A program made the position numbers and the translations under genes. This document shows, piece after piece, positions 1 to 64,000 of a DNA stretch of 64,000 nucleotides (the first letter of the stretch is position 1; each line of letters opens with the position of its first letter). Origin of the DNA: Olsenella sp. An293. GTDB taxonomy: Bacteria > Actinomycetota > Coriobacteriia > Coriobacteriales > Atopobiaceae. The notes beneath the pieces are model-generated. The model was not told where the DNA came from. It saw only the letters and a list, made by a program, of their open reading frames with translations, and did no database searches. The stretch lies in the NCBI RefSeq assembly GCF_002159495.1, contig NZ_NFIT01000006.1, forward strand, positions 1-64,000. The letters are read 5' to 3'.

Positions 1-953
1 TCTCCCGCCCGTGCTGCCTCCTGGCTCACGTAGTCCACGAGGTCGTGCACGTGCAGCACGTTTCCGCAGGCAAAGATGCCCGGGACGCTCGTCATGAGGG
101 AGTCGTCCACCACCGGCCCGCGCGTCGTCGGCGAGAGCTCGACGCCCGCCGCGCGCGAGAGCTCGTTCTCCGGCAGCAGGCCCACCGAGAGCAGCAGCGT
201 GTCGCAGGGGTAGCGCGCCTCGGTCCCGGGAATCGGCCGCCCGGCGCCGTCCACGCGCGAGACCTCGACGGCCTCCACGCGCCGCCGGCCCTCCACGCGC
301 GTCACGGTGTGCGAGAGCAGAAGCGGGATGCCAAAGTCGTCGAGGCACTGGACCACGTTGCGCTTGAGCCCGCTCGAGTACGGCATGAGCTCGGCCACGC
401 ACGCCACGTGCGCGCCCTCCAGCGTGAGCCGCCGCGCCATGATGAGCCCGATGTCGCCCGACCCCAGGATCACGACCTCGCGCCCGGGAAGCAGCCCCTC
501 GCAGTTGACCATCCGCTGCGCGCAGCCGGCGGTGTAGACGCCCGCGGGTCGAAAGCCCGGTATCCCCAGCGCCCCGGCCGGACGCTCGCGGCAGCCCATG
601 GCCAGCACCACCGCGCCGGCCTCGAGCCGCTCGACGCCGCGCTCGGCGCTCACGCACGTGACGCCCGGCCCCTCCGGCCCCGCGGACACGTCCAGGACCA
701 TGCTGCCGAGAAGGACCTCCACCCCGGCCTCGAGCGCGGCGTCCGCCCAGCGCGCCGCGTACTCCGGGCCCGTGAGCTCCTCGCCAAAGGTGACAAGGCC
801 AAAGCCGTTGTGCACGCACTGGTTGAGTATGCCGCCGAGGGCGTCGTCGCGTTCGACCACGGCCACGGAGCACCGCCCGCCGGCCCGCGCTGCCACCGCC
901 GCGGCGAGGCCCGCCGGGCCGCCGCCCACCACCACGACGTCGTAGCGCCTCAT
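1..953 (-). CDS. FAD/NAD(P)-dependent oxidoreductase, GlpB-like partner (3' end outside window)
   Basis: This is a two-Rossmann flavoprotein of the pyridine nucleotide-disulfide oxidoreductase fold. It starts [19 protein letters not shown] (FAD-binding GxGxxG near residue 10) and has a second dinucleotide motif, [12 protein letters not shown], in the middle. A late CGN motif ([16 protein letters not shown]) is the usual FAD contact. The ATG at 951-953 overlaps the TGA of the upstream gene (ATGA), so the two are translationally coupled. Together with that GlpA-like gene it resembles the paired flavoproteins of the glycerol-3-phosphate dehydrogenase/NAD(FAD)-dehydrogenase/DUF1667 gene sets of anaerobes, where this subunit passes electrons on from the dehydrogenase. 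That role is inferred from neighbours. The C-terminus lies beyond position 1, so the protein is at least 317 residues. Confidence 0.85.
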
Positions 954-2449
954 CGCGCCTCCCCCTCTCCGGCGGGCGCCGGTGCCCCGGCCCAGGCGTC
1001 CTTGTCCGCGCCGACGGCGAGCTCGCTGCCCGGCCCGGCCAGCGTCACCGCGGCGAGGTCGCAGCCCAGCTCGCGCGCGAGGATCTGCGCCACGCGCGGC
1101 GAGCAGAACCCGCCCTGGCACCGGCCCATGCCGGCCTCCACGCGCCGCTTCACGCCGTCGAGCGAGCGCGCGCCGAGGGGGCGTCGGACGGCATCGACGA
1201 CCTGGCCCTCCGTGACCGTGCGGCAGCGGCAGACCACGCGCCCGTACTCCGGGCGCTCCTCCACGAGCGCCGACCACGCCTCGGGCGAGAGGCGCGCGAC
1301 GTCCGGGATCGGCGCGGGCCGCGGGAGCAGCTCGTCCTTCTCGGCCGGGTTGCCCAGCAGCTCGCAGACGATGCCGGCCACCATGCGGCCGATCGCGGGC
1401 GCGGCCGAGAGCCCCGGGGACTCGATGGCAGCGCAGTCCACGAAGCCCGGCGCGCCCGGGACCTCGCCGATGACGAAGTCGTGCCCCGGCTGGTGGGCGC
1501 GCAGCCCGGCGAAGGTACGGATGCGCTCGGAGAACGGGACGTCCCGCACCGTGAGCGCCGCCTTGCGCATCACCTCGGCGAGGCCGTCTGCCGTGGTGTC
1601 GACGCCGTCCTTGTCGTCGATGTCCTCGGCCGTGGGGCCCACGAGCAGGTTGCCGCCCGTGGTGGGCGTCACGAGCACGCCCTTGCCCAGGCGCGTGGGC
1701 AGCGCAAAGACCGTGTGCCGCACGTGCGCGCCGGCCGTGACGTCGAGCACGTGGTACTGGCCGCGCCGGGGAAAGATCTCCAGACGGTCGTCCGGCGCGC
1801 AGACGAGGTTGTGCAGCTCGTCGGCGTGGACGCCCGCGGCGTTGACTACCACGCGGGCCTCGAGCGCGCCGGCGGGCGTGGCAACGTCCCAGAGCCCGTC
1901 GGCGCGGCGCGCCACCTCCGTCACGGGCGAGCAGAGCCTGAACTCGACGCCGTTCACGGCCGCCGTCTCCGCCAGCGCGGCGGTGAGCTGGAAGGGGTTC
2001 ACGATCGCGCCCGTGGGCGCCCAGAGCGCGGCGACGGCGGGCTCCGCGACGTTGGGCTCCAGGCCCCGCAGCTCTTCTCGCTCAACGATGCGCAGGCCGG
2101 GGACGCCGTTTGCACGTCCACGGGCGAGAAGGGCGTCGAGCCCGCGGCGCTCCGCCCTGGCGACGCACACCACGAGCGACCCGATGCGCTCGTAGTCCAC
2201 GCCGAGCTCCTCGCAGAGCGGTCCCATGAGGCGCGAGCCCTCCACGTTGAGGCGCGCCATCAGGGTTCCCGTGGCCGCGTCGAAGCCGGCGTGCACGATC
2301 GCGGAGTTTGCCTTGGACGTGCCGCAGCAGACGTCCTCCTCCGCCTCGAGCACGCAGGCGCTGACCCGCCGGCGCGAGAGCTCGCGGGCGATCGCGCACC
2401 CCGAGACCCCCGCCCCGATGACGATGACGTCGTAGCAGCTCCCGCCCAT
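950..2449 (-). CDS. GlpA-like FAD-dependent glycerol-3-phosphate dehydrogenase with C-terminal [2Fe-2S] (BFD-like) domain
   Basis: The 499-residue protein has an N-terminal FAD motif ([16 protein letters not shown]), a DAO-type oxidoreductase body including [15 protein letters not shown], and a C-terminal BFD-like domain. That domain carries CxC ([12 protein letters not shown]) and CxxxxC ([10 protein letters not shown]) pairs expected to bind [2Fe-2S]. This layout is that of anaerobic GlpA-type glycerol-3-phosphate dehydrogenases, which oxidise sn-glycerol-3-phosphate to dihydroxyacetone phosphate. The ATG at 2449 has a strong upstream AAAGGGG site. It is first of at least two coupled genes and divergent from the LuxR-type regulator, which may control it. 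The exact substrate is inferred; related enzymes act on 2-hydroxyglutarate or other 2-hydroxy acids. Confidence 0.85.
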
Positions 2450-2572
2450 GGATCCCCTTTCGCCGTTAGGGTCATCGTTCCCGCGCGCCGGCGCGCTCAG
2501 TCATGCCGCGCGGCGAGCGGTCGGGGCGGCAAGCGGACGCGCAGCGCGCTCCTCTCGGAGCCTTTTGTCAAA

Positions 2573-2592
2573 CTGTTCGCGTTGGCGAACAG
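2573..2592. promoter_or_regulatory. perfect 8-bp inverted repeat between divergent genes, probable operator
   Basis: CTGTTCGC at 2573-2580 and GCGAACAG at 2585-2592 are perfect inverted arms around the spacer GTTG. A TTGTCA hexamer lies directly upstream (2565-2570) and TATGCT at 2602-2607. The site is 38 bp upstream of the regulator start and 124 bp upstream of the divergent glpA-like start. Symmetry and position suggest a dimeric regulator binding site, perhaps autoregulatory. No convincing -35/-10 pair with 16-18 bp spacing was found. Confidence 0.55.
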
Positions 2593-2630
2593 CTCCTCTG
2601 CTATGCTGGCAGCGTCAACGGGAGGTTGTC

Positions 2631-3824
2631 ATGGAGTTCATCACCGCAGGCGAGGCCGCGCGCCGCTGGGGCGTCTCGGAGCGCCGCGTCCAGCACCTCT
2701 GCGCCGAGGGTCGCGTCCCGGGCGCCGAGCGCTTCGGCCGCGCGTGGCGCATCCCCGCCGCCGCGCCCAAGCCGGACGACCCGCGCCGCGCCGCCTCCCC
2801 GTCCCCCGCGAGCCGTCCCGCGCCGCGCCTCAGCGCCGCCCTCATGCCGCTCACGAGCTCGTCCTTCTCGCCCGGCCATGCCCGCGAGTACGTCGAGTCC
2901 CTGGAGGGAGGGCCTCTTCGCGACGTCGCCCTCGCCGAGCTCGCCTACTTCACCGCCCGGCACGGCGACGCCGTTGACCTGGCGGCACCCCACATGGAAG
3001 ACGACGACCTCGGCGTGCGCCTCTCGGCCTGCCTGATCTGCGCCTATGCCAACCTTCCGCTCGGGCGCATCGACCGCGCGCTCGCCGCGCTCGAGGGCGC
3101 CCGCGGAGCGGCCGCGCACGCGGCGGAGCGCGACCCGCGCCTGCGCGCCGCCGAGGGCTTCGTCGCGCAGGCGGCGAGCGTCCTGCTCCACCTCCCCGCG
3201 CCCGATGAGGTCCCGGAGCCCCGCGACGTCCTGCCGCTTTTGCCCCCGGGGCTGCGTGCCTTCGCGTGCTACGTGCAGGCGCATGCGATCTACCTGGACG
3301 GGGACTATGCCCACAGCCTCGGCATCGCGCAGACCGCGCTCGTGATGCAGGGGCAGACCTACCCCATCCCCACCGTCTACCTGCACCTCGTTGCCATCAT
3401 GGACCTGATGTCCCTGCGCCGCGCAGACGAGGCCCGCGAGCACCTGCTCGCCGCGTGGGAGCTCGCCCGCCCGGACGACCTCGTCGAGCCCTTCGCCGAG
3501 CACCACGGCCTTCTCGGCGGCATGCTCGAGGCGGTGATCAAGCCCGCGTGGCCCGAGGACTTCCGCCGCATCATCGACATCACCTACCGCTTCTCGGCGG
3601 GCTGGCGCCGCGTCCACAACCCCGCGACCGGCGAGGACGTGGCGGACAACCTCACCACCACGGAGTTTGCGGCCTCGATGCTCGCCGCGCGCGGCTGGAC
3701 CAACCAGGAGATCGCCGAGCACCTGGGCGTCTCGGCCCACACCGTGAAGAGCTACCTCTCCTCCGCGTTCTCCAAGCTGGGCGTCACGCGCCGCAGGGAC
3801 CTCGAGCGGTTCATGCTGGCGTAG
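2631..3824 (+). CDS. LuxR-family transcriptional regulator with an additional N-terminal excisionase/MerR-like HTH
   Basis: The 397-residue protein starts at the ATG after GGAGG (2621-2625). Residues ~3-45 (ITAGEAARRWGVSERRVQHL followed by a WRIP turn) form a helix-turn-helix of the excisionase/MerR type. A proline/alanine-rich linker follows, then ~250 residues of alpha-helical, TPR-like sequence. Residues ~345-397 are a LuxR/GerE HTH (GWTNQEIAEHLGVSAHTVKSYLSSAFSKLGV). DNA-binding domains at both ends are unusual, because LuxR proteins normally carry only the C-terminal one. It is divergent from the glpA-like operon with a palindrome between them, so local control is plausible. The inducer is unknown. 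Confidence 0.85.
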   Translation: MEFITAGEAARRWGVSERRVQHLCAEGRVPGAERFGRAWRIPAAAPKPDDPRRAASPSPASRPAPRLSAALMPLTSSSFSPGHAREYVESLEGGPLRDVALAELAYFTARHGDAVDLAAPHMEDDDLGVRLSACLICAYANLPLGRIDRALAALEGARGAAAHAAERDPRLRAAEGFVAQAASVLLHLPAPDEVPEPRDVLPLLPPGLRAFACYVQAHAIYLDGDYAHSLGIAQTALVMQGQTYPIPTVYLHLVAIMDLMSLRRADEAREHLLAAWELARPDDLVEPFAEHHGLLGGMLEAVIKPAWPEDFRRIIDITYRFSAGWRRVHNPATGEDVADNLTTTEFAASMLAARGWTNQEIAEHLGVSAHTVKSYLSSAFSKLGVTRRRDLERFMLA

Positions 3825-4161
3825 GCGGGCGGGGTCGACCGCTCTTCTCGTCTGCGCGATTCTCCGCGAAATTATCGCAGTCCATGGGCTCTGTTAACGT
3901 ACCCAACTGCGATTTCTTCGAGGAGAACGGAGCGGAGGCGCGTCGCGGGGCGAGAAGAACGTGCCGAGAAGAACGTGCCGAGAAGAACGTGCCGAGAAGG
4001 ACTTCGCGGGACGAGAAGGGCGCGCCGTCGGTGGGAGTTTTTGGCTCCGCCCCCCGAATTGTCCGTAAATCGGGTGATGTGCTCACCCCCCACCCTCGCC
4101 GATACTTTTGGTTGAACAGTTATGCCTGACGGGCGTACGTCGGCCGAGGGGATGGTGGCTT
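3825..4161. other. 337-bp gap with a tandem CGAGAAG repeat
   Basis: No convincing gene is seen. The stretch holds the 14-bp tandem array at 3951-3999 and a further CGAGAAG at 4012-4018. The end forms the leader of the giant surface-protein gene (GAGGGGATGG upstream of its ATG). No clear intrinsic terminator for the regulator gene is visible. Confidence 0.6.
3951..3999. repeat. 14-bp tandem repeat, 3.5 copies, built on CGAGAAG
   Basis: The unit CGAGAAGAACGTGC occurs perfectly at 3951-3964, 3965-3978 and 3979-3992, followed by a half copy (CGAGAAG) at 3993-3999. Each unit begins with the 7-mer that is over-represented across the whole window. The array lies in the gap upstream of the giant SLH protein. 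Confidence 0.9.
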
Positions 4162-7100
4162 ATGAGAAAACGTCTGCTTCTGATGCTGGGTGCCGCCCTG
4201 CTGTGTCTGGGCATCATGCCCGCGAGTGCGTATGCCGCGGGTTCGGAGGGGTACGAGGTGTCGACCGACTGGGTCACCGGCACCACGACGTACCGGTTCA
4301 CCGACCTCGAGAAAGTCGAACATTTCTCAGTGAAGCCGGAGGGTGACGCGATCCTCGACTTCACGAGGTGCATGGAGCCGCCGTCGGGCACGTCGAAGCA
4401 TCTCATCATTTCACCTGAGGATGGAAAAGCCCATATTACGGTGCGAGGCACGTCGGGCGTCAGCTACGGATTTCTCCACCTGAGCGTGAGCTCCAACATC
4501 GCCGGCCTTATGCTCCAAGATTTCCGGACTGAGAGCAGCCTCTTCCTCGACTACGATGAAGACACGTGTGAGATTGTTTACGACGGCGATTGCGCCGTCA
4601 ATCAGCTCCAGTTCGACGATGCCGCCTACACGGTGCGCGCTGCGGACGACGCGTCCCGCCTCGACCTTGGGTTTGCGTCGCAGGACGAGAAGGGCAGCGT
4701 GACGTTCTCGGGCAACCTCTCCGTCGAAAGCTCACTGAGGGCCGCCACCATGACCATCAGGGATGCCTTTGTAAGCTTTGGAAAGACCTATCTTGGCAGC
4801 GCAATCGTTTCCCCGCAGCTGACCATCGAGAGCTCCACCATCAACGGCGTCGGGCACATCAACTCGTTCGAATATCCCTCGTACGAAACCGTCACTTTTG
4901 ACGCCTTTCACGGCTCGTTCATCACGATTGACGACTCCCAGATCTCTTTTGATGCGGACGTGGGGGGAAACGGCAGTGCCACGGTGCTGGGAAACTCGGA
5001 GACCATCACGATTAAGGGCAGCGTCGTCTCCGGCATCGAGGTGACCAGCGGCTATGGGTGTCTCGGCGGAATCTTTGAGAGGGTGACCATCGAAGGCTCC
5101 GAGGTCTACGCGAAAAGTGACCATGATGCCGCCATCGGTCCCAACGACTCCGCATACGGACAATCCGGTTTCTCGAAGTTCGGCATTACGTCACCGTCCA
5201 TCACCATCGAGGACAGCGTCGTCGAGGCGGCGAGCACGTACGGCGCGGCCATCGGCATGCCGCGGCTCTCTGAATCGCTTCTGGAAAACTATCGCCCGGC
5301 GCTGAGCATCATCATCTCCGGCAAGAGCGACGTCACCGCCACGAGCGTCCGCTCCGCCGCCATCGGCGCGAGCTCAAGCAAGAGTGCCGGCGGTGACGTC
5401 GATGGCGTCGAGATCGAGGTGGGCGCGGGCGACATCACCTGGGGTCGCTCGTCCGACGTTGGTCTTCTTGGCACGCTTCTCAACGTGTTGGGGCTCGACA
5501 GTGGCTCGGCGCCTGAGCGCGACCTCGCCGACGCCGCCGGGCTGCTGAGCGGCTGCACCGTCACCATCAAGGGCTCCCCCACCATCAGCGCCAAGTCCGG
5601 CGTCATGGCCGTCTACGCCGACACCGTGAGCGTGGAGGGCACCAACCTGGTGCAGGACACCATGGTGATCGCGGACGGCAGCGACAAGTACTCCGTCTAC
5701 CCGATGGAGACGCCGGGTGCCGTGACGATTGGCTCGGAGACCATCGGCGAGCTCGGATACGGCTATGCCTCGGTGGCGAGGACGGGCGTTTCCGAGCAGT
5801 CGAGCGCGGCGATGGCTTTCGGTGACTCCCCTCTGACCGACGCCTTGATCGGCGGCACACGGTTCACCGTTTCCCAGGCTGGCGTCCACAGCTTCTTTAC
5901 CACCCCGAGGCTCACGCTCTCCGGCGCGGTCAGCATCACCGGTGCGAGCAACGGGACAGCCTCGGTAAGCACGGTGCTGAATCTCAACCTGAACGAGCTT
6001 GCGCCGGCAAGCGCCGTCACGAACCCCGCTGACAGCCTGACCTTTGCGTGGCAGCGCGACGGTGAGGAAGTCTCCGGTGCCACCTCACGCACCTACCTTC
6101 TCACGGACGCCGATAACGGCAAGGTCATCACCTGCGTCGTGTCCGGCGAGAGATTCTTCGAGGGTAGCGTGACGAGTGACGCGGTTCTCGTGAGCTCCTC
6201 GAACCCGGTAGCCGCGCCGACCCTTGGCAGCCGTACCAAGAACAGCATCACGCTCAACGAGAAGGGCGTGGACTACGAATACCGTCTCGTCGGAACGGAT
6301 GAATGGCAGGACGGTACGACGTTTGGGAACCTCGCGCCCGGCACGACCTACGTCTTCCAACAGAAGGATCCCTCTGACAACGTCAGCGCGCCCGCGTCCT
6401 TCTCGACGCTGTCCGAGGCGCCCAATTCAAACGACTTTAGAATCGACTACGTGAACGAGACCCTGTCCTTCCCGAGCGGCGTCCACCTCTACAGCGATAG
6501 CAACTGCACGGACTGCCTCAACAAGAACTCGTCCAAGACAAGCATCAGCATAAGCGAGTTCATCGACCCGAGCGGCGCTACCCTCTACGCCCGCTTCGCG
6601 ACGGCTGACCCAACGGACACGGAGTCCGTGACCACGATTACCATCCCGGCGCGCCCGGAGGCCCCCACGCTGACCGACGAGGCGATTACGGTGACGTCTG
6701 ACAGCGTCAGCTTCGTGGGCACAGAGGGCGTGTCCTACCGCCTGCTCGCGGGCGGGCGCGTGCTCAAGACGGAGACGGGTGACGGGCAAGCCACCATCAC
6801 GTTTGGCAGCCTCTCCCCCGCTACGAAGTACTCTATCGAGATGCGCGTCGAGGCAAGCAACGAGACGTCCACCTTCCGCTCGGGGGTGGCAGAGCAGAGC
6901 GTCACGACCGATTCCGCCGAGCCCATTGCCCCGACCCTCTACGTTCAGGCAAAGCCCGAGGGCGCAGGATACGAGTCCGTGCGCGTCGGCTTCTCCTGGG
7001 AGCGGCCCGTGACCAACGGCGCCGACATCACCGGTTACGTGATCTATGCGCAGGCGGACGAGGGCTCGTCGGTCGAGGTCTGGAGCTCCGAAAGTGCTGA

Positions 7101-10100
7101 CGTGACCTCGTGCGAGGTCGTCACGGGCGAGTCGGGTGTTGCGCTGCTGCCCGGCGAGACCTATACCTTCACCCTGCAGGTGAACTGGTCTGCGGGCGAA
7201 GAGACTAGCAAGGTGACCTCTGAGGGGGCGCAGGCAATGCTTCCGAGTCTGTCTCCCAATCCTGATGGCTTTACGATTGATTACTTCAATGAGACGCTGA
7301 CCGTCCCTGAGGGCGTGAACCTCTACAAGGACGAGAGCTGCACTGACCGGATCGTCGTTGCAAACAACAAGCTCAGCATCACGGAGTTCATCTCTGACTA
7401 TGGCAAGGAGCCGCAGTCGCTGTATGCCTGCTACGCCTCTGCGGGGAATGACGCCGACGCCGTCACGGAGATTCCGATCCCCGCTCGTACGTACGTGGCC
7501 ACGGTGCGTGAATCGGATATGACCCTGACGCACAACTCTCTTTCGCTGCGAAAAGAACATCTTAAGCTTGATACATACGATTATGAATTGAGGCTGGGCA
7601 GCGATCCTATCGATCTTGCGTCTGACAACGGCTCCTATTTGAAATACGAGGGCCTGACGCCCGAAACGGCCTACTCACTCGTCATCACGAAGCGTGCCAC
7701 CGCGGAGTTGTTCAAATCCTCCATCGTGCAGACGATCACGACCAAGAGGGCGATCGCGAAAAGAGACACCCTGCTGGTGCCTGCGTCGGAGAGCTCCTAC
7801 GCCAGGGCGATTTCCTATGATATTTCTTCACTGTTGGACGGAGCAAAGATTACGGACGTGAGCGAGGAAAACGACGACGCTGGAATCCTAACGTCTCGTA
7901 ATTGGAACAACACGGTTGTCAGGCTCGGGTTCCTATCGGCTTCCGTTGGCCAGTCCGCCACGGTCGAGGTCGAGGCGCAGCTCCCGGATGACGGGGACTA
8001 CCTCGTCCTCACCCTCACGCTCAAGGTCGTCGACGTGATGGCCGAGGGTACGGACGGCACCTATTGGGTGCATGACGAGCTTTCGGAAGATGAGGTTACT
8101 TCGGTCGACGCTGCCCTCGAGAATCTTCCTGACGGCTCGCAGCGTCTTGACGCCTTTGACCTCAGCCCTCTCAATTCCGTAGGCGGCACCGCCGCTACCA
8201 ACGCGGCGTCGGCGAAGGCCACGTGGGAGTTTTCCAAGGATATAGAGACGACGGGCACCTTCGACGTCTATCGCATCGAGAACGGCGCCGCGACTAAGCT
8301 CGATGGCGTGACGAAGACGGACACGGGCATTACGTTCGACGTCCAGGGGGCATCCGCCTGCTACGCCGTGGTCTATACGAGCCCGAAGCCCGAGACGTTC
8401 CAAGTCACGGCAGCCCCGGCACAAAACGGTTCCGTCGAGACGGACGTGCAGACGGCAAGCGCGAATGATACCGTCACCGTTACGGTCACTCCCAGCCAGG
8501 GCTTTAAGCTCGATGCTCTCAACGTCATTCTTGCAACCGGTGATCCCATCACACCGGCACTCCAGACCGACGGCACCTATACCTTCACGATGCCCGCGGC
8601 ACACGTGACCGTCTCCGCCAAGTTTGTCCCCATCACGCCCGTGTTCTCCACCTTCAGCGCCACGTACAATGGCGACAAGAGCACGGTGGACGTCACCTGG
8701 ACGCTTGAGAACAACGGCGCGGCCATCACGAAGTACAGCCTTGCGGTCACGCTTGATGGCAAGCCTATCAACGGCTCCCCCTTCTCGCCCAACACGAACG
8801 AAACGTCTTACAAGCTGACCGGTCTCAAGCCGGGAACGTACAGTCTCGTGCTGACGGCGACTAACAACGGTATGACTGCGACGTCCGAGGCTGTCACGGT
8901 GACAGTGCCCGAGCCCGAGCCGCTCACGTACACCGTGACCGTTGAACCCGCCGAGAACGGGTCCTTCTCGGCATCCCATTCAACCGCCGAGGCGGAAACG
9001 ACGGTCACCATCACGCCCGATCCCAACGAGGGCTATGAGACGGCGTCGGTCATGGTGAAGGGCGCCAACGGCGAGGTCGTGACTGCGACCCCGAACGAGG
9101 ACGGCACCTACGCCTTTGAGATGCCCGCCTCCAACGTCACCGTCTCCGGCACCTTCGAGAAGGTCGCGGACGATGACGAGCCGGCCGAGGACGACCTCAA
9201 CGCCCTTCTCAAGAAGACCTTCGAGGAGAACGATGACTTCGAGGCCGTCATGCTCACCAAGGGCACGTACAGGCTGACCGACGACCTCTCCATCGCCGAT
9301 CTCAAGAAGGAGAACGGGAGAACCAACCTCAAGACCACGAGCCTCTACATTGGCAACGACGCGGACGGCGCGACGGTCGAGCTCGACCTGCAGGGTCACA
9401 CGCTGGATGCCGAAGACTGCGCGCTCATCGTGACGGAGGGGTCTACGCTCAACCTCACCGACTCGGTCGGCGGCGGCTCCATCAGCGGCAGGAAGGGCCT
9501 CTCCTACACGGACACGACCACCGGCACGAAGTACGCCTACGCGGGCGGCATCGCGGTCTACGGCACGCTCAACATGAGCGGCGGCTCCATCACCGGCAAC
9601 CAGGCCGCGGGCGAGGGAGTGCTCGGCTACGGCGGGGGCGTCTACGTCTTTGGCGGCGGCACCTTCAACATGTACGACGGGACGATCTCCGGCAACACGG
9701 CCTCGACGCGTGGCGGCGGCGTGGCGGTGCGCTCCGCCACGGACGCGACGCCCGTGCCCAACCCACTATATGTGGGAGGCGCCGAAATCACGGACTGGAA
9801 CGAGGTCGACGGCGGCGACGTTGACGCGGATCTCTCGGTCGGGCTGCTCGGCTCGCGTGTGGGAGAGGCCGCAGGTAGCTCCGCCGGCACGTTCAACCTC
9901 TACGGCGGGGCCATCACCGGCAACTCCGCGCCGGTTGCCGGAGGCGTCTACGCGGGCGGCGTTGTGAAGATCGGTGAAGACAGCAACCTGCCCGCGGCCA
10001 TATCCGTCACCGGCAACACGTCCGGGAACCTGTACGTTCCTTCCGGCGCCACGGTCACGCTCCTGGCGAAGCCCGCTGAGGGGTCGAGGATCGGCGTGAC

Positions 10101-11073
10101 CATGGAGAAGGCGCCGGGCCTGTTCGCGAAGGCGGACGAGAACGCGGCGAGCGACGTCGCGGGCACCTCTCGCGCGAGCTTCACGAGCGACAGCGGCGCG
10201 TACTACGTGACCACTCAGCAAGACGGCCTCGCGCTGGCCTACGTGCCTTCGGCGCCCACCTACGAACCCGAGATCGTGGTGCCCGGGGGCGGCGGCACCG
10301 TCACGACCGACCCGCGCTATCCCGAGCAGGGCGACGAGGTCACGATCACGCCCGAGCCCGACGAGGGCAAGGTGGTGGACACGGTCGAGGTCACCGACAA
10401 GGACGGCGAGCCCGTCGAGGTCACCGACAATGGCGACGGCACCTGGACGTACCGGCAGCCGGCCGGCTCGGTAACGATCACGGTCACCTTCGCCTGCGAC
10501 GGCGGCGCGCTCTGCCCGAGCGAGCCCTACCCGGACGTGGACCAGTCCCAGTGGTACCACGCGGCCGTGGACTGGGCGATCTCGGGCGGCGTCATGACCG
10601 GCTACGGAGACGGGACCTTCGGGCCCGACCGCTTCGTGACGCGCTCCGAGGCCGCGGCGGTGCTCTGGAATGCCGCGGGCAAGCCCGCGCTCGAGGTCGA
10701 CGAGTCCGCGCTGCCGGCCGACGTGCCCGCCGACGAGTGGTACACCGGGCCCGTGGCCTGGTCGCTGGCGGAGGGGATCTTCAACGGCAACGGCGACGGG
10801 TCCTTCGCGCCCGCCGGGGAGCTCACCCGCGAGCAGGCGGCCTGCGTGCTCTACAACCGGGCCGCCGCGGCCGGCGAGGACGTCTCCGCCCGCGCGGACC
10901 TCTCGCGCTTCGGCGACGCCGCCTCCGTCTCCGGCTGGGCCGCCGACGCGATGTCCTGGGCCGTCGCCGAGGGCGTCTTCAACGGCAACGGCCAGGGGCT
11001 GCTGGAGCCCGGGCGCGCGATCGCCCGCTCCGAGCTCTGCGCCGTCCTCATGAACTGGGAGACCAGGGAGTAG
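4162..11073 (+). CDS. giant secreted surface protein with beta-helix, Fn3-like, InlB-type repeats and C-terminal SLH domains
   Basis: The protein has about 2303 residues. The start MRKRLLLMLGAALLCLGIMP gives a typical signal peptide cleaved near AYAA; the upstream in-frame ATG lacks this. Residues ~100-560 are repetitive, valine/isoleucine-ladder sequence of beta-helix type. Fn3-like blocks lie at ~920-1025 and ~1490-1585. Two related blocks (IDYVNETL/IDYFNETL, each with a CTD motif) lie at ~755 and ~1033. Divergent InlB-type repeats ending in a MPAxxVTVS or PAGSVTI strand lie at ~1413, ~1589 and ~2040. A GGSI/GGxISGN beta-helix spans ~1755-1930. Three SLH repeats (DVxxxxWYxxAVxWA...) occupy ~2121-2303 and probably anchor it to the cell wall. 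A role as adhesin or glycan-binding surface protein is inferred. The SLH end is visibly more GC-rich than the N-terminal half. Confidence 0.9.
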   Translation: MRKRLLLMLGAALLCLGIMPASAYAAGSEGYEVSTDWVTGTTTYRFTDLEKVEHFSVKPEGDAILDFTRCMEPPSGTSKHLIISPEDGKAHITVRGTSGVSYGFLHLSVSSNIAGLMLQDFRTESSLFLDYDEDTCEIVYDGDCAVNQLQFDDAAYTVRAADDASRLDLGFASQDEKGSVTFSGNLSVESSLRAATMTIRDAFVSFGKTYLGSAIVSPQLTIESSTINGVGHINSFEYPSYETVTFDAFHGSFITIDDSQISFDADVGGNGSATVLGNSETITIKGSVVSGIEVTSGYGCLGGIFERVTIEGSEVYAKSDHDAAIGPNDSAYGQSGFSKFGITSPSITIEDSVVEAASTYGAAIGMPRLSESLLENYRPALSIIISGKSDVTATSVRSAAIGASSSKSAGGDVDGVEIEVGAGDITWGRSSDVGLLGTLLNVLGLDSGSAPERDLADAAGLLSGCTVTIKGSPTISAKSGVMAVYADTVSVEGTNLVQDTMVIADGSDKYSVYPMETPGAVTIGSETIGELGYGYASVARTGVSEQSSAAMAFGDSPLTDALIGGTRFTVSQAGVHSFFTTPRLTLSGAVSITGASNGTASVSTVLNLNLNELAPASAVTNPADSLTFAWQRDGEEVSGATSRTYLLTDADNGKVITCVVSGERFFEGSVTSDAVLVSSSNPVAAPTLGSRTKNSITLNEKGVDYEYRLVGTDEWQDGTTFGNLAPGTTYVFQQKDPSDNVSAPASFSTLSEAPNSNDFRIDYVNETLSFPSGVHLYSDSNCTDCLNKNSSKTSISISEFIDPSGATLYARFATADPTDTESVTTITIPARPEAPTLTDEAITVTSDSVSFVGTEGVSYRLLAGGRVLKTETGDGQATITFGSLSPATKYSIEMRVEASNETSTFRSGVAEQSVTTDSAEPIAPTLYVQAKPEGAGYESVRVGFSWERPVTNGADITGYVIYAQADEGSSVEVWSSESADVTSCEVVTGESGVALLPGETYTFTLQVNWSAGEETSKVTSEGAQAMLPSLSPNPDGFTIDYFNETLTVPEGVNLYKDESCTDRIVVANNKLSITEFISDYGKEPQSLYACYASAGNDADAVTEIPIPARTYVATVRESDMTLTHNSLSLRKEHLKLDTYDYELRLGSDPIDLASDNGSYLKYEGLTPETAYSLVITKRATAELFKSSIVQTITTKRAIAKRDTLLVPASESSYARAISYDISSLLDGAKITDVSEENDDAGILTSRNWNNTVVRLGFLSASVGQSATVEVEAQLPDDGDYLVLTLTLKVVDVMAEGTDGTYWVHDELSEDEVTSVDAALENLPDGSQRLDAFDLSPLNSVGGTAATNAASAKATWEFSKDIETTGTFDVYRIENGAATKLDGVTKTDTGITFDVQGASACYAVVYTSPKPETFQVTAAPAQNGSVETDVQTASANDTVTVTVTPSQGFKLDALNVILATGDPITPALQTDGTYTFTMPAAHVTVSAKFVPITPVFSTFSATYNGDKSTVDVTWTLENNGAAITKYSLAVTLDGKPINGSPFSPNTNETSYKLTGLKPGTYSLVLTATNNGMTATSEAVTVTVPEPEPLTYTVTVEPAENGSFSASHSTAEAETTVTITPDPNEGYETASVMVKGANGEVVTATPNEDGTYAFEMPASNVTVSGTFEKVADDDEPAEDDLNALLKKTFEENDDFEAVMLTKGTYRLTDDLSIADLKKENGRTNLKTTSLYIGNDADGATVELDLQGHTLDAEDCALIVTEGSTLNLTDSVGGGSISGRKGLSYTDTTTGTKYAYAGGIAVYGTLNMSGGSITGNQAAGEGVLGYGGGVYVFGGGTFNMYDGTISGNTASTRGGGVAVRSATDATPVPNPLYVGGAEITDWNEVDGGDVDADLSVGLLGSRVGEAAGSSAGTFNLYGGAITGNSAPVAGGVYAGGVVKIGEDSNLPAAISVTGNTSGNLYVPSGATVTLLAKPAEGSRIGVTMEKAPGLFAKADENAASDVAGTSRASFTSDSGAYYVTTQQDGLALAYVPSAPTYEPEIVVPGGGGTVTTDPRYPEQGDEVTITPEPDEGKVVDTVEVTDKDGEPVEVTDNGDGTWTYRQPAGSVTITVTFACDGGALCPSEPYPDVDQSQWYHAAVDWAISGGVMTGYGDGTFGPDRFVTRSEAAAVLWNAAGKPALEVDESALPADVPADEWYTGPVAWSLAEGIFNGNGDGSFAPAGELTREQAACVLYNRAAAAGEDVSARADLSRFGDAASVSGWAADAMSWAVAEGVFNGNGQGLLEPGRAIARSELCAVLMNWETRE

Positions 11074-11105
11074 GTCGCGCGATCTTATCGCCCCTCTCGA
11101 CCAAG

Positions 11106-11137
11106 GCGGGACGGATGCCCTCGGGTGTCCGTCCCGC
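11106..11137 (+). terminator. stem-loop terminator after the surface-protein gene
   Basis: GCGGGACGGA (11106-11115) pairs perfectly with TCCGTCCCGC (11128-11137) across a 12-nt loop, 33 bp after the stop codon. The tail is only weakly T-rich, so termination efficiency is uncertain. Confidence 0.65.
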
Positions 11138-11355
11138 TCTCATGCGGAGTGCACTTGACGCGCCCGTGCGCTCAGTGTACCGCGTCCCTCTCGCCTGCCC
11201 TCTTCGTCGGGCATGCTGTATGTGACGGTATTGCCAACCACGAGGTGCCGTTCCGTCTCACATGTCATGCTGGGCACTCTATGAAGCTGAGAATAACGTC
11301 TGAAATATGCTACATTAACCTACATAGAGACACATAATCAAGACGTTAGGATGAT

Positions 11356-11661
11356 ATGAAGCGGCCAATTCCCATGCGCACCATGCTCGCTGCCCAGCAG
11401 ATAGGCGAGAACCTGGCCACATGGCGCAAGATGCTCGGCCTTACTGCGGAGCAGGTCGCGGTGAAGGCCGCCGTGTCTCGCAGCACGCTCTCGCGCATCG
11501 AGAACGCAGACCCCACGGTGAGCTTTGCGACCTTTCTCAACGTGTGTCGCACGCTTGGTATCCTCGATCTTGTGACCGAGGCAACCGACCCGTACGAGAC
11601 CGAGATCGGCCGCATCCGCGCCGATCGCGCCCTTCCCCAGCGCGTGAGGAGAAGGTCATGA
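11356..11661 (+). CDS. hipB: HipB-like antitoxin, XRE-family HTH
   Basis: The 101-residue protein has an XRE helix-turn-helix at ~14-68 (IGENLATWRKMLGLTAEQVA, SRSTLSRIENADPTVSFATF). It ends with the short tail (DPYETEIGRIRAD..LPQRVR) usual for antitoxins encoded just before hipA. In intact systems HipB represses the operon and neutralises the HipA Ser/Thr kinase. Its TGA overlaps the ATG of the hipA remnant (ATGA), preserving the coupling of a hipBA operon. The upstream region is locally AT-rich, with a direct CTACAT repeat at 11310-11325 and CATAAT at 11333-11338 as a possible -10. With its toxin broken, the protein may survive as a free regulator. Confidence 0.8.
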   Translation: MKRPIPMRTMLAAQQIGENLATWRKMLGLTAEQVAVKAAVSRSTLSRIENADPTVSFATFLNVCRTLGILDLVTEATDPYETEIGRIRADRALPQRVRRRS

Positions 11662-12032
11662 TCCCGTCGGTTGACGTCTATCCGATTCATAACACAGATG
11701 ACCATCTCAGGAACATCGGGCTCGTCCGTATGGGGCATGCTTGGAGGCTTGCCCCCTGCTTTGATGTCAACCCAAACCCTGCGCTCTCGGAGCCTCGCGT
11801 CACAGGCGTCTTTGGCGAGGTCGGTTCCGCCGAGGTGGAGGGGCTTCGCGCCTTGGCACCCATATGCGGGCTCTCTGAGCGCGAGGCCGCGGGGTGCGTC
11901 TCTCGGGTTCTCCGGGCGCTTGGCGGCTGGAAGACCGCGGCGATGCGGCTGGGCTGCCCGCGGTCAGAAGTCGAGCTGTTCGCCCCCGTCTTTGCGGACC
12001 GCTGCGAGGGGCTGACCGCGGCGTTCCGGTAG
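11658..12032 (+). pseudogene. hipA remnant (C-terminal part of a HipA-family kinase only)
   Basis: The reading frame encodes 124 residues matching only the C-terminal end of a ~400-440-residue HipA. It contains NTDDHLRNIGLV (catalytic loop with the Asp and metal-binding Asn) and WRLAPCFDVNP (the D-V/I-N-P motif after it), then the closing helices. The N-terminal subdomain and ATP-binding core are absent, so kinase activity is not expected. The ATG overlaps the hipB stop and a GAGGAGAAGG ribosome site precedes it. The deletion therefore removed roughly the first two thirds of hipA while leaving the start signals in place. No missing hipA segment is seen nearby. Confidence 0.8.
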
Positions 12033-12275
12033 TGAACTGCGCGTCGGTGCTTGAGCCAGCGACTGCGACCGCCCTTCTCGCCCGCACTCATGAGTGCGGA
12101 CATCGAGTGCGGGCGGTTTTGGGTCCACTGTGCATCGAGTGCGCGGTCCTTCTCGCCATATGCCGAGAAGTGCGCGCATCCAATGCGCGCCGGCCCGCAC
12201 TTGATGTGCTGAGGCGAGAAGTGCGGGCTTGCTCCCGGCGTCGCGCGAGAAGTGCGGGCCGGCGCACGCCGCCCC
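12033..12275. repeat. GTGCG-rich intergenic repeat element, copy A
   Basis: The block at about 12079-12246 aligns along most of its length with 49459-49640. Shared landmarks in order are CCCGCACTC, ATCGAGTGCGGGCGGTTT, GCATCGAGTGCGCGG, AAGTGCGCGG or its near match, CGGCCCGCACT and GCGAGAAGTGCGGGC, then CTCCCGGCG. It contains several stem-loops (for example CCCGCACTT/AAGTGCGGG) and four CGAGAAG/CTTCTCG words at 12074-12252, plus another CTTCTCG near 12150. It fills the gap between the hipA remnant and the convergent ABC-F gene and lies directly 3' of that minus-strand gene. Confidence 0.8.
12079..12120 (+). terminator. terminator-like hairpin inside repeat copy A
   Basis: CGCCCGCACTC (12079-12089) pairs perfectly with GAGTGCGGGCG (12105-12115) and is followed by GGTTTT. 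It could end the hipB transcript. The equivalent hairpin in copy B has 15-bp arms followed by GTTTA. Confidence 0.6.
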
Positions 12276-14111
12276 CTACACGTCCAGCCCCAGCCTTTCC
12301 GCCAGCTCCAGCCACTCGTCCTCGAGCGCCGCGCGCTCCGCCAGGCACACGTCGAGCGCCTCCTGCGCGGCCATCAGCGCGGCGTAGTCGCTCGCGTCCA
12401 CAGATCCCATCTCCGCGCGCAGCCGGTCGGGGTCGCCGGCGGTCTTCTCGAGCCGGCGCGCCACCGCGTCGAAGCGCTTCTTGAGCTCGCGTCGCTCCTG
12501 GTTGGTGAGCCCGCCGCCCGCAGCGGCCACCGCCCCCGCCTCCGGGCGAGAAGTACCTGCCCCCGCGGCCGCAGGCGCCGAGCCCGCCGACCCTGCGCCC
12601 TTCTCGGCCGCCGCGAGCAGCCGCAGGTACTCGTCAACGCCGCCGGGAACGTGGCGCACGTGCCCGTCCAGCAGCGCAAACTGGTCGTCGGTCACGCGCT
12701 CCATGAGGTAGCGGTCGTGGGAGACCACCAAGAGCGTCCCCGGCCAGCTGTCGAGCAGGTCCTCCATCACGGCGAGCATGTCGGTGTCGAGGTCGTTGCC
12801 CGGCTCGTCGAGCACGAGCACGTTGGGCTCCTCGAGGATCACGCACAGAAGCGCCAGGCGCCGGCGCTGCCCGCCGGAGAGGTCGCGAATGAAGTTCTGC
12901 AGCTCGCGCTGCTCGAAGCCCAGACGCTCGATGAGCTGCGTGGGGCTCTGCATCTTGCCGCCCACGAGGTAGCTGCGCTTGTAGCGGCCGAGGACCTCCA
13001 GCACGCGCCAGTCGTCCTTCTCGCCCAGCGCGTCGAGGTGCTGGCTCATGAAGCCAAAGCGCACCGACGCGCCGATTTTCACGGTGCCCGACGTGGGCGT
13101 GAGCGCGCCCGTCATGAGCGCGAGCAGCGTGGACTTGCCCGCGCCGTTGGCGCCGAGGATGCCGTAGCGGTCGCCGGGGCCGATGAGCCAGTCCACGTCC
13201 TCGATCACGCGCGGGCCGTGCCCGTAGGCAAAGCTCACGTGGGACATCTCGATGACCTGCTTGCCCAGGCGGCTCACGGCGAGGCGCTTGAGCTCGAGCG
13301 GGTTTCTGAGCGGCGGGTCGTCGGCGATGAGCGCGCGGGCCGCCTCGACGCGGAACTTGGGCTTGCTCGTGCGCGCCTTGGCGCCGTGCGCGAGCCAGTT
13401 GAGCTCCTTGCGCAGGGTGTTCTGTCGGCGCTCCTCCATGACGGCCGCCTGGCGCTCGCGCTCGACGCGCTGCTGGATGTAGGCGGAGTAGCCGCCCTCG
13501 AAGGGCTCGATGTGGCGGTCGTGGACCTCCCACATCTGCTCGCAGACCTCGTCGAGGAACCATCGGTCGTGCGTTACCACCAGAAGCGCGCCCTCCCCCG
13601 CCGGCCAGCGGCGGCGCAGGTGCTCGGCCAGCCACTCGATGGCCGCGAGGTCAAGGTGGTTGGTGGGCTCGTCCATGAGGACGACGTCCCAGGTGTGGCA
13701 GAGCACGCGGCAGAGGTCCACGCGGCGACGCTGGCCGCCGGAGAGCTCGCCGACGGCACCGTCGAGGTCGAGGTCGCCCACGAGCTCGTCCAGGATCGCG
13801 CGGATGCGAGCGTCCGAGGCCCAGGTGTAGTCCGGCACGTCGCCAAAGATCGCGCGGCGCACGGCGTCGGCGTCGGCGAGGTCGTCCGCCTGGCCGAGGT
13901 AGCCCACGGAGAGGTTGCGGCGCCAGGTCACGGCGCCCGCGTCGGGCTCGAGCACGTGGCCCACGATCTCCAGCAGCGTGGACTTGCCGTCGCCGTTGCG
14001 CCCGACGATGCCGATGCGATCGCCCTCGTTGATGCCTATGGTCTGGTCCTCGAGCACGCGCTTGCCGGGCCACTCGTGGCCCACGTGCTCAAGGCCGATG
14101 AGGATTCCCAT
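12276..14111 (-). CDS. ABC-F family ATPase, Uup-like
   Basis: The 611-residue protein has two ABC domains and no membrane segments. Walker A motifs are GRNGDGKST (~38-46) and GANGAGKST (~310). Signatures are LSGGQRRRVDL and LSGGQRRRLAL, with Walker [12 protein letters not shown] and LVLDEPGNDLD. An ABC-F linker rich in Arg/Lys lies between the domains, and the last ~75 residues form a charged coiled coil as in Uup. ABC-F proteins bind ribosomes near the E site or process unusual nucleic acid structures. The ATG at 14111 follows GGAGGTCGG. It stands alone, with long hairpins on both sides. A role in antibiotic resistance cannot be judged from sequence. Confidence 0.9.
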   Translation of the reverse strand: MGILIGLEHVGHEWPGKRVLEDQTIGINEGDRIGIVGRNGDGKSTLLEIVGHVLEPDAGAVTWRRNLSVGYLGQADDLADADAVRRAIFGDVPDYTWASDARIRAILDELVGDLDLDGAVGELSGGQRRRVDLCRVLCHTWDVVLMDEPTNHLDLAAIEWLAEHLRRRWPAGEGALLVVTHDRWFLDEVCEQMWEVHDRHIEPFEGGYSAYIQQRVERERQAAVMEERRQNTLRKELNWLAHGAKARTSKPKFRVEAARALIADDPPLRNPLELKRLAVSRLGKQVIEMSHVSFAYGHGPRVIEDVDWLIGPGDRYGILGANGAGKSTLLALMTGALTPTSGTVKIGASVRFGFMSQHLDALGEKDDWRVLEVLGRYKRSYLVGGKMQSPTQLIERLGFEQRELQNFIRDLSGGQRRRLALLCVILEEPNVLVLDEPGNDLDTDMLAVMEDLLDSWPGTLLVVSHDRYLMERVTDDQFALLDGHVRHVPGGVDEYLRLLAAAEKGAGSAGSAPAAAGAGTSRPEAGAVAAAGGGLTNQERRELKKRFDAVARRLEKTAGDPDRLRAEMGSVDASDYAALMAAQEALDVCLAERAALEDEWLELAERLGLDV

Positions 14112-14194
14112 GCCGACCTCCCGTGTCTTTCCGTCGATAGTATACGGGCCGCGCGTTATTCTCGCCTGGCGCGCGACCGGCCGGGCCCATGCGA

Positions 14195-14284
14195 TTACCT
14201 ACTTCAAAACCATGTGGCAACGAGGGTCTCGGCGAGATAATCCGGCGCTGGATGCCCGTTGCCACATGGTTTAGAAGTAGGTAA
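14195..14284. repeat. long imperfect hairpin, 28-bp arms
   Basis: The arm at 14195-14222 (TTACCTACTTC.AAACCATG...) matches the reverse complement of 14257-14284 with one mismatch. The 34-nt loop carries a smaller CTCGGCGAG hairpin. The arms are much more AT-rich than the surrounding genes. It occupies the gap between nfo and the ABC-F gene. It looks like a miniature inverted-repeat element, and no open reading frame is inside. Confidence 0.85.
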
Positions 14285-14333
14285 CGCCGCGACCAGCCGA
14301 GAGGGGCGTCACGCCGAGAAGGGCGTGCGTCCG

Positions 14334-15179
14334 CTACTCCCCCGCCGCCAGGCCGCGGAGCAGCGCGATCTCGGCCGCCCAGCCGTCGAGCCCCGCCTGC
14401 GGGGTCTCCAGCACCATGGGCAGCCCGGCCAGGCGTGGCTCTCGGACCACGGCCCGGAAGGTGTCGAGGCCGAGCGTCCCCGCGCCGATCCTCTCGTGGC
14501 GGTCCTTGTGGCTGCCCAAGGGGTTCTTGGAGTCGTTGAGGTGCAGCGCCTGCAGGCGCTCGAGCCCGATCACGCGGTCGAACTCGTCGAGCACGCCGGC
14601 GAGGTCGCCCACGATGTCGTAGCCCGCGTCGGCCACGTGGCAGGTGTCCAGGCACACTCCCAGCAGCTCGTCGTGCTCCACGCCGTCGATGATGCGCGCG
14701 AGCTCCTCGAAGCTGCGCCCGACCTCGGTGCCCTTGCCCGCCATGGTCTCGAGCAGCACCGTCGTGGCCTGCCCCGGGACCAGCACCTCGTTGAGCCCCT
14801 CGCAGATGAGGCGGATGCCCTCGCCTGTGCCCTGCTTGACGTGGGCGCCGGGGTGGAAGTTGTAGAGGTGGCCGGGCAGGCGCTCCATGCGCGCCAGGTC
14901 CTCGCGCATCGCGCGGCGCGCGAACTCGACGGTCTCGGGCTTGGCGGAGCAGAGGTTCATGGTGTAGGGCGCGTGCGCCACGAGCGGCCCGATCCGGTGC
15001 TCCTCGAGCGTGGCGAGAAACGCGGCGAGGTCGGCGTCATCGAGCTCGCGCGCGTTGCCGCCGCGCGGGTTGCGCGTGAAGAACGCGAACGTGGTGGCGC
15101 CGATGGACACGGCGTCGGCCGCCATCGCGGCATACCCCGCCGACGTCGAGAGGTGGCAGCCAATCCTGAGGTCGGGCAT
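14334..15179 (-). CDS. nfo: endonuclease IV (AP endonuclease)
   Basis: The 281-residue TIM-barrel enzyme cleaves DNA 5' of abasic sites in base excision repair. Zinc-ligand motifs are present in order: GCHLSTSAGY, VAHAPYTMNL, YNFHPGAHVK, LLETMAGKGTEVG, VCLDTCHVADAGYD, LHLNDSKNPLGSHKDRHERIGAG and VLETP. The start at 15179 is chosen because AGGAGC lies just upstream; an in-frame ATG five codons earlier lacks this. A 140-bp hairpin element immediately upstream separates it from coaBC, so it may be transcribed independently. Confidence 0.95.
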   Translation of the reverse strand: MPDLRIGCHLSTSAGYAAMAADAVSIGATTFAFFTRNPRGGNARELDDADLAAFLATLEEHRIGPLVAHAPYTMNLCSAKPETVEFARRAMREDLARMERLPGHLYNFHPGAHVKQGTGEGIRLICEGLNEVLVPGQATTVLLETMAGKGTEVGRSFEELARIIDGVEHDELLGVCLDTCHVADAGYDIVGDLAGVLDEFDRVIGLERLQALHLNDSKNPLGSHKDRHERIGAGTLGLDTFRAVVREPRLAGLPMVLETPQAGLDGWAAEIALLRGLAAGE

Positions 15180-15194
15180 CTTCGCTCCTGTCAT

Positions 15195-15334
15195 TTGGGG
15201 ACGTGTTATATCGTGCAGACGTTTTGGGACAGGTTATCGGGCAGGTGGGCGGCAACTGAAACGTGACGTCTGCGGCATTCGCCACCACGCAATAACCTGT
15301 CCCAAAACGTCTGCACGAAATAACACGTCCCCAA
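15195..15334. repeat. MITE-like palindrome with 44-bp arms
   Basis: Positions 15195-15238 and 15291-15334 are inverted repeats matching at 42 of 44 positions, with ends TTGGGGACGTGTTAT and ATAACACGTCCCCAA. The 52-nt loop holds a further GGTGGGCG/CGCCACC stem. CAATTAGC is directly repeated at the right edge (15332-15339 and 15343-15350). It lies exactly between coaBC and nfo. The GGGGAC ends resemble the smaller element at 58578-58653. It contains no gene, so if mobile it needs a transposase encoded elsewhere. Confidence 0.85.
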
Positions 15335-15345
15335 TTAGCACCCAA

Positions 15346-16560
15346 TTAGCAGAGCGCGGCGACGCGGTCGAGGATCGCGTCGGCCACGTCCGCCAGCGGC
15401 ATGGTCTCGAGCTGCTCCACGCCTGCCGCGCTCACCAGCGCCACGCGGTTGGTGTCGGCCCCGAAGGTGGACTCGGGGCGGCTCACGTCGTTGGCGACGA
15501 TGAGGTCGGCCCCCTTGCGGCGGAGCTTCTCGGTCGCGTGGGCGAGAAGGTCGTTGGTCTCGGCGGCAAAGCCCACGACGACGCGCTCCCCCTTGCGCTC
15601 GCAGAGGTCGGCCAGGATGTCCGCCGTCTCCGTGAGCGGCACGCAGTCCAGGTGCTCGCGAGACTTCTTGAGCTTGTGGTCGGCCGGCGCGGCGGGCGTG
15701 TAGTCGGCCACGGCGGCGCTGCAGATCGCGGCGTCGGCGCCCTCGAAGGCCGCGACCATCGCGTCGTGCATCTGCGCGGCGCTCTCCACGTCCACGCGGG
15801 TCACGCCCGCGGGCGTGGCGAGCGCGGTGGGCCCGGAGACGAGCGTCACCTCCGCCCCGCGGCGGGCCGCAGCCTCCGCCAGCGCGTAGCCCATCTTGCC
15901 GGTGGAGCGGTTGGCGATGTAGCGGACCGGGTCAATGGCCTCGTGCGTGGGCCCGGCGTTCACGAGCACGCGCAGCCCGGCGAGGTCGCGCGGTGAAAGA
16001 AGCGCGAGCGCCGCGGCCACGATCTCGTCCACGGCCGCGAGCTTGCCCTCGCCCACGTCCCCGCAGGCCAGCCGCCCGCTGTCGGGGCCGGAAAAGCGCA
16101 CGCCGCGCTCGCGCAGGCGGGCGACGTTGGCCTGCGTGGCGGGGCTTTGCCACATGTGGACGTTCATGCCGGGGGCCACCAGCACCGGGCAGCACCCCCA
16201 GCAGGCCAGAAGCGTCGTCGTGAGGCAGTCGTCGGCGATGCCGCAGGCCATCTTGGCCATCACGTTGGCCGTGGCGGGGACCACCACGGCGGCGTCCGCC
16301 CACTCGGCGAGCTCGATGTGCGGGATCGGCGAGCCGGGGTTGCCGTAGAGCGAGGTTGCCACCGCAGAGCCGGAGAGCGCCTCGAAGCTTGCCGCGCCCA
16401 CGAACCGCTCGGCGTCCGCGGTCATGGTCACGCGGACCTCGCAGCCCGCCTTCTGAAGGCCCCGCAGCACCTCGCAGGCCTTGTACGCGGCGATGCCCCC
16501 GCACACGGCGAGAAGGACGCGCGGCCGGCGCTCCCCCGCACGCGCGGACCCGCCGCTCAC
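15346..16560 (-). CDS. coaBC: bifunctional phosphopantothenoylcysteine decarboxylase / phosphopantothenate-cysteine ligase
   Basis: The protein makes 4'-phosphopantetheine for coenzyme A in two steps. The N-terminal CoaC flavoprotein domain has LLAVCGGIAAYKACEVLRGL, the PGMNVHMW active-site region and GRLACGDVGEGKL. The C-terminal CoaB domain has VLVNAGPTHEAIDPVRYIANRSTGKMG, SAAVADYTP, LKKS and VVGFAAETND. The GTG at 16560 is preferred: it overlaps the upstream stop as GTGA and has GGAGGG at good spacing, giving 404 residues. It is the last gene of the der-plsY-gpsA-rpe-nifS-like operon. Confidence 0.93.
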   Translation of the reverse strand: MSGGSARAGERRPRVLLAVCGGIAAYKACEVLRGLQKAGCEVRVTMTADAERFVGAASFEALSGSAVATSLYGNPGSPIPHIELAEWADAAVVVPATANVMAKMACGIADDCLTTTLLACWGCCPVLVAPGMNVHMWQSPATQANVARLRERGVRFSGPDSGRLACGDVGEGKLAAVDEIVAAALALLSPRDLAGLRVLVNAGPTHEAIDPVRYIANRSTGKMGYALAEAAARRGAEVTLVSGPTALATPAGVTRVDVESAAQMHDAMVAAFEGADAAICSAAVADYTPAAPADHKLKKSREHLDCVPLTETADILADLCERKGERVVVGFAAETNDLLAHATEKLRRKGADLIVANDVSRPESTFGADTNRVALVSAAGVEQLETMPLADVADAILDRVAALC

Positions 16561-17279
16561 GCCTGACCCTCCTCGGAGGTGATGAGGATGCGGTGGCAGT
16601 ACGGGCACTCGGTGATCTCGTCGCCGTGGGCGAGGTCGTGGAAGGAGCTCGGCTGCAGCTTCACGCGGCAGACGCTCGGCACGTTGCCCGCCAGGCGCTC
16701 CACCGCGAGGCCCTTGAAGCGCTTGCGCGCCTTCTCGTAGGCGGCGAGGTGCTCGGGCGAGACGCCCTCAGCCGCGCGCTCGCGCTCGCGGCTGAGCTCG
16801 ACGATGCGGGAGCGCAGCGCCTTGGAGCCCTCGGTGAGCGCGGACTCGGTAGTCGCGCGCTCCCCCTCCAGGCGCTCGGCGGTGAGGCGCGCGTTCTTCT
16901 CGGCGCGCTCGAGGCGCTCCAGGCGCTCGGTCAGCGGGCCGATCTGGAACTCGCACTTCTCGATGCGCTTGGCGAGCGAGGTGAGCTGCTGCTCGAAGTC
17001 GCGGATCTCGCGGTGGGTGTGGCCGCCGGCGTCGGCCAGGGCTTGGACCTCCGCGGTCTTCTCGCGATAGTGCGCGAGGTCGGCGCGGGTGTCGGCGAGC
17101 TCGAGCTCGGCGTCCTTGCGCTGGCCGACGATGCCGGTGAGCTCGCTGGCGACCTTCCTGGCGGCCAGGCCGATGGTCTTGAGGCGCGCCTGCTGCGGCA
17201 TGGATGCGAGCGAGGAGGCGCACTTGAGCAGCTCGAGGTCGAGCTCCTGGAGCCTCATGAGGGCGGTTGCTTCAGTCAT
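16557..17279 (-). CDS. coiled-coil zinc-ribbon protein (COG1579/CdsZ-like)
   Basis: The 240-residue protein is nearly all charged coiled coil over ~10-185, then a short C-terminal zinc-ribbon region. Family members place two CxxC knuckles there. Here the second is intact (TECPYCHRILI) but the first is reduced to one cysteine (VPSVCRVKLQPS), so metal binding may be weak or use another ligand. Proteins of this family have been linked to ribosome-associated or cell-envelope functions in different phyla, and the role here is unknown. The TGA overlaps the coaBC GTG, and the gene sits 8 bp after the cysteine desulfurase. Confidence 0.8.
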   Translation of the reverse strand: MTEATALMRLQELDLELLKCASSLASMPQQARLKTIGLAARKVASELTGIVGQRKDAELELADTRADLAHYREKTAEVQALADAGGHTHREIRDFEQQLTSLAKRIEKCEFQIGPLTERLERLERAEKNARLTAERLEGERATTESALTEGSKALRSRIVELSRERERAAEGVSPEHLAAYEKARKRFKGLAVERLAGNVPSVCRVKLQPSSFHDLAHGDEITECPYCHRILITSEEGQA

Positions 17280-17287
17280 CTCTGTCC

Positions 17288-18475
17288 TTATTCTCTTGGG
17301 CGCCGCGCGCGGGCGCCCCCGCGCTCGGCGACGATGGTGATGAGCGTGTCGGCGAAGCGCTCGAGGTCGCCCTCGTCCACGCGCTCGTCGAAGGAGATCC
17401 TCAGGGAACCGAGCGCCTCCTCGCGGGGGATGCCCATGGCGAGAAGGACGTGGCTCGCGTCAAGGGAGCCAGAAGAGCAGGCCGAGCCGGCGGAGACCTC
17501 AAAGCCCGCCTGGTCGAGGGCCAAGATCATGGTCTCGGAGTCAAGCCCGGGGGCCATGACGCTCACGATGCCGGGCAAGCGGTCGACGCGGGAGGCGACC
17601 GTTGCCACGATGCCGGTGCCGGGGGCGCAGAGGCGCCCGACGAGCCTCTCGGCGCGGCCCGCGACGAGCTCGCGCGTGGCGTCGAGCCCCGCGTGGCAGG
17701 CCTCGGAGACCGCGGCGAAGGCGAGCGCCCCGCGAACGTCCTGGGTGCCGGCGCGCCGGCCCTGCTCCTGGCCGCCGCCAAAGGAGAGCGGTCGCAGCGG
17801 CACGCGCCCGCGGCAGACGAGCGCGCCCACGCCCACGGGGCCGCCGAGCTTGTGGGCGGCCACGCTCACGGCGTCGACGTCGGCGAGCTCCAGCGGCACG
17901 TGACCGAGGGCCTGGACGGCGTCGGTGTGGAAGAGCGCGCCGGCGGCGTGGGCCGCCCGCGCGAGCGCGGGGACGGGCTGGATGACGCCGGTCTCGTTGT
18001 TGGCGTACATGACCGAGACGAGCGCGCAGTCCCCGTCGAGGACGGCCTCCAGGGCGCCCGCCTCGACGATCCCCTCGCGGCTCGGGCGGACGAGGTCGAC
18101 CTCGAAGCCGCGCTCGTGCAGGGGCCCCACGAGGTCGAGGACCGAGTCGTGCTCGATCGCGGAGAGCACCACGCGGCGCCTGCGGGACTCGCGCCCGCGC
18201 GCGCCCTCGGCGAGCCCGATCACGGCGAGGTTGTTGGACTCGGTCCCGCCGGAGGTGAAGGTCACGTCCGAGGGGCGGAAGCGCCCGCCGAGGACGCCGA
18301 CGAGCGCGCGGCGCGCCCCGTCGAGCTCGCGGGCCGCGGCGCGCCCGAGCGTGTGCAGCGAGTTGGGGTTGGCCCCCGCGACCTCGCTCTGGTCGTAGGC
18401 GCGCTCGGCCGCGAGCGCCTCGGGGCGCAGCGGCGAGGACGCGGCGTGGTCGAGATATACGGCTCTTCCCGTCAT
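17288..18475 (-). CDS. cysteine desulfurase (NifS/IscS family)
   Basis: The 395-residue PLP enzyme mobilises sulfur from L-cysteine as a persulfide for Fe-S cluster or thio-modification pathways. Seen motifs are VYLDHAASSPLRPEA at the start, FTSGGTESNNLAV, the PLP lysine in SVAAHKLGGPVGVGAL, and the catalytic cysteine loop GSACSSGSLDASHVL. It follows rpe by 3 bp within the der operon. No iscU or mnmA gene is adjacent, so whether it serves Fe-S assembly or tRNA thiolation cannot be decided here. Confidence 0.93.
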   Translation of the reverse strand: MTGRAVYLDHAASSPLRPEALAAERAYDQSEVAGANPNSLHTLGRAAARELDGARRALVGVLGGRFRPSDVTFTSGGTESNNLAVIGLAEGARGRESRRRRVVLSAIEHDSVLDLVGPLHERGFEVDLVRPSREGIVEAGALEAVLDGDCALVSVMYANNETGVIQPVPALARAAHAAGALFHTDAVQALGHVPLELADVDAVSVAAHKLGGPVGVGALVCRGRVPLRPLSFGGGQEQGRRAGTQDVRGALAFAAVSEACHAGLDATRELVAGRAERLVGRLCAPGTGIVATVASRVDRLPGIVSVMAPGLDSETMILALDQAGFEVSAGSACSSGSLDASHVLLAMGIPREEALGSLRISFDERVDEGDLERFADTLITIVAERGGARARRPRE

Positions 18476-18478
18476 GGG

Positions 18479-19156
18479 CTAGGCCATCTTGGAGACGCCG
18501 GACTGGCCGGCGGCGCGCAGGGCGGCGATGGCGGCGGCGCGGTCGGCGGCGCCGAAGACGGCGCTGCCGGAGACCAGCACGTTGGCGCCGGCGGCCGTCA
18601 CGAGCGGCGCCGTGGCCTCGGTGATGCCGCCATCGACCTCGATGAGCGGGTTCACGCCGTGCTCGTCGCACATGCGGCGCAGGCGACGGAGCTTGCGCGG
18701 GGAGCTCTCGATCAGCGCCTGGCCGCCGAAGCCGGGGTCGACGGTCATGACCAGGATCATGTCGAGCTCGCCGAGCAGCGGCTCGAGCAGGCAGACGGGC
18801 GTCGCGGGGTTGATGGCCACGGCGGCCTTGGCGCCGCGGTCGTGGATGTAGGAGACGATGCGGTGCGCGTGCGTGGCCGCCTCGTAGTGAAACGAGACCA
18901 TGTCGGCGCCTGCGTCGAGGTAGCCGCGGACCGCGACCTCGGGGTTGGACACCATGAGGTGGACGTCGACCGGCAGGTCGGTCGAGGCCTTCACGGCGCG
19001 CAGCACGTCAGGCCCGAAGCTGATGTTGGGGACGAAGTGCCCGTCCATGACGTCGAAGTGGATGAGGTCTGCCGTGGCGACGTCGGCCACGTCCGCGCCG
19101 AGGCGGGCGAAGTCGGCGGCGAGCACCGACGGGGCGATCTTGATCTCCTCGAGCAT
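18479..19156 (-). CDS. rpe: ribulose-phosphate 3-epimerase
   Basis: The 225-residue TIM barrel interconverts D-ribulose 5-phosphate and D-xylulose 5-phosphate in the pentose phosphate pathway. It has IAPSVLAADFARL, the metal-site motif HFDVMDGHFVPNISFGP, VDVHLMVSNP, LVMTVDPGFGGQ and IEVDGGI. The ATG overlaps the gpsA stop by one base (TGATG). Confidence 0.95.
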   Translation of the reverse strand: MLEEIKIAPSVLAADFARLGADVADVATADLIHFDVMDGHFVPNISFGPDVLRAVKASTDLPVDVHLMVSNPEVAVRGYLDAGADMVSFHYEAATHAHRIVSYIHDRGAKAAVAINPATPVCLLEPLLGELDMILVMTVDPGFGGQALIESSPRKLRRLRRMCDEHGVNPLIEVDGGITEATAPLVTAAGANVLVSGSAVFGAADRAAAIAALRAAGQSGVSKMA

Positions 19157-20196
19157 CAGTTGCTCTCCTTCTCCTGTGTCGAGATTCCGTAGAACTCCTC
19201 GCTCGGGCGTCGCCCGAGCAGCATGTCCGTTGCCTCCTGGACGTCCACGCCGTCGTGCAGGACCGCGTGGACGGCGCTCGTGATGGGGACCTCCACGCCG
19301 TGGGCGCGCGCGAGGGCGAGCACGCTCTCCGCGGCCCGGACGCCCTCGACGACGACGTGCTCGCGCGCCTCGAAGGCCTCGAGGGTCTCGCCGCGGGCGA
19401 GCGCCTCGCCGAAGGTGCGGTTGCGCGAGTGACGGGAGGTGCAGGTGGCCACGAGGTCCCCCATGCCGGCGAGGCCCATCGGGGTGAGCGGGTCGGCGCC
19501 GAGCGCGGCGGCCACGCGGCCGATCTCGGCGAGGCCGCGCGTCATGATGACGGCGAGCGTGTTGTCGCCCGCACCAAAGCCCACGGCGGCGCCGCAGGCG
19601 ATGGCCACGACATTCTTCACGGCGCCGCAGACCTCGACGCCGGTGACGTCCTGCGAGACGTAGACCCTAAAGGACGGGCTCACGAGCAGCCGCTGGAGGC
19701 GCAGGGCGACCTCGGGGTCCTCGGAGGCGAGGACCGCCGCCGAGAGCTTGCCGAGGCAGACCTCCTCGGCGTGGTTGGGGCCCGATAGCACGGCGACGCG
19801 CCCACGTCCGCCGAGCTCGTCGGCCGCGACGTCGAGCATGAGCTCGTGGGTCCCGAGCTCGACGCCCTTGCTGAGCACCAGGACCGGCGCCTCGGGCGGC
19901 ACGAGCGAGGCCATGCGCGCGCAGGTGGGGCGCAGGTAGGCAGAGGGCACGGCGAGCACCACGACCTCGGCCCCCTCGAGCGCGTCCGCCGCGTCGTGGG
20001 TCGCGCGGACCGGCGCGGGCAGCTCGTAGGAGCTCAGGTGGCGCGGGTTTCTCCGGGTGGCGTTGAGCTCGTCGGCGAGCGCGGCGTCGCGGCACCACAG
20101 GGCGACCTCGCCGGCGCGGGCAGCGAGAAGCCCCGCCATGGCGGTGCCCCACGACCCCGAGCCGATGACGGCGACCTTGCCCACGCGCGCGCTCAC
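19156..20196 (-). CDS. gpsA: NAD(P)-dependent glycerol-3-phosphate dehydrogenase
   Basis: The 346-residue enzyme reduces dihydroxyacetone phosphate to sn-glycerol-3-phosphate for phospholipid synthesis. It shows the nucleotide motif VAVIGSGSWGTAMAGLL, GPNHAEEVCLGK, the catalytic-lysine segment GAVKNVVAIACGAAVGFGAGDNT, and GLAGMGDLVATCTSRHSRNRTFG. The GTG at 20196 is chosen because it overlaps the plsY stop (GTGA) and follows GGAGG. An apparent longer frame reaches into plsY without family similarity. Adjacent PlsY uses its product. Confidence 0.95.
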   Translation of the reverse strand: MSARVGKVAVIGSGSWGTAMAGLLAARAGEVALWCRDAALADELNATRRNPRHLSSYELPAPVRATHDAADALEGAEVVVLAVPSAYLRPTCARMASLVPPEAPVLVLSKGVELGTHELMLDVAADELGGRGRVAVLSGPNHAEEVCLGKLSAAVLASEDPEVALRLQRLLVSPSFRVYVSQDVTGVEVCGAVKNVVAIACGAAVGFGAGDNTLAVIMTRGLAEIGRVAAALGADPLTPMGLAGMGDLVATCTSRHSRNRTFGEALARGETLEAFEAREHVVVEGVRAAESVLALARAHGVEVPITSAVHAVLHDGVDVQEATDMLLGRRPSEEFYGISTQEKESN

Positions 20197-20885
20197 CTGG
20201 CCTCCCTCTCGACGGGGTCGTTCTTCTCGCCCTTCTTGTGGAACGAGAAGCGACGCTCCTCGCCGTGGGCGAGCCGGCGGACGTTGTCGCGGTGCGACCA
20301 GATGACGACCACGGCCGCCACGGCGACCGGCGCGATCGAGACGGGCGGGAAGCCAAAGACCGCGCACCACACGGGCAGCGACGCCGCCGCCGCGACCGAG
20401 CCGAGCGAGACGTAGCGCGTGGGGATCACGAGCAGAAGGAACAGCGCGAGCAGGCCGGCGCCGATGGGCCAGTAGAGCCCGAGCGCCGCGCCAAAGCCCA
20501 CCGCGATGCCCTTGCCGCCGCGGAAGCGCAGGTAGGGGCTAAAGACGTGGCCGAGGATGCAGCCGAGGAAGACGCAGGAGAGCGTCGTCCCGAAGACCGT
20601 GGTGTGGTCGAGGGAGGCCGCGTCCCCGCCGAGGGCGAGCGCGGCGATGGCCCAGCGCGCCACGAGCATCCAGACGAGGCCCTTGGCGGCGTCGAGCAGC
20701 AGCGTGAGGCCCGCGGCCCCCTTGCCCACGGAGCGCGCGACGTTGGTGGTCCCGATGTTGCCCGAGCCCACGGTGCGCACGTCGACGTGGCCCATGGCCA
20801 TGGCCACGATCAGGCCGAAGGGGATGCCGCAGACGAGGTAGGCGCCCGCCGTGAAGACGACGGTCCAGACGGCGAGCTCGCTCAC
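20193..20885 (-). CDS. plsY: acyl-phosphate:glycerol-3-phosphate acyltransferase
   Basis: The 230-residue membrane protein has about five hydrophobic segments. It transfers an acyl group from acyl phosphate to glycerol-3-phosphate, making lysophosphatidic acid. Family motifs are GSGNIGTTNVARSVGKGAAGLTLLLDAAKG and RFRGGKGIAVGFGA, with a third conserved region in the following loop. The GTG start at 20885 overlaps the der stop (GTGA). The sequence reads on upstream in another protein's frame, which is why the start had to be set by this overlap. Confidence 0.93.
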   Translation of the reverse strand: MSELAVWTVVFTAGAYLVCGIPFGLIVAMAMGHVDVRTVGSGNIGTTNVARSVGKGAAGLTLLLDAAKGLVWMLVARWAIAALALGGDAASLDHTTVFGTTLSCVFLGCILGHVFSPYLRFRGGKGIAVGFGAALGLYWPIGAGLLALFLLLVIPTRYVSLGSVAAAASLPVWCAVFGFPPVSIAPVAVAAVVVIWSHRDNVRRLAHGEERRFSFHKKGEKNDPVEREAR

Positions 20886-22216
20886 GCGCGGTCGCCCCCC
20901 TCGGACTTGCGGCGGAACTTCAGGCGCACGGGCGTGCCCGTGAGGTCGAAGCGGTCGCGCAGGCGGTTCTCGAGGAAGCGCTCGAAGTTGTCGTCCACGA
21001 GGTCGGGGGCGTTGCACCAGAAGGTGAAGACGGGCGGCTTGGAGCCAGTCTGCGTGGCGTACTGGATCTTGAGGCGCCGCCCCTTCTCGGAGCGGGTGTG
21101 GCCGCCCTCGCGGATCTGGGCGAGAAGGTCGTTGAGCTCGGAGGTCCTGGTCTGGGAGGCGTGGGCCTCGGCGGCGCGCACGGCGAGCGCGAGGACCTTG
21201 TCGGTGGCGCGGCCGGTGAGCGCGGAGACGTTGACGGTGGGGATCCACGGCGCGAAGGCGAGGCGCTTGTTGATCGAGGCCACGATCTCGTCGCGCTGCT
21301 GCTCGGTCTCGACGAGGTCCCACTTGTTGAGCACGAGCACCAGGCCGCAGCCGCGGTCGATGGCCATGCCGGCGACCTTCTGGTCCTGCTCGGTGACGCC
21401 CACGGTGGCGTCCACGACGAGCAGGCACACGTCGGCGCGGTCGATGGCCTGCAGGCCGCGGACGAGGCTGTAGTACTCGACGTCCTCGTGGACCTGCGTC
21501 TTCTTGCGCATGCCGGCCGTGTCGACGAGCTTGATGGGCTGGCCCTTCCACTCGATCACGGTGTCGATGGCGTCGCGCGTGGTGCCGGCGACGTCCGAGA
21601 CGATCGAGCGCTTCTTGTTGGCGAGGCGGTTGGCGAGGCTGGACTTGCCCACGTTGGGGCGGCCCACGATGGCCAGGGAGAGGATGTCCTCCTCGGGCTC
21701 CTCCTCGACCTCCTCGGGGAAGGCGGCGACGATGTCGTCGAGCAGGTCGCCGGTGCCGTGGCCGTGACCGGCCGAGAGCGGGCGCGGCTCGCCGACGCCC
21801 AGGGAGTAGAAGTCCCACAGGCCGTCCTGCTCGCGCGAGGGGTCGTCCTTCTTGTTGACGACGAGGAAGACGGGCTTGTCGACGCGACGGACGATGCGGG
21901 CGACCTCCTCGTCCTCGTCGGTGACGCCGGTGGTGCCGTCGACCACGAAGACGATGACGTCGGCCTCCTCGCAGGCCATGAGGGCCTGCTCGCGAATGCG
22001 CGGGGCGAAGACGTCCTTGGACTTGACGGACTCGATGCCGCCGGTGTCGATGAGGGTGAAGTCGCGTCCGTTCCAGTCGGCGTCGTGGTAGGAGCGGTCG
22101 CGCGTGACGCCGCGCGACTCGTGGACGATGGCGTCGCGACTCACCGCGATGCGGTTGACGAGCGTGGACTTGCCGACGTTGGGACGGCCGACCACGGCGA
22201 CTACGGGCTTGGGCAT
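20882..22216 (-). CDS. der: ribosome biogenesis GTPase Der (EngA)
   Basis: The 444-residue protein has two tandem GTPase domains (G1 GRPNVGKST at ~10-18 and GRPNVGKSS at ~185-193; G3 DTGGIES and DTAGMRK; G4 NKKD and NKWD) and a C-terminal KH-like domain. It assists 50S subunit assembly. AAGGAGGCGAG precedes the ATG. It heads the chain der-plsY-gpsA-rpe, each gene overlapping the next by 1-4 nt. The hairpin element at 22305-22402 lies upstream. Confidence 0.96.
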   Translation of the reverse strand: MPKPVVAVVGRPNVGKSTLVNRIAVSRDAIVHESRGVTRDRSYHDADWNGRDFTLIDTGGIESVKSKDVFAPRIREQALMACEEADVIVFVVDGTTGVTDEDEEVARIVRRVDKPVFLVVNKKDDPSREQDGLWDFYSLGVGEPRPLSAGHGHGTGDLLDDIVAAFPEEVEEEPEEDILSLAIVGRPNVGKSSLANRLANKKRSIVSDVAGTTRDAIDTVIEWKGQPIKLVDTAGMRKKTQVHEDVEYYSLVRGLQAIDRADVCLLVVDATVGVTEQDQKVAGMAIDRGCGLVLVLNKWDLVETEQQRDEIVASINKRLAFAPWIPTVNVSALTGRATDKVLALAVRAAEAHASQTRTSELNDLLAQIREGGHTRSEKGRRLKIQYATQTGSKPPVFTFWCNAPDLVDDNFERFLENRLRDRFDLTGTPVRLKFRRKSEGGDRA

Positions 22217-22304
22217 CTCGCCTCCTTGCTATTCGTTTGACCTGCAAATCTTACCATGAGCGGTTGGTTTTGGCCTGTGAGCGCGAGAAATCCACGGGTC
22301 GTCC

Positions 22305-22402
22305 GCTCGTCGCGGCGCTGCCTGCATCCGGCGCTCGGACAGCTTGGCGAGAAGGACGCTCGCCAAGAACTCGCGGCGGACGCTGGCAGCGCCGCGACGA
22401 GC
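22305..22402. repeat. core-in-palindrome element, copy 1
   Basis: Outer arms at 22305-22322 and 22385-22402 are an 18-bp perfect inverted repeat, extended by TCCG/CGGA after a small internal loop. The conserved core GGCGCTCGGACAG ... AACTCGCGG lies between them. It encloses an 8-bp inner stem CTTGGCGA/TCGCCAAG with loop GAAGGACGC, which contains CGAGAAG at 22348-22354. It sits between the DUF512 gene stop and der. No T-tract follows on either strand. Confidence 0.85.
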
Positions 22403-22437
22403 TGCTGTTGCATAATCGGCCGCCCGCGTCGGGCGCG

Positions 22438-23820
22438 TTACAGATCGAGGGCGGCGAGAAGGGCGTCGAGGTAGTCGCCGGGGTTGGGGACGCTGACGGC
22501 CGTGAGGGCCCCGCGGCGGCGGAGCTCCTCGAGGATGCGCCCCTGCGAGTCTCCGTCGAGGGTGAGCCTGTCAAAGTTGAACATCACCTCGGGAAGGACG
22601 ACGAGCGTGCCCGCGAGGTCGGCCGGGAGCTGGGCGAGCAAGTCCTCGCTCACGATGAGCCCCGTCACGTTGACGTCTCCGCCGAAGTAGTCGTTGCGGA
22701 TCGCGCGCGTGCGGAGCCGGCCCTCGGGCGAGGCGAGCGCGCAGAGCCCGTCGATGGTCTCGCGGGCGGCCTCGCCGCAGACGAGCTCGGCGACGAGGTC
22801 CTTCTCGGCAAGGGTCGCGCCTATGCGGGCGAGGTCGCCGGCGCGCTCGCTCGCCACGAGCGCGGTCTCGTCGAGGAAGCTCCGCAGCATGCCGATGCCG
22901 TCGTAGAACTGCGGGTAGCCGTCGTAGGTCTCGGCAGGGGGGACGGGCAGGCGCGCGTCGACGTAGAACTCGTCGGAGAGCTGGAAGCGCGTGATGCCGA
23001 GTGTCCTTCTCGCCCGCTCCTGATAGGGCTCGAGCAGGCGGACGACCGCGCGCGACGCCTCGGGGTCGTCCGAGTAGGAGCTCTTGAAGCGGCGGCTGTG
23101 CTTGGTGTAGCCGAGCGGGACGATGGCGAGCGAGGTGATGCCCGGGCGCGCCTCGACCCAGTCGAGGGTGGCGCGGAGCTCGTCGCCGTCGTTGATGCCG
23201 GGGCACAGGACGATCTGCGCGTGCACCTCGACGCCGCCTGCGAGCAGGCGCTCGAGGACCTCGATGCCGCGGTCGGCGTGCCGGCCGATGAGCGAGCGGC
23301 GCACCTCGGGCGTGATGGCGTGGATGGAGACGTTCATCGGCGAGAGGCCGCAGGTCACGATGCGCTCGGCCTCCTCGTCGGAGACGTTGGTGAGCGTCAC
23401 GAAGTTGCCCTGGAGAAAGGACAGGCGGTAGTCGTCGTCGCGCAGGGTGAGCGTGGCGCGCGCCTCGGGCGGAAGCATCGCCATGAAGCAGAACTGGCAG
23501 GCGTTCACGCAGGTGCGGATGCCGTCGAAGAGCACGTCGGTGAAGTCGACACCCCAGTCCTGGCCGGGCTCGCGCCAGAGCTCGCAGGGCGTCGTGGTGC
23601 CGTCGCGCGGGTCAAAGACCTCGAGCTCGCAGGTTCCGCCGTCGGCCTCCCAGCGCCAGTCGATGAGGTCGCGCGGAACCACGCCGTTCACGCGCTCGAC
23701 GCGCATGCCGGGCTCGATGCCGGCCTCCCAGGCGGGGCTGCCCTCCTCGACCGAGGCGACCCAGGCGCCCGTGGCCTGGGGCCTGGTCGACGCGTAGTCG
23801 GCGCGCTTCTGCTCAGCCAT
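22438..23820 (-). CDS. radical SAM / DUF512 protein with N-terminal PDZ-like domain
   Basis: The 460-residue protein begins with a PDZ-like segment (GAWVASVEEGSPAWEAGIEPGMRVERVNGV). A cysteine cluster near residue 100 (TCVNACQFCFMAML) fits the CxxxCxxC pattern of radical SAM enzymes. The DUF512 region fills the C-terminal half (KHSRRFKSSYSDDPEASRAV, QLSDEFYV, NDYFGGDVNVTGL). The family is widespread in anaerobes and often sits next to der, as here, but its reaction is not established. AAAGGA precedes the ATG. Confidence 0.88.
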   Translation of the reverse strand: MAEQKRADYASTRPQATGAWVASVEEGSPAWEAGIEPGMRVERVNGVVPRDLIDWRWEADGGTCELEVFDPRDGTTTPCELWREPGQDWGVDFTDVLFDGIRTCVNACQFCFMAMLPPEARATLTLRDDDYRLSFLQGNFVTLTNVSDEEAERIVTCGLSPMNVSIHAITPEVRRSLIGRHADRGIEVLERLLAGGVEVHAQIVLCPGINDGDELRATLDWVEARPGITSLAIVPLGYTKHSRRFKSSYSDDPEASRAVVRLLEPYQERARRTLGITRFQLSDEFYVDARLPVPPAETYDGYPQFYDGIGMLRSFLDETALVASERAGDLARIGATLAEKDLVAELVCGEAARETIDGLCALASPEGRLRTRAIRNDYFGGDVNVTGLIVSEDLLAQLPADLAGTLVVLPEVMFNFDRLTLDGDSQGRILEELRRRGALTAVSVPNPGDYLDALLAALDL

Positions 23821-23908
23821 GAGGTCCTTTCGGGTCGCGTTTCTCTCGCCGCCATTGTGCCACAGGGACGGGCTCGCGCCCTCGCGTCGAGGCGCTTCTC
23901 GGCGCGCC

Positions 23909-24751
23909 CTACTCCCCCGCCAGCTCGGCGATGCGCCCGCGGACGGCCTCGATCTGGCTCGCGGGCGTGGACGCGCCCGCGGTGATGCCGATGACCCGCG
24001 CGCCCTCGAACCACGAGGGACAAAGCTCGTCGGCGCCCTCCACGTGGTGCGTCCGCGGGCAGCGGGCGGCGGAGATCTCGGCCAGGCGCGTGGTGTTGGC
24101 GGAGTTTCGCCCGCCGATGACGACCATGACGTCGGCCTCGCGGGCGAGCTCGTCGGCCGCGGCCTGGTGCCCCGCCGTGGCCTCGCAGATGGTGTTGACC
24201 ACGCGCACCTCCTCGGCCACGCCCAGAAGCTCCCCCACGACCTCGGCGAGAAGGGCGCGGCGCGCGGTGGTCTGCACCACCACGCCGACCTTGCGGGCGT
24301 GCGGCAGCGCGGCGGCCTCCGCGGCCGACCCGATCACGACGGCCCCCGGCGCGTGGGGCAGGGTCGCCTCCACCTCGGGATGACCCGCCTCCCCCACCAC
24401 CACGACCTGGTAGCCCTCGGTGGAGAGCCGCTCGGCGGCGAGGTGGACCTTCTTCACGAAGGGGCAGGTGGCGTCGAGCACGCGCGAGCAGAGGGACCGC
24501 GCCCGCGCCTCCTCGTCCGGCGTGACGCCGTGGGTGCGCAGCAGGAGGGCGTCGCCGGCCGCCTCTTCGGGCGAGGAGACCACCGTGACGCCGCGCTCCT
24601 CGAGGCCGGCCACCACGCGCGGGTTGTGGATGAGCGGGCCGAGCGTGTGGACGCGCCCCGCTCGCTCGTCGGCGGCGGCCTCGACCATCTGGAGCGCGCG
24701 CTCCACGCCGTAGCAGGCGCCCGCCTCGCTCGCCACGCGGATCTCGACCAT
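23909..24751 (-). CDS. ispH: 4-hydroxy-3-methylbut-2-enyl diphosphate reductase
   Basis: The 280-residue [4Fe-4S] enzyme performs the last MEP-pathway step, forming IPP and DMAPP from HMBPP. The three cluster cysteines are C13 (AGACYGVERAL), C96 (DATCPFVKK) and C189 (NTICEATAGHQ). GGRNSANTTRL and ITAGASTPASQI are the usual substrate-site motifs. The ATG at 24751 lies 3 bp after plsC. Dxr and IspG of the same pathway are encoded at 41-44 kb. Confidence 0.95.
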   Translation of the reverse strand: MVEIRVASEAGACYGVERALQMVEAAADERAGRVHTLGPLIHNPRVVAGLEERGVTVVSSPEEAAGDALLLRTHGVTPDEEARARSLCSRVLDATCPFVKKVHLAAERLSTEGYQVVVVGEAGHPEVEATLPHAPGAVVIGSAAEAAALPHARKVGVVVQTTARRALLAEVVGELLGVAEEVRVVNTICEATAGHQAAADELAREADVMVVIGGRNSANTTRLAEISAARCPRTHHVEGADELCPSWFEGARVIGITAGASTPASQIEAVRGRIAELAGE

Positions 24752-24753
24752 GG

Positions 24754-25500
24754 CTACTCGACCCCCGGGTGCTCGCGGCGAAGCTCGTCGCGCAGCTCGT
24801 AGACGCGTCGCATGCCCTCGCGCTCCATCTCGGCGAGCTGCTCCTTGCGCTTCTCGGAGGAGAGCTCTGACCACTCTATCGGCTCGCCCACGTCGACGAA
24901 CACCCGGCTGCGCGGGCGCAGGCGCCGGGCGCCGATCATGGCGACGGGCTGCACGGGCGCCTTGGCGAGCTGGGCCATGATGGCGTAGCCGCCGTGGGGC
25001 TTCTCGTCGGCGTCGCTCCGGATGCGGGTGCCCTCGGGGTAGATGAGCACGCACTCCCCGCGCATGAGCATCGTGCGGGCGCGGCGCACGGTCCTCATGT
25101 CGGCCGTGCCGCGCTCCACGGGAAAGCCGCCGGCGCGCGAGAAGAGCCAGGCGGCCGGGCGAATGCGGTCGAAGTCGCTCTTGTAGACGATGCGCACCGG
25201 GACGCCGGCGCGCCACATCGTGACGACCACGATCACCGGGTCGAGCATGGACTGGTGGTTCATGATGACCACGCGGCCGCGGGGGTCGGCGAGCAGGCGC
25301 TCGGCGTGCTCGATCCTCCAGGGCCACAGGATGCGCGTGACGACCCACAGGATGTTCACGACGGCGCCGATGAACAGGCGCCCCGGCAGCGGGTGCTCGC
25401 TCAGCGCGTGGTCGTAGTAGTCGTCGAGGGTGTTGCCGGCAAAGGCGCGCATGCGGCCCTGGGAGGCGGGGGCGCCCTGGGGCTCGTTCTTCTCGGTCAT
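24754..25500 (-). CDS. plsC: 1-acyl-sn-glycerol-3-phosphate acyltransferase
   Basis: The 248-residue protein has a hydrophobic segment near residues 42-60 and the acyltransferase blocks NHQSMLDPVIV (the H-x4-D-type catalytic motif), GGFPVERG and YPEGTRIRS. It adds the second acyl chain to make phosphatidic acid, after PlsY and before CdsA, both encoded in this window. Its ATG overlaps the cmk stop (ATGA). The conserved cmk-plsC-ispH order supports the call. Confidence 0.93.
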   Translation of the reverse strand: MTEKNEPQGAPASQGRMRAFAGNTLDDYYDHALSEHPLPGRLFIGAVVNILWVVTRILWPWRIEHAERLLADPRGRVVIMNHQSMLDPVIVVVTMWRAGVPVRIVYKSDFDRIRPAAWLFSRAGGFPVERGTADMRTVRRARTMLMRGECVLIYPEGTRIRSDADEKPHGGYAIMAQLAKAPVQPVAMIGARRLRPRSRVFVDVGEPIEWSELSSEKRKEQLAEMEREGMRRVYELRDELRREHPGVE

Positions 25501-26207
25501 CGCTGCCCCCTCTCGGCGCGGGCGGAAAGCTCGGGCGAAAGCGCGATCACGGCCCGGACGACCTCCTCGAAGGGAAGCTCCGAGGAGTCGATGCGGGCGG
25601 CGTCGGCGGCCGGGCGAAGCGGCGAGGCGGCGCGGGAGGAGTCGTAGGCGTCGCGCCTCACGAGGGCCTCGAGGACGGCGCGCTCCTCCTTTGCGTCGAC
25701 GTCGGCGCCCACGCCGCGGGCGAGGTCCCCCCCGCCGCGCTGCACCGCACGACGCCGCGCGCGGGCCTCGGGCGAGGCGCTGAGAAAGACCTTGACGTCG
25801 GCCGCCGGGAACACGACGGTGCCGATGTCGCGCCCCTCGGCGATGACGTCGCCGGTCTCGCCGAAGCGGCGCTGCGCGGCGACCATGGCCTCGCGCACGG
25901 CGGGGTTGGCCGAGACGGGCGAGACGGCGCGCTCGACCTCGGGCGTGCGGATCTGCGCCGTGACGTCCTCGCCGCCCGCGATCACGCGCTGGCCCTCGCC
26001 GTCGGGGAGAAACTCGATCGCGAGCCCGCGGGCGACCTCGGCCGTGGCCGCGTCGTCCGCCGGGTCCACGCCGCGCTCCAGGCAGGCGTGGGCCACGGAG
26101 CGATACATCGCCCCGGTGTCGAGGTAGGTGAGGCCGCAGCGGCGGGCGACCTCCCGCGCGACGGAGGACTTCCCGGAGCCCGAGGGCCCGTCGATGGCAA
26201 CGATCAT
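25497..26207 (-). CDS. cmk: cytidylate kinase
   Basis: The 236-residue P-loop kinase phosphorylates CMP and dCMP. MIVAIDGPSGSGKSSVAREVA carries Walker A, followed by YLDTGAMYRSVA and IAEGRDIGTVVFPAADVKVFL. The ATG at 26207 follows AGGAG. A longer frame continues upstream into rluB without family similarity. It lies 8 bp after the rluB stop. Confidence 0.95.
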   Translation of the reverse strand: MIVAIDGPSGSGKSSVAREVARRCGLTYLDTGAMYRSVAHACLERGVDPADDAATAEVARGLAIEFLPDGEGQRVIAGGEDVTAQIRTPEVERAVSPVSANPAVREAMVAAQRRFGETGDVIAEGRDIGTVVFPAADVKVFLSASPEARARRRAVQRGGGDLARGVGADVDAKEERAVLEALVRRDAYDSSRAASPLRPAADAARIDSSELPFEEVVRAVIALSPELSARAERGQR

Positions 26208-26215
26208 GCGCACTC

Positions 26216-27028
26216 CTATCTGCTCACGAGCGCCTCGAGCGCGGCTACCTCGGCCTCGTCGAGGTCGCGCCACGCGCCCTCGACGAGACGCGTGAGCCTG
26301 AGCGGCCCGAAGGCGTCCCGGTGCAGCCGCAAGACCTTGTGCCCCACGGCCTGCATCATCTTCTTGACCTGGTGCTTGCGCCCCTCGTGGATGGTGAGCC
26401 CCACCACGGCGTTGCGCTCTCCCCCGCCGGTCCGCCCCGGCCCGCGCGGCGCCACCACCGAGAAGAGCGGGTCGCCGGGCGAGAGCAGCTCGGCGCGCGC
26501 GGGGGCGCTCACGCCCTCGTTCTCGAGCTCGACGCCGCGGCGCAGCCGCTCGAGGTCGCGCTCGTCGGGGGTGCCCGAGACCAGGGCCACGTAGTGCTTG
26601 GTCACGTGCCGGGAGGGGTGCAGCAGCGCCTGGCCGAGGTCCCCGCTCGTGGTGAACAGCAAAAGGCCCGTGGTGTCGAGGTCGAGCCTGCCCACCGGGT
26701 AGAGACCGGGCGCCTCGTCGCAGGGCACGAGGTCCGCGACGGTGGGGCGTCCGTGGGGGTCGCTCATGGTGGTGAGGCACCCCGCGGGCTTGTAGAGCAT
26801 GAGGTGGCGCGGGCGCTCCTCGATGCGGGCGGGCCGCCCGTCGACGGTCACCACGTCGCGCGCGGGGTCGACCTTGCTGCCGAGCTCGGTCACCACCTGG
26901 CCGTTCACTCGCACGCGCCCGGCGGTCATGAGGCGCTCGGAGCCGCGCCGGCTCGCGACGCCCGCGCGGGCGAGGAAGCGCTGGAGCCGCATGGGGTAGA
27001 GCCCGTCCGGGCGGAGGGGGTCACTCAT
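26216..27028 (-). CDS. rluB: 23S rRNA pseudouridine synthase, RsuA/RluB family
   Basis: The 270-residue protein has an N-terminal S4 RNA-binding domain (MRLQRFLARAGVASRRGSERLMTAGRVRVNGQ) and a pseudouridine synthase domain. The catalytic aspartate is in PVGRLDLDTTGLLLFTTSGDL. LTIHEGRKHQVKKMM is also typical. It starts inside the end of scpB (8-nt overlap). RluB, rather than RsuA, is assigned from the scpAB context and could not be tested by tree. Confidence 0.88.
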   Translation of the reverse strand: MSDPLRPDGLYPMRLQRFLARAGVASRRGSERLMTAGRVRVNGQVVTELGSKVDPARDVVTVDGRPARIEERPRHLMLYKPAGCLTTMSDPHGRPTVADLVPCDEAPGLYPVGRLDLDTTGLLLFTTSGDLGQALLHPSRHVTKHYVALVSGTPDERDLERLRRGVELENEGVSAPARAELLSPGDPLFSVVAPRGPGRTGGGERNAVVGLTIHEGRKHQVKKMMQAVGHKVLRLHRDAFGPLRLTRLVEGAWRDLDEAEVAALEALVSR

Positions 27029-27785
27029 GGGCCTCGCCGTCCTTCTCGGCGGCCTTGACCTCGGCGTCCGCGAAAGTCTCGATCTCGACTTGAGCCCAAG
27101 TCTCGACCTCGGCCTCAGCCTCAGGCGAAGCCTCGACCTCAGCCTCAAGCGAGGCCTCGGCGTCGAGGCCGGGCGCGTCCTCTTCCTCGATCAGCGGGCC
27201 CACGGAGCGCCCCGAGAGGCGCTCGCGGATGAAGCGGCGCGACTCCTCGTCTGGCGCGAAGTCCTCGAGCGGCGGCAGCTCGCGGATGCTCCTCAGCCCA
27301 AAGTGCTCGAGGAACAGGCGCGTGGTGCCCCAGAGCTGCGCCTGCCCGCGGTCCGAGGCGCGCCCGACCTCGCGGACGAGGCCCTTCTCGCGCAGGGAGG
27401 CGATCACGCCGTCGGAGTTGACGCCGCGGATCGCGCGGACGCCCTCGCGCGTGACCGGCTGGTGGTAGGCGATGACGGCGAGCGTCTCGAGGGCGGCCTG
27501 CGAGAGGCGGCGCGTGTCCCAGCTCATCACGTAGTCGGCCACGCGGTCGTGATGGGCGGGGTGGGTGAACAGGCGCCACCCTCCGGCGACCTCGCGCAGC
27601 TGGAAGCCGCGCTCGGCGTCGGCGTACTCGGCGGAGAGCTCGGCGAGGGCCGAGGCGACCTCGCCGGGCGTCGCGTCGCAGGCGCGCGCGAGGTCGGGCG
27701 CGCTGACGGCGTCGTCCGAGACGAGCAGCAGGGCCTCGAGCAGGCCCTTGAGAGATCCCGAGTCCAGGCGGTCCAGGTCGGTCAT
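27021..27785 (-). CDS. scpB: segregation and condensation protein B
   Basis: The 254-residue protein has two winged-helix domains (LKGLLEALLLVSDDAVS..., LSQAALETLAVIAYHQPVTREGVRAIRGV and the GR..LWGTT segment). With ScpA and SMC it forms the bacterial condensin. The last ~55 residues are an acidic Glu/Ala/Val repeat (EASLEAEVEASPEAEAEVET) encoded by a degenerate DNA repeat at about 27055-27175; this tail lies outside the conserved fold. Its ATG overlaps the scpA stop. Confidence 0.93.
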   Translation of the reverse strand: MTDLDRLDSGSLKGLLEALLLVSDDAVSAPDLARACDATPGEVASALAELSAEYADAERGFQLREVAGGWRLFTHPAHHDRVADYVMSWDTRRLSQAALETLAVIAYHQPVTREGVRAIRGVNSDGVIASLREKGLVREVGRASDRGQAQLWGTTRLFLEHFGLRSIRELPPLEDFAPDEESRRFIRERLSGRSVGPLIEEEDAPGLDAEASLEAEVEASPEAEAEVETWAQVEIETFADAEVKAAEKDGEAHE

Positions 27786-28642
27786 GAGAGGCTTCCTTCC
27801 TCCTGCGTCCCGATGTCGAGCGGGTCCTCGCCAAAGTCCTCGCGCAGCTCCGCGAGGACCGAGTCGTCAAGCTCGTAGGGGTCGGCCCCCTCGACGTGCG
27901 CGATCTCGATGTCGCCGAAGAGCTCGTCCTGGCGCACGCTCACCAGCCCGCGCTTGTAGAGCTCGAGGATGGCGAGGAAGTTGGCCACCACCGCCTCGGG
28001 CGGGTCGTCGTCATCGACGAGGTCCGAGAAGCACAGGCGCCCGCGACCGCGCACGAGGCGGTCGACGGAGGCGATGGTGAGCGCGACGGGGAGCCGCCTG
28101 GGCGCCACGTGCTCGGCCTCGAGCAGGAAGGTCTCCCGGCGGCTGTCGATGTCGGCGCAGATGACGGCGAGGCTGCGCAGCGTGATCCCCTCGAGGTAGT
28201 CGGGCATGAGGCCGAGGAACTCGGGGTCGGCGCCCACGGTCCTCGGGTGCATGCGCCCCTCTGCCTCTCCGCGCGCGGCGAGCGCCGCGGCGGCGCCGCG
28301 GAACTGCTTGTAGGCGATCAGTCGCGCGACGAGCACCTCGCGGGCCTCCTCGGGCGTGAGCCCCTCGAGGTCGAGGTCTTCCTCGTCGTCGACCGAGGGG
28401 CGCGCGAGGGGCTCCTCCGGGACGAGCGAGGCCGCCTTGATGTCGAGCAGCGTCGAGGCGACCAGGACGAAGTCGCTCGCCACGTCGAGGTCGATCTCGC
28501 CCATGCGGTCGACCTCCTCGAGGTACTGGTTGGCGACCTCCGAGATCGAGATGGACCCGATGGTCACCTTCTGCCTGCTCACGAGCGTGAGGAGCAGGTC
28601 GAAGGGCCCCGAGTAGGCCTGGGTGCGGACGCGGTAGGACAT
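27782..28642 (-). CDS. scpA: segregation and condensation protein A
   Basis: The 286-residue kleisin subunit of SMC-ScpAB starts with YSGPFDLLLTLVSRQKVTIGSISISEVANQYLEEV and has the LVASTLLDIKAASLVPEE helix. The C-terminal winged helix (VVANFLAILELYKRGLVSVRQDELFGDI) contacts the SMC head. The ATG at 28642 is 2 bp after the M50 protease stop, and the stop overlaps scpB. Confidence 0.95.
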   Translation of the reverse strand: MSYRVRTQAYSGPFDLLLTLVSRQKVTIGSISISEVANQYLEEVDRMGEIDLDVASDFVLVASTLLDIKAASLVPEEPLARPSVDDEEDLDLEGLTPEEAREVLVARLIAYKQFRGAAAALAARGEAEGRMHPRTVGADPEFLGLMPDYLEGITLRSLAVICADIDSRRETFLLEAEHVAPRRLPVALTIASVDRLVRGRGRLCFSDLVDDDDPPEAVVANFLAILELYKRGLVSVRQDELFGDIEIAHVEGADPYELDDSVLAELREDFGEDPLDIGTQEEGSLS

Positions 28643-28644
28643 CG

Positions 28645-29331
28645 TCAGAGCACCGCCCCGATCAGGGCCGCGTAGAGCCGCCCGGCCGTGGCGCCCAGGT
28701 AGGCGCCGAGCGGGTCCACCCTCAGCAGGCCCGGCAGCACGTAGAGCGCCGCGAGCAGGATGGCCATCGAGTAGTTCTGCAGCTCGTAGTACTTCTGGCG
28801 CGCAGGGCCCTTGAGGAAGTAGAGGATCACCTTGGAGCCGTCGAGCGGCGGCAGCGGGATGAGGTTGAAGAAGCACAGCACGAGGTTGACGTAGACGTAG
28901 GTGAGAAGGCCGTCGAGCACCCACCACGCGGGGCCGTCGGCATAGGCCGCAGAGCCCAGCCCTCCCGCGAGCAGCGCGCCAAAGACCGCGGTGCCGAGAA
29001 GCGCCTGGAGCAGGTTGGACGCCGGGCCCGCGAGCGCCACGAGCAGCTCGTCGCGGCGGGGCTTGCGCAGGCGGTAGGGGTTGTAGGGCACGGGGCGGGC
29101 GAAGGCGAAGACCGGTCCGCCGAGAAGCGCCATCATGAGCGGCAGCAGCACCGAGCCGAGCGGGTCGAGGTGGGCGCGCGGGTCGAGCGTGAGGCGCCCG
29201 GCCTCCTTGGCGGTGTCGTCGCCGCACAGGTGAGCCACGAAGCCGTGGGCCACCTCGTGGACCATGGCGGAGAGCATGACGAGGGCGACGGTCACGGCGA
29301 CCGAGACGAGCCCCTCGAGCGTGGTTGGCAT
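28645..29331 (-). CDS. site-2-protease-type M50 family metalloprotease
   Basis: The 228-residue polytopic membrane protein has the zinc motif HEVAH at ~25-29 (MLSAMVHEVAHGFVAHLCGD) in the first membrane segment. The second metal motif is FFNLIPLPPLDGSKV near residue 160. This is the short SREBP/FtsH-independent M50 class often encoded before scpA. Substrates are unknown. The start at 29331 is supported by GGAGGGG and avoids an unconserved leader. Confidence 0.88.
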   Translation of the reverse strand: MPTTLEGLVSVAVTVALVMLSAMVHEVAHGFVAHLCGDDTAKEAGRLTLDPRAHLDPLGSVLLPLMMALLGGPVFAFARPVPYNPYRLRKPRRDELLVALAGPASNLLQALLGTAVFGALLAGGLGSAAYADGPAWWVLDGLLTYVYVNLVLCFFNLIPLPPLDGSKVILYFLKGPARQKYYELQNYSMAILLAALYVLPGLLRVDPLGAYLGATAGRLYAALIGAVL

Positions 29332-29376
29332 ACCCCTCCTTCTTCGGGCGCTTCTTAGGCTGACGACGCGGGTTGA

Positions 29377-29433
29377 CAATGTCGTCAGACGCCAGCGTCA
29401 ACATTGGCAATGTCGTCTGACGCCAGCGTCAAC
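29377..29433. repeat. two 26-bp direct repeats with internal symmetry
   Basis: The unit CAATGTCGTC-A/T-GACGCCAGCGTCAAC occurs at 29377-29402 and 29408-29433 (period 31) with a single base difference. Each copy contains GACGC-CA-GCGTC, and TTGAC/GTCAA flank the first. The second copy overlaps the stop codon of the small membrane-protein gene. The pair lies upstream of the M50-scpAB operon and could be a tandem operator. Confidence 0.8.
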
Positions 29434-29741
29434 CACGGCGCAGCGAGGCGGACGCGCGGCTCAAGATGCAGTCGAGCACGAGCAACACTATAGCAAGAGC
29501 GGCGAAGTCGCCGCGGAAGGCGCCCCCGAGGGGCGTCTGGAAGACGAAGAGGCCCGAGAGCGCCCCCGGCACCAGGCGCGTCACCGCGCCGTTGAGGCCG
29601 AGCAGGTAGGTGCGCGCGCCGGCGGGCAGGACGGCGTCGGCCACGACGAGCAGGGCGAGGACCCACGCGGCGACGCTCAGCGCCAGGCCGGCGACGCGCA
29701 GGGCGGCCGCGGCCGGGGAGCCCTGCCGCCGTGCGGGGGCG

Positions 29742-29749
<8 letters not shown>
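29429..29749 (-). CDS. small hypothetical membrane protein
   Basis: The 106-residue protein has a basic N-terminus and about three hydrophobic stretches (~19-43, ~60-72 and ~80-95). No family is recognised. The reading frame overlaps the end of the ABC-F gene by 8 bp, as expected for a co-transcribed gene. GC-rich codon bias makes a spurious frame possible, but the clean hydrophobic pattern and the overlap favour a real gene. Confidence 0.6.
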
Positions 29750-31739
<1,990 letters not shown>

Positions 31740-32008
31740 GTGCGTCTTCCCTGGCTCTTCTTCGTACAAACCAACTCAGTATAGGCGAGGCGGCGCCCGA
31801 GCCCGCGGCCGTTTGGCATCTCACAATCTTCCCAGCTGCCGGCGCCGTCTTGCGCGGGGCTGCCCGGGCGCTCCCCGGCGGGCGGCGGCTCGCTCGTGGT
31901 GCGATTGTCAACTTGGCGTTGGCTTGGCGTTCGCGGCCCCCGGGGACGCTAGAATGGGACGAGAAAATCCCGCGGCCGAGCGCCACGACACAACCGAGGT
32001 ACCACGCA

Positions 32009-33832
32009 ATGCCAACCACCAGGAAGGTCCCCGCCCTTGACGGGCTGAGGCTCATCGCCATCGCTGCCATCGTGATCTACCACGCCAACCCCACGTGGCT
32101 CCCGGGCGGCTACTTCGGCGTGACCGTCTTCTTCGTCCTCACGGGCTACCTCACGACGCTCTCCCTCGAGCGCATGATCGCGCGCGACGGCGGTCTCGAC
32201 TACCCGCGCTACGTCATCGGGCGCGTGCGGAGGCTGCTGCCCTCGATGCTCGTCGTCGTGGGGGCCGTGGCGGTGCTCGCCGCGATCTTCTCGCCCGCGC
32301 TGCTCCCCAAGGTGAAAAGCGACGCGGTGCCCGCACTGCTGTTCTTCGAGAACATCTACTACATCGTGCGCAACGTCTCCTACTTTGCCGCGGCGGGCCT
32401 CCCCTCCCCGCTCACGCACCTGTGGTTCGTGGGCGTGACGATGCAGTTCTACCTCGTGTGGCCGCTGCTGCTGTTCCTGCTCACGCGCGTGGCGCGCCGG
32501 CGCGTCACGGCCGAGCGCGTGGTCGCCGTGCTGGCCGTCGCCTCGGCGGTGGCGATGGCGGTGCTCTACGACCCCGCCGGGGACACCAACCGCATCTACT
32601 ACGGGCCGGACACGCGCGCCGCGGAGCTGCTCGTGGGAGCGCTCGTCGCGCTCATGACGCGCGGCCGCGGCTGGGAGATCGCGCTGCCCTCCCAGGGTCG
32701 GCGCGCCGCGCGGCGCACGGTGCCCGGCTGGGTCTTCGAGCTCGCCGCGCTCGGCTCCGTGGCGGGCCTCGGCGCGATGATGGTGCTCCTGAACGGCTAC
32801 TCCGAGTTCGCCTATCGCGGGGGGATCTTCCTCGCCGCCGTGCTCTCGGGCATCTTGATCGGCTCGCTCGCGCGCCCCTCGAGCCTGCTTGCCCGGATCG
32901 TCGGAGCCCGGCCGCTCGCGCTTGCCGGCGCGCGCGGGTTTGCCGTGTACCTCTGGCACTACCCGCTGCTGCTCATCATGAACCCCGCCACCCGCACGAC
33001 CGAGCTGCCGTGGTGGGGCTGGGTCCTGGAGCTGCTCGTCATCGTCGTGGTGTCCGAGCTCACGTTCCGCGTGGTCGAGCGCGGCGTGGGCGCGCCGATG
33101 CTGCTCGGCCAGGCGCGCCCGGCGCTCGTGGCCGAGGCCGCCGCGCTGCTCGCGGTGATCGTGGTCTCGCTCGCGCCCATCTCAGCGGAGCAGACCGGCG
33201 TCCCCACCGCCGAGCAGGGCGCCGAGTCTCAGGTGGTGCAGTTCAACCCCGAGACCGATGGGTATGACGTCTCGGGGACCTATCTCGCGGGGACCGGCTT
33301 CGCCTCGGCGGTGGACACGATCAACCGCCTCAACTACGACGTCGACGTCGAGACCGGCGCCACTGACGCCGGCGTGCTGCTCGTCGGCGACTCGGTGTCG
33401 CTCGGCGCGGCGACGCAGTTCCAGCGCGTCTTCCCCAACGGCTGGATCGACTCGGCCGTGGGCAGGCAGCTGCCCGTGGGGCTTGAGGTCTACAACCAGT
33501 GCGTGGCCGACGGGCACGGCGCCGACGTGGTGGTCTTTGCCCTGGGCAACAACGGCGTGGCGCGCGAGGACCAGGTCCGGGCGCTCATCGACGCGGCGGG
33601 CCCGGACAAGAAGGTCTATCTGGTGACGGTGCGCGTGCCGCAGGCGTACCAGGACATGAACAACCAGCTCTTCCGCGACGTCGCGGCAACCTACGACAAC
33701 GTCCAGATCATCGACTGGTACGGCGAGAGCGCCGGCCACGACGAGTACTTCTGGGCTGACGGCACGCACCTTCGTCCCGAGGGCGGCGAGGCCTACGTCA
33801 TGATGCTGCGTCGCGCGATCACGGGACGATAG
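32009..33832 (+). CDS. OatA-like membrane acyltransferase (AT3 + SGNH)
   Basis: The 607-residue protein has an N-terminal acyltransferase-3 domain with about ten membrane segments (start VPALDGLRLIAIAAIVIYHA; the family His lies in YLWHYPLL and HLWFVG). An extracellular SGNH-hydrolase domain (~440-607) follows. Its motifs are GVLLVGDSVSLGAA (Ser), ALGNNG (Asn) and WADGTHLRPEGGEAY (Asp-x-x-His). This is the layout of OatA and related peptidoglycan or polysaccharide O-acetyltransferases. Muramic acid O-acetylation, giving lysozyme resistance, is a reasonable inference. ATG 32009 follows GAGGT, and TAGAAT at 31950-31955 is a possible -10. Confidence 0.88.
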   Translation: MPTTRKVPALDGLRLIAIAAIVIYHANPTWLPGGYFGVTVFFVLTGYLTTLSLERMIARDGGLDYPRYVIGRVRRLLPSMLVVVGAVAVLAAIFSPALLPKVKSDAVPALLFFENIYYIVRNVSYFAAAGLPSPLTHLWFVGVTMQFYLVWPLLLFLLTRVARRRVTAERVVAVLAVASAVAMAVLYDPAGDTNRIYYGPDTRAAELLVGALVALMTRGRGWEIALPSQGRRAARRTVPGWVFELAALGSVAGLGAMMVLLNGYSEFAYRGGIFLAAVLSGILIGSLARPSSLLARIVGARPLALAGARGFAVYLWHYPLLLIMNPATRTTELPWWGWVLELLVIVVVSELTFRVVERGVGAPMLLGQARPALVAEAAALLAVIVVSLAPISAEQTGVPTAEQGAESQVVQFNPETDGYDVSGTYLAGTGFASAVDTINRLNYDVDVETGATDAGVLLVGDSVSLGAATQFQRVFPNGWIDSAVGRQLPVGLEVYNQCVADGHGADVVVFALGNNGVAREDQVRALIDAAGPDKKVYLVTVRVPQAYQDMNNQLFRDVAATYDNVQIIDWYGESAGHDEYFWADGTHLRPEGGEAYVMMLRRAITGR

Positions 33833-33949
33833 GGTCCCTCGACGGGCGCCGGCGCTTGGCCTTCGCCGCAATCATCCCGGTTTGTCGTGATTTCAAAAAA
33901 AGTCGTGCCATGCGGTGCGAGTTCTGATAAGATGCTCTAGCGCAAGCAA

Positions 33950-34024
33950 GGGCGATTGGCTCAGGGGTAGAGCACTTCCTTCACACGGAAGGGGTCGCTG
34001 GTTCGAATCCAGCATCGCCCACCA
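33950..34024 (+). tRNA. tRNA-Val (anticodon CAC)
   Basis: Acceptor GGGCGAT pairs with ATCGCCC. The anticodon loop TTCACAC gives CAC. The T-loop GTTCGAATC is present and the 3' ACCA is encoded. Confidence 0.95.
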
Positions 34025-34026
34025 TT

Positions 34027-34102
34027 GGGGATATAGCTCAGTTGGGAGAGCGCGTGACTGGCAGTCACGAGGTCAGGGGTTCGAACCCCCTTATCTCCAC
34101 CA
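34027..34102 (+). tRNA. tRNA-Ala (anticodon GGC)
   Basis: Acceptor GGGGATA/TATCTCC contains the alanine identity pair G3:U70. The anticodon loop CTGGCAG gives GGC, and CCA is encoded. An identical copy lies inverted at 37390-37465. It is 2 bp after tRNA-Val and probably co-transcribed. Confidence 0.96.
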
Positions 34103-34112
34103 TGACAGATCA

Positions 34113-34143
34113 GGCCGTCGGGCAGGTGCCCGACGGCCTTTTT
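34113..34143 (+). terminator. intrinsic terminator of the tRNA-Val/tRNA-Ala transcript
   Basis: GGCCGTCGGGC (34113-34123) pairs perfectly with GCCCGACGGCC (34128-34138) over a 4-nt loop and is followed by TTTTT. Confidence 0.93.
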
Positions 34144-34202
34144 CGTCTCATGCCCCGGCGCCTCGGCGGCAATGTCCATGCGCTCGCGCGGGCTCATCCG
34201 CG

Positions 34203-34323
34203 GTTGTAGGTCGTTTTTGGGAACTCCTCTCGTATGGGCTGCCCGGGCCACGACAAAATGGCAGGTACTGAAATGGCATGTCGCCGGTAGTACTTCGGTG
34301 TCCCGCAAAAAACTGCCTACAAC
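34203..34323. repeat. imperfect inverted repeat, ~21-bp arms
   Basis: GTTGTAGG followed by a T-rich run (34203-34222) pairs with an A-rich run followed by CCTACAAC (34301-34323), with a few mismatches or a bulge. The interior has the directly repeated word AAATGGCA. It lies just after the tRNA terminator and is locally AT-richer than the neighbouring genes. Confidence 0.6.
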
Positions 34324-34417
34324 GCAACGCGCTCGCGCGGAGGGCGCCGCATCAAGGCCTCGTGCGCGCCACAGAACGCATGCGCCGCCCCCGCCTGCCC
34401 CGCGGAAGCGATAAGAG

Positions 34418-34511
34418 AACGTTCCCACCCCGTCTCCGCCCGCTCGGGGAAAACATCGCCCGCAGCCGGGCGCCGCGTCATAGAATGTGCCCGATATGAT
34501 AACGTTCCCAC
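34418..34511. promoter_or_regulatory. two direct AACGTTCCCAC boxes, possible operators of the amylosucrase gene
   Basis: Identical 11-mers at 34418-34428 and 34501-34511 are 83 bp apart, and each contains the palindrome AACGTT. The second begins immediately after TATGAT and ends 30 bp before the start codon. LacI-family sugar regulators often bind CG-centred palindromes of this kind. The link is inference. Confidence 0.45.
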
Positions 34512-34541
34512 ACTCCGGGACCTGAGAGAGGGGCCGAGAGG

Positions 34542-36407
34542 ATGCCAAGAAAGAACACCCCGGACGCGACCTCCGCCGACGAGGTCTTTCTCCGTCGCCT
34601 GCGTCGTCACCACGACGAGCTTCGCTGGCTCTACATGGAGCTCTACGACAACGCGGACATGTTCGGCGAGCTCGTGAGCCAGCTGCGCCGCTTCTACGAC
34701 GAGCGCCCCGACGCCCTGCGCGCCCTCGACGCCGAGCGCGAGGCGCAGGGCGCGTGGTATCGCAGCCGCGACCTGCTTGGCATGCAGATGTACGTCGACA
34801 ACTTCGCCGGCAACCTCAAAGGCGTCGAGGATCGCCTCGACTATCTCGAGCGCGTGGGCGTCAACTACCTGCACCTCATGCCGTTTCTCGACACGCCCGC
34901 GGACAGAAGCCGCTCCGACGGCGGATATGCGGTCAGCGACTTTCGCCGCGTGAAGCCCGTGCTCGGCACGATGGAGGACCTCTCCCGCCTCGCGAGGAAG
35001 TGCCACGGCCGCGGCATCAGCCTCTGCATGGACTTCGTCATGAACCACACCTCCGACGAGCACGAGTGGGCGCGCCGCGCCCGCGCCGGCGAGGGCGAGT
35101 ACATGAGCCGCTACTTCTTCGTGAGCGACCAGGGCGTCATCGACCGGTACACGCGCGACGTCCCCCAGGTCTTCCCCACCACCGCGCCCGGCCACTTCAC
35201 GTACCTCCCCGAGCTCGGCCAGAGCGTGATGACCCAGTTCTATCCCTACCAGTGGGACCTCAACTACCGCAACCCGCGCGTCTTCAACGAGATGATGTAC
35301 AACTTCCTCTACCTGGCCAACCAGGGCATGGACATCATCCGCATCGACGCCGTCCCCTACATCTGGAAGCAGCTCGGCACCAACTGCCGCAACCTCCCGC
35401 AGGTCCACACCATCGTGCGCATGATGCGCATGATCGGCGAGATCGTGTGCCCGGGCATCGTGCTGCTGGGCGAGGTCGTCATGGCGCCCGTCGAGGTGGT
35501 CCCTTACTTTGGCACCGTCGAGAAGCCCGAGTGCCACATGCTCTACAACGTGACCACGATGGCGACCACCTGGAACGCCGTGGCCTGCCAGGACACGCGC
35601 CTGCTTCGCGGCCAGCTCGAGGCCGTCTGCGGCCTGCCGCGCGAGTACACCTTCCTCAACTACCTGCGCTGCCACGACGACATCGGCTGGGGCCTCGACT
35701 ACGCGACGCTCTCGACCTGGGGCATGCAGGAGGTCCCGCACAAGGCCTACCTCAACCGCTACTTCCAGGGCCTCGAGCCCGGCAGCACGAGCCGCGGCGA
35801 GCTCTACAACGCGGACCCCGTGACGGGCGACGCGCGCTTCTGCGCGACCACGGCCTCCATGTGCGGCGTCGAGGCGGCGGGCTTCGAGGGCGACGAGGCG
35901 GCCATGGAGGTGGCCGTGCGCAAGGACGTGACGCTGCACGCCTACCTGCTCGCCCAGTCTGGGCTCCCTATTGTCTACAGCGGTGACGAGGTCGCCCAGG
36001 TCAACGACTACTCCTACAAGGACGACCCCGAGCGCGCGGAGGACTCCCGCTACATCCACCGCGGCCGCTTCGACTGGTCGCTCGTCGACCGGGCCGACGA
36101 GCCGGGCACGGTGCAGGCGCGCGTCTTCTCCGCGCTCCGCGCGCTCGAGGCCGTCCGTCGCGCGCAGGAGGTCTTCGACGCCGGCGCGGAGGTCACGATC
36201 GTCGACTACAGCGACCCGGCCGTCCTGTGGATCCGCCGCCGCGCGGGCGAGAAGACCCTCGACGCCGTCTTCAACTTCTCGGGCGAGGACCGGACGCTCT
36301 GGATGCCCACGCGGGCCATGTACGAGGACCTCGTCGCCGGCGCCGCGGCCGAGTTCCAGACCTTCGAGCTCGCCGCCTGGGACTTCCGCTGGTACCTGAG
36401 CGCCTAG
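34542..36407 (+). CDS. amylosucrase-type GH13 sucrose glucosyltransferase
   Basis: The 621-residue GH13 protein has the amylosucrase layout: an N-terminal helical domain, then the barrel with GVNYLHLMPFL, GGYAVSDFR and DFVMNHTSDEHEWA. The nucleophile is D269 in IIRIDAVPYIWKQLG, the acid/base E311 in LLGEVVMAP, and the third acid D379 in RCHDDIGWG. Amylosucrases split sucrose and build alpha-1,4-glucan, or hydrolyse sucrose. Hydrolase versus polymerase activity cannot be told from sequence alone. It is monocistronic between tRNA genes and a convergent glycosyltransferase gene. No sugar transporter is adjacent. Confidence 0.88.
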   Translation: MPRKNTPDATSADEVFLRRLRRHHDELRWLYMELYDNADMFGELVSQLRRFYDERPDALRALDAEREAQGAWYRSRDLLGMQMYVDNFAGNLKGVEDRLDYLERVGVNYLHLMPFLDTPADRSRSDGGYAVSDFRRVKPVLGTMEDLSRLARKCHGRGISLCMDFVMNHTSDEHEWARRARAGEGEYMSRYFFVSDQGVIDRYTRDVPQVFPTTAPGHFTYLPELGQSVMTQFYPYQWDLNYRNPRVFNEMMYNFLYLANQGMDIIRIDAVPYIWKQLGTNCRNLPQVHTIVRMMRMIGEIVCPGIVLLGEVVMAPVEVVPYFGTVEKPECHMLYNVTTMATTWNAVACQDTRLLRGQLEAVCGLPREYTFLNYLRCHDDIGWGLDYATLSTWGMQEVPHKAYLNRYFQGLEPGSTSRGELYNADPVTGDARFCATTASMCGVEAAGFEGDEAAMEVAVRKDVTLHAYLLAQSGLPIVYSGDEVAQVNDYSYKDDPERAEDSRYIHRGRFDWSLVDRADEPGTVQARVFSALRALEAVRRAQEVFDAGAEVTIVDYSDPAVLWIRRRAGEKTLDAVFNFSGEDRTLWMPTRAMYEDLVAGAAAEFQTFELAAWDFRWYLSA

Positions 36408-36438
36408 CCGCCGTCCGCGCGCGGTCCGCCGCCGCGCC

Positions 36439-37104
36439 TCACGCCAGGCCGTACCGCTCCATCTGGGCGAGGACCAGCTCCGCGCGGGCCCACGCGAGCG
36501 CGGGGTCCGCGGAGAGCGCGCTCGGCGCGTTGGGCAGCCCTGCCATCAGGGCGCACTCGCCCTCGGTCATCTGGGACGGCTCCTTGCCCAGGTACCCGCG
36601 GGCGGCCGGCCCGATGCCCGTGCGGCCGTCGCCGAAGTACGAGGTGTTGACGTAGAGCTCCAGGATCTCGCCCTTCTCGTACGACGCCTCGAGGTCGAGG
36701 GCGAGAAGGACCTCCGCCACCTTGCGGCTGAAGTCCTTCTCCTGCGTGAGGAAGAGGTTCTTTGCGAGCTGCTGGGTGATCGTGGAGCCGCCCTGCTCGA
36801 GCGAGAGCGTGGTGAGGTCGTGCCAGGCGGCGCGGCAGATGGCTATGACGTCGAAGCCGGGGTGCTCGTAGAAGCGGTGGTCCTCGATGGCCACGACCGC
36901 CCTCAGGTAGAAGTCGGGGAGCTCCTCGACGCGGACGTAGCCCTCCGCCGAGCGCGCCTCCTCGACCGCCTCCTCGACAGGCCGCTCGGCAAGGACGTCT
37001 CGATAGAGCGCATAGCCCCGCACGGCCACGATGGCGGCCGCGACGGCGCCGATGGCGACAAGGACGAGAAGAACGCGCCGAACGACCCTCAGAACCGCTC
37101 TCAT
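36439..37104 (-). CDS. monofunctional peptidoglycan glycosyltransferase (GT51)
   Basis: The 221-residue protein has one N-terminal membrane anchor (~10-30) and a GT51 domain. It contains VAIEDHRFYEHPGFD (catalytic E74), GGSTITQQLAKNLFLT, RKVAEVLLALDLEASYEKGEILELYVN and the YFGDGRTGIGPAARGYLGK segment. It has no transpeptidase domain, so it polymerises lipid II without cross-linking, like MtgA/MGT. GGGAGGT precedes the ATG. It is convergent with the amylosucrase gene, 31 bp apart. Confidence 0.92.
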   Translation of the reverse strand: MRAVLRVVRRVLLVLVAIGAVAAAIVAVRGYALYRDVLAERPVEEAVEEARSAEGYVRVEELPDFYLRAVVAIEDHRFYEHPGFDVIAICRAAWHDLTTLSLEQGGSTITQQLAKNLFLTQEKDFSRKVAEVLLALDLEASYEKGEILELYVNTSYFGDGRTGIGPAARGYLGKEPSQMTEGECALMAGLPNAPSALSADPALAWARAELVLAQMERYGLA

Positions 37105-37227
37105 GGCCTCGCACCTCCCTTTGCTTGTTCCATTGTACGGTGCCGAAGGCGCGGCCGACAGGGCTCGCCCTTATCGGCAGGTGACGATTTCGCAAGGCGC
37201 CGCGCACGCGGCGACGTCGTGACGCGC

Positions 37228-37261
37228 AAAAAAGCTCAGAGACCCGAATGGCCTCTGAGCT
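37228..37261 (-). terminator. intrinsic terminator after tRNA(CAT)
   Basis: Read on the minus strand, AGCTCAGAG and CTCTGAGCT form a 9-bp stem followed by TTTTTT. It lies 7 bp from the tRNA 3' end. Confidence 0.92.
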
Positions 37262-37268
37262 GGTCTTT

Positions 37269-37344
37269 TGGTGGGCCCAGCAGGATTCGAACCTGCAACC
37301 CAGGGATTATGAGTCCCCTGCGCTAACCGTTGCGCCATGAGCCC
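37269..37344 (-). tRNA. tRNA with anticodon CAT (elongator Met, or Ile2)
   Basis: Acceptor GGGCTCA/TGGGCCC, anticodon loop CTCATAA (CAT), T-arm GGTTCGAATCC and encoded CCA are all present. CAT anticodons are used by elongator Met and lysidine-modified Ile2. The acceptor does not settle which, so both are possible. Initiator Met is excluded by the paired 1:72. Confidence 0.9.
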
Positions 37345-37352
37345 GTGATATG

Positions 37353-37379
37353 AAAAAGGCGGCGACCGAAGCCGCCGCC
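37353..37379 (-). terminator. intrinsic terminator after tRNA-Ala
   Basis: On the minus strand GGCGGCGGC-TTCG-GTCGCCGCC (one G:U pair, UUCG loop) is followed by TTTTT. The tRNA-Ala and tRNA(CAT) genes therefore have separate terminators. Confidence 0.92.
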
Positions 37380-37389
37380 AGCAATTTCA

Positions 37390-37465
37390 TGGTGGAGATA
37401 AGGGGGTTCGAACCCCTGACCTCGTGACTGCCAGTCACGCGCTCTCCCAACTGAGCTATATCCCC
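37390..37465 (-). tRNA. tRNA-Ala (anticodon GGC), second copy
   Basis: All 76 nt are identical to the gene at 34027-34102 but on the opposite strand. G3:U70, anticodon GGC and encoded CCA are present. Confidence 0.96.
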
Positions 37466-37484
37466 GTGCGTTGGTGCGAAGAGA

Positions 37485-37512
37485 ATATTACCAGAGTGAG
37501 CGATGCGGTCAA
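37485..37512 (-). promoter_or_regulatory. sigma-70-type promoter of tRNA-Ala
   Basis: On the minus strand TTGACC (37512-37507) and TAATAT (37490-37485) are separated by 16 bp. They end 20 bp before the mature tRNA 5' end. Confidence 0.8.
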
Positions 37513-37560
37513 CCCCCAATTTTGATTTTGTCGCGGCGTCGCCGGGCGCCCGCGCCTCCC

Positions 37561-38586
37561 CTACCCCCAGAGCATCTCGCGCGAGATCCGTGCCACGGAG
37601 GACGCGCCGCACATCTCCATGGCGTCGGCGAGCTCGGAGCGCAGCTCGCGGAGGTAGGCGCGCACGCCGTCCTCTCCCCCGCCAAAGGTGGCCACCACGA
37701 AGGGGCGGCAGACGAGGCAGCCGCGGGCGCCCAGCGCGAGCGCGCGGAAGACGTCGAGGCCGCTGCGGATTCCGCCGTCCACGAGCACCTCGACCCCCTC
37801 GCCCGCGGCGTCGACGATGCCCGCAAGGACCTCGGCCGTGGCGGGCGTGCCGTCCAGGACGCGGCCGCCGTGGTTGGAGACCACGATCGCGTCCACGCCG
37901 GCATCCGCCGCCCGGAGCGCGGCACGCTCAGTCATGACGCCCTTGAGCACGAAGCGCGCGCCCGCGTCGTGGCAGCGCGCGGCGACCCGCGCGATCTGGT
38001 CGGCCGACTTGGCGCCCGCTGGCGGCTGCTGGCCGCGCAGGAAGGGCAGGCCCGCGGCGTCGATGTCCATGGCGACGGCGGCGGGGCGCGCCGAGAGCGC
38101 CTCGTCGAGCTTGCGCGAGAGCGTGGCGTCGTCCCAGGGCTTGACCGTGGGGACGCCGGCGCCGCCAAGCGAGCCCACCAAGCCGCACGCCTCGGTCATG
38201 ATGGAGGCGTCGAGGCCGTCGCCGGTCCAGGCGAGCGTGCCCTCGGCGGCCGCCGCCTCGAGCACGCAGCGGTTGTAGCCCACGGTGTCGTACCTCTCGC
38301 CATAGTGGCGCTGGACGTCGCCCACGGGGCCGACCATCACCGGCAGCGAGAGCTCGCGCCCGAGCACCGTGGCGCGCGTATCCGCGGAGAAGGTCTCGTG
38401 CAGCGTGTCCATGTTCACGCGCAGGGCCTGCCAGGCCTCCCAGTTGCGGTGCGCCACGCGCCCGACGCCCTTGTCGCCAGGTCCTGGCATGACGCCGGCG
38501 CACGCGCGCCCGTCGCAGACGGGGCACGCGCGGCAGTGGGGCCCGATGTTGCCGCGCGCGGCGGCCGCGAGCTCTGAGTAGGTCAT
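37561..38586 (-). CDS. FMN-dependent alpha-hydroxy-acid oxidase/dehydrogenase family protein
   Basis: The 341-residue protein is of the lactate/glycolate oxidase TIM-barrel family. Near the C-terminal half are FVLKGVMT (FMN-contacting lysine), VVSNHGGRVLDGTPAT (catalytic His and Arg) and VDGGIRSGLDVFRALALGA (phosphate loop). The N-terminus has a cysteine-rich stretch (CRACPVCDGRACAGVMPGPG) that classical members lack, a possible metal or Fe-S site seen in anaerobe homologues. The substrate is unknown. AAAGGA precedes the ATG, and it stands alone after proS. Confidence 0.85.
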   Translation of the reverse strand: MTYSELAAAARGNIGPHCRACPVCDGRACAGVMPGPGDKGVGRVAHRNWEAWQALRVNMDTLHETFSADTRATVLGRELSLPVMVGPVGDVQRHYGERYDTVGYNRCVLEAAAAEGTLAWTGDGLDASIMTEACGLVGSLGGAGVPTVKPWDDATLSRKLDEALSARPAAVAMDIDAAGLPFLRGQQPPAGAKSADQIARVAARCHDAGARFVLKGVMTERAALRAADAGVDAIVVSNHGGRVLDGTPATAEVLAGIVDAAGEGVEVLVDGGIRSGLDVFRALALGARGCLVCRPFVVATFGGGEDGVRAYLRELRSELADAMEMCGASSVARISREMLWG

Positions 38587-38608
38587 GGGACGTCCTTTCG
38601 ATACAAGA

Positions 38609-38635
38609 GTGCCCCGGCGAGAGGGGCCGGGGCAC
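38609..38635 (-). terminator. stem-loop terminator after proS
   Basis: GTGCCCCGGC (38609-38618) and GCCGGGGCAC (38626-38635) form a perfect 10-bp stem with a 7-nt loop. The minus-strand tail TCTTGTAT is only moderately T-rich. It lies 13 bp downstream of the proS stop and also in the leader of the next gene. Confidence 0.7.
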
Positions 38636-38648
38636 GCGGGGTCACGGC

Positions 38649-40364
38649 TTAGGCGCGGGCGGGGACGACGCGCTCGGAGATCCAGGAGACGAGCTCGTCC
38701 ATCGGCACGTCGAGGCGCTCGCCGGTCTCGCGGACCTTGACCTCGGCCATGCCAGCGGCGACGCCTCGCTTGCCCAGGATCACCTGGTACGGGATGCCGA
38801 TGAGGTCGGCGTCGGCGAACTTGACGCCCGGGCGCTCCTTGCGGTCGTCGAGAAGCACCTCGATCTCGGCGGCGGAGAGCTCCTCCACGACCTTCTCGGC
38901 CACCGGGGCCACCACGTCGTCGCCCACGGCCAGCGGCACGACCTCGACCTCGTAGGGCGCCACGCAGACGGGCCAGCAGATGCCGTGCTCGTCGTTGTGC
39001 TGCTCCACGACGGCGGCCAGCGTGCGGGAGACGCCGATGCCGTAGCAGCCCATGAGGAAGGGACGCTCGACGCCGTCCTCGTCGGCGAAGGTGGCTCCCA
39101 TGGACTCGGAGTACTTGGTGCCGAGCTGGAAGACCTGCGAGATCTCGATGCCGCGGGCGCTCTTGAGGGCCGCGCCGCAGTGCGGGCAGGGGTCGCCGGC
39201 CTTCACGCTCACGAGGTCGGCCCACTCGTCGACCTCAAAGTCGCGGCCCGGACGGGCGCCCGTGAAGTGGTAGTCGACCTCGTTGGCGCCGCAGGTCCAC
39301 GACACGCTCTCGCGCAGCGACTCGTCGCAGACCAGGCGCACGCCCACAGGCAGGCCCACGGGCCCGATGAAGCCCTTGTGCAGGCCGGCGAGCTCGAGCT
39401 CCTCGTCGCTCATGAGGTGGTAGGCGCCAAAGAGCTTGCCCGCCTTGATCTCGTTGAGCTCGTGGTCGCCGGGGACGATGGCGACGACGCTCGTGCCGTC
39501 CTCGGCCACGAGCGCGAGCGACTTGCGCGTGCCGTTCTCGGGGAAGCCGAAGAACGCGGCCACGTCCTCGATGCTGCCGAGGCCCGGGGTGTGGACCTTC
39601 TCGAGCGTGCCGTCGCCGGGACCCTCGGTCACGGGGACCTTGGTCGCGGCGGCCTCGACGTCGGCCGCGAAGCCGCAGTCGCAGTAGACGAGCTCGGCCT
39701 CGCCGGAGTCGGCGAGCGCCATGAACTCGACGGAGGTGTCGCCGCCGATCTGGCCGGAGTCGGCCACGACGGGCAGCGCGTAGATGCCGCAGCGCTCGGC
39801 GATGCGGGCGTAGGCGGCCTTCTCCTGCTCGTAGCACTCCTGCAGCGACTCCTGCGTCGCGGAGAAGCTGTAGGCGTCCTTCATGATGAACTCACGGCCG
39901 CGCATGAGGCCAAAGCGCGGGCGCATCTCGTCACGGAACTTGTCCTGGATCTGGTAGAGCGTGCAGGGCAGCTGCTTGTAGGAGCGCAGCTCGTTCTTCA
40001 CGAGGTCGGTGAAGGTCTCCTCGTGCGTGGGGCCGAGGGCGAACTCGCGGCCGTGGCGGTCGGCGATGCGCATGAGCTCGGGGCCGTAGGCGTCCCAGCG
40101 CCCGGACTCGTGCCAGAGCTCGGCGGGCGTGAGGATGGGCACCATCATCTCCTGGGCGCCGATGCCCTCCATCTCGTCGCGGATGACTGCCTCGATCTTG
40201 CGGATCGAGCGCCAGGCGAGCGGCAGGTAGCTGTAGAGGCCGGCGGCCGTCTTGCGGATCATGCCGGCGCGCAGCAGCAGGCGATGGCTCGCGAGCTCGG
40301 CCTCGGCGGGGTCCTCCTTGAGCGTGGGGGCGTAGAGCTGGGACATCTTCTGATAACGCTTCAC
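38649..40364 (-). CDS. proS: prolyl-tRNA synthetase, bacterial type
   Basis: The class II enzyme charges tRNA-Pro. Seen are SQLYAPTLKEDPAEAELASHRLLLRAGMI, motif 2 region KFRDEMRPRFGLMRGREFIMKDAYSF, LGPTHEETFTDLVKNELRSYKQLP, and motif 3 GCYGIGVSRTLAAVVEQ. The ~180-residue editing insertion (INS) sits between motifs 2 and 3, as in bacterial-type ProRS. The GTG at 40364 (VKRYQKMSQL, 571 residues) is chosen for its AAGGGA site; the ATG at 40346 is an alternative. Confidence 0.95.
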   Translation of the reverse strand: MKRYQKMSQLYAPTLKEDPAEAELASHRLLLRAGMIRKTAAGLYSYLPLAWRSIRKIEAVIRDEMEGIGAQEMMVPILTPAELWHESGRWDAYGPELMRIADRHGREFALGPTHEETFTDLVKNELRSYKQLPCTLYQIQDKFRDEMRPRFGLMRGREFIMKDAYSFSATQESLQECYEQEKAAYARIAERCGIYALPVVADSGQIGGDTSVEFMALADSGEAELVYCDCGFAADVEAAATKVPVTEGPGDGTLEKVHTPGLGSIEDVAAFFGFPENGTRKSLALVAEDGTSVVAIVPGDHELNEIKAGKLFGAYHLMSDEELELAGLHKGFIGPVGLPVGVRLVCDESLRESVSWTCGANEVDYHFTGARPGRDFEVDEWADLVSVKAGDPCPHCGAALKSARGIEISQVFQLGTKYSESMGATFADEDGVERPFLMGCYGIGVSRTLAAVVEQHNDEHGICWPVCVAPYEVEVVPLAVGDDVVAPVAEKVVEELSAAEIEVLLDDRKERPGVKFADADLIGIPYQVILGKRGVAAGMAEVKVRETGERLDVPMDELVSWISERVVPARA

Positions 40365-40449
40365 GTGCGTATCCCTTCTGTTCAACGTGCAACGCCCATG
40401 ATTCTACGACATACGGCCGAGAAGAACGGTCGAGGCCGCAACTCAACCT

Positions 40450-40540
40450 CCGCCTGCCCGGCGGGGCCAACCCCCGGCGCTCGGACAGTCCTCGCTCGCT
40501 GCGGAACTCGCGGCGGGGGTTGGCCCCGCCGGGCAGGCGG
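40450..40540. repeat. core-in-palindrome element, copy 2
   Basis: Arms at 40450-40475 and 40515-40540 are a 26-bp perfect inverted repeat. The core GGCGCTCGGACAG ... GGAACTCGCGG lies between, with a short inner segment TCCTCGCTCGCTGC instead of the inner stem of copies 1 and 4. The arm sequence is unrelated to the arms of the other copies. Confidence 0.88.
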
Positions 40541-40581
40541 CCAAGACGTCACGCCATCGATAGTTGCGCTCGGTTGACGTA

Positions 40582-40681
40582 GGCCCAGCGGCGACCGCAT
40601 ATGTCCCGCCGCGAGTTCTTGCCGAGCGTCCTTCTCGGCAAGCTGTCTGAGCGCCGGGGCATATGCGGCCACCGCTGGGCC
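40582..40681. repeat. core-in-palindrome element, copy 4 (inverted orientation)
   Basis: Arms at 40582-40603 and 40660-40681 pair over 22 bp with two mismatches (GGCCCAGCGG/CCGCTGGGCC, then CCGCATATG/CATATGCGG). On the minus strand the core reads GGCGCTCAGACAG ... AACTCGCGG, with inner stem CTTGCCGA/TCGGCAAG and loop GAAGGACGC. It begins 8 bp after the ispG stop. Confidence 0.86.
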
Positions 40682-40688
40682 GGGCGTT

Positions 40689-41771
40689 CTAGGTGAAGCG
40701 CCGCTCGATCTCGGCGAAGAGCTCGTCGACGGCGTCCGCCTCATCGACGGTGCGGATCTTCTCGCCCGCGGCGAACAGCACCGCCTTCCCGCGGCCGCCC
40801 GCGAGGCCGATGTCGGCGCCCTTGGCCTCGCCGGGGCCGTTCACCACGCAGCCCATGACGGCCACGGTGATGGGCGCGCGCACGCCGGCCAGGCGCCGCT
40901 CGACCTCGGCGGCGACGCCCATGAGGTCCCACTGGCAGCGGCCGCAGGTGGGGCAGCTCACGAGCTCGGGGCGCAGGCGGCGCAGCCCCACGGCGGAGAG
41001 CAGGTCCCAGGCCACGTGGACCTCCTCGACCGGGTCGGCCGTGAGCGAGAGGCGCATGGTGTCGCCGATGCCCTCCATGAGCAGGGCTCCGACGGCGGCG
41101 GCGTTCTTGACGGTGCCCTGGCGGGCGGTGCCGGCCTCGGTGACGCCGATGTGGAGCGGGACGTCGGGCAACTCGCGGGAGAGGGCGCGGTTGACCTCGA
41201 CGGTCGTGGGGACGCCGTGGGCCTTGGCGGAGAGCACGATGTCGCGGAAGCCGCGCTCGCGGAAGTGCGCGACGAACGAGGAGGCGGAGCCCACGAGCTT
41301 CTCGACCTGCGTGAGGTCGGGCCGCTCGGCGTAGGCGGGGTCGAGCGAGCCGGCGTTGACGCCGATGCGGATGGGGATGCCCGCCTGCCCCGCCTCGTCG
41401 ATGACCGCGTCGACGCGGTCCCAGCTGCCGATGTTGCCGGGGTTGACGCGCAGCGCCGCGGCCCCGCGCCGGCAGGCCTCGATGGCGAGGAGATGGTCGA
41501 AGTGGATGTCGGCGACCACGGGCAGCGGGGAGTCGGCGCAGATGCGCTCGAAGCCGTCGAGCGCGCCGGCGTCGGGGACGGCCACGCGCACGATCTCGCA
41601 GCCCGCCTCCGCGAGCCGGCCGATCTGCTCGAGCGTGGCCTGGGCGTCGGAGGTGGGCGTCGTGCACATGGACTGGACCGAGACGGGGGCGCCCCCGCCC
41701 ACGGGGACCTCCCCCACCATGACCCGGCGCGTCAGCTCGCGCGGCGCGGGGCGCGCATTGTTCTCGCTCAT
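40689..41771 (-). CDS. ispG: 4-hydroxy-3-methylbut-2-en-1-yl diphosphate synthase
   Basis: The 360-residue [4Fe-4S] enzyme converts MEcPP to HMBPP in the MEP pathway. It has PVSVQSMCTTPTSD, VADIHFD, ALRVNPGNIG and the cluster cysteines in SCPTCGRCQWDL and VAVMGCVVNGPGEAKGADIG. It is the last gene of the pyrH-frr-uppS-cdsA-dxr-rseP-ispG operon. The ATG at 41771 is 8 bp after rseP. Confidence 0.96.
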   Translation of the reverse strand: MSENNARPAPRELTRRVMVGEVPVGGGAPVSVQSMCTTPTSDAQATLEQIGRLAEAGCEIVRVAVPDAGALDGFERICADSPLPVVADIHFDHLLAIEACRRGAAALRVNPGNIGSWDRVDAVIDEAGQAGIPIRIGVNAGSLDPAYAERPDLTQVEKLVGSASSFVAHFRERGFRDIVLSAKAHGVPTTVEVNRALSRELPDVPLHIGVTEAGTARQGTVKNAAAVGALLMEGIGDTMRLSLTADPVEEVHVAWDLLSAVGLRRLRPELVSCPTCGRCQWDLMGVAAEVERRLAGVRAPITVAVMGCVVNGPGEAKGADIGLAGGRGKAVLFAAGEKIRTVDEADAVDELFAEIERRFT

Positions 41772-41779
41772 GGAATCAC

Positions 41780-43165
41780 CTAGCCGATCACAAAGCGGAC
41801 GAGGTCGTTTTTGAGGACGACGACAAAGACGAAGAGCATGAAGGCCACGCCGACGTAGCTCAGGCCGAGCTGGACGCGCTGGGGCAGCGGGCGCCTGATG
41901 ACGAGCTGGATGAGCTCGATCAAGATCTTGCCCCCGTCGAAGGGCGGCACGGGGATGAGGTTCATGAAGCCGAGCGACATCGAGAGCGCCGCGGCGAGGA
42001 TCAAAAGCGAGGAGAGGCTCTCGGAGGCCGCCTCGGAGGCCATCGCCGAGATGCCGACGACCGAGCTCGACTGGTCGAGGACCTCCATCGTGTGGCTCGG
42101 GTTGAGCAGCTGCGCCACGTAGGAGGCGACCTGGCCGGTGTAGTCGAAGGTGGCCTGGACGGCCTGGGCGGGCGTCAGGCGATAGCTCGCCACCGAGGAG
42201 AGGATGCCAAAGAGCTCGGTCGCCTCGCCGTCCGGCAGGTCGACGAGGGTCGTGCGCTGCTGGCCGTCGCGCTCGAAGGTGAGCTCGAAGTCGGTGCCGC
42301 TCGAAAGATAGGGCTCGAGCGCCTCGACGAGACCGTTCCAGGTACTGACCTCGGTGTCGCCGACGGCGGTGATCTGGTCGCCGGCGGCAAGGCCGGCGGC
42401 CTCGGCGGGGGTGCCCTGCTCGACGCCGCCGATGACGCTCACGTCGGGAACGTAGCTGAACTCGCGCACCATGTACGAGCAGGTGATGATCGCAAAGGCG
42501 AGGACGATGTTGACGAGCGGGCCGGCCACCAGCATGACGATGCGCTTGAGCGCGCCCACGCCGAGGTAGGTGCGCGAGCGCTCGTGGGCGAGGAACTCCT
42601 CCGGCGTCATGCCGGTGTCGTGGGGCTGGCCGGCGGCGGTGGAGCCGGGCAGCGCGAAGTCGTGGCCCCGGTCGTACTCGGTGAGGTGGGCGCCGTCGCG
42701 CGGGGTCGTCTCGAAGGCGGCGGGCCAGGTGCTCTGGGAGGGCTTCTCGCCGAGCTCGGCGTCGTAGTAGGGGCGGATCGCGGCCCAGTCGCTCAGGGTG
42801 GCGAGCAGGTCGTAGGCGCGGTCGACGTCGCAGCCGAGCTCCTCGGCGACCTCTTCGGCGCGCACGCGGCCCCGCCTGGTGACGAGGTCGAGGGCGGGCG
42901 CGAGCAGCTCGTCGTCTGTGCCCTCCATGCCGCAGATGCGGGTGTAGCCGCCAAGAAGGATAGGCGTCACGCCAAACTCGGTGCCCACCGAGCGGCTCTT
43001 GCGAGAGAGCTTGAGCGGGCAGGGCAGGCCGAGGAAGAACTCGGTCGCGCGCACGCGCAGGGCGCGGGCGGCGAGGTAGTGGCCGCCCTCGTGGACGAAG
43101 ACGAGGGCGGAGAGGACCAGAAGCCCCCAGAAGACGGCTGAGAGAAAGCCGATGAGCGCGGTCAA
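41780..43165 (-). CDS. rseP: RseP-type site-2 metalloprotease with an inserted domain
   Basis: The 461-residue intramembrane protease has zinc motif HEGGH near residue 25 (ALVFVHEGGHYLAARAL), one clear PDZ domain (GGVEQGTPAEAAGLAAGDQITAVGDTEV) and the second metal motif FMNLIPVPPFDGGKIL near residue 400. About 120 residues are inserted between GGYTRICGMEG and the next membrane segment, including a winged-helix-like stretch (RGRVRAEEVAEELGCDVDRAYDLLATL). Typical RseP proteins lack this. The TTG start at 43165 overlaps the dxr stop (TTGA) and follows GGAGG. It probably cleaves anti-sigma or signal-peptide remnants. Confidence 0.9.
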   Translation of the reverse strand: MTALIGFLSAVFWGLLVLSALVFVHEGGHYLAARALRVRATEFFLGLPCPLKLSRKSRSVGTEFGVTPILLGGYTRICGMEGTDDELLAPALDLVTRRGRVRAEEVAEELGCDVDRAYDLLATLSDWAAIRPYYDAELGEKPSQSTWPAAFETTPRDGAHLTEYDRGHDFALPGSTAAGQPHDTGMTPEEFLAHERSRTYLGVGALKRIVMLVAGPLVNIVLAFAIITCSYMVREFSYVPDVSVIGGVEQGTPAEAAGLAAGDQITAVGDTEVSTWNGLVEALEPYLSSGTDFELTFERDGQQRTTLVDLPDGEATELFGILSSVASYRLTPAQAVQATFDYTGQVASYVAQLLNPSHTMEVLDQSSSVVGISAMASEAASESLSSLLILAAALSMSLGFMNLIPVPPFDGGKILIELIQLVIRRPLPQRVQLGLSYVGVAFMLFVFVVVLKNDLVRFVIG

Positions 43166-44361
43166 ATGCGAACCTCCATGAGCTCGGCGCGGGCCAGCTC
43201 TCGGGCGCGTGCGTCCACCTCGTCGAGCTGCGAGACCGACTCTACCCGCTCGACGGGCGTGCGTCCCATGACGGCGGCGACGACGCGCTCGATGTCGAGG
43301 AAAGAGCACAAACCTTCGCGGAAGGCGGCGTTGGCGACCTCGTTGGCGGCGTTCATCGCGCAGGGCAGCGTGCCGCCGGCACGCCCCGCCTCGCGGGCGA
43401 GCGCGAGGCAGCCAAAGGCCCGCTCGTCGGCCTCGCCAAACGTGAAGGGGTCCTCCGCGCACCAGTCCACGCGGCGCGCCGTGGCCTCCCAGCGCTCGGG
43501 GTAGCTGAGCGCGTACTGGATCGGCGCGCGCATGTCCGAGCTGCCGAGCTGGGCCTTGACGACCCCGTCGACGAACTCGACCATCGAGTGGATCTTGCTC
43601 TGGCGGTGCACGAGGACGCGGATGGCGTCGACTGGCTGGTCGAAGAGGTGGTGCGCCTCGATGACCTCGAGGCCCTTGTTCATGAGGGTCGAGCAGTCGA
43701 TCGTGATTTTGGCGCCCATGGTCCAGGTGGGGTGCGCGAGCGCCTCGGCGGCCGTGACGCGGGCGAGCTCGTCTCTGGTGCGGCCGTAGAAGGGGCCGCC
43801 CGAGCAGGTGAGCCAGATGCGCGCGACGTCCTCGGGCTTCTCCCCCACCAGGCACTGGAAGATGGCGCTGTGCTCGGAGTCGACGGGCAGCAGCCTGCCC
43901 GGGCGCGCGAGCGGCATGAGCAGGTCGCCCCCGCACACGATCGACTCCTTGTTGGCGTAGGCGAGCGACTTGCCGGCGAGAAGGGCGGCGTGGCCGGCGT
44001 GGATGCCGGCAAATCCCACGAGGGCGTTCACCACCACGTCGACGTCGGGCAGCGTCGCGAGCTCGGTGACGGCCTCGGGTCCGCTGCCGAGCGCGCAGCC
44101 CGCGGGAAGCTCCCCGAGCACGGGGTCGGCCGCGTGGGCGGGGTCGGCGACGGCCACGTGGGCCGCGCCGAACTCCCGGGCGGCGGCGACGAGCGCGCCT
44201 GTCGAGGAGCTCACGGAGAGCGCGACCACGCGGAGCCTGTCGGGGTGGCGGCGGCAGACGTCGAGGGTCTGGGTGCCGATGGAGCCGGAGCAGCCGAGAA
44301 CGGCCACGCGCAGCGGCTCGCCGTGGCGCGCCGGCTCGCCGGCGCGGCTCATCTCTGTCAC
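43162..44361 (-). CDS. dxr: 1-deoxy-D-xylulose 5-phosphate reductoisomerase
   Basis: The 399-residue NADPH enzyme forms MEP from DXP, the committed step of the pathway. It contains VAVLGCSGSIGTQTLDV, LAYANKESIVCGG, VDSEHSAIFQCL, the catalytic loop TCSGGPFYG and MGAKITIDCSTLMNKGLEVIEAHHLF. The GTG at 44361 overlaps the cdsA stop (GTGA) with GGAGG ahead. An ATG three codons in is an alternative. Confidence 0.95.
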   Translation of the reverse strand: MTEMSRAGEPARHGEPLRVAVLGCSGSIGTQTLDVCRRHPDRLRVVALSVSSSTGALVAAAREFGAAHVAVADPAHAADPVLGELPAGCALGSGPEAVTELATLPDVDVVVNALVGFAGIHAGHAALLAGKSLAYANKESIVCGGDLLMPLARPGRLLPVDSEHSAIFQCLVGEKPEDVARIWLTCSGGPFYGRTRDELARVTAAEALAHPTWTMGAKITIDCSTLMNKGLEVIEAHHLFDQPVDAIRVLVHRQSKIHSMVEFVDGVVKAQLGSSDMRAPIQYALSYPERWEATARRVDWCAEDPFTFGEADERAFGCLALAREAGRAGGTLPCAMNAANEVANAAFREGLCSFLDIERVVAAVMGRTPVERVESVSQLDEVDARARELARAELMEVRI

Positions 44362-45296
44362 AGGATGCCTCCAAAGCGAAGCAGGAAGAACGCGGCCATG
44401 CCGCCGAAGAGCATGGAGTCGCTGCGGTCGAGCAGCCCGCCGTGCCCGGGGATGAGGTTGCCGGAGTCCTTGACGCCCGCGCCGCGCTTGATGCGCGACT
44501 CGAAGAGGTCGCCAAAGACGGCGGCGATGCCGACGACCAGACCGCATCCCGCGGCGAGCGCGACGTCGAGGGTCGGCACCAAGAACAGCGCCACCAGCAC
44601 CCACACGAGCACCGAGCCCACGAGGCCGCCGACGAAGCCCTCGACGCTCTTGCTGGGCGAGATGCGCGGAGCGAGCTTGTGCGCGCCGATCGCCGAGCCC
44701 ACGAAGTAGGCCATGGCGTCGTTGCCCCAGATGGAGAGCATGACGGTGAGGGCGAGCAGCGCGCCGGTGAGGCCGGCGTCGGAGGCGCGGATGAGCACGA
44801 CGCTCGAGAAGGCGAGCGAGGTGTAGACGGGGCCGAACGCGGTGACCGCGACGTCGGCGATGTTGGCGCGCGGCGTGAGGACGTACCAGACCGCGCAGGC
44901 CATGAGCAGCATGAAGATCACAAGCGTGAGGGCGAGAAGCCCGTTGGCGTAGGCGGCCAGCGGGAACAGCAGCGCCGCGGCGAGGCCCACGACCTCGTTG
45001 GGCATGCGGCCGCCCATGCGGCAGATGCGGAAGAACTCGGAGCAGCACAGCCACGCCTCGGCGGCGATGAGGACCGTGGTCGTGAACGGTCCCACGAACA
45101 GGCACACGAGGGTGGCCAGGGCGTAGATCGCGCCCGACATGGTGCGGGTGAGCAGGCGCTCGGCCGAGCTCCTGGCCTTCTGCCCCTTGAGGTCCCCGGC
45201 GGCGCGCGCCTCCTCCTTCGAGGCGCGGCGGTCCTCGAGGCGCTCGATCTGGCGGTCGAGGCCGGCGGAGGCGTTCTTGTCGGCTCTCTTGGTCAT
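44358..45296 (-). CDS. cdsA: phosphatidate cytidylyltransferase
   Basis: The 312-residue membrane enzyme makes CDP-diacylglycerol from phosphatidic acid and CTP. The family signature is at the C-terminus (SIWGNDAMAYFVGSAIGAHK, ISPSKSVEGFVGG, GDLFESRIKRGAGVKDSG and GHGGLLDRSDS). The N-terminal ~50 residues are charged and predicted helical (RQIERLEDRRASKEEARA), longer than usual. The ATG overlaps the uppS stop. Confidence 0.93.
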   Translation of the reverse strand: MTKRADKNASAGLDRQIERLEDRRASKEEARAAGDLKGQKARSSAERLLTRTMSGAIYALATLVCLFVGPFTTTVLIAAEAWLCCSEFFRICRMGGRMPNEVVGLAAALLFPLAAYANGLLALTLVIFMLLMACAVWYVLTPRANIADVAVTAFGPVYTSLAFSSVVLIRASDAGLTGALLALTVMLSIWGNDAMAYFVGSAIGAHKLAPRISPSKSVEGFVGGLVGSVLVWVLVALFLVPTLDVALAAGCGLVVGIAAVFGDLFESRIKRGAGVKDSGNLIPGHGGLLDRSDSMLFGGMAAFFLLRFGGIL

Positions 45297-46078
45297 GAGG
45301 CCACCACTCCCCCGAAGCGGCGCGAGCGCCCCTGGAAGGCGGCGACGGCCCTCAGGAACTCCCAGCGGTCGAAGTCGGGCCAGAGGGTGGGCGTCACGTA
45401 GAACTCGGTGTAGGCGAGCTGCCACAGGAGGTAGTTGGAGAGGCGCATCTCGCCGGAGGTGCGGATGAGCAGGTCCGGGTCGGGCAGGCCTGCGGTGTAG
45501 AGGCGCTCCGACACCGCGCGCTCGTCGACGCCCGCGGGGTCGATCAGGCCCTGGGCCGCCTCGAGGGCGATCTGGCGCGCGGCGCGGGCGATCTCGGCAC
45601 GCGAGCCGTAGTTGACCGCGAGCGCGAAGGTCATGCCGTCGTGGTCGGCTGTCTCGTCGAGGCCGCGCTGGAAGACCGTGCGCGTGCGCTCGGGGAGCGC
45701 GTCGATGTCGCCGAGGAAGCGCAGGCGGACGTTCTCCTGGTGGAAGAGCGGGAGCTCCTTCACCAGCGTCGTCGCGAACAGGTGCATCAGCAGGTCGACC
45801 TCGTGCTGGGGGCGCCTCCAGTTCTCGGTCGAGAAGGCGTAGACGGAGAGCGCGTCGAGCCCGAGCCGCACGCTCGTGGTCACGGCCTCCCGCAGCGAGT
45901 CGACGCCGGCGACGTGCCCGCGCGAGCGGTCGAGCCCGCGGGCCGTGGCCCAGCGTCCGTTGCCGTCCATGATGATCGAGACGTGCGCGGGGATGCGGTC
46001 GAGGTCGATGTCGCCGAGGGAGATGTCCTCGGGCGCGTCGGAGTAGTAGGCGCGGAGCTTTTCGGTGTCGAGGCGCAC
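45293..46078 (-). CDS. uppS: undecaprenyl diphosphate synthase (cis-prenyltransferase)
   Basis: The 261-residue cis-prenyltransferase makes the C55 lipid carrier for peptidoglycan. It has HVSIIMDGNGRWATARGL (catalytic Asp), SVYAFSTENWRRP, FALAVNYGSRAEIARA and DLLIRTSGEMRLSNYLLWQLAYTEFY. The GTG at 46078 overlaps the last base of the frr stop. The longer frame upstream is only frr read out of frame. Confidence 0.95.
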   Translation of the reverse strand: MRLDTEKLRAYYSDAPEDISLGDIDLDRIPAHVSIIMDGNGRWATARGLDRSRGHVAGVDSLREAVTTSVRLGLDALSVYAFSTENWRRPQHEVDLLMHLFATTLVKELPLFHQENVRLRFLGDIDALPERTRTVFQRGLDETADHDGMTFALAVNYGSRAEIARAARQIALEAAQGLIDPAGVDERAVSERLYTAGLPDPDLLIRTSGEMRLSNYLLWQLAYTEFYVTPTLWPDFDRWEFLRAVAAFQGRSRRFGGVVAS

Positions 46079-46623
46079 TAGATCTCCATCACCTCGGCGC
46101 TCTTGGCCTTGAGCAGCTCGTCGATCTTGGCGACGTAGGAGTCGGTGACCTTCTGGACAGCCTTCTTCTCGCGGGACTGCTCGTCGTCGGAGAGCTCCTC
46201 GTCGCGCTCGATCTTGCCGTTGACGTCGCGACGGACGTTGCGGACGGAGACGCGGGCCTCCTCGGCGAGCTCCTTGCACTCCTTGACGAGCTCGCGGCGG
46301 CGCTCCTCGGTGGGCTTGGGGAACGGCAGGCGGATCGAGACGCCGTCGTTGGAAGGCGTGATGCCGAGGTCAGAGCTCTCGATGGCCTTCTCGATGGCGC
46401 GCAGGGCGCTCTTGTCCCACGGCTCCACCACGAGCATGGAGGCCTCGGGGACCTTGATGCCGGCGAGCTGGGTGATCGGCGTGGGCTGGCCATAGTAGTC
46501 GACCATGATCGGGGCGAGGATCTGCGCGTTGGCGCGGCCGGTGCGGACGCGTGCGAAGTTGGCCTTGAGCGTGTCGAGGCACTTGGCCATGTTCTTCTCG
46601 GCGCGGTCGGTGTAGGTGCTCAT
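46078..46623 (-). CDS. frr: ribosome recycling factor
   Basis: The 181-residue protein splits post-termination ribosomes with EF-G. It has the conserved start KCLDTLKANFARVRTGRANAQIL, the DYYGQPTPITQLAGIKVPEASMLVVEPWDKSAL segment and IRLPFPKPTEERRRELVK. It lies 3 bp after pyrH. Confidence 0.97.
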   Translation of the reverse strand: MSTYTDRAEKNMAKCLDTLKANFARVRTGRANAQILAPIMVDYYGQPTPITQLAGIKVPEASMLVVEPWDKSALRAIEKAIESSDLGITPSNDGVSIRLPFPKPTEERRRELVKECKELAEEARVSVRNVRRDVNGKIERDEELSDDEQSREKKAVQKVTDSYVAKIDELLKAKSAEVMEI

Positions 46624-46626
46624 TGT

Positions 46627-47355
46627 CTAGTCCTCCTCGACGACGGTGGTTCCGACGTTGTCTCCGCTGACGGCCTTCATGAAGACGCCGGGCTGCTTGA
46701 TGTCAAAGACCATGATGGGCATCTTGTTGTCGTGGCACAGCGCCGTGGCGGTGGCGTCCATTACCTTGAGGTCGCGGTTGAGGACCTCGCGGTACGAGAT
46801 GGTGTCGAAGCGCCTGGCGTCGGGGTTGGTGCGCGGGTCGGCGTCGTAGATGCCGTCGACGTTGGTGGCCTTCATGAGCACCTCGGCGTTGATCTCGCAG
46901 GCGCGCAGAGCCGCGGCGGTGTCGGTGGTGAAGTAGGGGTTGCCGGTGCCGGCGGCGTAGATGGTGATGCGGCCCTTCTCGAGGTGGCGGATCGCGCGGC
47001 GGCGGATGTAGGGCTCGGCGATCTGGCGCATCTCGATGGCGCTCATGACGCGGCAGTCCATGCCGTTGCGCTCGAAGCAGTCCTGGAGCGAGAGCGAGTT
47101 GATGACCGTGGCGAGCATGCCCATGTTGTCACCCTGGGCGCGGTCCATGCCGGCCGCGGCGCCGGCCAGGCCGCGGAAGATGTTGCCGCCGCCCACGACG
47201 ATGGCGACCTGCACGCCCGCCTCCCAGACGGGCTTGATCTCCTCAGCGAGGCGCTGCGGGACCGCCGGGTCGATGCCGTAGGCCTGGTCCCCCATGAGGG
47301 CCTCGCCCGAGAGCTTGAGAAGAACGCGCTGATACTTGATGTTTGCGTCAGACAA
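46627..47355 (-). CDS. pyrH: UMP kinase
   Basis: The hexameric UMP kinase has [41 protein letters not shown] and [23 protein letters not shown]. The TTG at 47355 ([12 protein letters not shown], 242 residues) is chosen because GGAGG lies 5 nt upstream; a GTG at 47367 would overlap that site. It is the first gene of the frr-uppS-cdsA-dxr-rseP-ispG operon. Confidence 0.95.
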
Positions 47356-47388
47356 GCCGACCTCCACTCCTCGTTGTGCGCTCCCGTG

Positions 47389-47397
47389 ATTCTACCA
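47389..47397 (-). promoter_or_regulatory. extended -10 promoter candidate for pyrH operon
   Basis: TGGTAGAAT on the minus strand (TAGAAT at 47394-47389 with upstream TG) lies 34 bp ahead of the pyrH TTG. No recognisable -35 is present. Confidence 0.5.
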
Positions 47398-47483
47398 GAG
47401 CGCGCGGGCCGTGCCGCCGGTGCGTGCGCGACCGCTCTCGCTTCTCACGCGAGCGGGCGCGGGCGAGAAGGACCTGCGGCAGC

Positions 47484-47513
47484 AAAAGGGGCCGGCGATC
47501 GTTCGCCGGCCCC
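47484..47513 (-). terminator. intrinsic terminator after tsf
   Basis: GGGGCCGGCGA (47488-47498) and TCGCCGGCCCC (47503-47513) form an 11-bp perfect stem with a 4-nt loop. On the minus strand TTTT follows. It lies 22 bp beyond the tsf stop and separates rpsB-tsf from pyrH. Confidence 0.9.
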
Positions 47514-47535
47514 CGCAAGAGCTCTGGGTTGCGCG

Positions 47536-48405
47536 CTACTCGCCGAAGGTGTAGCGGACGAAGCTCATGACCTCGACGTCGTCGCCGAGGGACTTGCTCA
47601 CGTTCTTGGCGAGCTGGCCGATGGTGAGGGAGCTGTCCTTGACGAACTCCTGCTCGGTGAGGACGCTCTCCTTGAAGTACTTCTCGAGACGGCCCTGGGC
47701 CATCTTCTCCTGGATGGCCTCCGGCTTGCCGGACTCGGCGGCCTGAGCCTTGTAGATGGAGAGCTCGTGCTCGATGACGTCGGCGGGGACGTCGTCGCGG
47801 CGGGCGGCCACGGGAGCGGCGGCGGCGACCTGCATCGCGACGTCGTGCGCGAAGGTCTTGAACTCGTCGGCCTGGGCGGTCTCGGCCTTGCCGAGCTTGA
47901 AGGTCACGATGTCGGCGAGCTTGCCGCCCAGGTGGACGTAGCTGCCGAGGGCGCCCTCGTCGGCGGTGACGCGCTGGAAGCGGGCGATCTTCATGTTCTC
48001 GCCGATGACGTGGATCATCTCGGTGAGCTCGGCGTCGACGGTGGAGGCGCCCATCGCGCAGGCCTTGAGGGCGTCGACGTCGGCGGGGTCGTTCTCGGCG
48101 ACGACCTTGGCGAGCTCGAGCGCGAAGCCGGTGAACTTAGGGTTGGTGCCCACGAAGTCGGTCTCGCAGGTGAGCTCGAGGATGGCGCCGAGCTTGGAGT
48201 CCTCGGAGACGTAGGTGGCGATGGTGCCCTCGTTGGTGTCGCGGCCGGCGCGCTTGACGGCCTTGGCGACGCCCATGGTGCGGAGGATGTCGACGGCCTT
48301 GTCGATGTCGCCATCGGCCTCGACGAGGGCCTTCTTGCACTCCATCATCGGGGAGTCGGTCATCTCGCGGAGCTGCTTGACGAGGGCGGCGGTAACCTGT
48401 GCCAT
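47536..48405 (-). CDS. tsf: elongation factor Ts
   Basis: The 289-residue guanine nucleotide exchange factor for EF-Tu has VKQLREMTDSPMMECKKALVEADGDIDKAVDILR at the N-terminal UBA-like domain and VSEDSKLGAILELTCETDFVGTN. It follows rpsB by 28 bp, the usual order. Confidence 0.97.
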   Translation of the reverse strand: MAQVTAALVKQLREMTDSPMMECKKALVEADGDIDKAVDILRTMGVAKAVKRAGRDTNEGTIATYVSEDSKLGAILELTCETDFVGTNPKFTGFALELAKVVAENDPADVDALKACAMGASTVDAELTEMIHVIGENMKIARFQRVTADEGALGSYVHLGGKLADIVTFKLGKAETAQADEFKTFAHDVAMQVAAAAPVAARRDDVPADVIEHELSIYKAQAAESGKPEAIQEKMAQGRLEKYFKESVLTEQEFVKDSSLTIGQLAKNVSKSLGDDVEVMSFVRYTFGE

Positions 48406-48433
48406 GGTGGTTCTCCTCTTGGTCGTGGGTTCG

Positions 48434-49207
48434 TTACTCGGCGGCGGGAGCCTCGGCCTCGGCCGGGGCAGCCTCGACGGCGGGCTCGGTGGTGCCGGCG
48501 GCCATCTCCTCGGCCGTGATCTGCTCCTTGCCGGAGCCGGCGAGGACGGCGTCGGCGGCGAGCTCGCACATGAGGGAGACGGAGCGGATGGCGTCGTCGT
48601 TGGCGGGGATGCCGTAGTCGATGACGTCGGGGTCGGAGTTGGTGTCGAGCAGGCTCACGACGGGGATGTGGAGGCGGTTGGCCTCACGGATGGCGATCTC
48701 CTCGCGCTTGGAGTCGACGACGAAGATGGCCTGCGGAAGGGCGGTCATGGTGCGGGCGCCGCCGAGGTTGGCCTGCAGCTTGTCGAGCTCCTTGCCGAGC
48801 ACCGCCTGCTCCTTCTTGGGGAGAAGGGCCATGCGGCCGTCCTCGACCATGGCCTCGAGCTCCTCCATGCGCTGGATGCGGGAGCGGATGGTCACGAAGT
48901 TGGTGAGCATGCCGCCGAGCCAGCGCTGGTTGATGTAGGGCATGCCGCAGCGCTCGGCCTGGGCCGCGATGGGCTCCTGGGCCTGCTTCTTGGTGCCGAC
49001 GAACAGCACGGTGCCGCCCTTGGCCGCGGTCTCCTTGAGGAAGGTGTAGGCCTTGTCGGCCCCGAGCATGGTCTGCTTGAGGTCGAGGATGTAGATGCCG
49101 TTGCGCTCGCCGAAGATGTAGGACTTCATCTTCGGGTTCCAGCGACGGGTCTGGTGGCCGTAGTGGCAGCCGGCGTCGAGCAGGGTCTGGATAGTGATCT
49201 TAGCCAT
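48434..49207 (-). CDS. rpsB: 30S ribosomal protein S2
   Basis: The 257-residue S2 protein has [61 protein letters not shown] and the D[15 protein letters not shown] region. The tail is Ala/Glu-rich ([17 protein letters not shown]). The ATG at 49207 follows AGGAGG. Confidence 0.97.
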
Positions 49208-49365
49208 GGTAACCTCCTGTGGTTGGTCCTCCGCGCGAGTCATCCCCGCTTCGCCACCCAGGACCTGGCTGAGAGCCCTGGGCACCACGGCGGGCGGGTC
49301 GTCGCGCGTGCGAGATGGTGCCGCGCGGTCACGCGACATGCCGTGCTTGTGCACAACGAATAGGT

Positions 49366-49394
49366 AGTATAGCGGGCGGCCTGCGCCTTGTCGA
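49366..49394 (-). promoter_or_regulatory. sigma-70-type promoter of rpsB-tsf
   Basis: On the minus strand TCGACA (49394-49389) and TATACT (49371-49366) are separated by exactly 17 bp. The predicted leader is about 150 nt, long enough for S2 autoregulation, although no specific leader motif is recognised. Confidence 0.8.
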
Positions 49395-49458
49395 GGGCTT
49401 CACGCGCCGCTCACAGGCTCTTCTCTGCGACCCAAATCCTCGATTGGGTCGGCGCCGC

Positions 49459-49645
49459 GCCCGCACTCGATGCCCGCACTCGTGGGTGCGCTCATCGAGT
49501 GCGGGCGGTTTAGGGCCCGAGGCGCATCGAGTGCGCGGCCCTTCTAGGCCACTGTCGCCAAGTGCGCGGATCCAGTGCGCCCCGGCCCGCACTGGATGCG
49601 CCGGGCGAGAAGTGCGGGCGCGCTCCCGGCGGACGTCGCCGAGTG
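49459..49645. repeat. GTGCG-rich intergenic repeat element, copy B
   Basis: It is homologous to 12079-12246 (see copy A). Here the first hairpin has 15-bp perfect arms (CGCCCGCACTCGATG / CATCGAGTGCGGGCG) enclosing a second CCCGCACTCGTGGGTGCGC. Next come GCATCGAGTGCGCGG, AAGTGCGCGGATCC and CCCGCACT...AGTGCGGG, with CGAGAAG at 49606-49612. Like copy A it lies directly downstream of a minus-strand stop codon, here xerC. Confidence 0.8.
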
Positions 49646-49678
49646 AGGTTGAGCCCGTCCGTCAGGACGGGCGGCGCG

Positions 49679-50617
49679 TCAGGCGCGCGGGTGGGCACGG
49701 GCAGCGGCCTCGCGGAGGCGCTCGACGGAGAGGTGCGTGTAGACCTGGGTCGTGGAGAGGCTCTCGTGGCCGAGAAGCTCCTGGACGCTCCTCAGGTCAG
49801 CGCCGCCGCCGAGCAGCTCGGTGGCGAAGGTGTGCCGCATCGCGTGGGGCGAGAGCGCGCCGTCGAGCCCGGCCTGCCGCACGCGCCGCTCGAAGACGGT
49901 GCGCAGCGCGTCGGCGCTCATGGGGTTTCCCCGCGTCGAGAGGAAAAGCGCCTCCCCCGCCGCGTCCCCGCGGGCCGCGAGGTCCGGTCGGCCCTCGTCG
50001 AGGTAGCGCCGGGCCCAGTCGAGGGCGCTCTCGTAGACGGGGACGATGCGCTCCTTGGAGCCCTTGCCAAACAGGCGCGCCTGGCCGCGGGCGAAGTCGA
50101 GGTCGCCCACGCGAAGCGACGCCATCTCCGAGACGCGCGCGCCGGTCGCGTAGAGCAGCTCGAGGAAGGCGCGGTCGCGAAGGCCCACGGGGCCGTCCGC
50201 GAGGCAGGAGTCGAGAAGGGCGCCCGCGTCCGCGTCGCTCATAGTCCTCGGGAGCGACCGGGGCACCTTGGGGCTCGCGAGCGCGGCGACGGTCCCGTCG
50301 TCGCAGAGCCCCTCGCGCGCCATCCAGCGGAAGAGCCCGCGCAGCGACGAGAGGTGGCGGTTGACGGTCCGCGGCGAGTAGCCGGCGCGCGTCAGCTCGG
50401 CGAGGTAGGCGCGCAGCTCGCGGTGGGACGCCGTCAGGGGGGCGACGCCGCGCCGCCGCGCCCAGGCGAGGTAGGCCTCGAGGTCGCAACGGTAGCCCCG
50501 GACGGTGTGCGGCGAGAGGTTGCGGACCGCCGCGAGGTGGTCGCAAAACGCCGGGATCGCGCGCTCGAGCGCGCGCTGCTCCGACTCGGCGCGCCCGCCC
50601 TGCCCGGCCGCCCCCAT
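49679..50617 (-). CDS. xerC: tyrosine recombinase XerC
   Basis: The 312-residue recombinase has an N-terminal SAM-like domain (LAAVRNLSPHTVRGYRCDLEAYLAWA) and a catalytic domain. Catalytic motifs are LLYATGARVSEMASLRVGDLD (Arg), GKGSKERIVP (Lys), LSPHAMRHTFATELLGGGADLRSVQELLGHESLSTTQVYTHL (H-x-x-R, His and nucleophile Tyr). Position between trmFO and rpsB matches the housekeeping dimer-resolution recombinase, not a phage integrase. The ATG overlaps the trmFO stop (TGATG). Confidence 0.93.
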   Translation of the reverse strand: MGAAGQGGRAESEQRALERAIPAFCDHLAAVRNLSPHTVRGYRCDLEAYLAWARRRGVAPLTASHRELRAYLAELTRAGYSPRTVNRHLSSLRGLFRWMAREGLCDDGTVAALASPKVPRSLPRTMSDADAGALLDSCLADGPVGLRDRAFLELLYATGARVSEMASLRVGDLDFARGQARLFGKGSKERIVPVYESALDWARRYLDEGRPDLAARGDAAGEALFLSTRGNPMSADALRTVFERRVRQAGLDGALSPHAMRHTFATELLGGGADLRSVQELLGHESLSTTQVYTHLSVERLREAAARAHPRA

Positions 50618-51942
50618 CAGGCGCCCGCGAGCAGGTCGGGGCGGCTCGCGAGGTAGGCGTCGAGGTCGGCCCTGGCGCGGGCGGCGAGCGCCTCGCGGCG
50701 GGCCGCCTTGTTGCGCGGGGGGTCCGCGAGCGGCGGCACGAGCCCGAAGTTGACGTGCATGGGCTGGTAGTCGGAGGTCGCCGGGTCGGTCGCGTAGGCC
50801 ACGAGCGCGCCGAGGGCGCCCGTGGCGGGGAGCCTCACGGGCTCTTTTCCGGAGAGCTCGGCGGCGGTGTTGAGCGCGGCGAGCAGGCCGGAGGCGATGG
50901 CCTCGACGTACCCCTCGGTCCCCGTGATCTGGCCGGCGAGCCTGACGGAGGTTCCGGGGACGGCGAAGGTGGCGTCGAGCGCGCGGGGGGCGTCGACGAA
51001 GGAGTTGCGGTGCATGACGCCGTAGCGCAAAAACTCCGCCTCCCCCAGGCCGGGGATCATGCGAAAGACGCGGCGCTGCTCCGGCCAGGTGAGGTTGGTC
51101 TGGAACCCCACGAGGTTGTAGGCGGTGCGGGAGGCGTTCTCCGCCCGGAGCTGGACGGCGGCCCAGGGGCGCCGGCCCGTGCGCGGGTCGGTGAGGCCCA
51201 CGGGCTTGAGCGCGCCGAAGCGCAGCGAGTCGTGCCCCGTGCGGGCGACCTCCTCGACCGGCTGGCACGCGCAGAAGAGGTCCGCCTGCTCGAAGTCGCG
51301 GGCGATCACGCGCTCGGCGCCCAGGAGCGCCCCCATGAAGGCGTCGTACTCCTCGCGGGTCATCGGGCAGTTGAGGTAGTCGCCGCTCCCCTCCTCGCCG
51401 TAGCGCGACTGCTCGAAGACGAGCGAGCGGTCGAGGCTCTCGGCGTCGACGATCGGGGCGGCGGCGTCGAAGAAGCTCATGCGCTCGCCGCCCACGACCT
51501 CGGCGATGGCCGAGAAGAGCGCGTCTGAGCACAGCGGCCCCGCGGCGATGACGCAGGGGCCCTCGGGGATCGTCGTGACCTCCTCGCGGACGAGCTCGAT
51601 CAGCGGGTCCGCGGCCACGCGCTCGGTGACGGCGCGCGAGAAGAGCTCGCGGTCGACGGCGAGCGCCCCGCCCGCCGGGACCGAGCACTCCCGCGCGATG
51701 CGCAAAAGCTCGCTTCCCAGCCGCTCGAGCTCCCACTTGAGCAGCCCCGCCGCGGTGTCGGGCTTGGTGGACTTGAGCGAGTTGGAGCAGACGAGCTCGG
51801 CGAGCCCGGCGCCGTGGTGGGCGGGCGAGGGCCTGGTCGGGCGCTGCTCGAAGAGCCTCACGCGAACGCCCCTGCGGGCGAGCTGCAGGGCGCACTCGCT
51901 GCCGGCGAGCCCGCCCCCCACCACCGTCACGACCTGTTCCAT
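50617..51942 (-). CDS. trmFO: methylenetetrahydrofolate-tRNA-(uracil-5-)-methyltransferase
   Basis: The 441-residue FAD protein forms m5U54 in tRNA using methylenetetrahydrofolate. It begins VVTVVGGGLAGSECALQLARRG and has LVCSNSLKSTKP, YLNCPMTREEYDAFM, RYGVMHRNSFVDAP and QITGTEGYVEAIASGLLAALN. It precedes xerC and follows dprA by ~34 bp, the order seen in many Gram-positives (dprA-topA-trmFO-xerC), here without topA. Confidence 0.94.
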   Translation of the reverse strand: MEQVVTVVGGGLAGSECALQLARRGVRVRLFEQRPTRPSPAHHGAGLAELVCSNSLKSTKPDTAAGLLKWELERLGSELLRIARECSVPAGGALAVDRELFSRAVTERVAADPLIELVREEVTTIPEGPCVIAAGPLCSDALFSAIAEVVGGERMSFFDAAAPIVDAESLDRSLVFEQSRYGEEGSGDYLNCPMTREEYDAFMGALLGAERVIARDFEQADLFCACQPVEEVARTGHDSLRFGALKPVGLTDPRTGRRPWAAVQLRAENASRTAYNLVGFQTNLTWPEQRRVFRMIPGLGEAEFLRYGVMHRNSFVDAPRALDATFAVPGTSVRLAGQITGTEGYVEAIASGLLAALNTAAELSGKEPVRLPATGALGALVAYATDPATSDYQPMHVNFGLVPPLADPPRNKAARREALAARARADLDAYLASRPDLLAGA

Positions 51943-51975
51943 GTGCGTCCCTTCCGGCGCCCGGGCGCCAACGCG

Positions 51976-52872
51976 TCAACTCATCCCATTGTGCCCCAAG
52001 ACGTAGGCCCGCGTGACGGAGTATCTTCCGTCGGGGAGCCGCTCGACCTGTCCGCGGGCCTCATAGTCCGTGAGGGTCCTCAGGACGGTGAGCACGCTCT
52101 CGCCCAGGCGCGCGGCGAGCTCGTCGGGCCGCGACGGCGAGGCCAGAAGCGCCCCGAGCACAGGTCCCGCCGCCTCCCTCCCCCACGCCTCCCGGAGCTC
52201 CGCGTACCCGTAGTCGAGCGACAGGGCCACCGAGAGCGACTGCTCGTCGGGGATGACGCGCGCCCCCTCCGCTATGAGCCGGTTGGTCCCCGCGGAGTTG
52301 GGCGAGAGGATCGACCCGGGGATGGCGTAGACGACCCTGCCGAGCTCCGCCGCGGCCTCGGCGGTGGAGAGCGTGCCCGAGCCGATGCCCGCCTCGGTCA
52401 CCACCAGGACGCGCGAGAGGGCGGCTATGAGGGCGTTTCTCTTGGGGAAGACCCAGCGCCTCGGCCCCGCGCCCCAGCGCTCCGCGGAGACGACCGCCCC
52501 CGCGCGCACCGCGCCCTCGTAGACGTCGGCCGAGGAGAGCGGGTACACGACGTCCGCCCCGCACCCGGAGACCACGACGGTCCTCCCGCCGGCCGCGAGC
52601 GCGGCCGCCCCCGCGGCATGGTCGCACCCCATGGCGCCGCCGGAGACCACCGTCACCCCGTGGCGCGCGCCGGCGCGGGCGGCCATCTCGGCGATGGCGA
52701 GCCCGTAGGGCGTCGCTCGGCGCGCGCCAACTACCGAGAGGCACGGGCCCTCGAGCGCCGCGGGGTCTCCCCTGCCATAGAGCACCTCGGGCGGCCGCTC
52801 GAGGTCGAGAAGAGCCGCCGGGTAGCCGCTCTCACCCGGGCGAAGCTCCCATCCGTCGTCAGGTCGCGCCAT
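51976..52872 (-). CDS. dprA: DNA processing protein DprA
   Basis: The 298-residue Rossmann-fold protein loads RecA on incoming single-stranded DNA during natural transformation. It has SVVGARRATPYG, VVSGGAMGCDHAAGAAALAAGG, YPLSSADVYE, FPKRNALIAALSRVLVVTEAGIGSGTLSTAEAAAELGR and PGSI. A C-terminal winged helix (~235-290) is present. The standard motif reads SGxAxGID; here SGGAMGCD is a close variant. Confidence 0.93.
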   Translation of the reverse strand: MARPDDGWELRPGESGYPAALLDLERPPEVLYGRGDPAALEGPCLSVVGARRATPYGLAIAEMAARAGARHGVTVVSGGAMGCDHAAGAAALAAGGRTVVVSGCGADVVYPLSSADVYEGAVRAGAVVSAERWGAGPRRWVFPKRNALIAALSRVLVVTEAGIGSGTLSTAEAAAELGRVVYAIPGSILSPNSAGTNRLIAEGARVIPDEQSLSVALSLDYGYAELREAWGREAAGPVLGALLASPSRPDELAARLGESVLTVLRTLTDYEARGQVERLPDGRYSVTRAYVLGHNGMS

Positions 52873-52883
52873 GCTGCCTCACC

Positions 52884-54374
52884 TCATCCCATCGACCTCG
52901 ACCGAAAGCCGAGCGCCTCGACGACGTCCTCCTCGCTCACGCGGTCGCGCCCCTCGAGGTCTGCGATCGTGCGCGCCACGCGTGCGACGCGCGCGATCGC
53001 GCGCCCTCCGAGTGCGAGCCCCTCGGCGAGCCCCTCGAAGGTCGCGCGGGCGCGGTGGTCGAGGGCGGCCTCGGCGATCGGGTCGGCCGCCCGGCGCGAG
53101 CGCGCCTCCCTCTGCTCGCGGAACTCCCGCGCCGCGGCGACGGCCTCGGCCATCTCGCTCGAGCCCAGGCCGCGCCGCCCCTCAATCACGCGCGACGAGC
53201 TCGGGCGGGCCACGTCGACCACCACGTCGATGCGGTCCATGAGCGGGCCGCCGATGCGCCCCTGGTACGCGGACACGCGGGCGGCGGAGCACGTGCACTC
53301 GTGGCCCGGGTCGCCGAGGTGGCCGCAGGGGCAGGGGTTGGCCGCCGCGACGAGCTGGAAGTCGCAGGGAAACGTGCAGACGCCGTCTGCCCGGGCGATC
53401 CTCACCGTCTTGTCCTCCATGGGCTGGCGCAGCGCCTGGAGCGACCCCCGGGGGAACTCGGGGAGCTCGTCGAGGAACAGCACCCCCTCGTGCGCGAGCG
53501 AGATCTCGCCCGGGGTCACCGGCCTGCCCCCGCCCACGAGCCCGGCGCTCGATATCGAGTGGTGCGGGGCCCGAAACGGCCGCTCCCCCCGAGAGAGCGC
53601 CTCGAGGTCCTGTCCCGCCACCGAGTGCACGAGCAGCGCCTCCGCCTGCTCGTCGTCGGTGAGCGGAGGCAAGATCGTGGGGAGGCGGCGGGCGAGCATC
53701 GTCTTGCCTGCCCCGGGAGGCCCCACCATGAGGAGCCCGTGGCGCCCCGCGGCCGCGATGGCCATCGCGCGCTTGGCGAGCTCCTGGTCGATCACCTCCG
53801 AGAAGTCCGGCGTCGCGTGCGGCTCGTCGTCCGCCGTGGGGCGGGCCTGCGCCCTGATCGCGGGGAGGTCCCCCACGCCGCCCCTGAGCTGCCAGAGGCC
53901 CCCCACGCCCCGCGCGACCGCCTCCCACCCGCCGGCAAGCCGGCTCTCGTCGGAGGCGACGAGGGTCAGGTCCAGGTTTCTGGCGAGCAGGGCGTAGGCC
54001 ATCTCCCCGCGCACGGGGCAGACCGACCCGTCGAGGCCGAGCTCGCCGACGAACAGGGTGTCGCGCGCGAGCTCCGGCGAGAGCTGGCCCGTGGCGATGA
54101 GGATCGCCACGGCGATGGGAAGGTCGAACCCGGTCCCCGACTTTCTCACCTCGCCGGGGGCGAGGTTGATGGTCACGTGGAGGCGGGGCAGCTCGAACCC
54201 GCAGGAGCGCAGCGCGCAGCGGACGCGCGAGCGCGCCTCGAGCACCGCGTGGTCCGGCATGCCCACGACGTCGAGGCCGGGGATGCCTCCGGAGGTGCTG
54301 ACCTCGACCGTGACCGGGGTCGCGTGCACGCCGCTCAGGTTCGCCGCCCGCACGAAGGCGCCCCCGGGGCCCAT
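52884..54374 (-). CDS. comM: ComM/YifB-type Mg-chelatase-like AAA+ ATPase
   Basis: The 496-residue protein has an N-terminal Lon-substrate-like domain (VEVSTSGGIPGLDVVGMPDHAVLEARSRV, TINLAPGEVRKSGTGFDLPIA). The AAA+ core has Walker A GPPGAGKTML and Walker B LFLDELPEF, plus APHHSISSAGLVGGG and ANPCPCG. A zinc-like cysteine set (CPCGHLGDPGHECTCS) follows. Known ComM proteins drive branch migration during transformation. The ATG at 54374 overlaps the yraN stop. dprA lies 11 bp downstream. Confidence 0.93.
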   Translation of the reverse strand: MGPGGAFVRAANLSGVHATPVTVEVSTSGGIPGLDVVGMPDHAVLEARSRVRCALRSCGFELPRLHVTINLAPGEVRKSGTGFDLPIAVAILIATGQLSPELARDTLFVGELGLDGSVCPVRGEMAYALLARNLDLTLVASDESRLAGGWEAVARGVGGLWQLRGGVGDLPAIRAQARPTADDEPHATPDFSEVIDQELAKRAMAIAAAGRHGLLMVGPPGAGKTMLARRLPTILPPLTDDEQAEALLVHSVAGQDLEALSRGERPFRAPHHSISSAGLVGGGRPVTPGEISLAHEGVLFLDELPEFPRGSLQALRQPMEDKTVRIARADGVCTFPCDFQLVAAANPCPCGHLGDPGHECTCSAARVSAYQGRIGGPLMDRIDVVVDVARPSSSRVIEGRRGLGSSEMAEAVAAAREFREQREARSRRAADPIAEAALDHRARATFEGLAEGLALGGRAIARVARVARTIADLEGRDRVSEEDVVEALGFRSRSMG

Positions 54375-54868
54375 CAGCTGTCCATCGAGTAGGCGCCGAA
54401 GAGGTGGCGCAGCCGCGCGCCGCCCTCGCCCATCACGTTCAGGGCGATGACGTCGAAGCGTATCGAGCGCACCTCGCCGTGCTGCATGAGGTATGCGAGC
54501 GCGCACATCCGGTAGCGCTCGCGCTTGGCCTCGTCGACGGCGAGCTCGGGCATCCCCTCGCGCCCGCCCAGCGCGAGCCTCGTCTTGACCTCCACGAGCA
54601 CGACGGTGTCGGAGAACTCCTCCTCGCGCGCGATGATGTCGACCTCGCCAAAGCCGCAGCGCCAGTTGCGCTCGAGCAGCTCCCAGCCCTTCCGCTCGAG
54701 GTAGTTCGCCGCCATCTCCTCCCCTCTCGCGCCGAGCTCCTGCGGCGTCATGTCGCGCACGGAGCAGGGCCGCGCCGGCCGCCCCTCGCCCGTCTCGCCC
54801 CGCCGCGGGTCATCGGCGCGCATGGCGTCGTCGCGGTCCCGCCCAAGCTCCTGAAGCTCCCTCTCCAT
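54374..54868 (-). CDS. yraN: YraN/UPF0102 family endonuclease-like protein
   Basis: The 164-residue protein ends in the YraN domain, GARGEEMAANYLERKGWELLERNWRCGFGEVDIIAREE..VVLVEVKTR, with the PD-(D/E)xK-like acidic and lysine residues. Most family members are ~115-120 residues. This one has an extra ~40 charged residues first, supported by GGAGGGG before the ATG at 54868, although a start nearer MTPQELG is possible. The function is unproven, but linkage to rnhB, comM and dprA suggests DNA processing. Confidence 0.88.
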   Translation of the reverse strand: MERELQELGRDRDDAMRADDPRRGETGEGRPARPCSVRDMTPQELGARGEEMAANYLERKGWELLERNWRCGFGEVDIIAREEEFSDTVVLVEVKTRLALGGREGMPELAVDEAKRERYRMCALAYLMQHGEVRSIRFDVIALNVMGEGGARLRHLFGAYSMDS

Positions 54869-55047
54869 GTGCCCCTCCGTTCGTCGCCCGTGATGGCAAG
54901 AGCATGGCAGGGGCGGCTTTCGGCGAGCGAAGGCCAAGCTGACGCGCCGCAGACGGACGGCAGACGCCTCAAACTCCCGAGGCACCCGCGCCCGCGACGG
55001 CCTTGGGGCGCGTCATGGGTGACGAAATGGGTTCAAAAGCCGGGGAT

Positions 55048-55833
55048 CTAGAAAAGGGTGAGATTCTCCACGAAGTTGCCACAGAAGGAGACGCGATGGA
55101 TCGGCGAGAGGCCCTTCTCGCGAATGGCGGCGATGTGCTCGGCGGAGCCGTAGCCCTTGCACTCCGCGAGATGGTAGCCGGGATACTCCTCGTCGAGGGC
55201 GACCATGAGGGCGTCGCGCGTCACCTTGGCGACGATCGAGGCGGCGGCGATGGCGGCGATGCGGGCGTCGCCTTTGACCAGGCACTTCTCGGCGGGATGC
55301 GCATGCACGGGATTGCCGTCGATGAGGACGCAGTCCGGGTCGAGTCCCGTGTCGGCGACGGCGCGCGCCATGGCGAGGCGTAAGGAGGCGGCCATCCCCA
55401 CGGCGTCGATGGAGGCGGGCTCGACGTGCGCGATGCCCACGGCGACGGCGACCTCGGCGATGCGCGCGGCGAGCGCCTCCCTGCGGGCGGGGGTGAGCTG
55501 CTTGGAGTCGTTAATGCCCCAGACGACGGGCTCCCGGGGCAGGCAGACAGCGGCGACGGTGAGCGGCCCGGCGATCGCCCCGCGGCCCACCTCGTCGACG
55601 CCCACGACGACGCCGGAGCCCCCGAGCTCGAGCTGCAGGGCATACATGCCCTCGACGCGCTCACGCTCGCGCTCCTCGCGCTCGATGCGCCTGCGCGCCG
55701 CGCGCACCGCCGCCGCGACCTGCTTGCGCGGGTCGTCCGCGTAGCGCTCCACGAGCGCTCTGGCCTCCTCGAGCGGGGCGTCGGCGAGGGTCGCGGCGAC
55801 CTCCCTTGCCGTGACGGGGCGCGTGGCGGACAT
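55048..55833 (-). CDS. rnhB: ribonuclease HII
   Basis: The 261-residue enzyme removes RNA from RNA-DNA hybrids. The catalytic residues lie in VVGVDEVGRGAIAGPL (Asp, Glu), DCVLIDGNPV (Asp) and ASIVAKVTRDALM. An N-terminal helical segment of ~70 residues precedes the fold, as in Bacillus RNase HII. It lies ~60 bp downstream of rplS, past a stem-loop. Confidence 0.95.
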   Translation of the reverse strand: MSATRPVTAREVAATLADAPLEEARALVERYADDPRKQVAAAVRAARRRIEREERERERVEGMYALQLELGGSGVVVGVDEVGRGAIAGPLTVAAVCLPREPVVWGINDSKQLTPARREALAARIAEVAVAVGIAHVEPASIDAVGMAASLRLAMARAVADTGLDPDCVLIDGNPVHAHPAEKCLVKGDARIAAIAAASIVAKVTRDALMVALDEEYPGYHLAECKGYGSAEHIAAIREKGLSPIHRVSFCGNFVENLTLF

Positions 55834-55847
55834 GGCACCTCCCGATA

Positions 55848-55875
55848 CAAGAAGGCCGCCCCCGAAGGGGCGGCC
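55848..55875 (-). terminator. stem-loop after rplS
   Basis: GGCCGCCCC (55854-55862) pairs with GGGGCGGCC (55867-55875) over CGAA. The minus-strand tail TTCTTG is short, so readthrough into rnhB is likely. Confidence 0.65.
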
Positions 55876-55896
55876 GTGACGTGCGTGGATGCGAGG

Positions 55897-56241
55897 CTAG
55901 TCGCGCTTCTCGCGGATGCGGGCGGCCTTGCCGACGCGGTCGCGCAGGTAGTAGAGCTTGGCGCGACGGACGTCACCGTGACGGACGACCTCGAGCTTGG
56001 CGATCTTGGGGCTGTGCAGCGGGAAGGTGCGCTCGACGCCCACGGAGAAGCTGATCTTGCGGACGGTGAAGGTCTCGCGGGAGCCCTCGCCGCTCATGCG
56101 GATGACGTCGCCCTCGAAGACCTGCTCACGGGTGCGATCGCCCTCGACGATGCGGTAGTGGACCTTGACGTGGTCGCCAACCTTGACCGCGGGGATGTCC
56201 TCGCGGATCTGCTGACGCTCGATGGCGCGGATGTAGTCCAT
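55897..56241 (-). CDS. rplS: 50S ribosomal protein L19
   Basis: The 114-residue L19 has [68 protein letters not shown] and [20 protein letters not shown]. The ATG at 56241 has GAGG at 7-nt spacing; a TTG two codons earlier is too close to that site. It is driven by the promoter at 56313-56341. Confidence 0.96.
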
Positions 56242-56312
56242 GCTCAAACCTCATTCTTCCTAGAGGTGCCGACGCTCCTGCGAACGACACATAGCTTTAC
56301 ACACAGCGAGTG

Positions 56313-56341
56313 ATTATAAGCCAGCCACTACCTCTAGACAA
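56313..56341 (-). promoter_or_regulatory. consensus sigma-70 promoter of rplS
   Basis: On the minus strand TTGTCT (56341-56336) and TATAAT (56318-56313) have exactly 17 bp between them, the best promoter match in the window. The leader to the rplS ATG is about 65 nt. Confidence 0.9.
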
Positions 56342-56387
56342 GAAGCACACAACATTTTGTGCCTGCTCGCCGCAGTACGCGCCCCGG

Positions 56388-57356
56388 CTAGAGGCACATG
56401 CCCACGACCACGCCCGCCTCGTCAGTCGCGAGCGCCGTCACGCACGGGTACCCCGAGGCCATGACCTGGTAGAAATACGAGGCGTCCTGCCCGGTGTAGC
56501 TGTAGGGATAGGCCGTCCGGTACCACCAGGCGACCTCCGTGCCCCCATACGAGAGCGAGAGGACGCCCGCGGGGTCGGACGAGCCGCTCACCCCGGCCAG
56601 GGCAAAGTACTCGTACTGGGCGCCCTCGGCGGCGAGCAGCGCGTCATAGACGGAGAAGTCGACGTAGCCGGTGTAGGGGTTGGGATCTTCCCCGTACTCC
56701 GCGACGAACCAGCCCGGCGCTCCGCAGACCTCCGATGCCGAGAAGAGCCACAGCTCGTCGGCCGTCTGCGTCACGGAGGCGGCGTCCGTAGTGACCCCGG
56801 CGTTGTTGGTGGACTTGGACACGGCCAGAAGCGAGCTCGCGAGGCCCTCGGGCAGAAGGGAGCGCCCCTCGCCCGCGAGCCAGGCACGCAGCGAGCAGGC
56901 CTCCCAGCCGCCGGCGTTGGTCAGGGCGTCGTTCACGGGCCGCAGGGAGATCGGCGAGCTCATGAGCGTGAGTCCCGCGACGCCCGTGCCGTCGGCGCGC
57001 CGGTCCGCGCGGATGCCCACGACGGTGAGCGTCGCCGCGCGCCCGTCGTCGAGCGGCAGCGCCCGCGTGTCGCCCACGGCGACGCCGTAGCTCTCGGCGA
57101 CCGCGCGGCCCTCGTCGTCGGTCGACGCCGCCGCGATGAGCCGGGCCACCTCGGCGAGCTCCTCCCACGAGTACTCGTCGAACGACCTGGGCTCGAGCGC
57201 GCCCTCGACCTGCGTCTGGGTCGTCTCCGTCACCTCTGGCGCCGTCGCTTCCCCGCCCGTGAGGACGAGCCACAGCGCCGTCGCCCCCAGCGCGCACACC
57301 GCCAGAGACAGCACGAGCGCGACGACCGTCAAACCACCGTCTTTGCTTCTACTCAA
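56388..57356 (-). CDS. membrane-anchored DUF6273 domain protein
   Basis: The 322-residue protein starts with a short charged tip and one membrane anchor (LTVVALVLSLAVCALGATALWLVL), so the rest is probably outside the cell. A Glu/Thr-rich linker precedes a DUF6273-like domain with SPISLRPVNDALTNAGGWEACSLRAWLAGEG, LWLFSASEVCGAPGWFVAEYG and WWYRTAYPY. The function is unknown. The TTG at 57356 is chosen from a GGGGGG-rich ribosome site and the clean anchor. It stands alone between rplS and dgt. Confidence 0.72.
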   Translation of the reverse strand: MSRSKDGGLTVVALVLSLAVCALGATALWLVLTGGEATAPEVTETTQTQVEGALEPRSFDEYSWEELAEVARLIAAASTDDEGRAVAESYGVAVGDTRALPLDDGRAATLTVVGIRADRRADGTGVAGLTLMSSPISLRPVNDALTNAGGWEACSLRAWLAGEGRSLLPEGLASSLLAVSKSTNNAGVTTDAASVTQTADELWLFSASEVCGAPGWFVAEYGEDPNPYTGYVDFSVYDALLAAEGAQYEYFALAGVSGSSDPAGVLSLSYGGTEVAWWYRTAYPYSYTGQDASYFYQVMASGYPCVTALATDEAGVVVGMCL

Positions 57357-57414
57357 ATACGTTCCCCCCAAGCTCGACGTGGCGAGTCTACCAGAGTGGG
57401 GCACGACGAGCCCA

Positions 57415-57500
57415 GGCCCGCCGTCCTTCTCCGGCGCTCAGACAGTCCTCGCCTCGCTGCGCTCGGCTGCGGAACTCGCGGCGGAGAAGGACGGCGGGCC
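57415..57500. repeat. core-in-palindrome element, copy 3
   Basis: Arms at 57415-57433 and 57482-57500 are a 19-bp perfect inverted repeat (GGCCCGCCGTCC...GGACGGCGGGCC). The core GCGCTCAGACAG ... GGAACTCGCGG has a longer inner segment (TCCTCGCCTCGC...). It begins 14 bp after the dgt stop. Confidence 0.87.
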
Positions 57501-57513
57501 GAGGCAGGACCCG

Positions 57514-58548
57514 TTACCCCCTCCTCCAGGAGCGAGGCACCTTGAGGTCCTCGTAGACGCGCACGGCATAGCGGTCCGTCATGCCGGAGATGAAGTCTGC
57601 GACCTGGACCTCGGGCTTGTCGCCGTCGTGGAGGCGATACTCGTCGGGCACCTCGTCGAGATGCTTGACGTAGTGGTCGAACAGCTCGCCGATCATCACG
57701 TAGGCCTTGGGCTCCTCCCACTTTGCGTCGCCGGTGGAGTACAGGTTGGCAAAGAGGAAGGAGCGCATCGCCATCATGGCGTCCCAGACGGGCTCGGACA
57801 TGCTGACGTCGCCGGTTGCGGAGCTTCTCGTCACGACGTCGTGGACCATGGTCTCGATGCGCTCCGAGGAGCTTGCGCCAAGGATGCCGCGGGCGTCGGC
57901 GGGGAGGTCGCCCTCGTGCAGCAGGCCGGCGCGCTCCGCGTCATCGATGTCGTGGCAAACGTAGGCGATGCGGTCCGAGAGGGCGACGACCCTGCCCTCG
58001 AGCGTCTGCGCTCTCAGGGACCCGGTGTGGTTGCGTATGCCGTCCACGACCTCACGGGTGAGGTTGAGCCCGTGCCCGTCACGCTCCAGAAGATCCACGA
58101 TGCGCGCGCTCTGCTCGTTGTGCGCAAAGAGCCCGTCGCCGGAGTCCTGAGCGCGATAGCGCGCTATGGCGTGGGAGAGGGCCCGCTCGCCGACGTGCCC
58201 GAAGGGGGTGTGGCCGAGGTCGTGGCCGAGGGCGATCGCCTCGGTGAGGTCCTCGTTGAGGCCGAGGGGCCGCGCGATGGAGCGCGCCACCTGCGAGACC
58301 TCGAGGGTGTGTATGAGGCGCGTGCGGTAGTGGTCCCCCTCGGGGGCGAGAAAGACCTGCGTCTTGTGGGCGAGGCGCCGGAAACTCTTGCTGTGGAGGA
58401 TGCGGTCGCGGTCACACTGGTAGCAGGTGCGCAGGGGGTCGGGCGCCTCGGGCGTCAGGCGGCCGAGCGAGGCGTCGGAGAAGGCGGCGTCCGGGGAGAG
58501 CCGGGCGCGCTCGGCGAGCTCAAGGTCTGCCCTCGTGGAAACCCTCAT
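57514..58548 (-). CDS. dgt: deoxyguanosinetriphosphate triphosphohydrolase-like HD protein
   Basis: The 344-residue HD-domain hydrolase releases triphosphate from dGTP or other dNTPs. It has RDRILHSKSFRRLAHKTQVF, RTRLIHTLEVSQVARSIA (metal ligand H80), ALGHDLGHTPFGHVGE (H109-D110) and ALSDRIAYVCHDIDDA (distal Asp). The start at 58548 follows GGAGG. Several paralogue types exist, so nucleotide specificity is uncertain. Confidence 0.92.
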   Translation of the reverse strand: MRVSTRADLELAERARLSPDAAFSDASLGRLTPEAPDPLRTCYQCDRDRILHSKSFRRLAHKTQVFLAPEGDHYRTRLIHTLEVSQVARSIARPLGLNEDLTEAIALGHDLGHTPFGHVGERALSHAIARYRAQDSGDGLFAHNEQSARIVDLLERDGHGLNLTREVVDGIRNHTGSLRAQTLEGRVVALSDRIAYVCHDIDDAERAGLLHEGDLPADARGILGASSSERIETMVHDVVTRSSATGDVSMSEPVWDAMMAMRSFLFANLYSTGDAKWEEPKAYVMIGELFDHYVKHLDEVPDEYRLHDGDKPEVQVADFISGMTDRYAVRVYEDLKVPRSWRRG

Positions 58549-58577
58549 TCTTCGACCTCCCCGGCCCATCAGGGCAT

Positions 58578-58653
58578 CTGTGAATTGGGGACAGTCCCCG
58601 ATTCACAGGTCGCGGCGGGGACCTGCACGTTGGGGACTGTCCCCATTTTACAG
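58578..58653. repeat. REP-like GGGGACxGTCCCC palindrome
   Basis: CTGTGAAT.GGGGACAGTCCCC (58578-58599) and GGGGACTGTCCCC..TT.ACAG (58632-58653) are inverted arms with two mismatches. The left half alone folds as a 14-bp hairpin at 58578-58608. Such GGGGACAGTCCCC palindromes are known from REP/RAYT-type elements in other bacteria. It sits between ppdK and dgt. Confidence 0.75.
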
Positions 58654-58682
58654 AAAAAGGGAGGGAGACGAAGCCCCCTCCC
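58654..58682 (-). terminator. intrinsic terminator after ppdK
   Basis: GGGAGGG (58659-58665) and CCCTCCC (58676-58682) pair over a 10-nt loop, and TTTTT follows on the minus strand. It abuts the REP-like palindrome. Confidence 0.8.
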
Positions 58683-58706
58683 CCAGCAAACAGGCGTTAT
58701 GCCGGC

Positions 58707-61466
<2,760 letters not shown>

Positions 61467-61633
61467 GTTTACCCCTTGCTTTCCTTGGGTTCCTAACGCC
61501 GGGCCCTCGGCCTGGCGCACTGACTTGGTCGCGCACGGCACTCTCGCGACCATTGGTCAGTTTAGCAACCTCTCGTGAGAAGGAAAAGGCATTCCGCCAT
61601 TCGGTCAGCGTCGCTAGGTAAGCGGTGAGCGGC

Positions 61634-61670
61634 AACAAAATATGGGGCCGTGCCCCGCGGCACGACCCCA
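61634..61670 (-). terminator. intrinsic terminator between the DUF299 gene and ppdK
   Basis: TGGGGCCGTGCC (61643-61654) pairs with GGCACGACCCCA (61659-61670), one G:U wobble, over a 4-nt loop. The minus-strand tail is TATTTTGTT. ppdK should therefore have its own promoter in 61467-61630, where a CATTGGTCAGTTTAGC segment is AT-rich but no clear hexamers were assigned. Confidence 0.87.
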
Positions 61671-61720
61671 AAGATAGTATCATCAGAGACGAATTGGCCG
61701 TTTTGGCCGACCATCCCCTC

Positions 61721-62104
61721 CTACTTGTACAGAGCGCCGATCTCTCGCGTGGGCTCCTCGCCCGTGAGCGTCGAGAGGACCGTCACGGCCGGGCCGAGAA
61801 GGTCGATCGAGGGGATCCCGCGGCGGTCGAGCTCGCGACGGATCTCGCGGCGCAGGGTGCCGTTGGCGAAGGTGTGGAACACGGCGCAGGGGCGGCTCTC
61901 GTCGTAGTTCTCGTCGAGGAAGGCGCGGACGGTGTCCACGTCCTTGACGTTGGAGAGACGCTCGATGTCGACGGAGCCCTCGCCGAACTGGGCGGCGGCG
62001 GCCATGACGACCGTGTTGGCGGTCTCGCCGCGGGCGTCGGACAACACGAAGATGAGGGGGACGACCTGACCGAAGATGTCGTCATCCAAATCGAGCTTGG
62101 CCAT
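61721..62104 (-). CDS. half-length DUF299 (PPDK regulatory protein-like) protein
   Basis: The 127-residue protein matches only the N-terminal half of the ~270-residue kinase/pyrophosphorylase (PDRP/PpsR) family. It has PLIFVLSDARGETANTVVMAAAAQFG (usual SDxxGETA start), the FHTFANGTLRREIRREL strand and IPSIDLLGPAVTVLSTLTGEEPT. It stops at GALYK. The C-terminal half, where the family has HDDG and the P-loop G-x-S-R-x-S-K-T/S, is absent and not found downstream in any frame. Full-length PDRP phosphorylates PPDK on Thr with ADP. The ATG at 62104 with GGAGG and position beside ppdK suggest an expressed gene. Confidence 0.8.
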   Translation of the reverse strand: MAKLDLDDDIFGQVVPLIFVLSDARGETANTVVMAAAAQFGEGSVDIERLSNVKDVDTVRAFLDENYDESRPCAVFHTFANGTLRREIRRELDRRGIPSIDLLGPAVTVLSTLTGEEPTREIGALYK

Positions 62105-62163
62105 CACGAGACCTCCTATGCTTCTCGGCTCTTTCGGGGATGGTACCCGCTGTCGTACGTATC

Positions 62164-64000
62164 TTACTTCTTTTTCGAGAGCGCGCCGATGTCCGCGACG
62201 CCGGCAAAGACGCTGACGAAGCGATTGAGCAGGCGAAGGCGGTTCTCTCTTACCGCAGTATCCTCGTCCATGACAAGAACGTCATCGAAGAATCGGTCGA
62301 TGGGCGCCCTGAGTTCGGCAAGGGCGGTGACGGCGCCCGCGTAGTCGTCGCGCCCGAGCGCCTCGTCCACGCAAACGCGACCCTGCTCGCAGGCATCAAA
62401 GAGGCTCTTCTCGGCAGGTCCGAGAAGGGCGGTGTCGACCTCGGAGCCCAGCTCCGGGTCGCCCAGGTGGGCGGCGCGGGCGTAGGCGACGGCGAGGTCC
62501 TCGAAGAGCTCGGGGCTCTGGGAGCGGGCGTCCTCGAGGGCGTGCGCGCGGGCCATGAACTCGGTCGGGTCGATGACGCCGACGGCGGAGACGGCCTCGA
62601 TGGTGTCGGGGCGCAGGCCCTCGTCGCGGGCGATGCCGACGAGGCGGCCCTGGAAGAAGCGCACGACCGCGCAGGCGACGGACTCGAGGTCGAACTCGAG
62701 GCCCTGCGCCTGGTAGGCGCCCAGCGAGAGCCCGACGAGCTGGCGCAGGTCGGTGCCGGGCATCGTGCGCAGCATGGCGATGATGCCGATGGCCGCGCGG
62801 CGCACGGCGTAGGGGTCGGAGGAGCCGGTGGGCGGCTCGTCGATGGCGAAGATGCCGCAGACGGTGTCGAGCTTGTCGGCCACCGCGACGCAGCGCCCGC
62901 AGACGCCCGACGGCAGCTCGTCGCCGGCGAAGCGCGGGCGATAGTGCTCGCGGATCGCGTCGCAGACCTCCGGCGCCTCGCCGGCGGCCGCGGCGTAGTA
63001 GCCGCCCATGACGCCCTGCTGGTTGGTGAACTCCACGACGGCCTGGGAGACGAGGTCGGCCTTGGCGAGGTGCGCCGCGCGGGCCGCGGCGGCCACGCCC
63101 GCCTCGCTCTCCCCCGCCTGCCTGGCGACGGCGGCGGCGAGGCCCTCCATGCGCTCGACCTTCTGGAGCACCGTGCCCAGGCGCTCCTGGAAGGTCACGG
63201 TGCCGAGGCGCTCGACGAACTCCTCCATCGGGCGCTTGAGGTCCTCGTCATAGAAGAACTTGGCGTCGTCGAGGCGCGCGCGCACCACGCGCTCGTTGCC
63301 CGAGACGACGGTGTCAGAGACGCGCGGGTCGGCGTTGGAGACCACGATGAACTCGCGGGTGAGCTCGCCGGCGGCGTCGTAGATCGGGAAGTAGCGCTGG
63401 TTGGAGAGCATCGACTCGCAGATGATCTCGTGCGGGACCTCGAGGAAGGACTCGTCGAAGGTGCCCACGAGCACCGTCGGCCACTCGCAGAGGTTGACGA
63501 CCTCGTCGAAGATTTTCTTGGGGGTGTCGACGTGGGCGCCGCCGCGCTGTCGCTCGACCTCGGCGATGCCGGCGCGGATCTTCTCGGCGCGACGCTCGGC
63601 CGAGAGGACGAAGGCCCGCTCGAGCGTGGCCTCGTAGTCGGCCGGGGAGCTCACGACGTGGTCGCCGGGCGCCAGGACGCGGTGGCCGCGCGTGGTGTTG
63701 CCGGAGGTGACGTCGGCGTAGGTCACGGGGACGACCTCGGTTCCGAGAAGCGCGCAGATCCAGCGGATCGGGCGCACGAAGGTGGCGTGCTCGGAGCCCC
63801 AGCGCTGGCTGCGGTAGTTGGGCCACTGGAGCCCGCCGATGACCTCGGCGCCGAGCTCGGAGAGGATGGGGGCCGCCGGGCGCGAGGGGACGTTGCGCTC
63901 CGCGAAGACGTACTCGTTGCCGTCGGAGTCGACGCGGCGCACGAGGCTCGCGGCGTCGGCGCCGAGCTTGCGCGCGAAGCCGAGCGCGGCCTTGGTGGGC
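62164..64000 (-). CDS. glyS: glycyl-tRNA synthetase beta subunit (5' end outside window)
   Basis: The frame is open to position 64000, so the N-terminus is missing. Typical beta-subunit segments are TKAALGFARKLGA, SQRWGSEHATFVRPIRWICALLG, GNTTRGHR, LCEWPTVLVGTFDESFLEVPHEIICESMLSNQRYFPI, GNERVVRARLDDAKFFYDEDLKRP and DPYAVRRAAIGI. A C-terminal anticodon-binding region (FFDDVLVMDEDTAVRENRLRLLNRFVSVF) is present. The alpha subunit glyQ is expected just upstream. It lies 59 bp ahead of the DUF299 gene. Confidence 0.95.
   Translation of the reverse strand, partial: PTKAALGFARKLGADAASLVRRVDSDGNEYVFAERNVPSRPAAPILSELGAEVIGGLQWPNYRSQRWGSEHATFVRPIRWICALLGTEVVPVTYADVTSGNTTRGHRVLAPGDHVVSSPADYEATLERAFVLSAERRAEKIRAGIAEVERQRGGAHVDTPKKIFDEVVNLCEWPTVLVGTFDESFLEVPHEIICESMLSNQRYFPIYDAAGELTREFIVVSNADPRVSDTVVSGNERVVRARLDDAKFFYDEDLKRPMEEFVERLGTVTFQERLGTVLQKVERMEGLAAAVARQAGESEAGVAAAARAAHLAKADLVSQAVVEFTNQQGVMGGYYAAAAGEAPEVCDAIREHYRPRFAGDELPSGVCGRCVAVADKLDTVCGIFAIDEPPTGSSDPYAVRRAAIGIIAMLRTMPGTDLRQLVGLSLGAYQAQGLEFDLESVACAVVRFFQGRLVGIARDEGLRPDTIEAVSAVGVIDPTEFMARAHALEDARSQSPELFEDLAVAYARAAHLGDPELGSEVDTALLGPAEKSLFDACEQGRVCVDEALGRDDYAGAVTALAELRAPIDRFFDDVLVMDEDTAVRENRLRLLNRFVSVFAGVADIGALSKKK

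Follow-up and report, generated by a model that had tools for sequence, protein, structure and literature searches.

A probable doublet of a REPIN-like palindromic repeat family between ispG and proS of Olsenella sp. An293

The gap between ispG and proS of Olsenella sp. An293 contains two long palindromes in opposite orientation, copies 2 and 4, which we read, with somewhat better than even confidence, as a doublet belonging to a REPIN-like, non-autonomous family of palindromic repeats. The palindrome family is probably mobile. The window analysed is the whole stretch of 64,000 nucleotides at positions 1 to 64,000 of contig NZ_NFIT01000006.1 (assembly GCF_002159495.1); the host genome is a congener of Thermophilibacter gallinarum. 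Genes were called with a codon-usage caller trained on the window, and the boundaries of proS derive from the ORF list and this caller. The gap and its flanks are composed as follows:

38649–40364, minus strand: proS (prolyl-tRNA synthetase), the downstream gene, named from the sequence-only reading and the sequence
40450–40540, minus strand: copy 2, a type B element, with its core on the minus strand at 40478–40513
40541–40581, no strand: 41-bp spacer of the divergent doublet
40582–40681, plus strand: copy 4, a type A element, with its core on the plus strand at 40609–40653
40689–41771, minus strand: ispG, the upstream gene, whose end adjoins copy 4

The sequence-only reading had described two inverted, core-bearing palindromes 41 bp apart and had assigned them to two subtypes, and both descriptions hold. 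The palindromes are 91–100 bp long. The arms of copy 2, located about 90 bp upstream of proS, are 31 nt long and 97% complementary, with 29 nt between them; those of copy 4 are likewise 31 nt long and 87% complementary. The two copies have a common core, GCGAGTTC..CTGTCYGAGC, in opposite orientation, and differ in their inner stems and arms: copy 2 carries the inner segment CGCAGC..GCGAGGA (reverse complement TCCTCGC) of type B, and copy 4 the inner stem TTGCCGAG..CTCGGCAAG of type A. A third inner stem, type C (TGCAGG..CCGAAG), is seen in relatives. The elements are generally built of a conserved core, 5'-GCGAGTT..CTGTCTGAGC-3' (internal loop), an exchangeable inner stem and long copy-specific arms.

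Four matches to the core pattern CCGCGAGTTC-N5..30-CTGTCYGAGCG lie in the window (22332-, 40478-, 40609+ and 57435-), against 0.00 expected from shuffled sequences. The two matches outside the gap belong to the following copies:

22311–22396, minus strand: type A copy, intergenic (22217–22437), also present in T. gallinarum
57414–57501, minus strand: type B copy, immediately after a stop codon

Exact cores number 19 in the 2.3-Mb genome, and a search with a covariance model based on 44 copies recovers 33 genomic copies at E<1e-6. The proposal that each copy has its own unrelated arms holds: among the 19 genomic copies, the two arms within one copy are complementary at 21.6 of 26 positions, against 12.6 for arms taken from different copies. 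It needs qualifying in that some copies have common proximal arms (gagaaggtccgcc) and the arms at orthologous sites are related by descent. Also seen in the window were about four copies of CGAGAAGAACGTGC arranged head-to-tail at 3951–4010; the GAGAAGRAC motif is over-represented between genes, 11 of 30 instances falling within 9% of the window.

Pairing of copies is recurrent. This genome contains eight pairs, among them the ispG–proS pair and two with one weak member. A tally by eye from tables, taking in copies less than about 500 bp apart, gives 33 pairs in Coriobacteriia, all of them divergent, with the left copy on the minus and the right copy on the plus strand. The exceptions seen were same-strand neighbours in Omnitrophica G002 and a partial case in G011. 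Most doublets have 12–57 bp between model ends. About 15 of the 21 listed doublets are heterotypic, combining type A with type B or C, so that the presence of two subtypes in one gap reflects a general tendency.

Between-gene positions are occupied by 28 of 30 own copies, and none of the 30 lies between divergent genes. A stop codon faces the 3' side of the core in 20 own copies, and in all 20 it is 1–25 bp away; the ispG stop codon is within ~15 bp of the end of the copy 4 arm. In T. gallinarum, Gordonibacter and G011, too, many copies are close to stop codons. For G007 and G005, 8 of 49 copies were called between divergent genes, the gene caller being less reliable there. Second members of doublets are oriented antisense to the co-directional genes, at a large distance from stop codons.

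Occupancy of the sites varies between congeners. Among 27 genomes of the genus in which the ispG–proS gap is readable, including the host, the gap contains both copies in 10, fused copies in one and partly deleted or disrupted copies in five, and 11 have neither; fixation in every relative is thus not observed. At 57.4 kb, 3 of 30 congeners have the copy, and in two close relatives (L398, L399) nearly the same arms as those at 57414–57501 enclose an inverted core. A doublet at 101 kb occurs in the host genome and in G027; the corresponding place in G036 measures only about 40 bp. T. gallinarum has counterparts of at least a dozen own copies, and many sites are common to congeners, so mobility is not rapid; considering also the variable presence and absence at individual sites, the family is neither fixed nor fast. 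The BIME/REPIN-like character of the pairing put forward by the sequence-only reading is supported by the recurrence of inverted pairs in one fixed orientation, by copies behind stop codons and by their gain or loss between congeners.

Loss can account for part of the presence/absence pattern. The empty sites at 57.4 and 101 kb do not align to the base, so that direct insertion falls short of proof. Neither a target-site duplication nor a base-exact empty palindrome was found. One candidate for the latter, with GCGCCGGCGCCGGCGC at the position of the distal arm in L223, was suggestive; as a short repeat can account for it, it was set aside. Other palindromic or repeated families occupy the same 3' gaps in congeners (L416, L221, L215, L211, L216, L220, L231 and G027), for example GACTCATTTCCGGAAATGAGTC arrays in L416 and CGGCCCGTTATC..GATAACGGGCCG in L434; the G027 109-kb site corresponds to L434 8752–9022.

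In one genome, copies are also nested in one another. The rumen genome G005 has an outer 3' core half beside 14 of its 24 copies, both outer halves being recognised in four, and two of its loci (L361 and L364) apparently comprise three nesting levels. Outside this genome, none of 132 copies has both outer core halves. Insertion of REPINs into or beside REPINs has been reported (PMC3116915), giving nesting a precedent.

Within Coriobacteriia, 52 of 149 genomes carry the family (49 of 124 good genomes), representing 24 of 78 genera. Beyond this class, two Omnitrophota MAGs have 3 and 19 copies and a Phycisphaerales MAG has a single one, and the core is identical across these phyla, unpaired positions included. 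Elements in Omnitrophica UBA2337 (L312, L308) directly follow apparent tRNA 3' ends, and the L312 element is tandemly duplicated together with its flank. Plasmids, phages and E. coli yielded no full-length core match; a pattern scan of viral contigs in IMG/VR gave 68 matches, none with arms, which were taken as the chance baseline. The letters of the core were not found in the open-access papers searched.

According to the sequence-only reading, the pairing would suit replication by a REP-type tyrosine transposase, and the genome might be searched for a RAYT gene flanked by the core. Two Y1 genes are indeed encoded there, nearest to the NCBIfam model REP_Tyr_transpos (REP-associated tyrosine transposase), both proteins scoring 69 bits against a cut-off of 80; the core, however, adjoins neither of them, nor does it occur within about 1.5 kb of any of 32 Y1 loci (2 own and 30 from 14 genomes). 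The RAYT-like gene at C5:16155–17106 (L177) is accompanied on both sides by paired TTGGGGACWGTCCCC palindromes, which occupy ~79 places in the genome, including one pair in the window at 58587–58644, and looks like part of a RAYT–REP set of another sequence. A 98% complete congener (G016) contains 16 elements and no Y1 gene at E<=0.001, and at the same threshold no Y1 match was obtained in the element-bearing genomes of Gordonibacter (G010) and Enteroscipio (G004) or in G002, gaps in MAGs being possible throughout. G036, of the same genus, and the T. gallinarum record G007 have identical coordinates of Y1 genes and elements, which puts the T. gallinarum genome in the genus of the window. A trans-encoded RAYT that moves the doublets as genuine REPINs would agree with the two RAYT-like proteins and with inverted doublets mostly 12–57 bp apart, as in REPINs (PMC3116915). 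The absence of the core from the Y1 loci, the separate TTGGGGACWGTCCCC repeat around one own RAYT, the element-bearing genomes without a Y1 match and the lack of a conserved GTAG/CGTC tag (GTAG near the hairpin base in 14 and CGTC in 12 of 148 copies, close to chance by estimate) speak against it, and we hold it to be improbable and, for the Y1 genes seen, largely refuted. Since association with a RAYT failed despite the REPIN-like layout, the elements are not filed as REPINs. No autonomous partner or parent element was found either; the stretches between same-orientation copies (G007 L332, G002 L311), considered as possible sites of such a parent, contain no transposase-like ORF by eye in the translations.

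The tight fit to stop codons could instead reflect a selected 3'-UTR role, the elements being RNA hairpins that act, through a protein-binding core, as factor-dependent terminators or as stabilisers of mRNA, and that multiply owing to their usefulness at the ends of genes. Consistent with this are the hairpin base adjoining the stop codon in a preferred orientation, the Omnitrophota copies after apparent tRNA 3' ends, and a core kept across phyla while the arms change complementarily. In 79 copies from other genomes, aligned by fitting to the covariance model, which favours pairing, 95.7% of cells are paired compared to 54% in shuffled and 41–51% in slid controls, and 552 cells are double changes. 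At orthologous sites inner types switch and 12–17% of positions are unpaired, pairing being mostly kept; proximal arms change there on both sides together (GCATATG.. versus CGGGCAA..), and the arms of copy 2 diverge gradually, in pairs, across congeners. For a selected transcribed RNA, however, G.U would be expected to be tolerated over A.C. Mismatches beyond the first two pairs next to the core comprise 66 G.T and 65 A.C on the model strand, and 22 G.U and 16 A.C by transcribed strand; the surplus of G.T that the model strand seemed to show (135:71) came wholly from the two core-adjacent positions and is gone beyond them. Arm changes are thus without strand bias and do not indicate an RNA-level constraint; the pattern favours a DNA-level process, in which one arm serves as template for the other or a DNA hairpin is under selection, and a weak RNA role may exist besides. 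The hairpins are followed by TTTT in only 3 and 1 of 148 cases on the two strands, and Rfam searches at gathering and relaxed thresholds returned nothing relevant, with weak matches to microRNA models only. The elements are also absent behind the same genes in many congeners, and the second doublet members, antisense and remote from stop codons, fit a 3'-UTR function poorly. Taken together, we consider selected RNA hairpins an unlikely origin of the family. Ordinary immobile gene-end palindromes that converged on a similar apex would account for the many sites common to congeners and for the gradual, paired divergence of the copy 2 arms; yet a core identical across phyla even at unpaired positions, with 0.00 matches expected in shuffles, together with nested copies and clade-specific presence, makes such convergence extremely improbable.

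Under the preferred reading of a mobile REPIN-like family, new copies would be inserted by a trans-acting, core-recognising enzyme, not demonstrably a RAYT, either immediately after genes or at the apex of palindromes already in place. A copy that landed in an older palindrome would thereby have unrelated arms. The arms may be kept complementary by copying of one arm onto the other through template switching or cruciform exchange in replication, which would also explain the core flips and the swaps of inner stems. Selection would purge copies from promoters and coding sequence, and an influence on the ispG mRNA 3' end, if there is one, would be secondary. A bolder version, to which we give a rather low probability, is that of a RAYT-independent, multi-phylum mobile palindrome that targets hairpin apices, including its own, by means of a hairpin-recognising enzyme, grows from within by nesting and takes its arms from the host palindrome.

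RAYT transposases are the usual explanation of REP-type repeats, whereas the present family combines REPIN-like pairing and placement with no RAYT link. It occurs in distant phyla, and its long variable arms stay paired without an RNA-level signal. The multiplication of palindromes in bacterial chromosomes, and the upkeep of their symmetry, can be put to the test with this family. The availability of several near-complete congeners makes gain and loss directly testable.

BIMEs of enterobacteria consist of palindromic units that alternate in orientation within intergenic gaps 3' of genes, like the family described here, with which they have no sequence relation (0 core matches in 5,426 E. coli genomes). 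MITEs are similarly short, non-coding, multicopy and palindromic. In the present family, no family-wide terminal repeats, target-site duplication or parental transposon were seen; sharp ends (AAGTCTTTG..CAAAGACTT) delimit a ~130-bp unit in Omnitrophota G001 only. GTAG/CGTC REPs resemble our elements as palindromes found mostly downstream of coding regions, where the flanking genes are convergent or co-directional, and frequently paired into opposed dimers mostly 20–100 bp apart (PMC3733652). The elements differ in having no conserved base tag and in exceeding the palindrome length of 20–40 bp given in that work, the text of which makes no mention of Eggerthella, Olsenella or Coriobacter. With the REPINs of Pseudomonas fluorescens SBW25, REP doublets that fold into hairpins (PMC3116915), the family has in common short-spaced inverted doublets, extragenic location and compensatory changes. 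In contrast to REPINs, it comprises tens of copies without an adjoining RAYT, its doublets are mostly heterotypic, and each member is a 90–100 bp hairpin with a conserved apex and long, variable outer arms.
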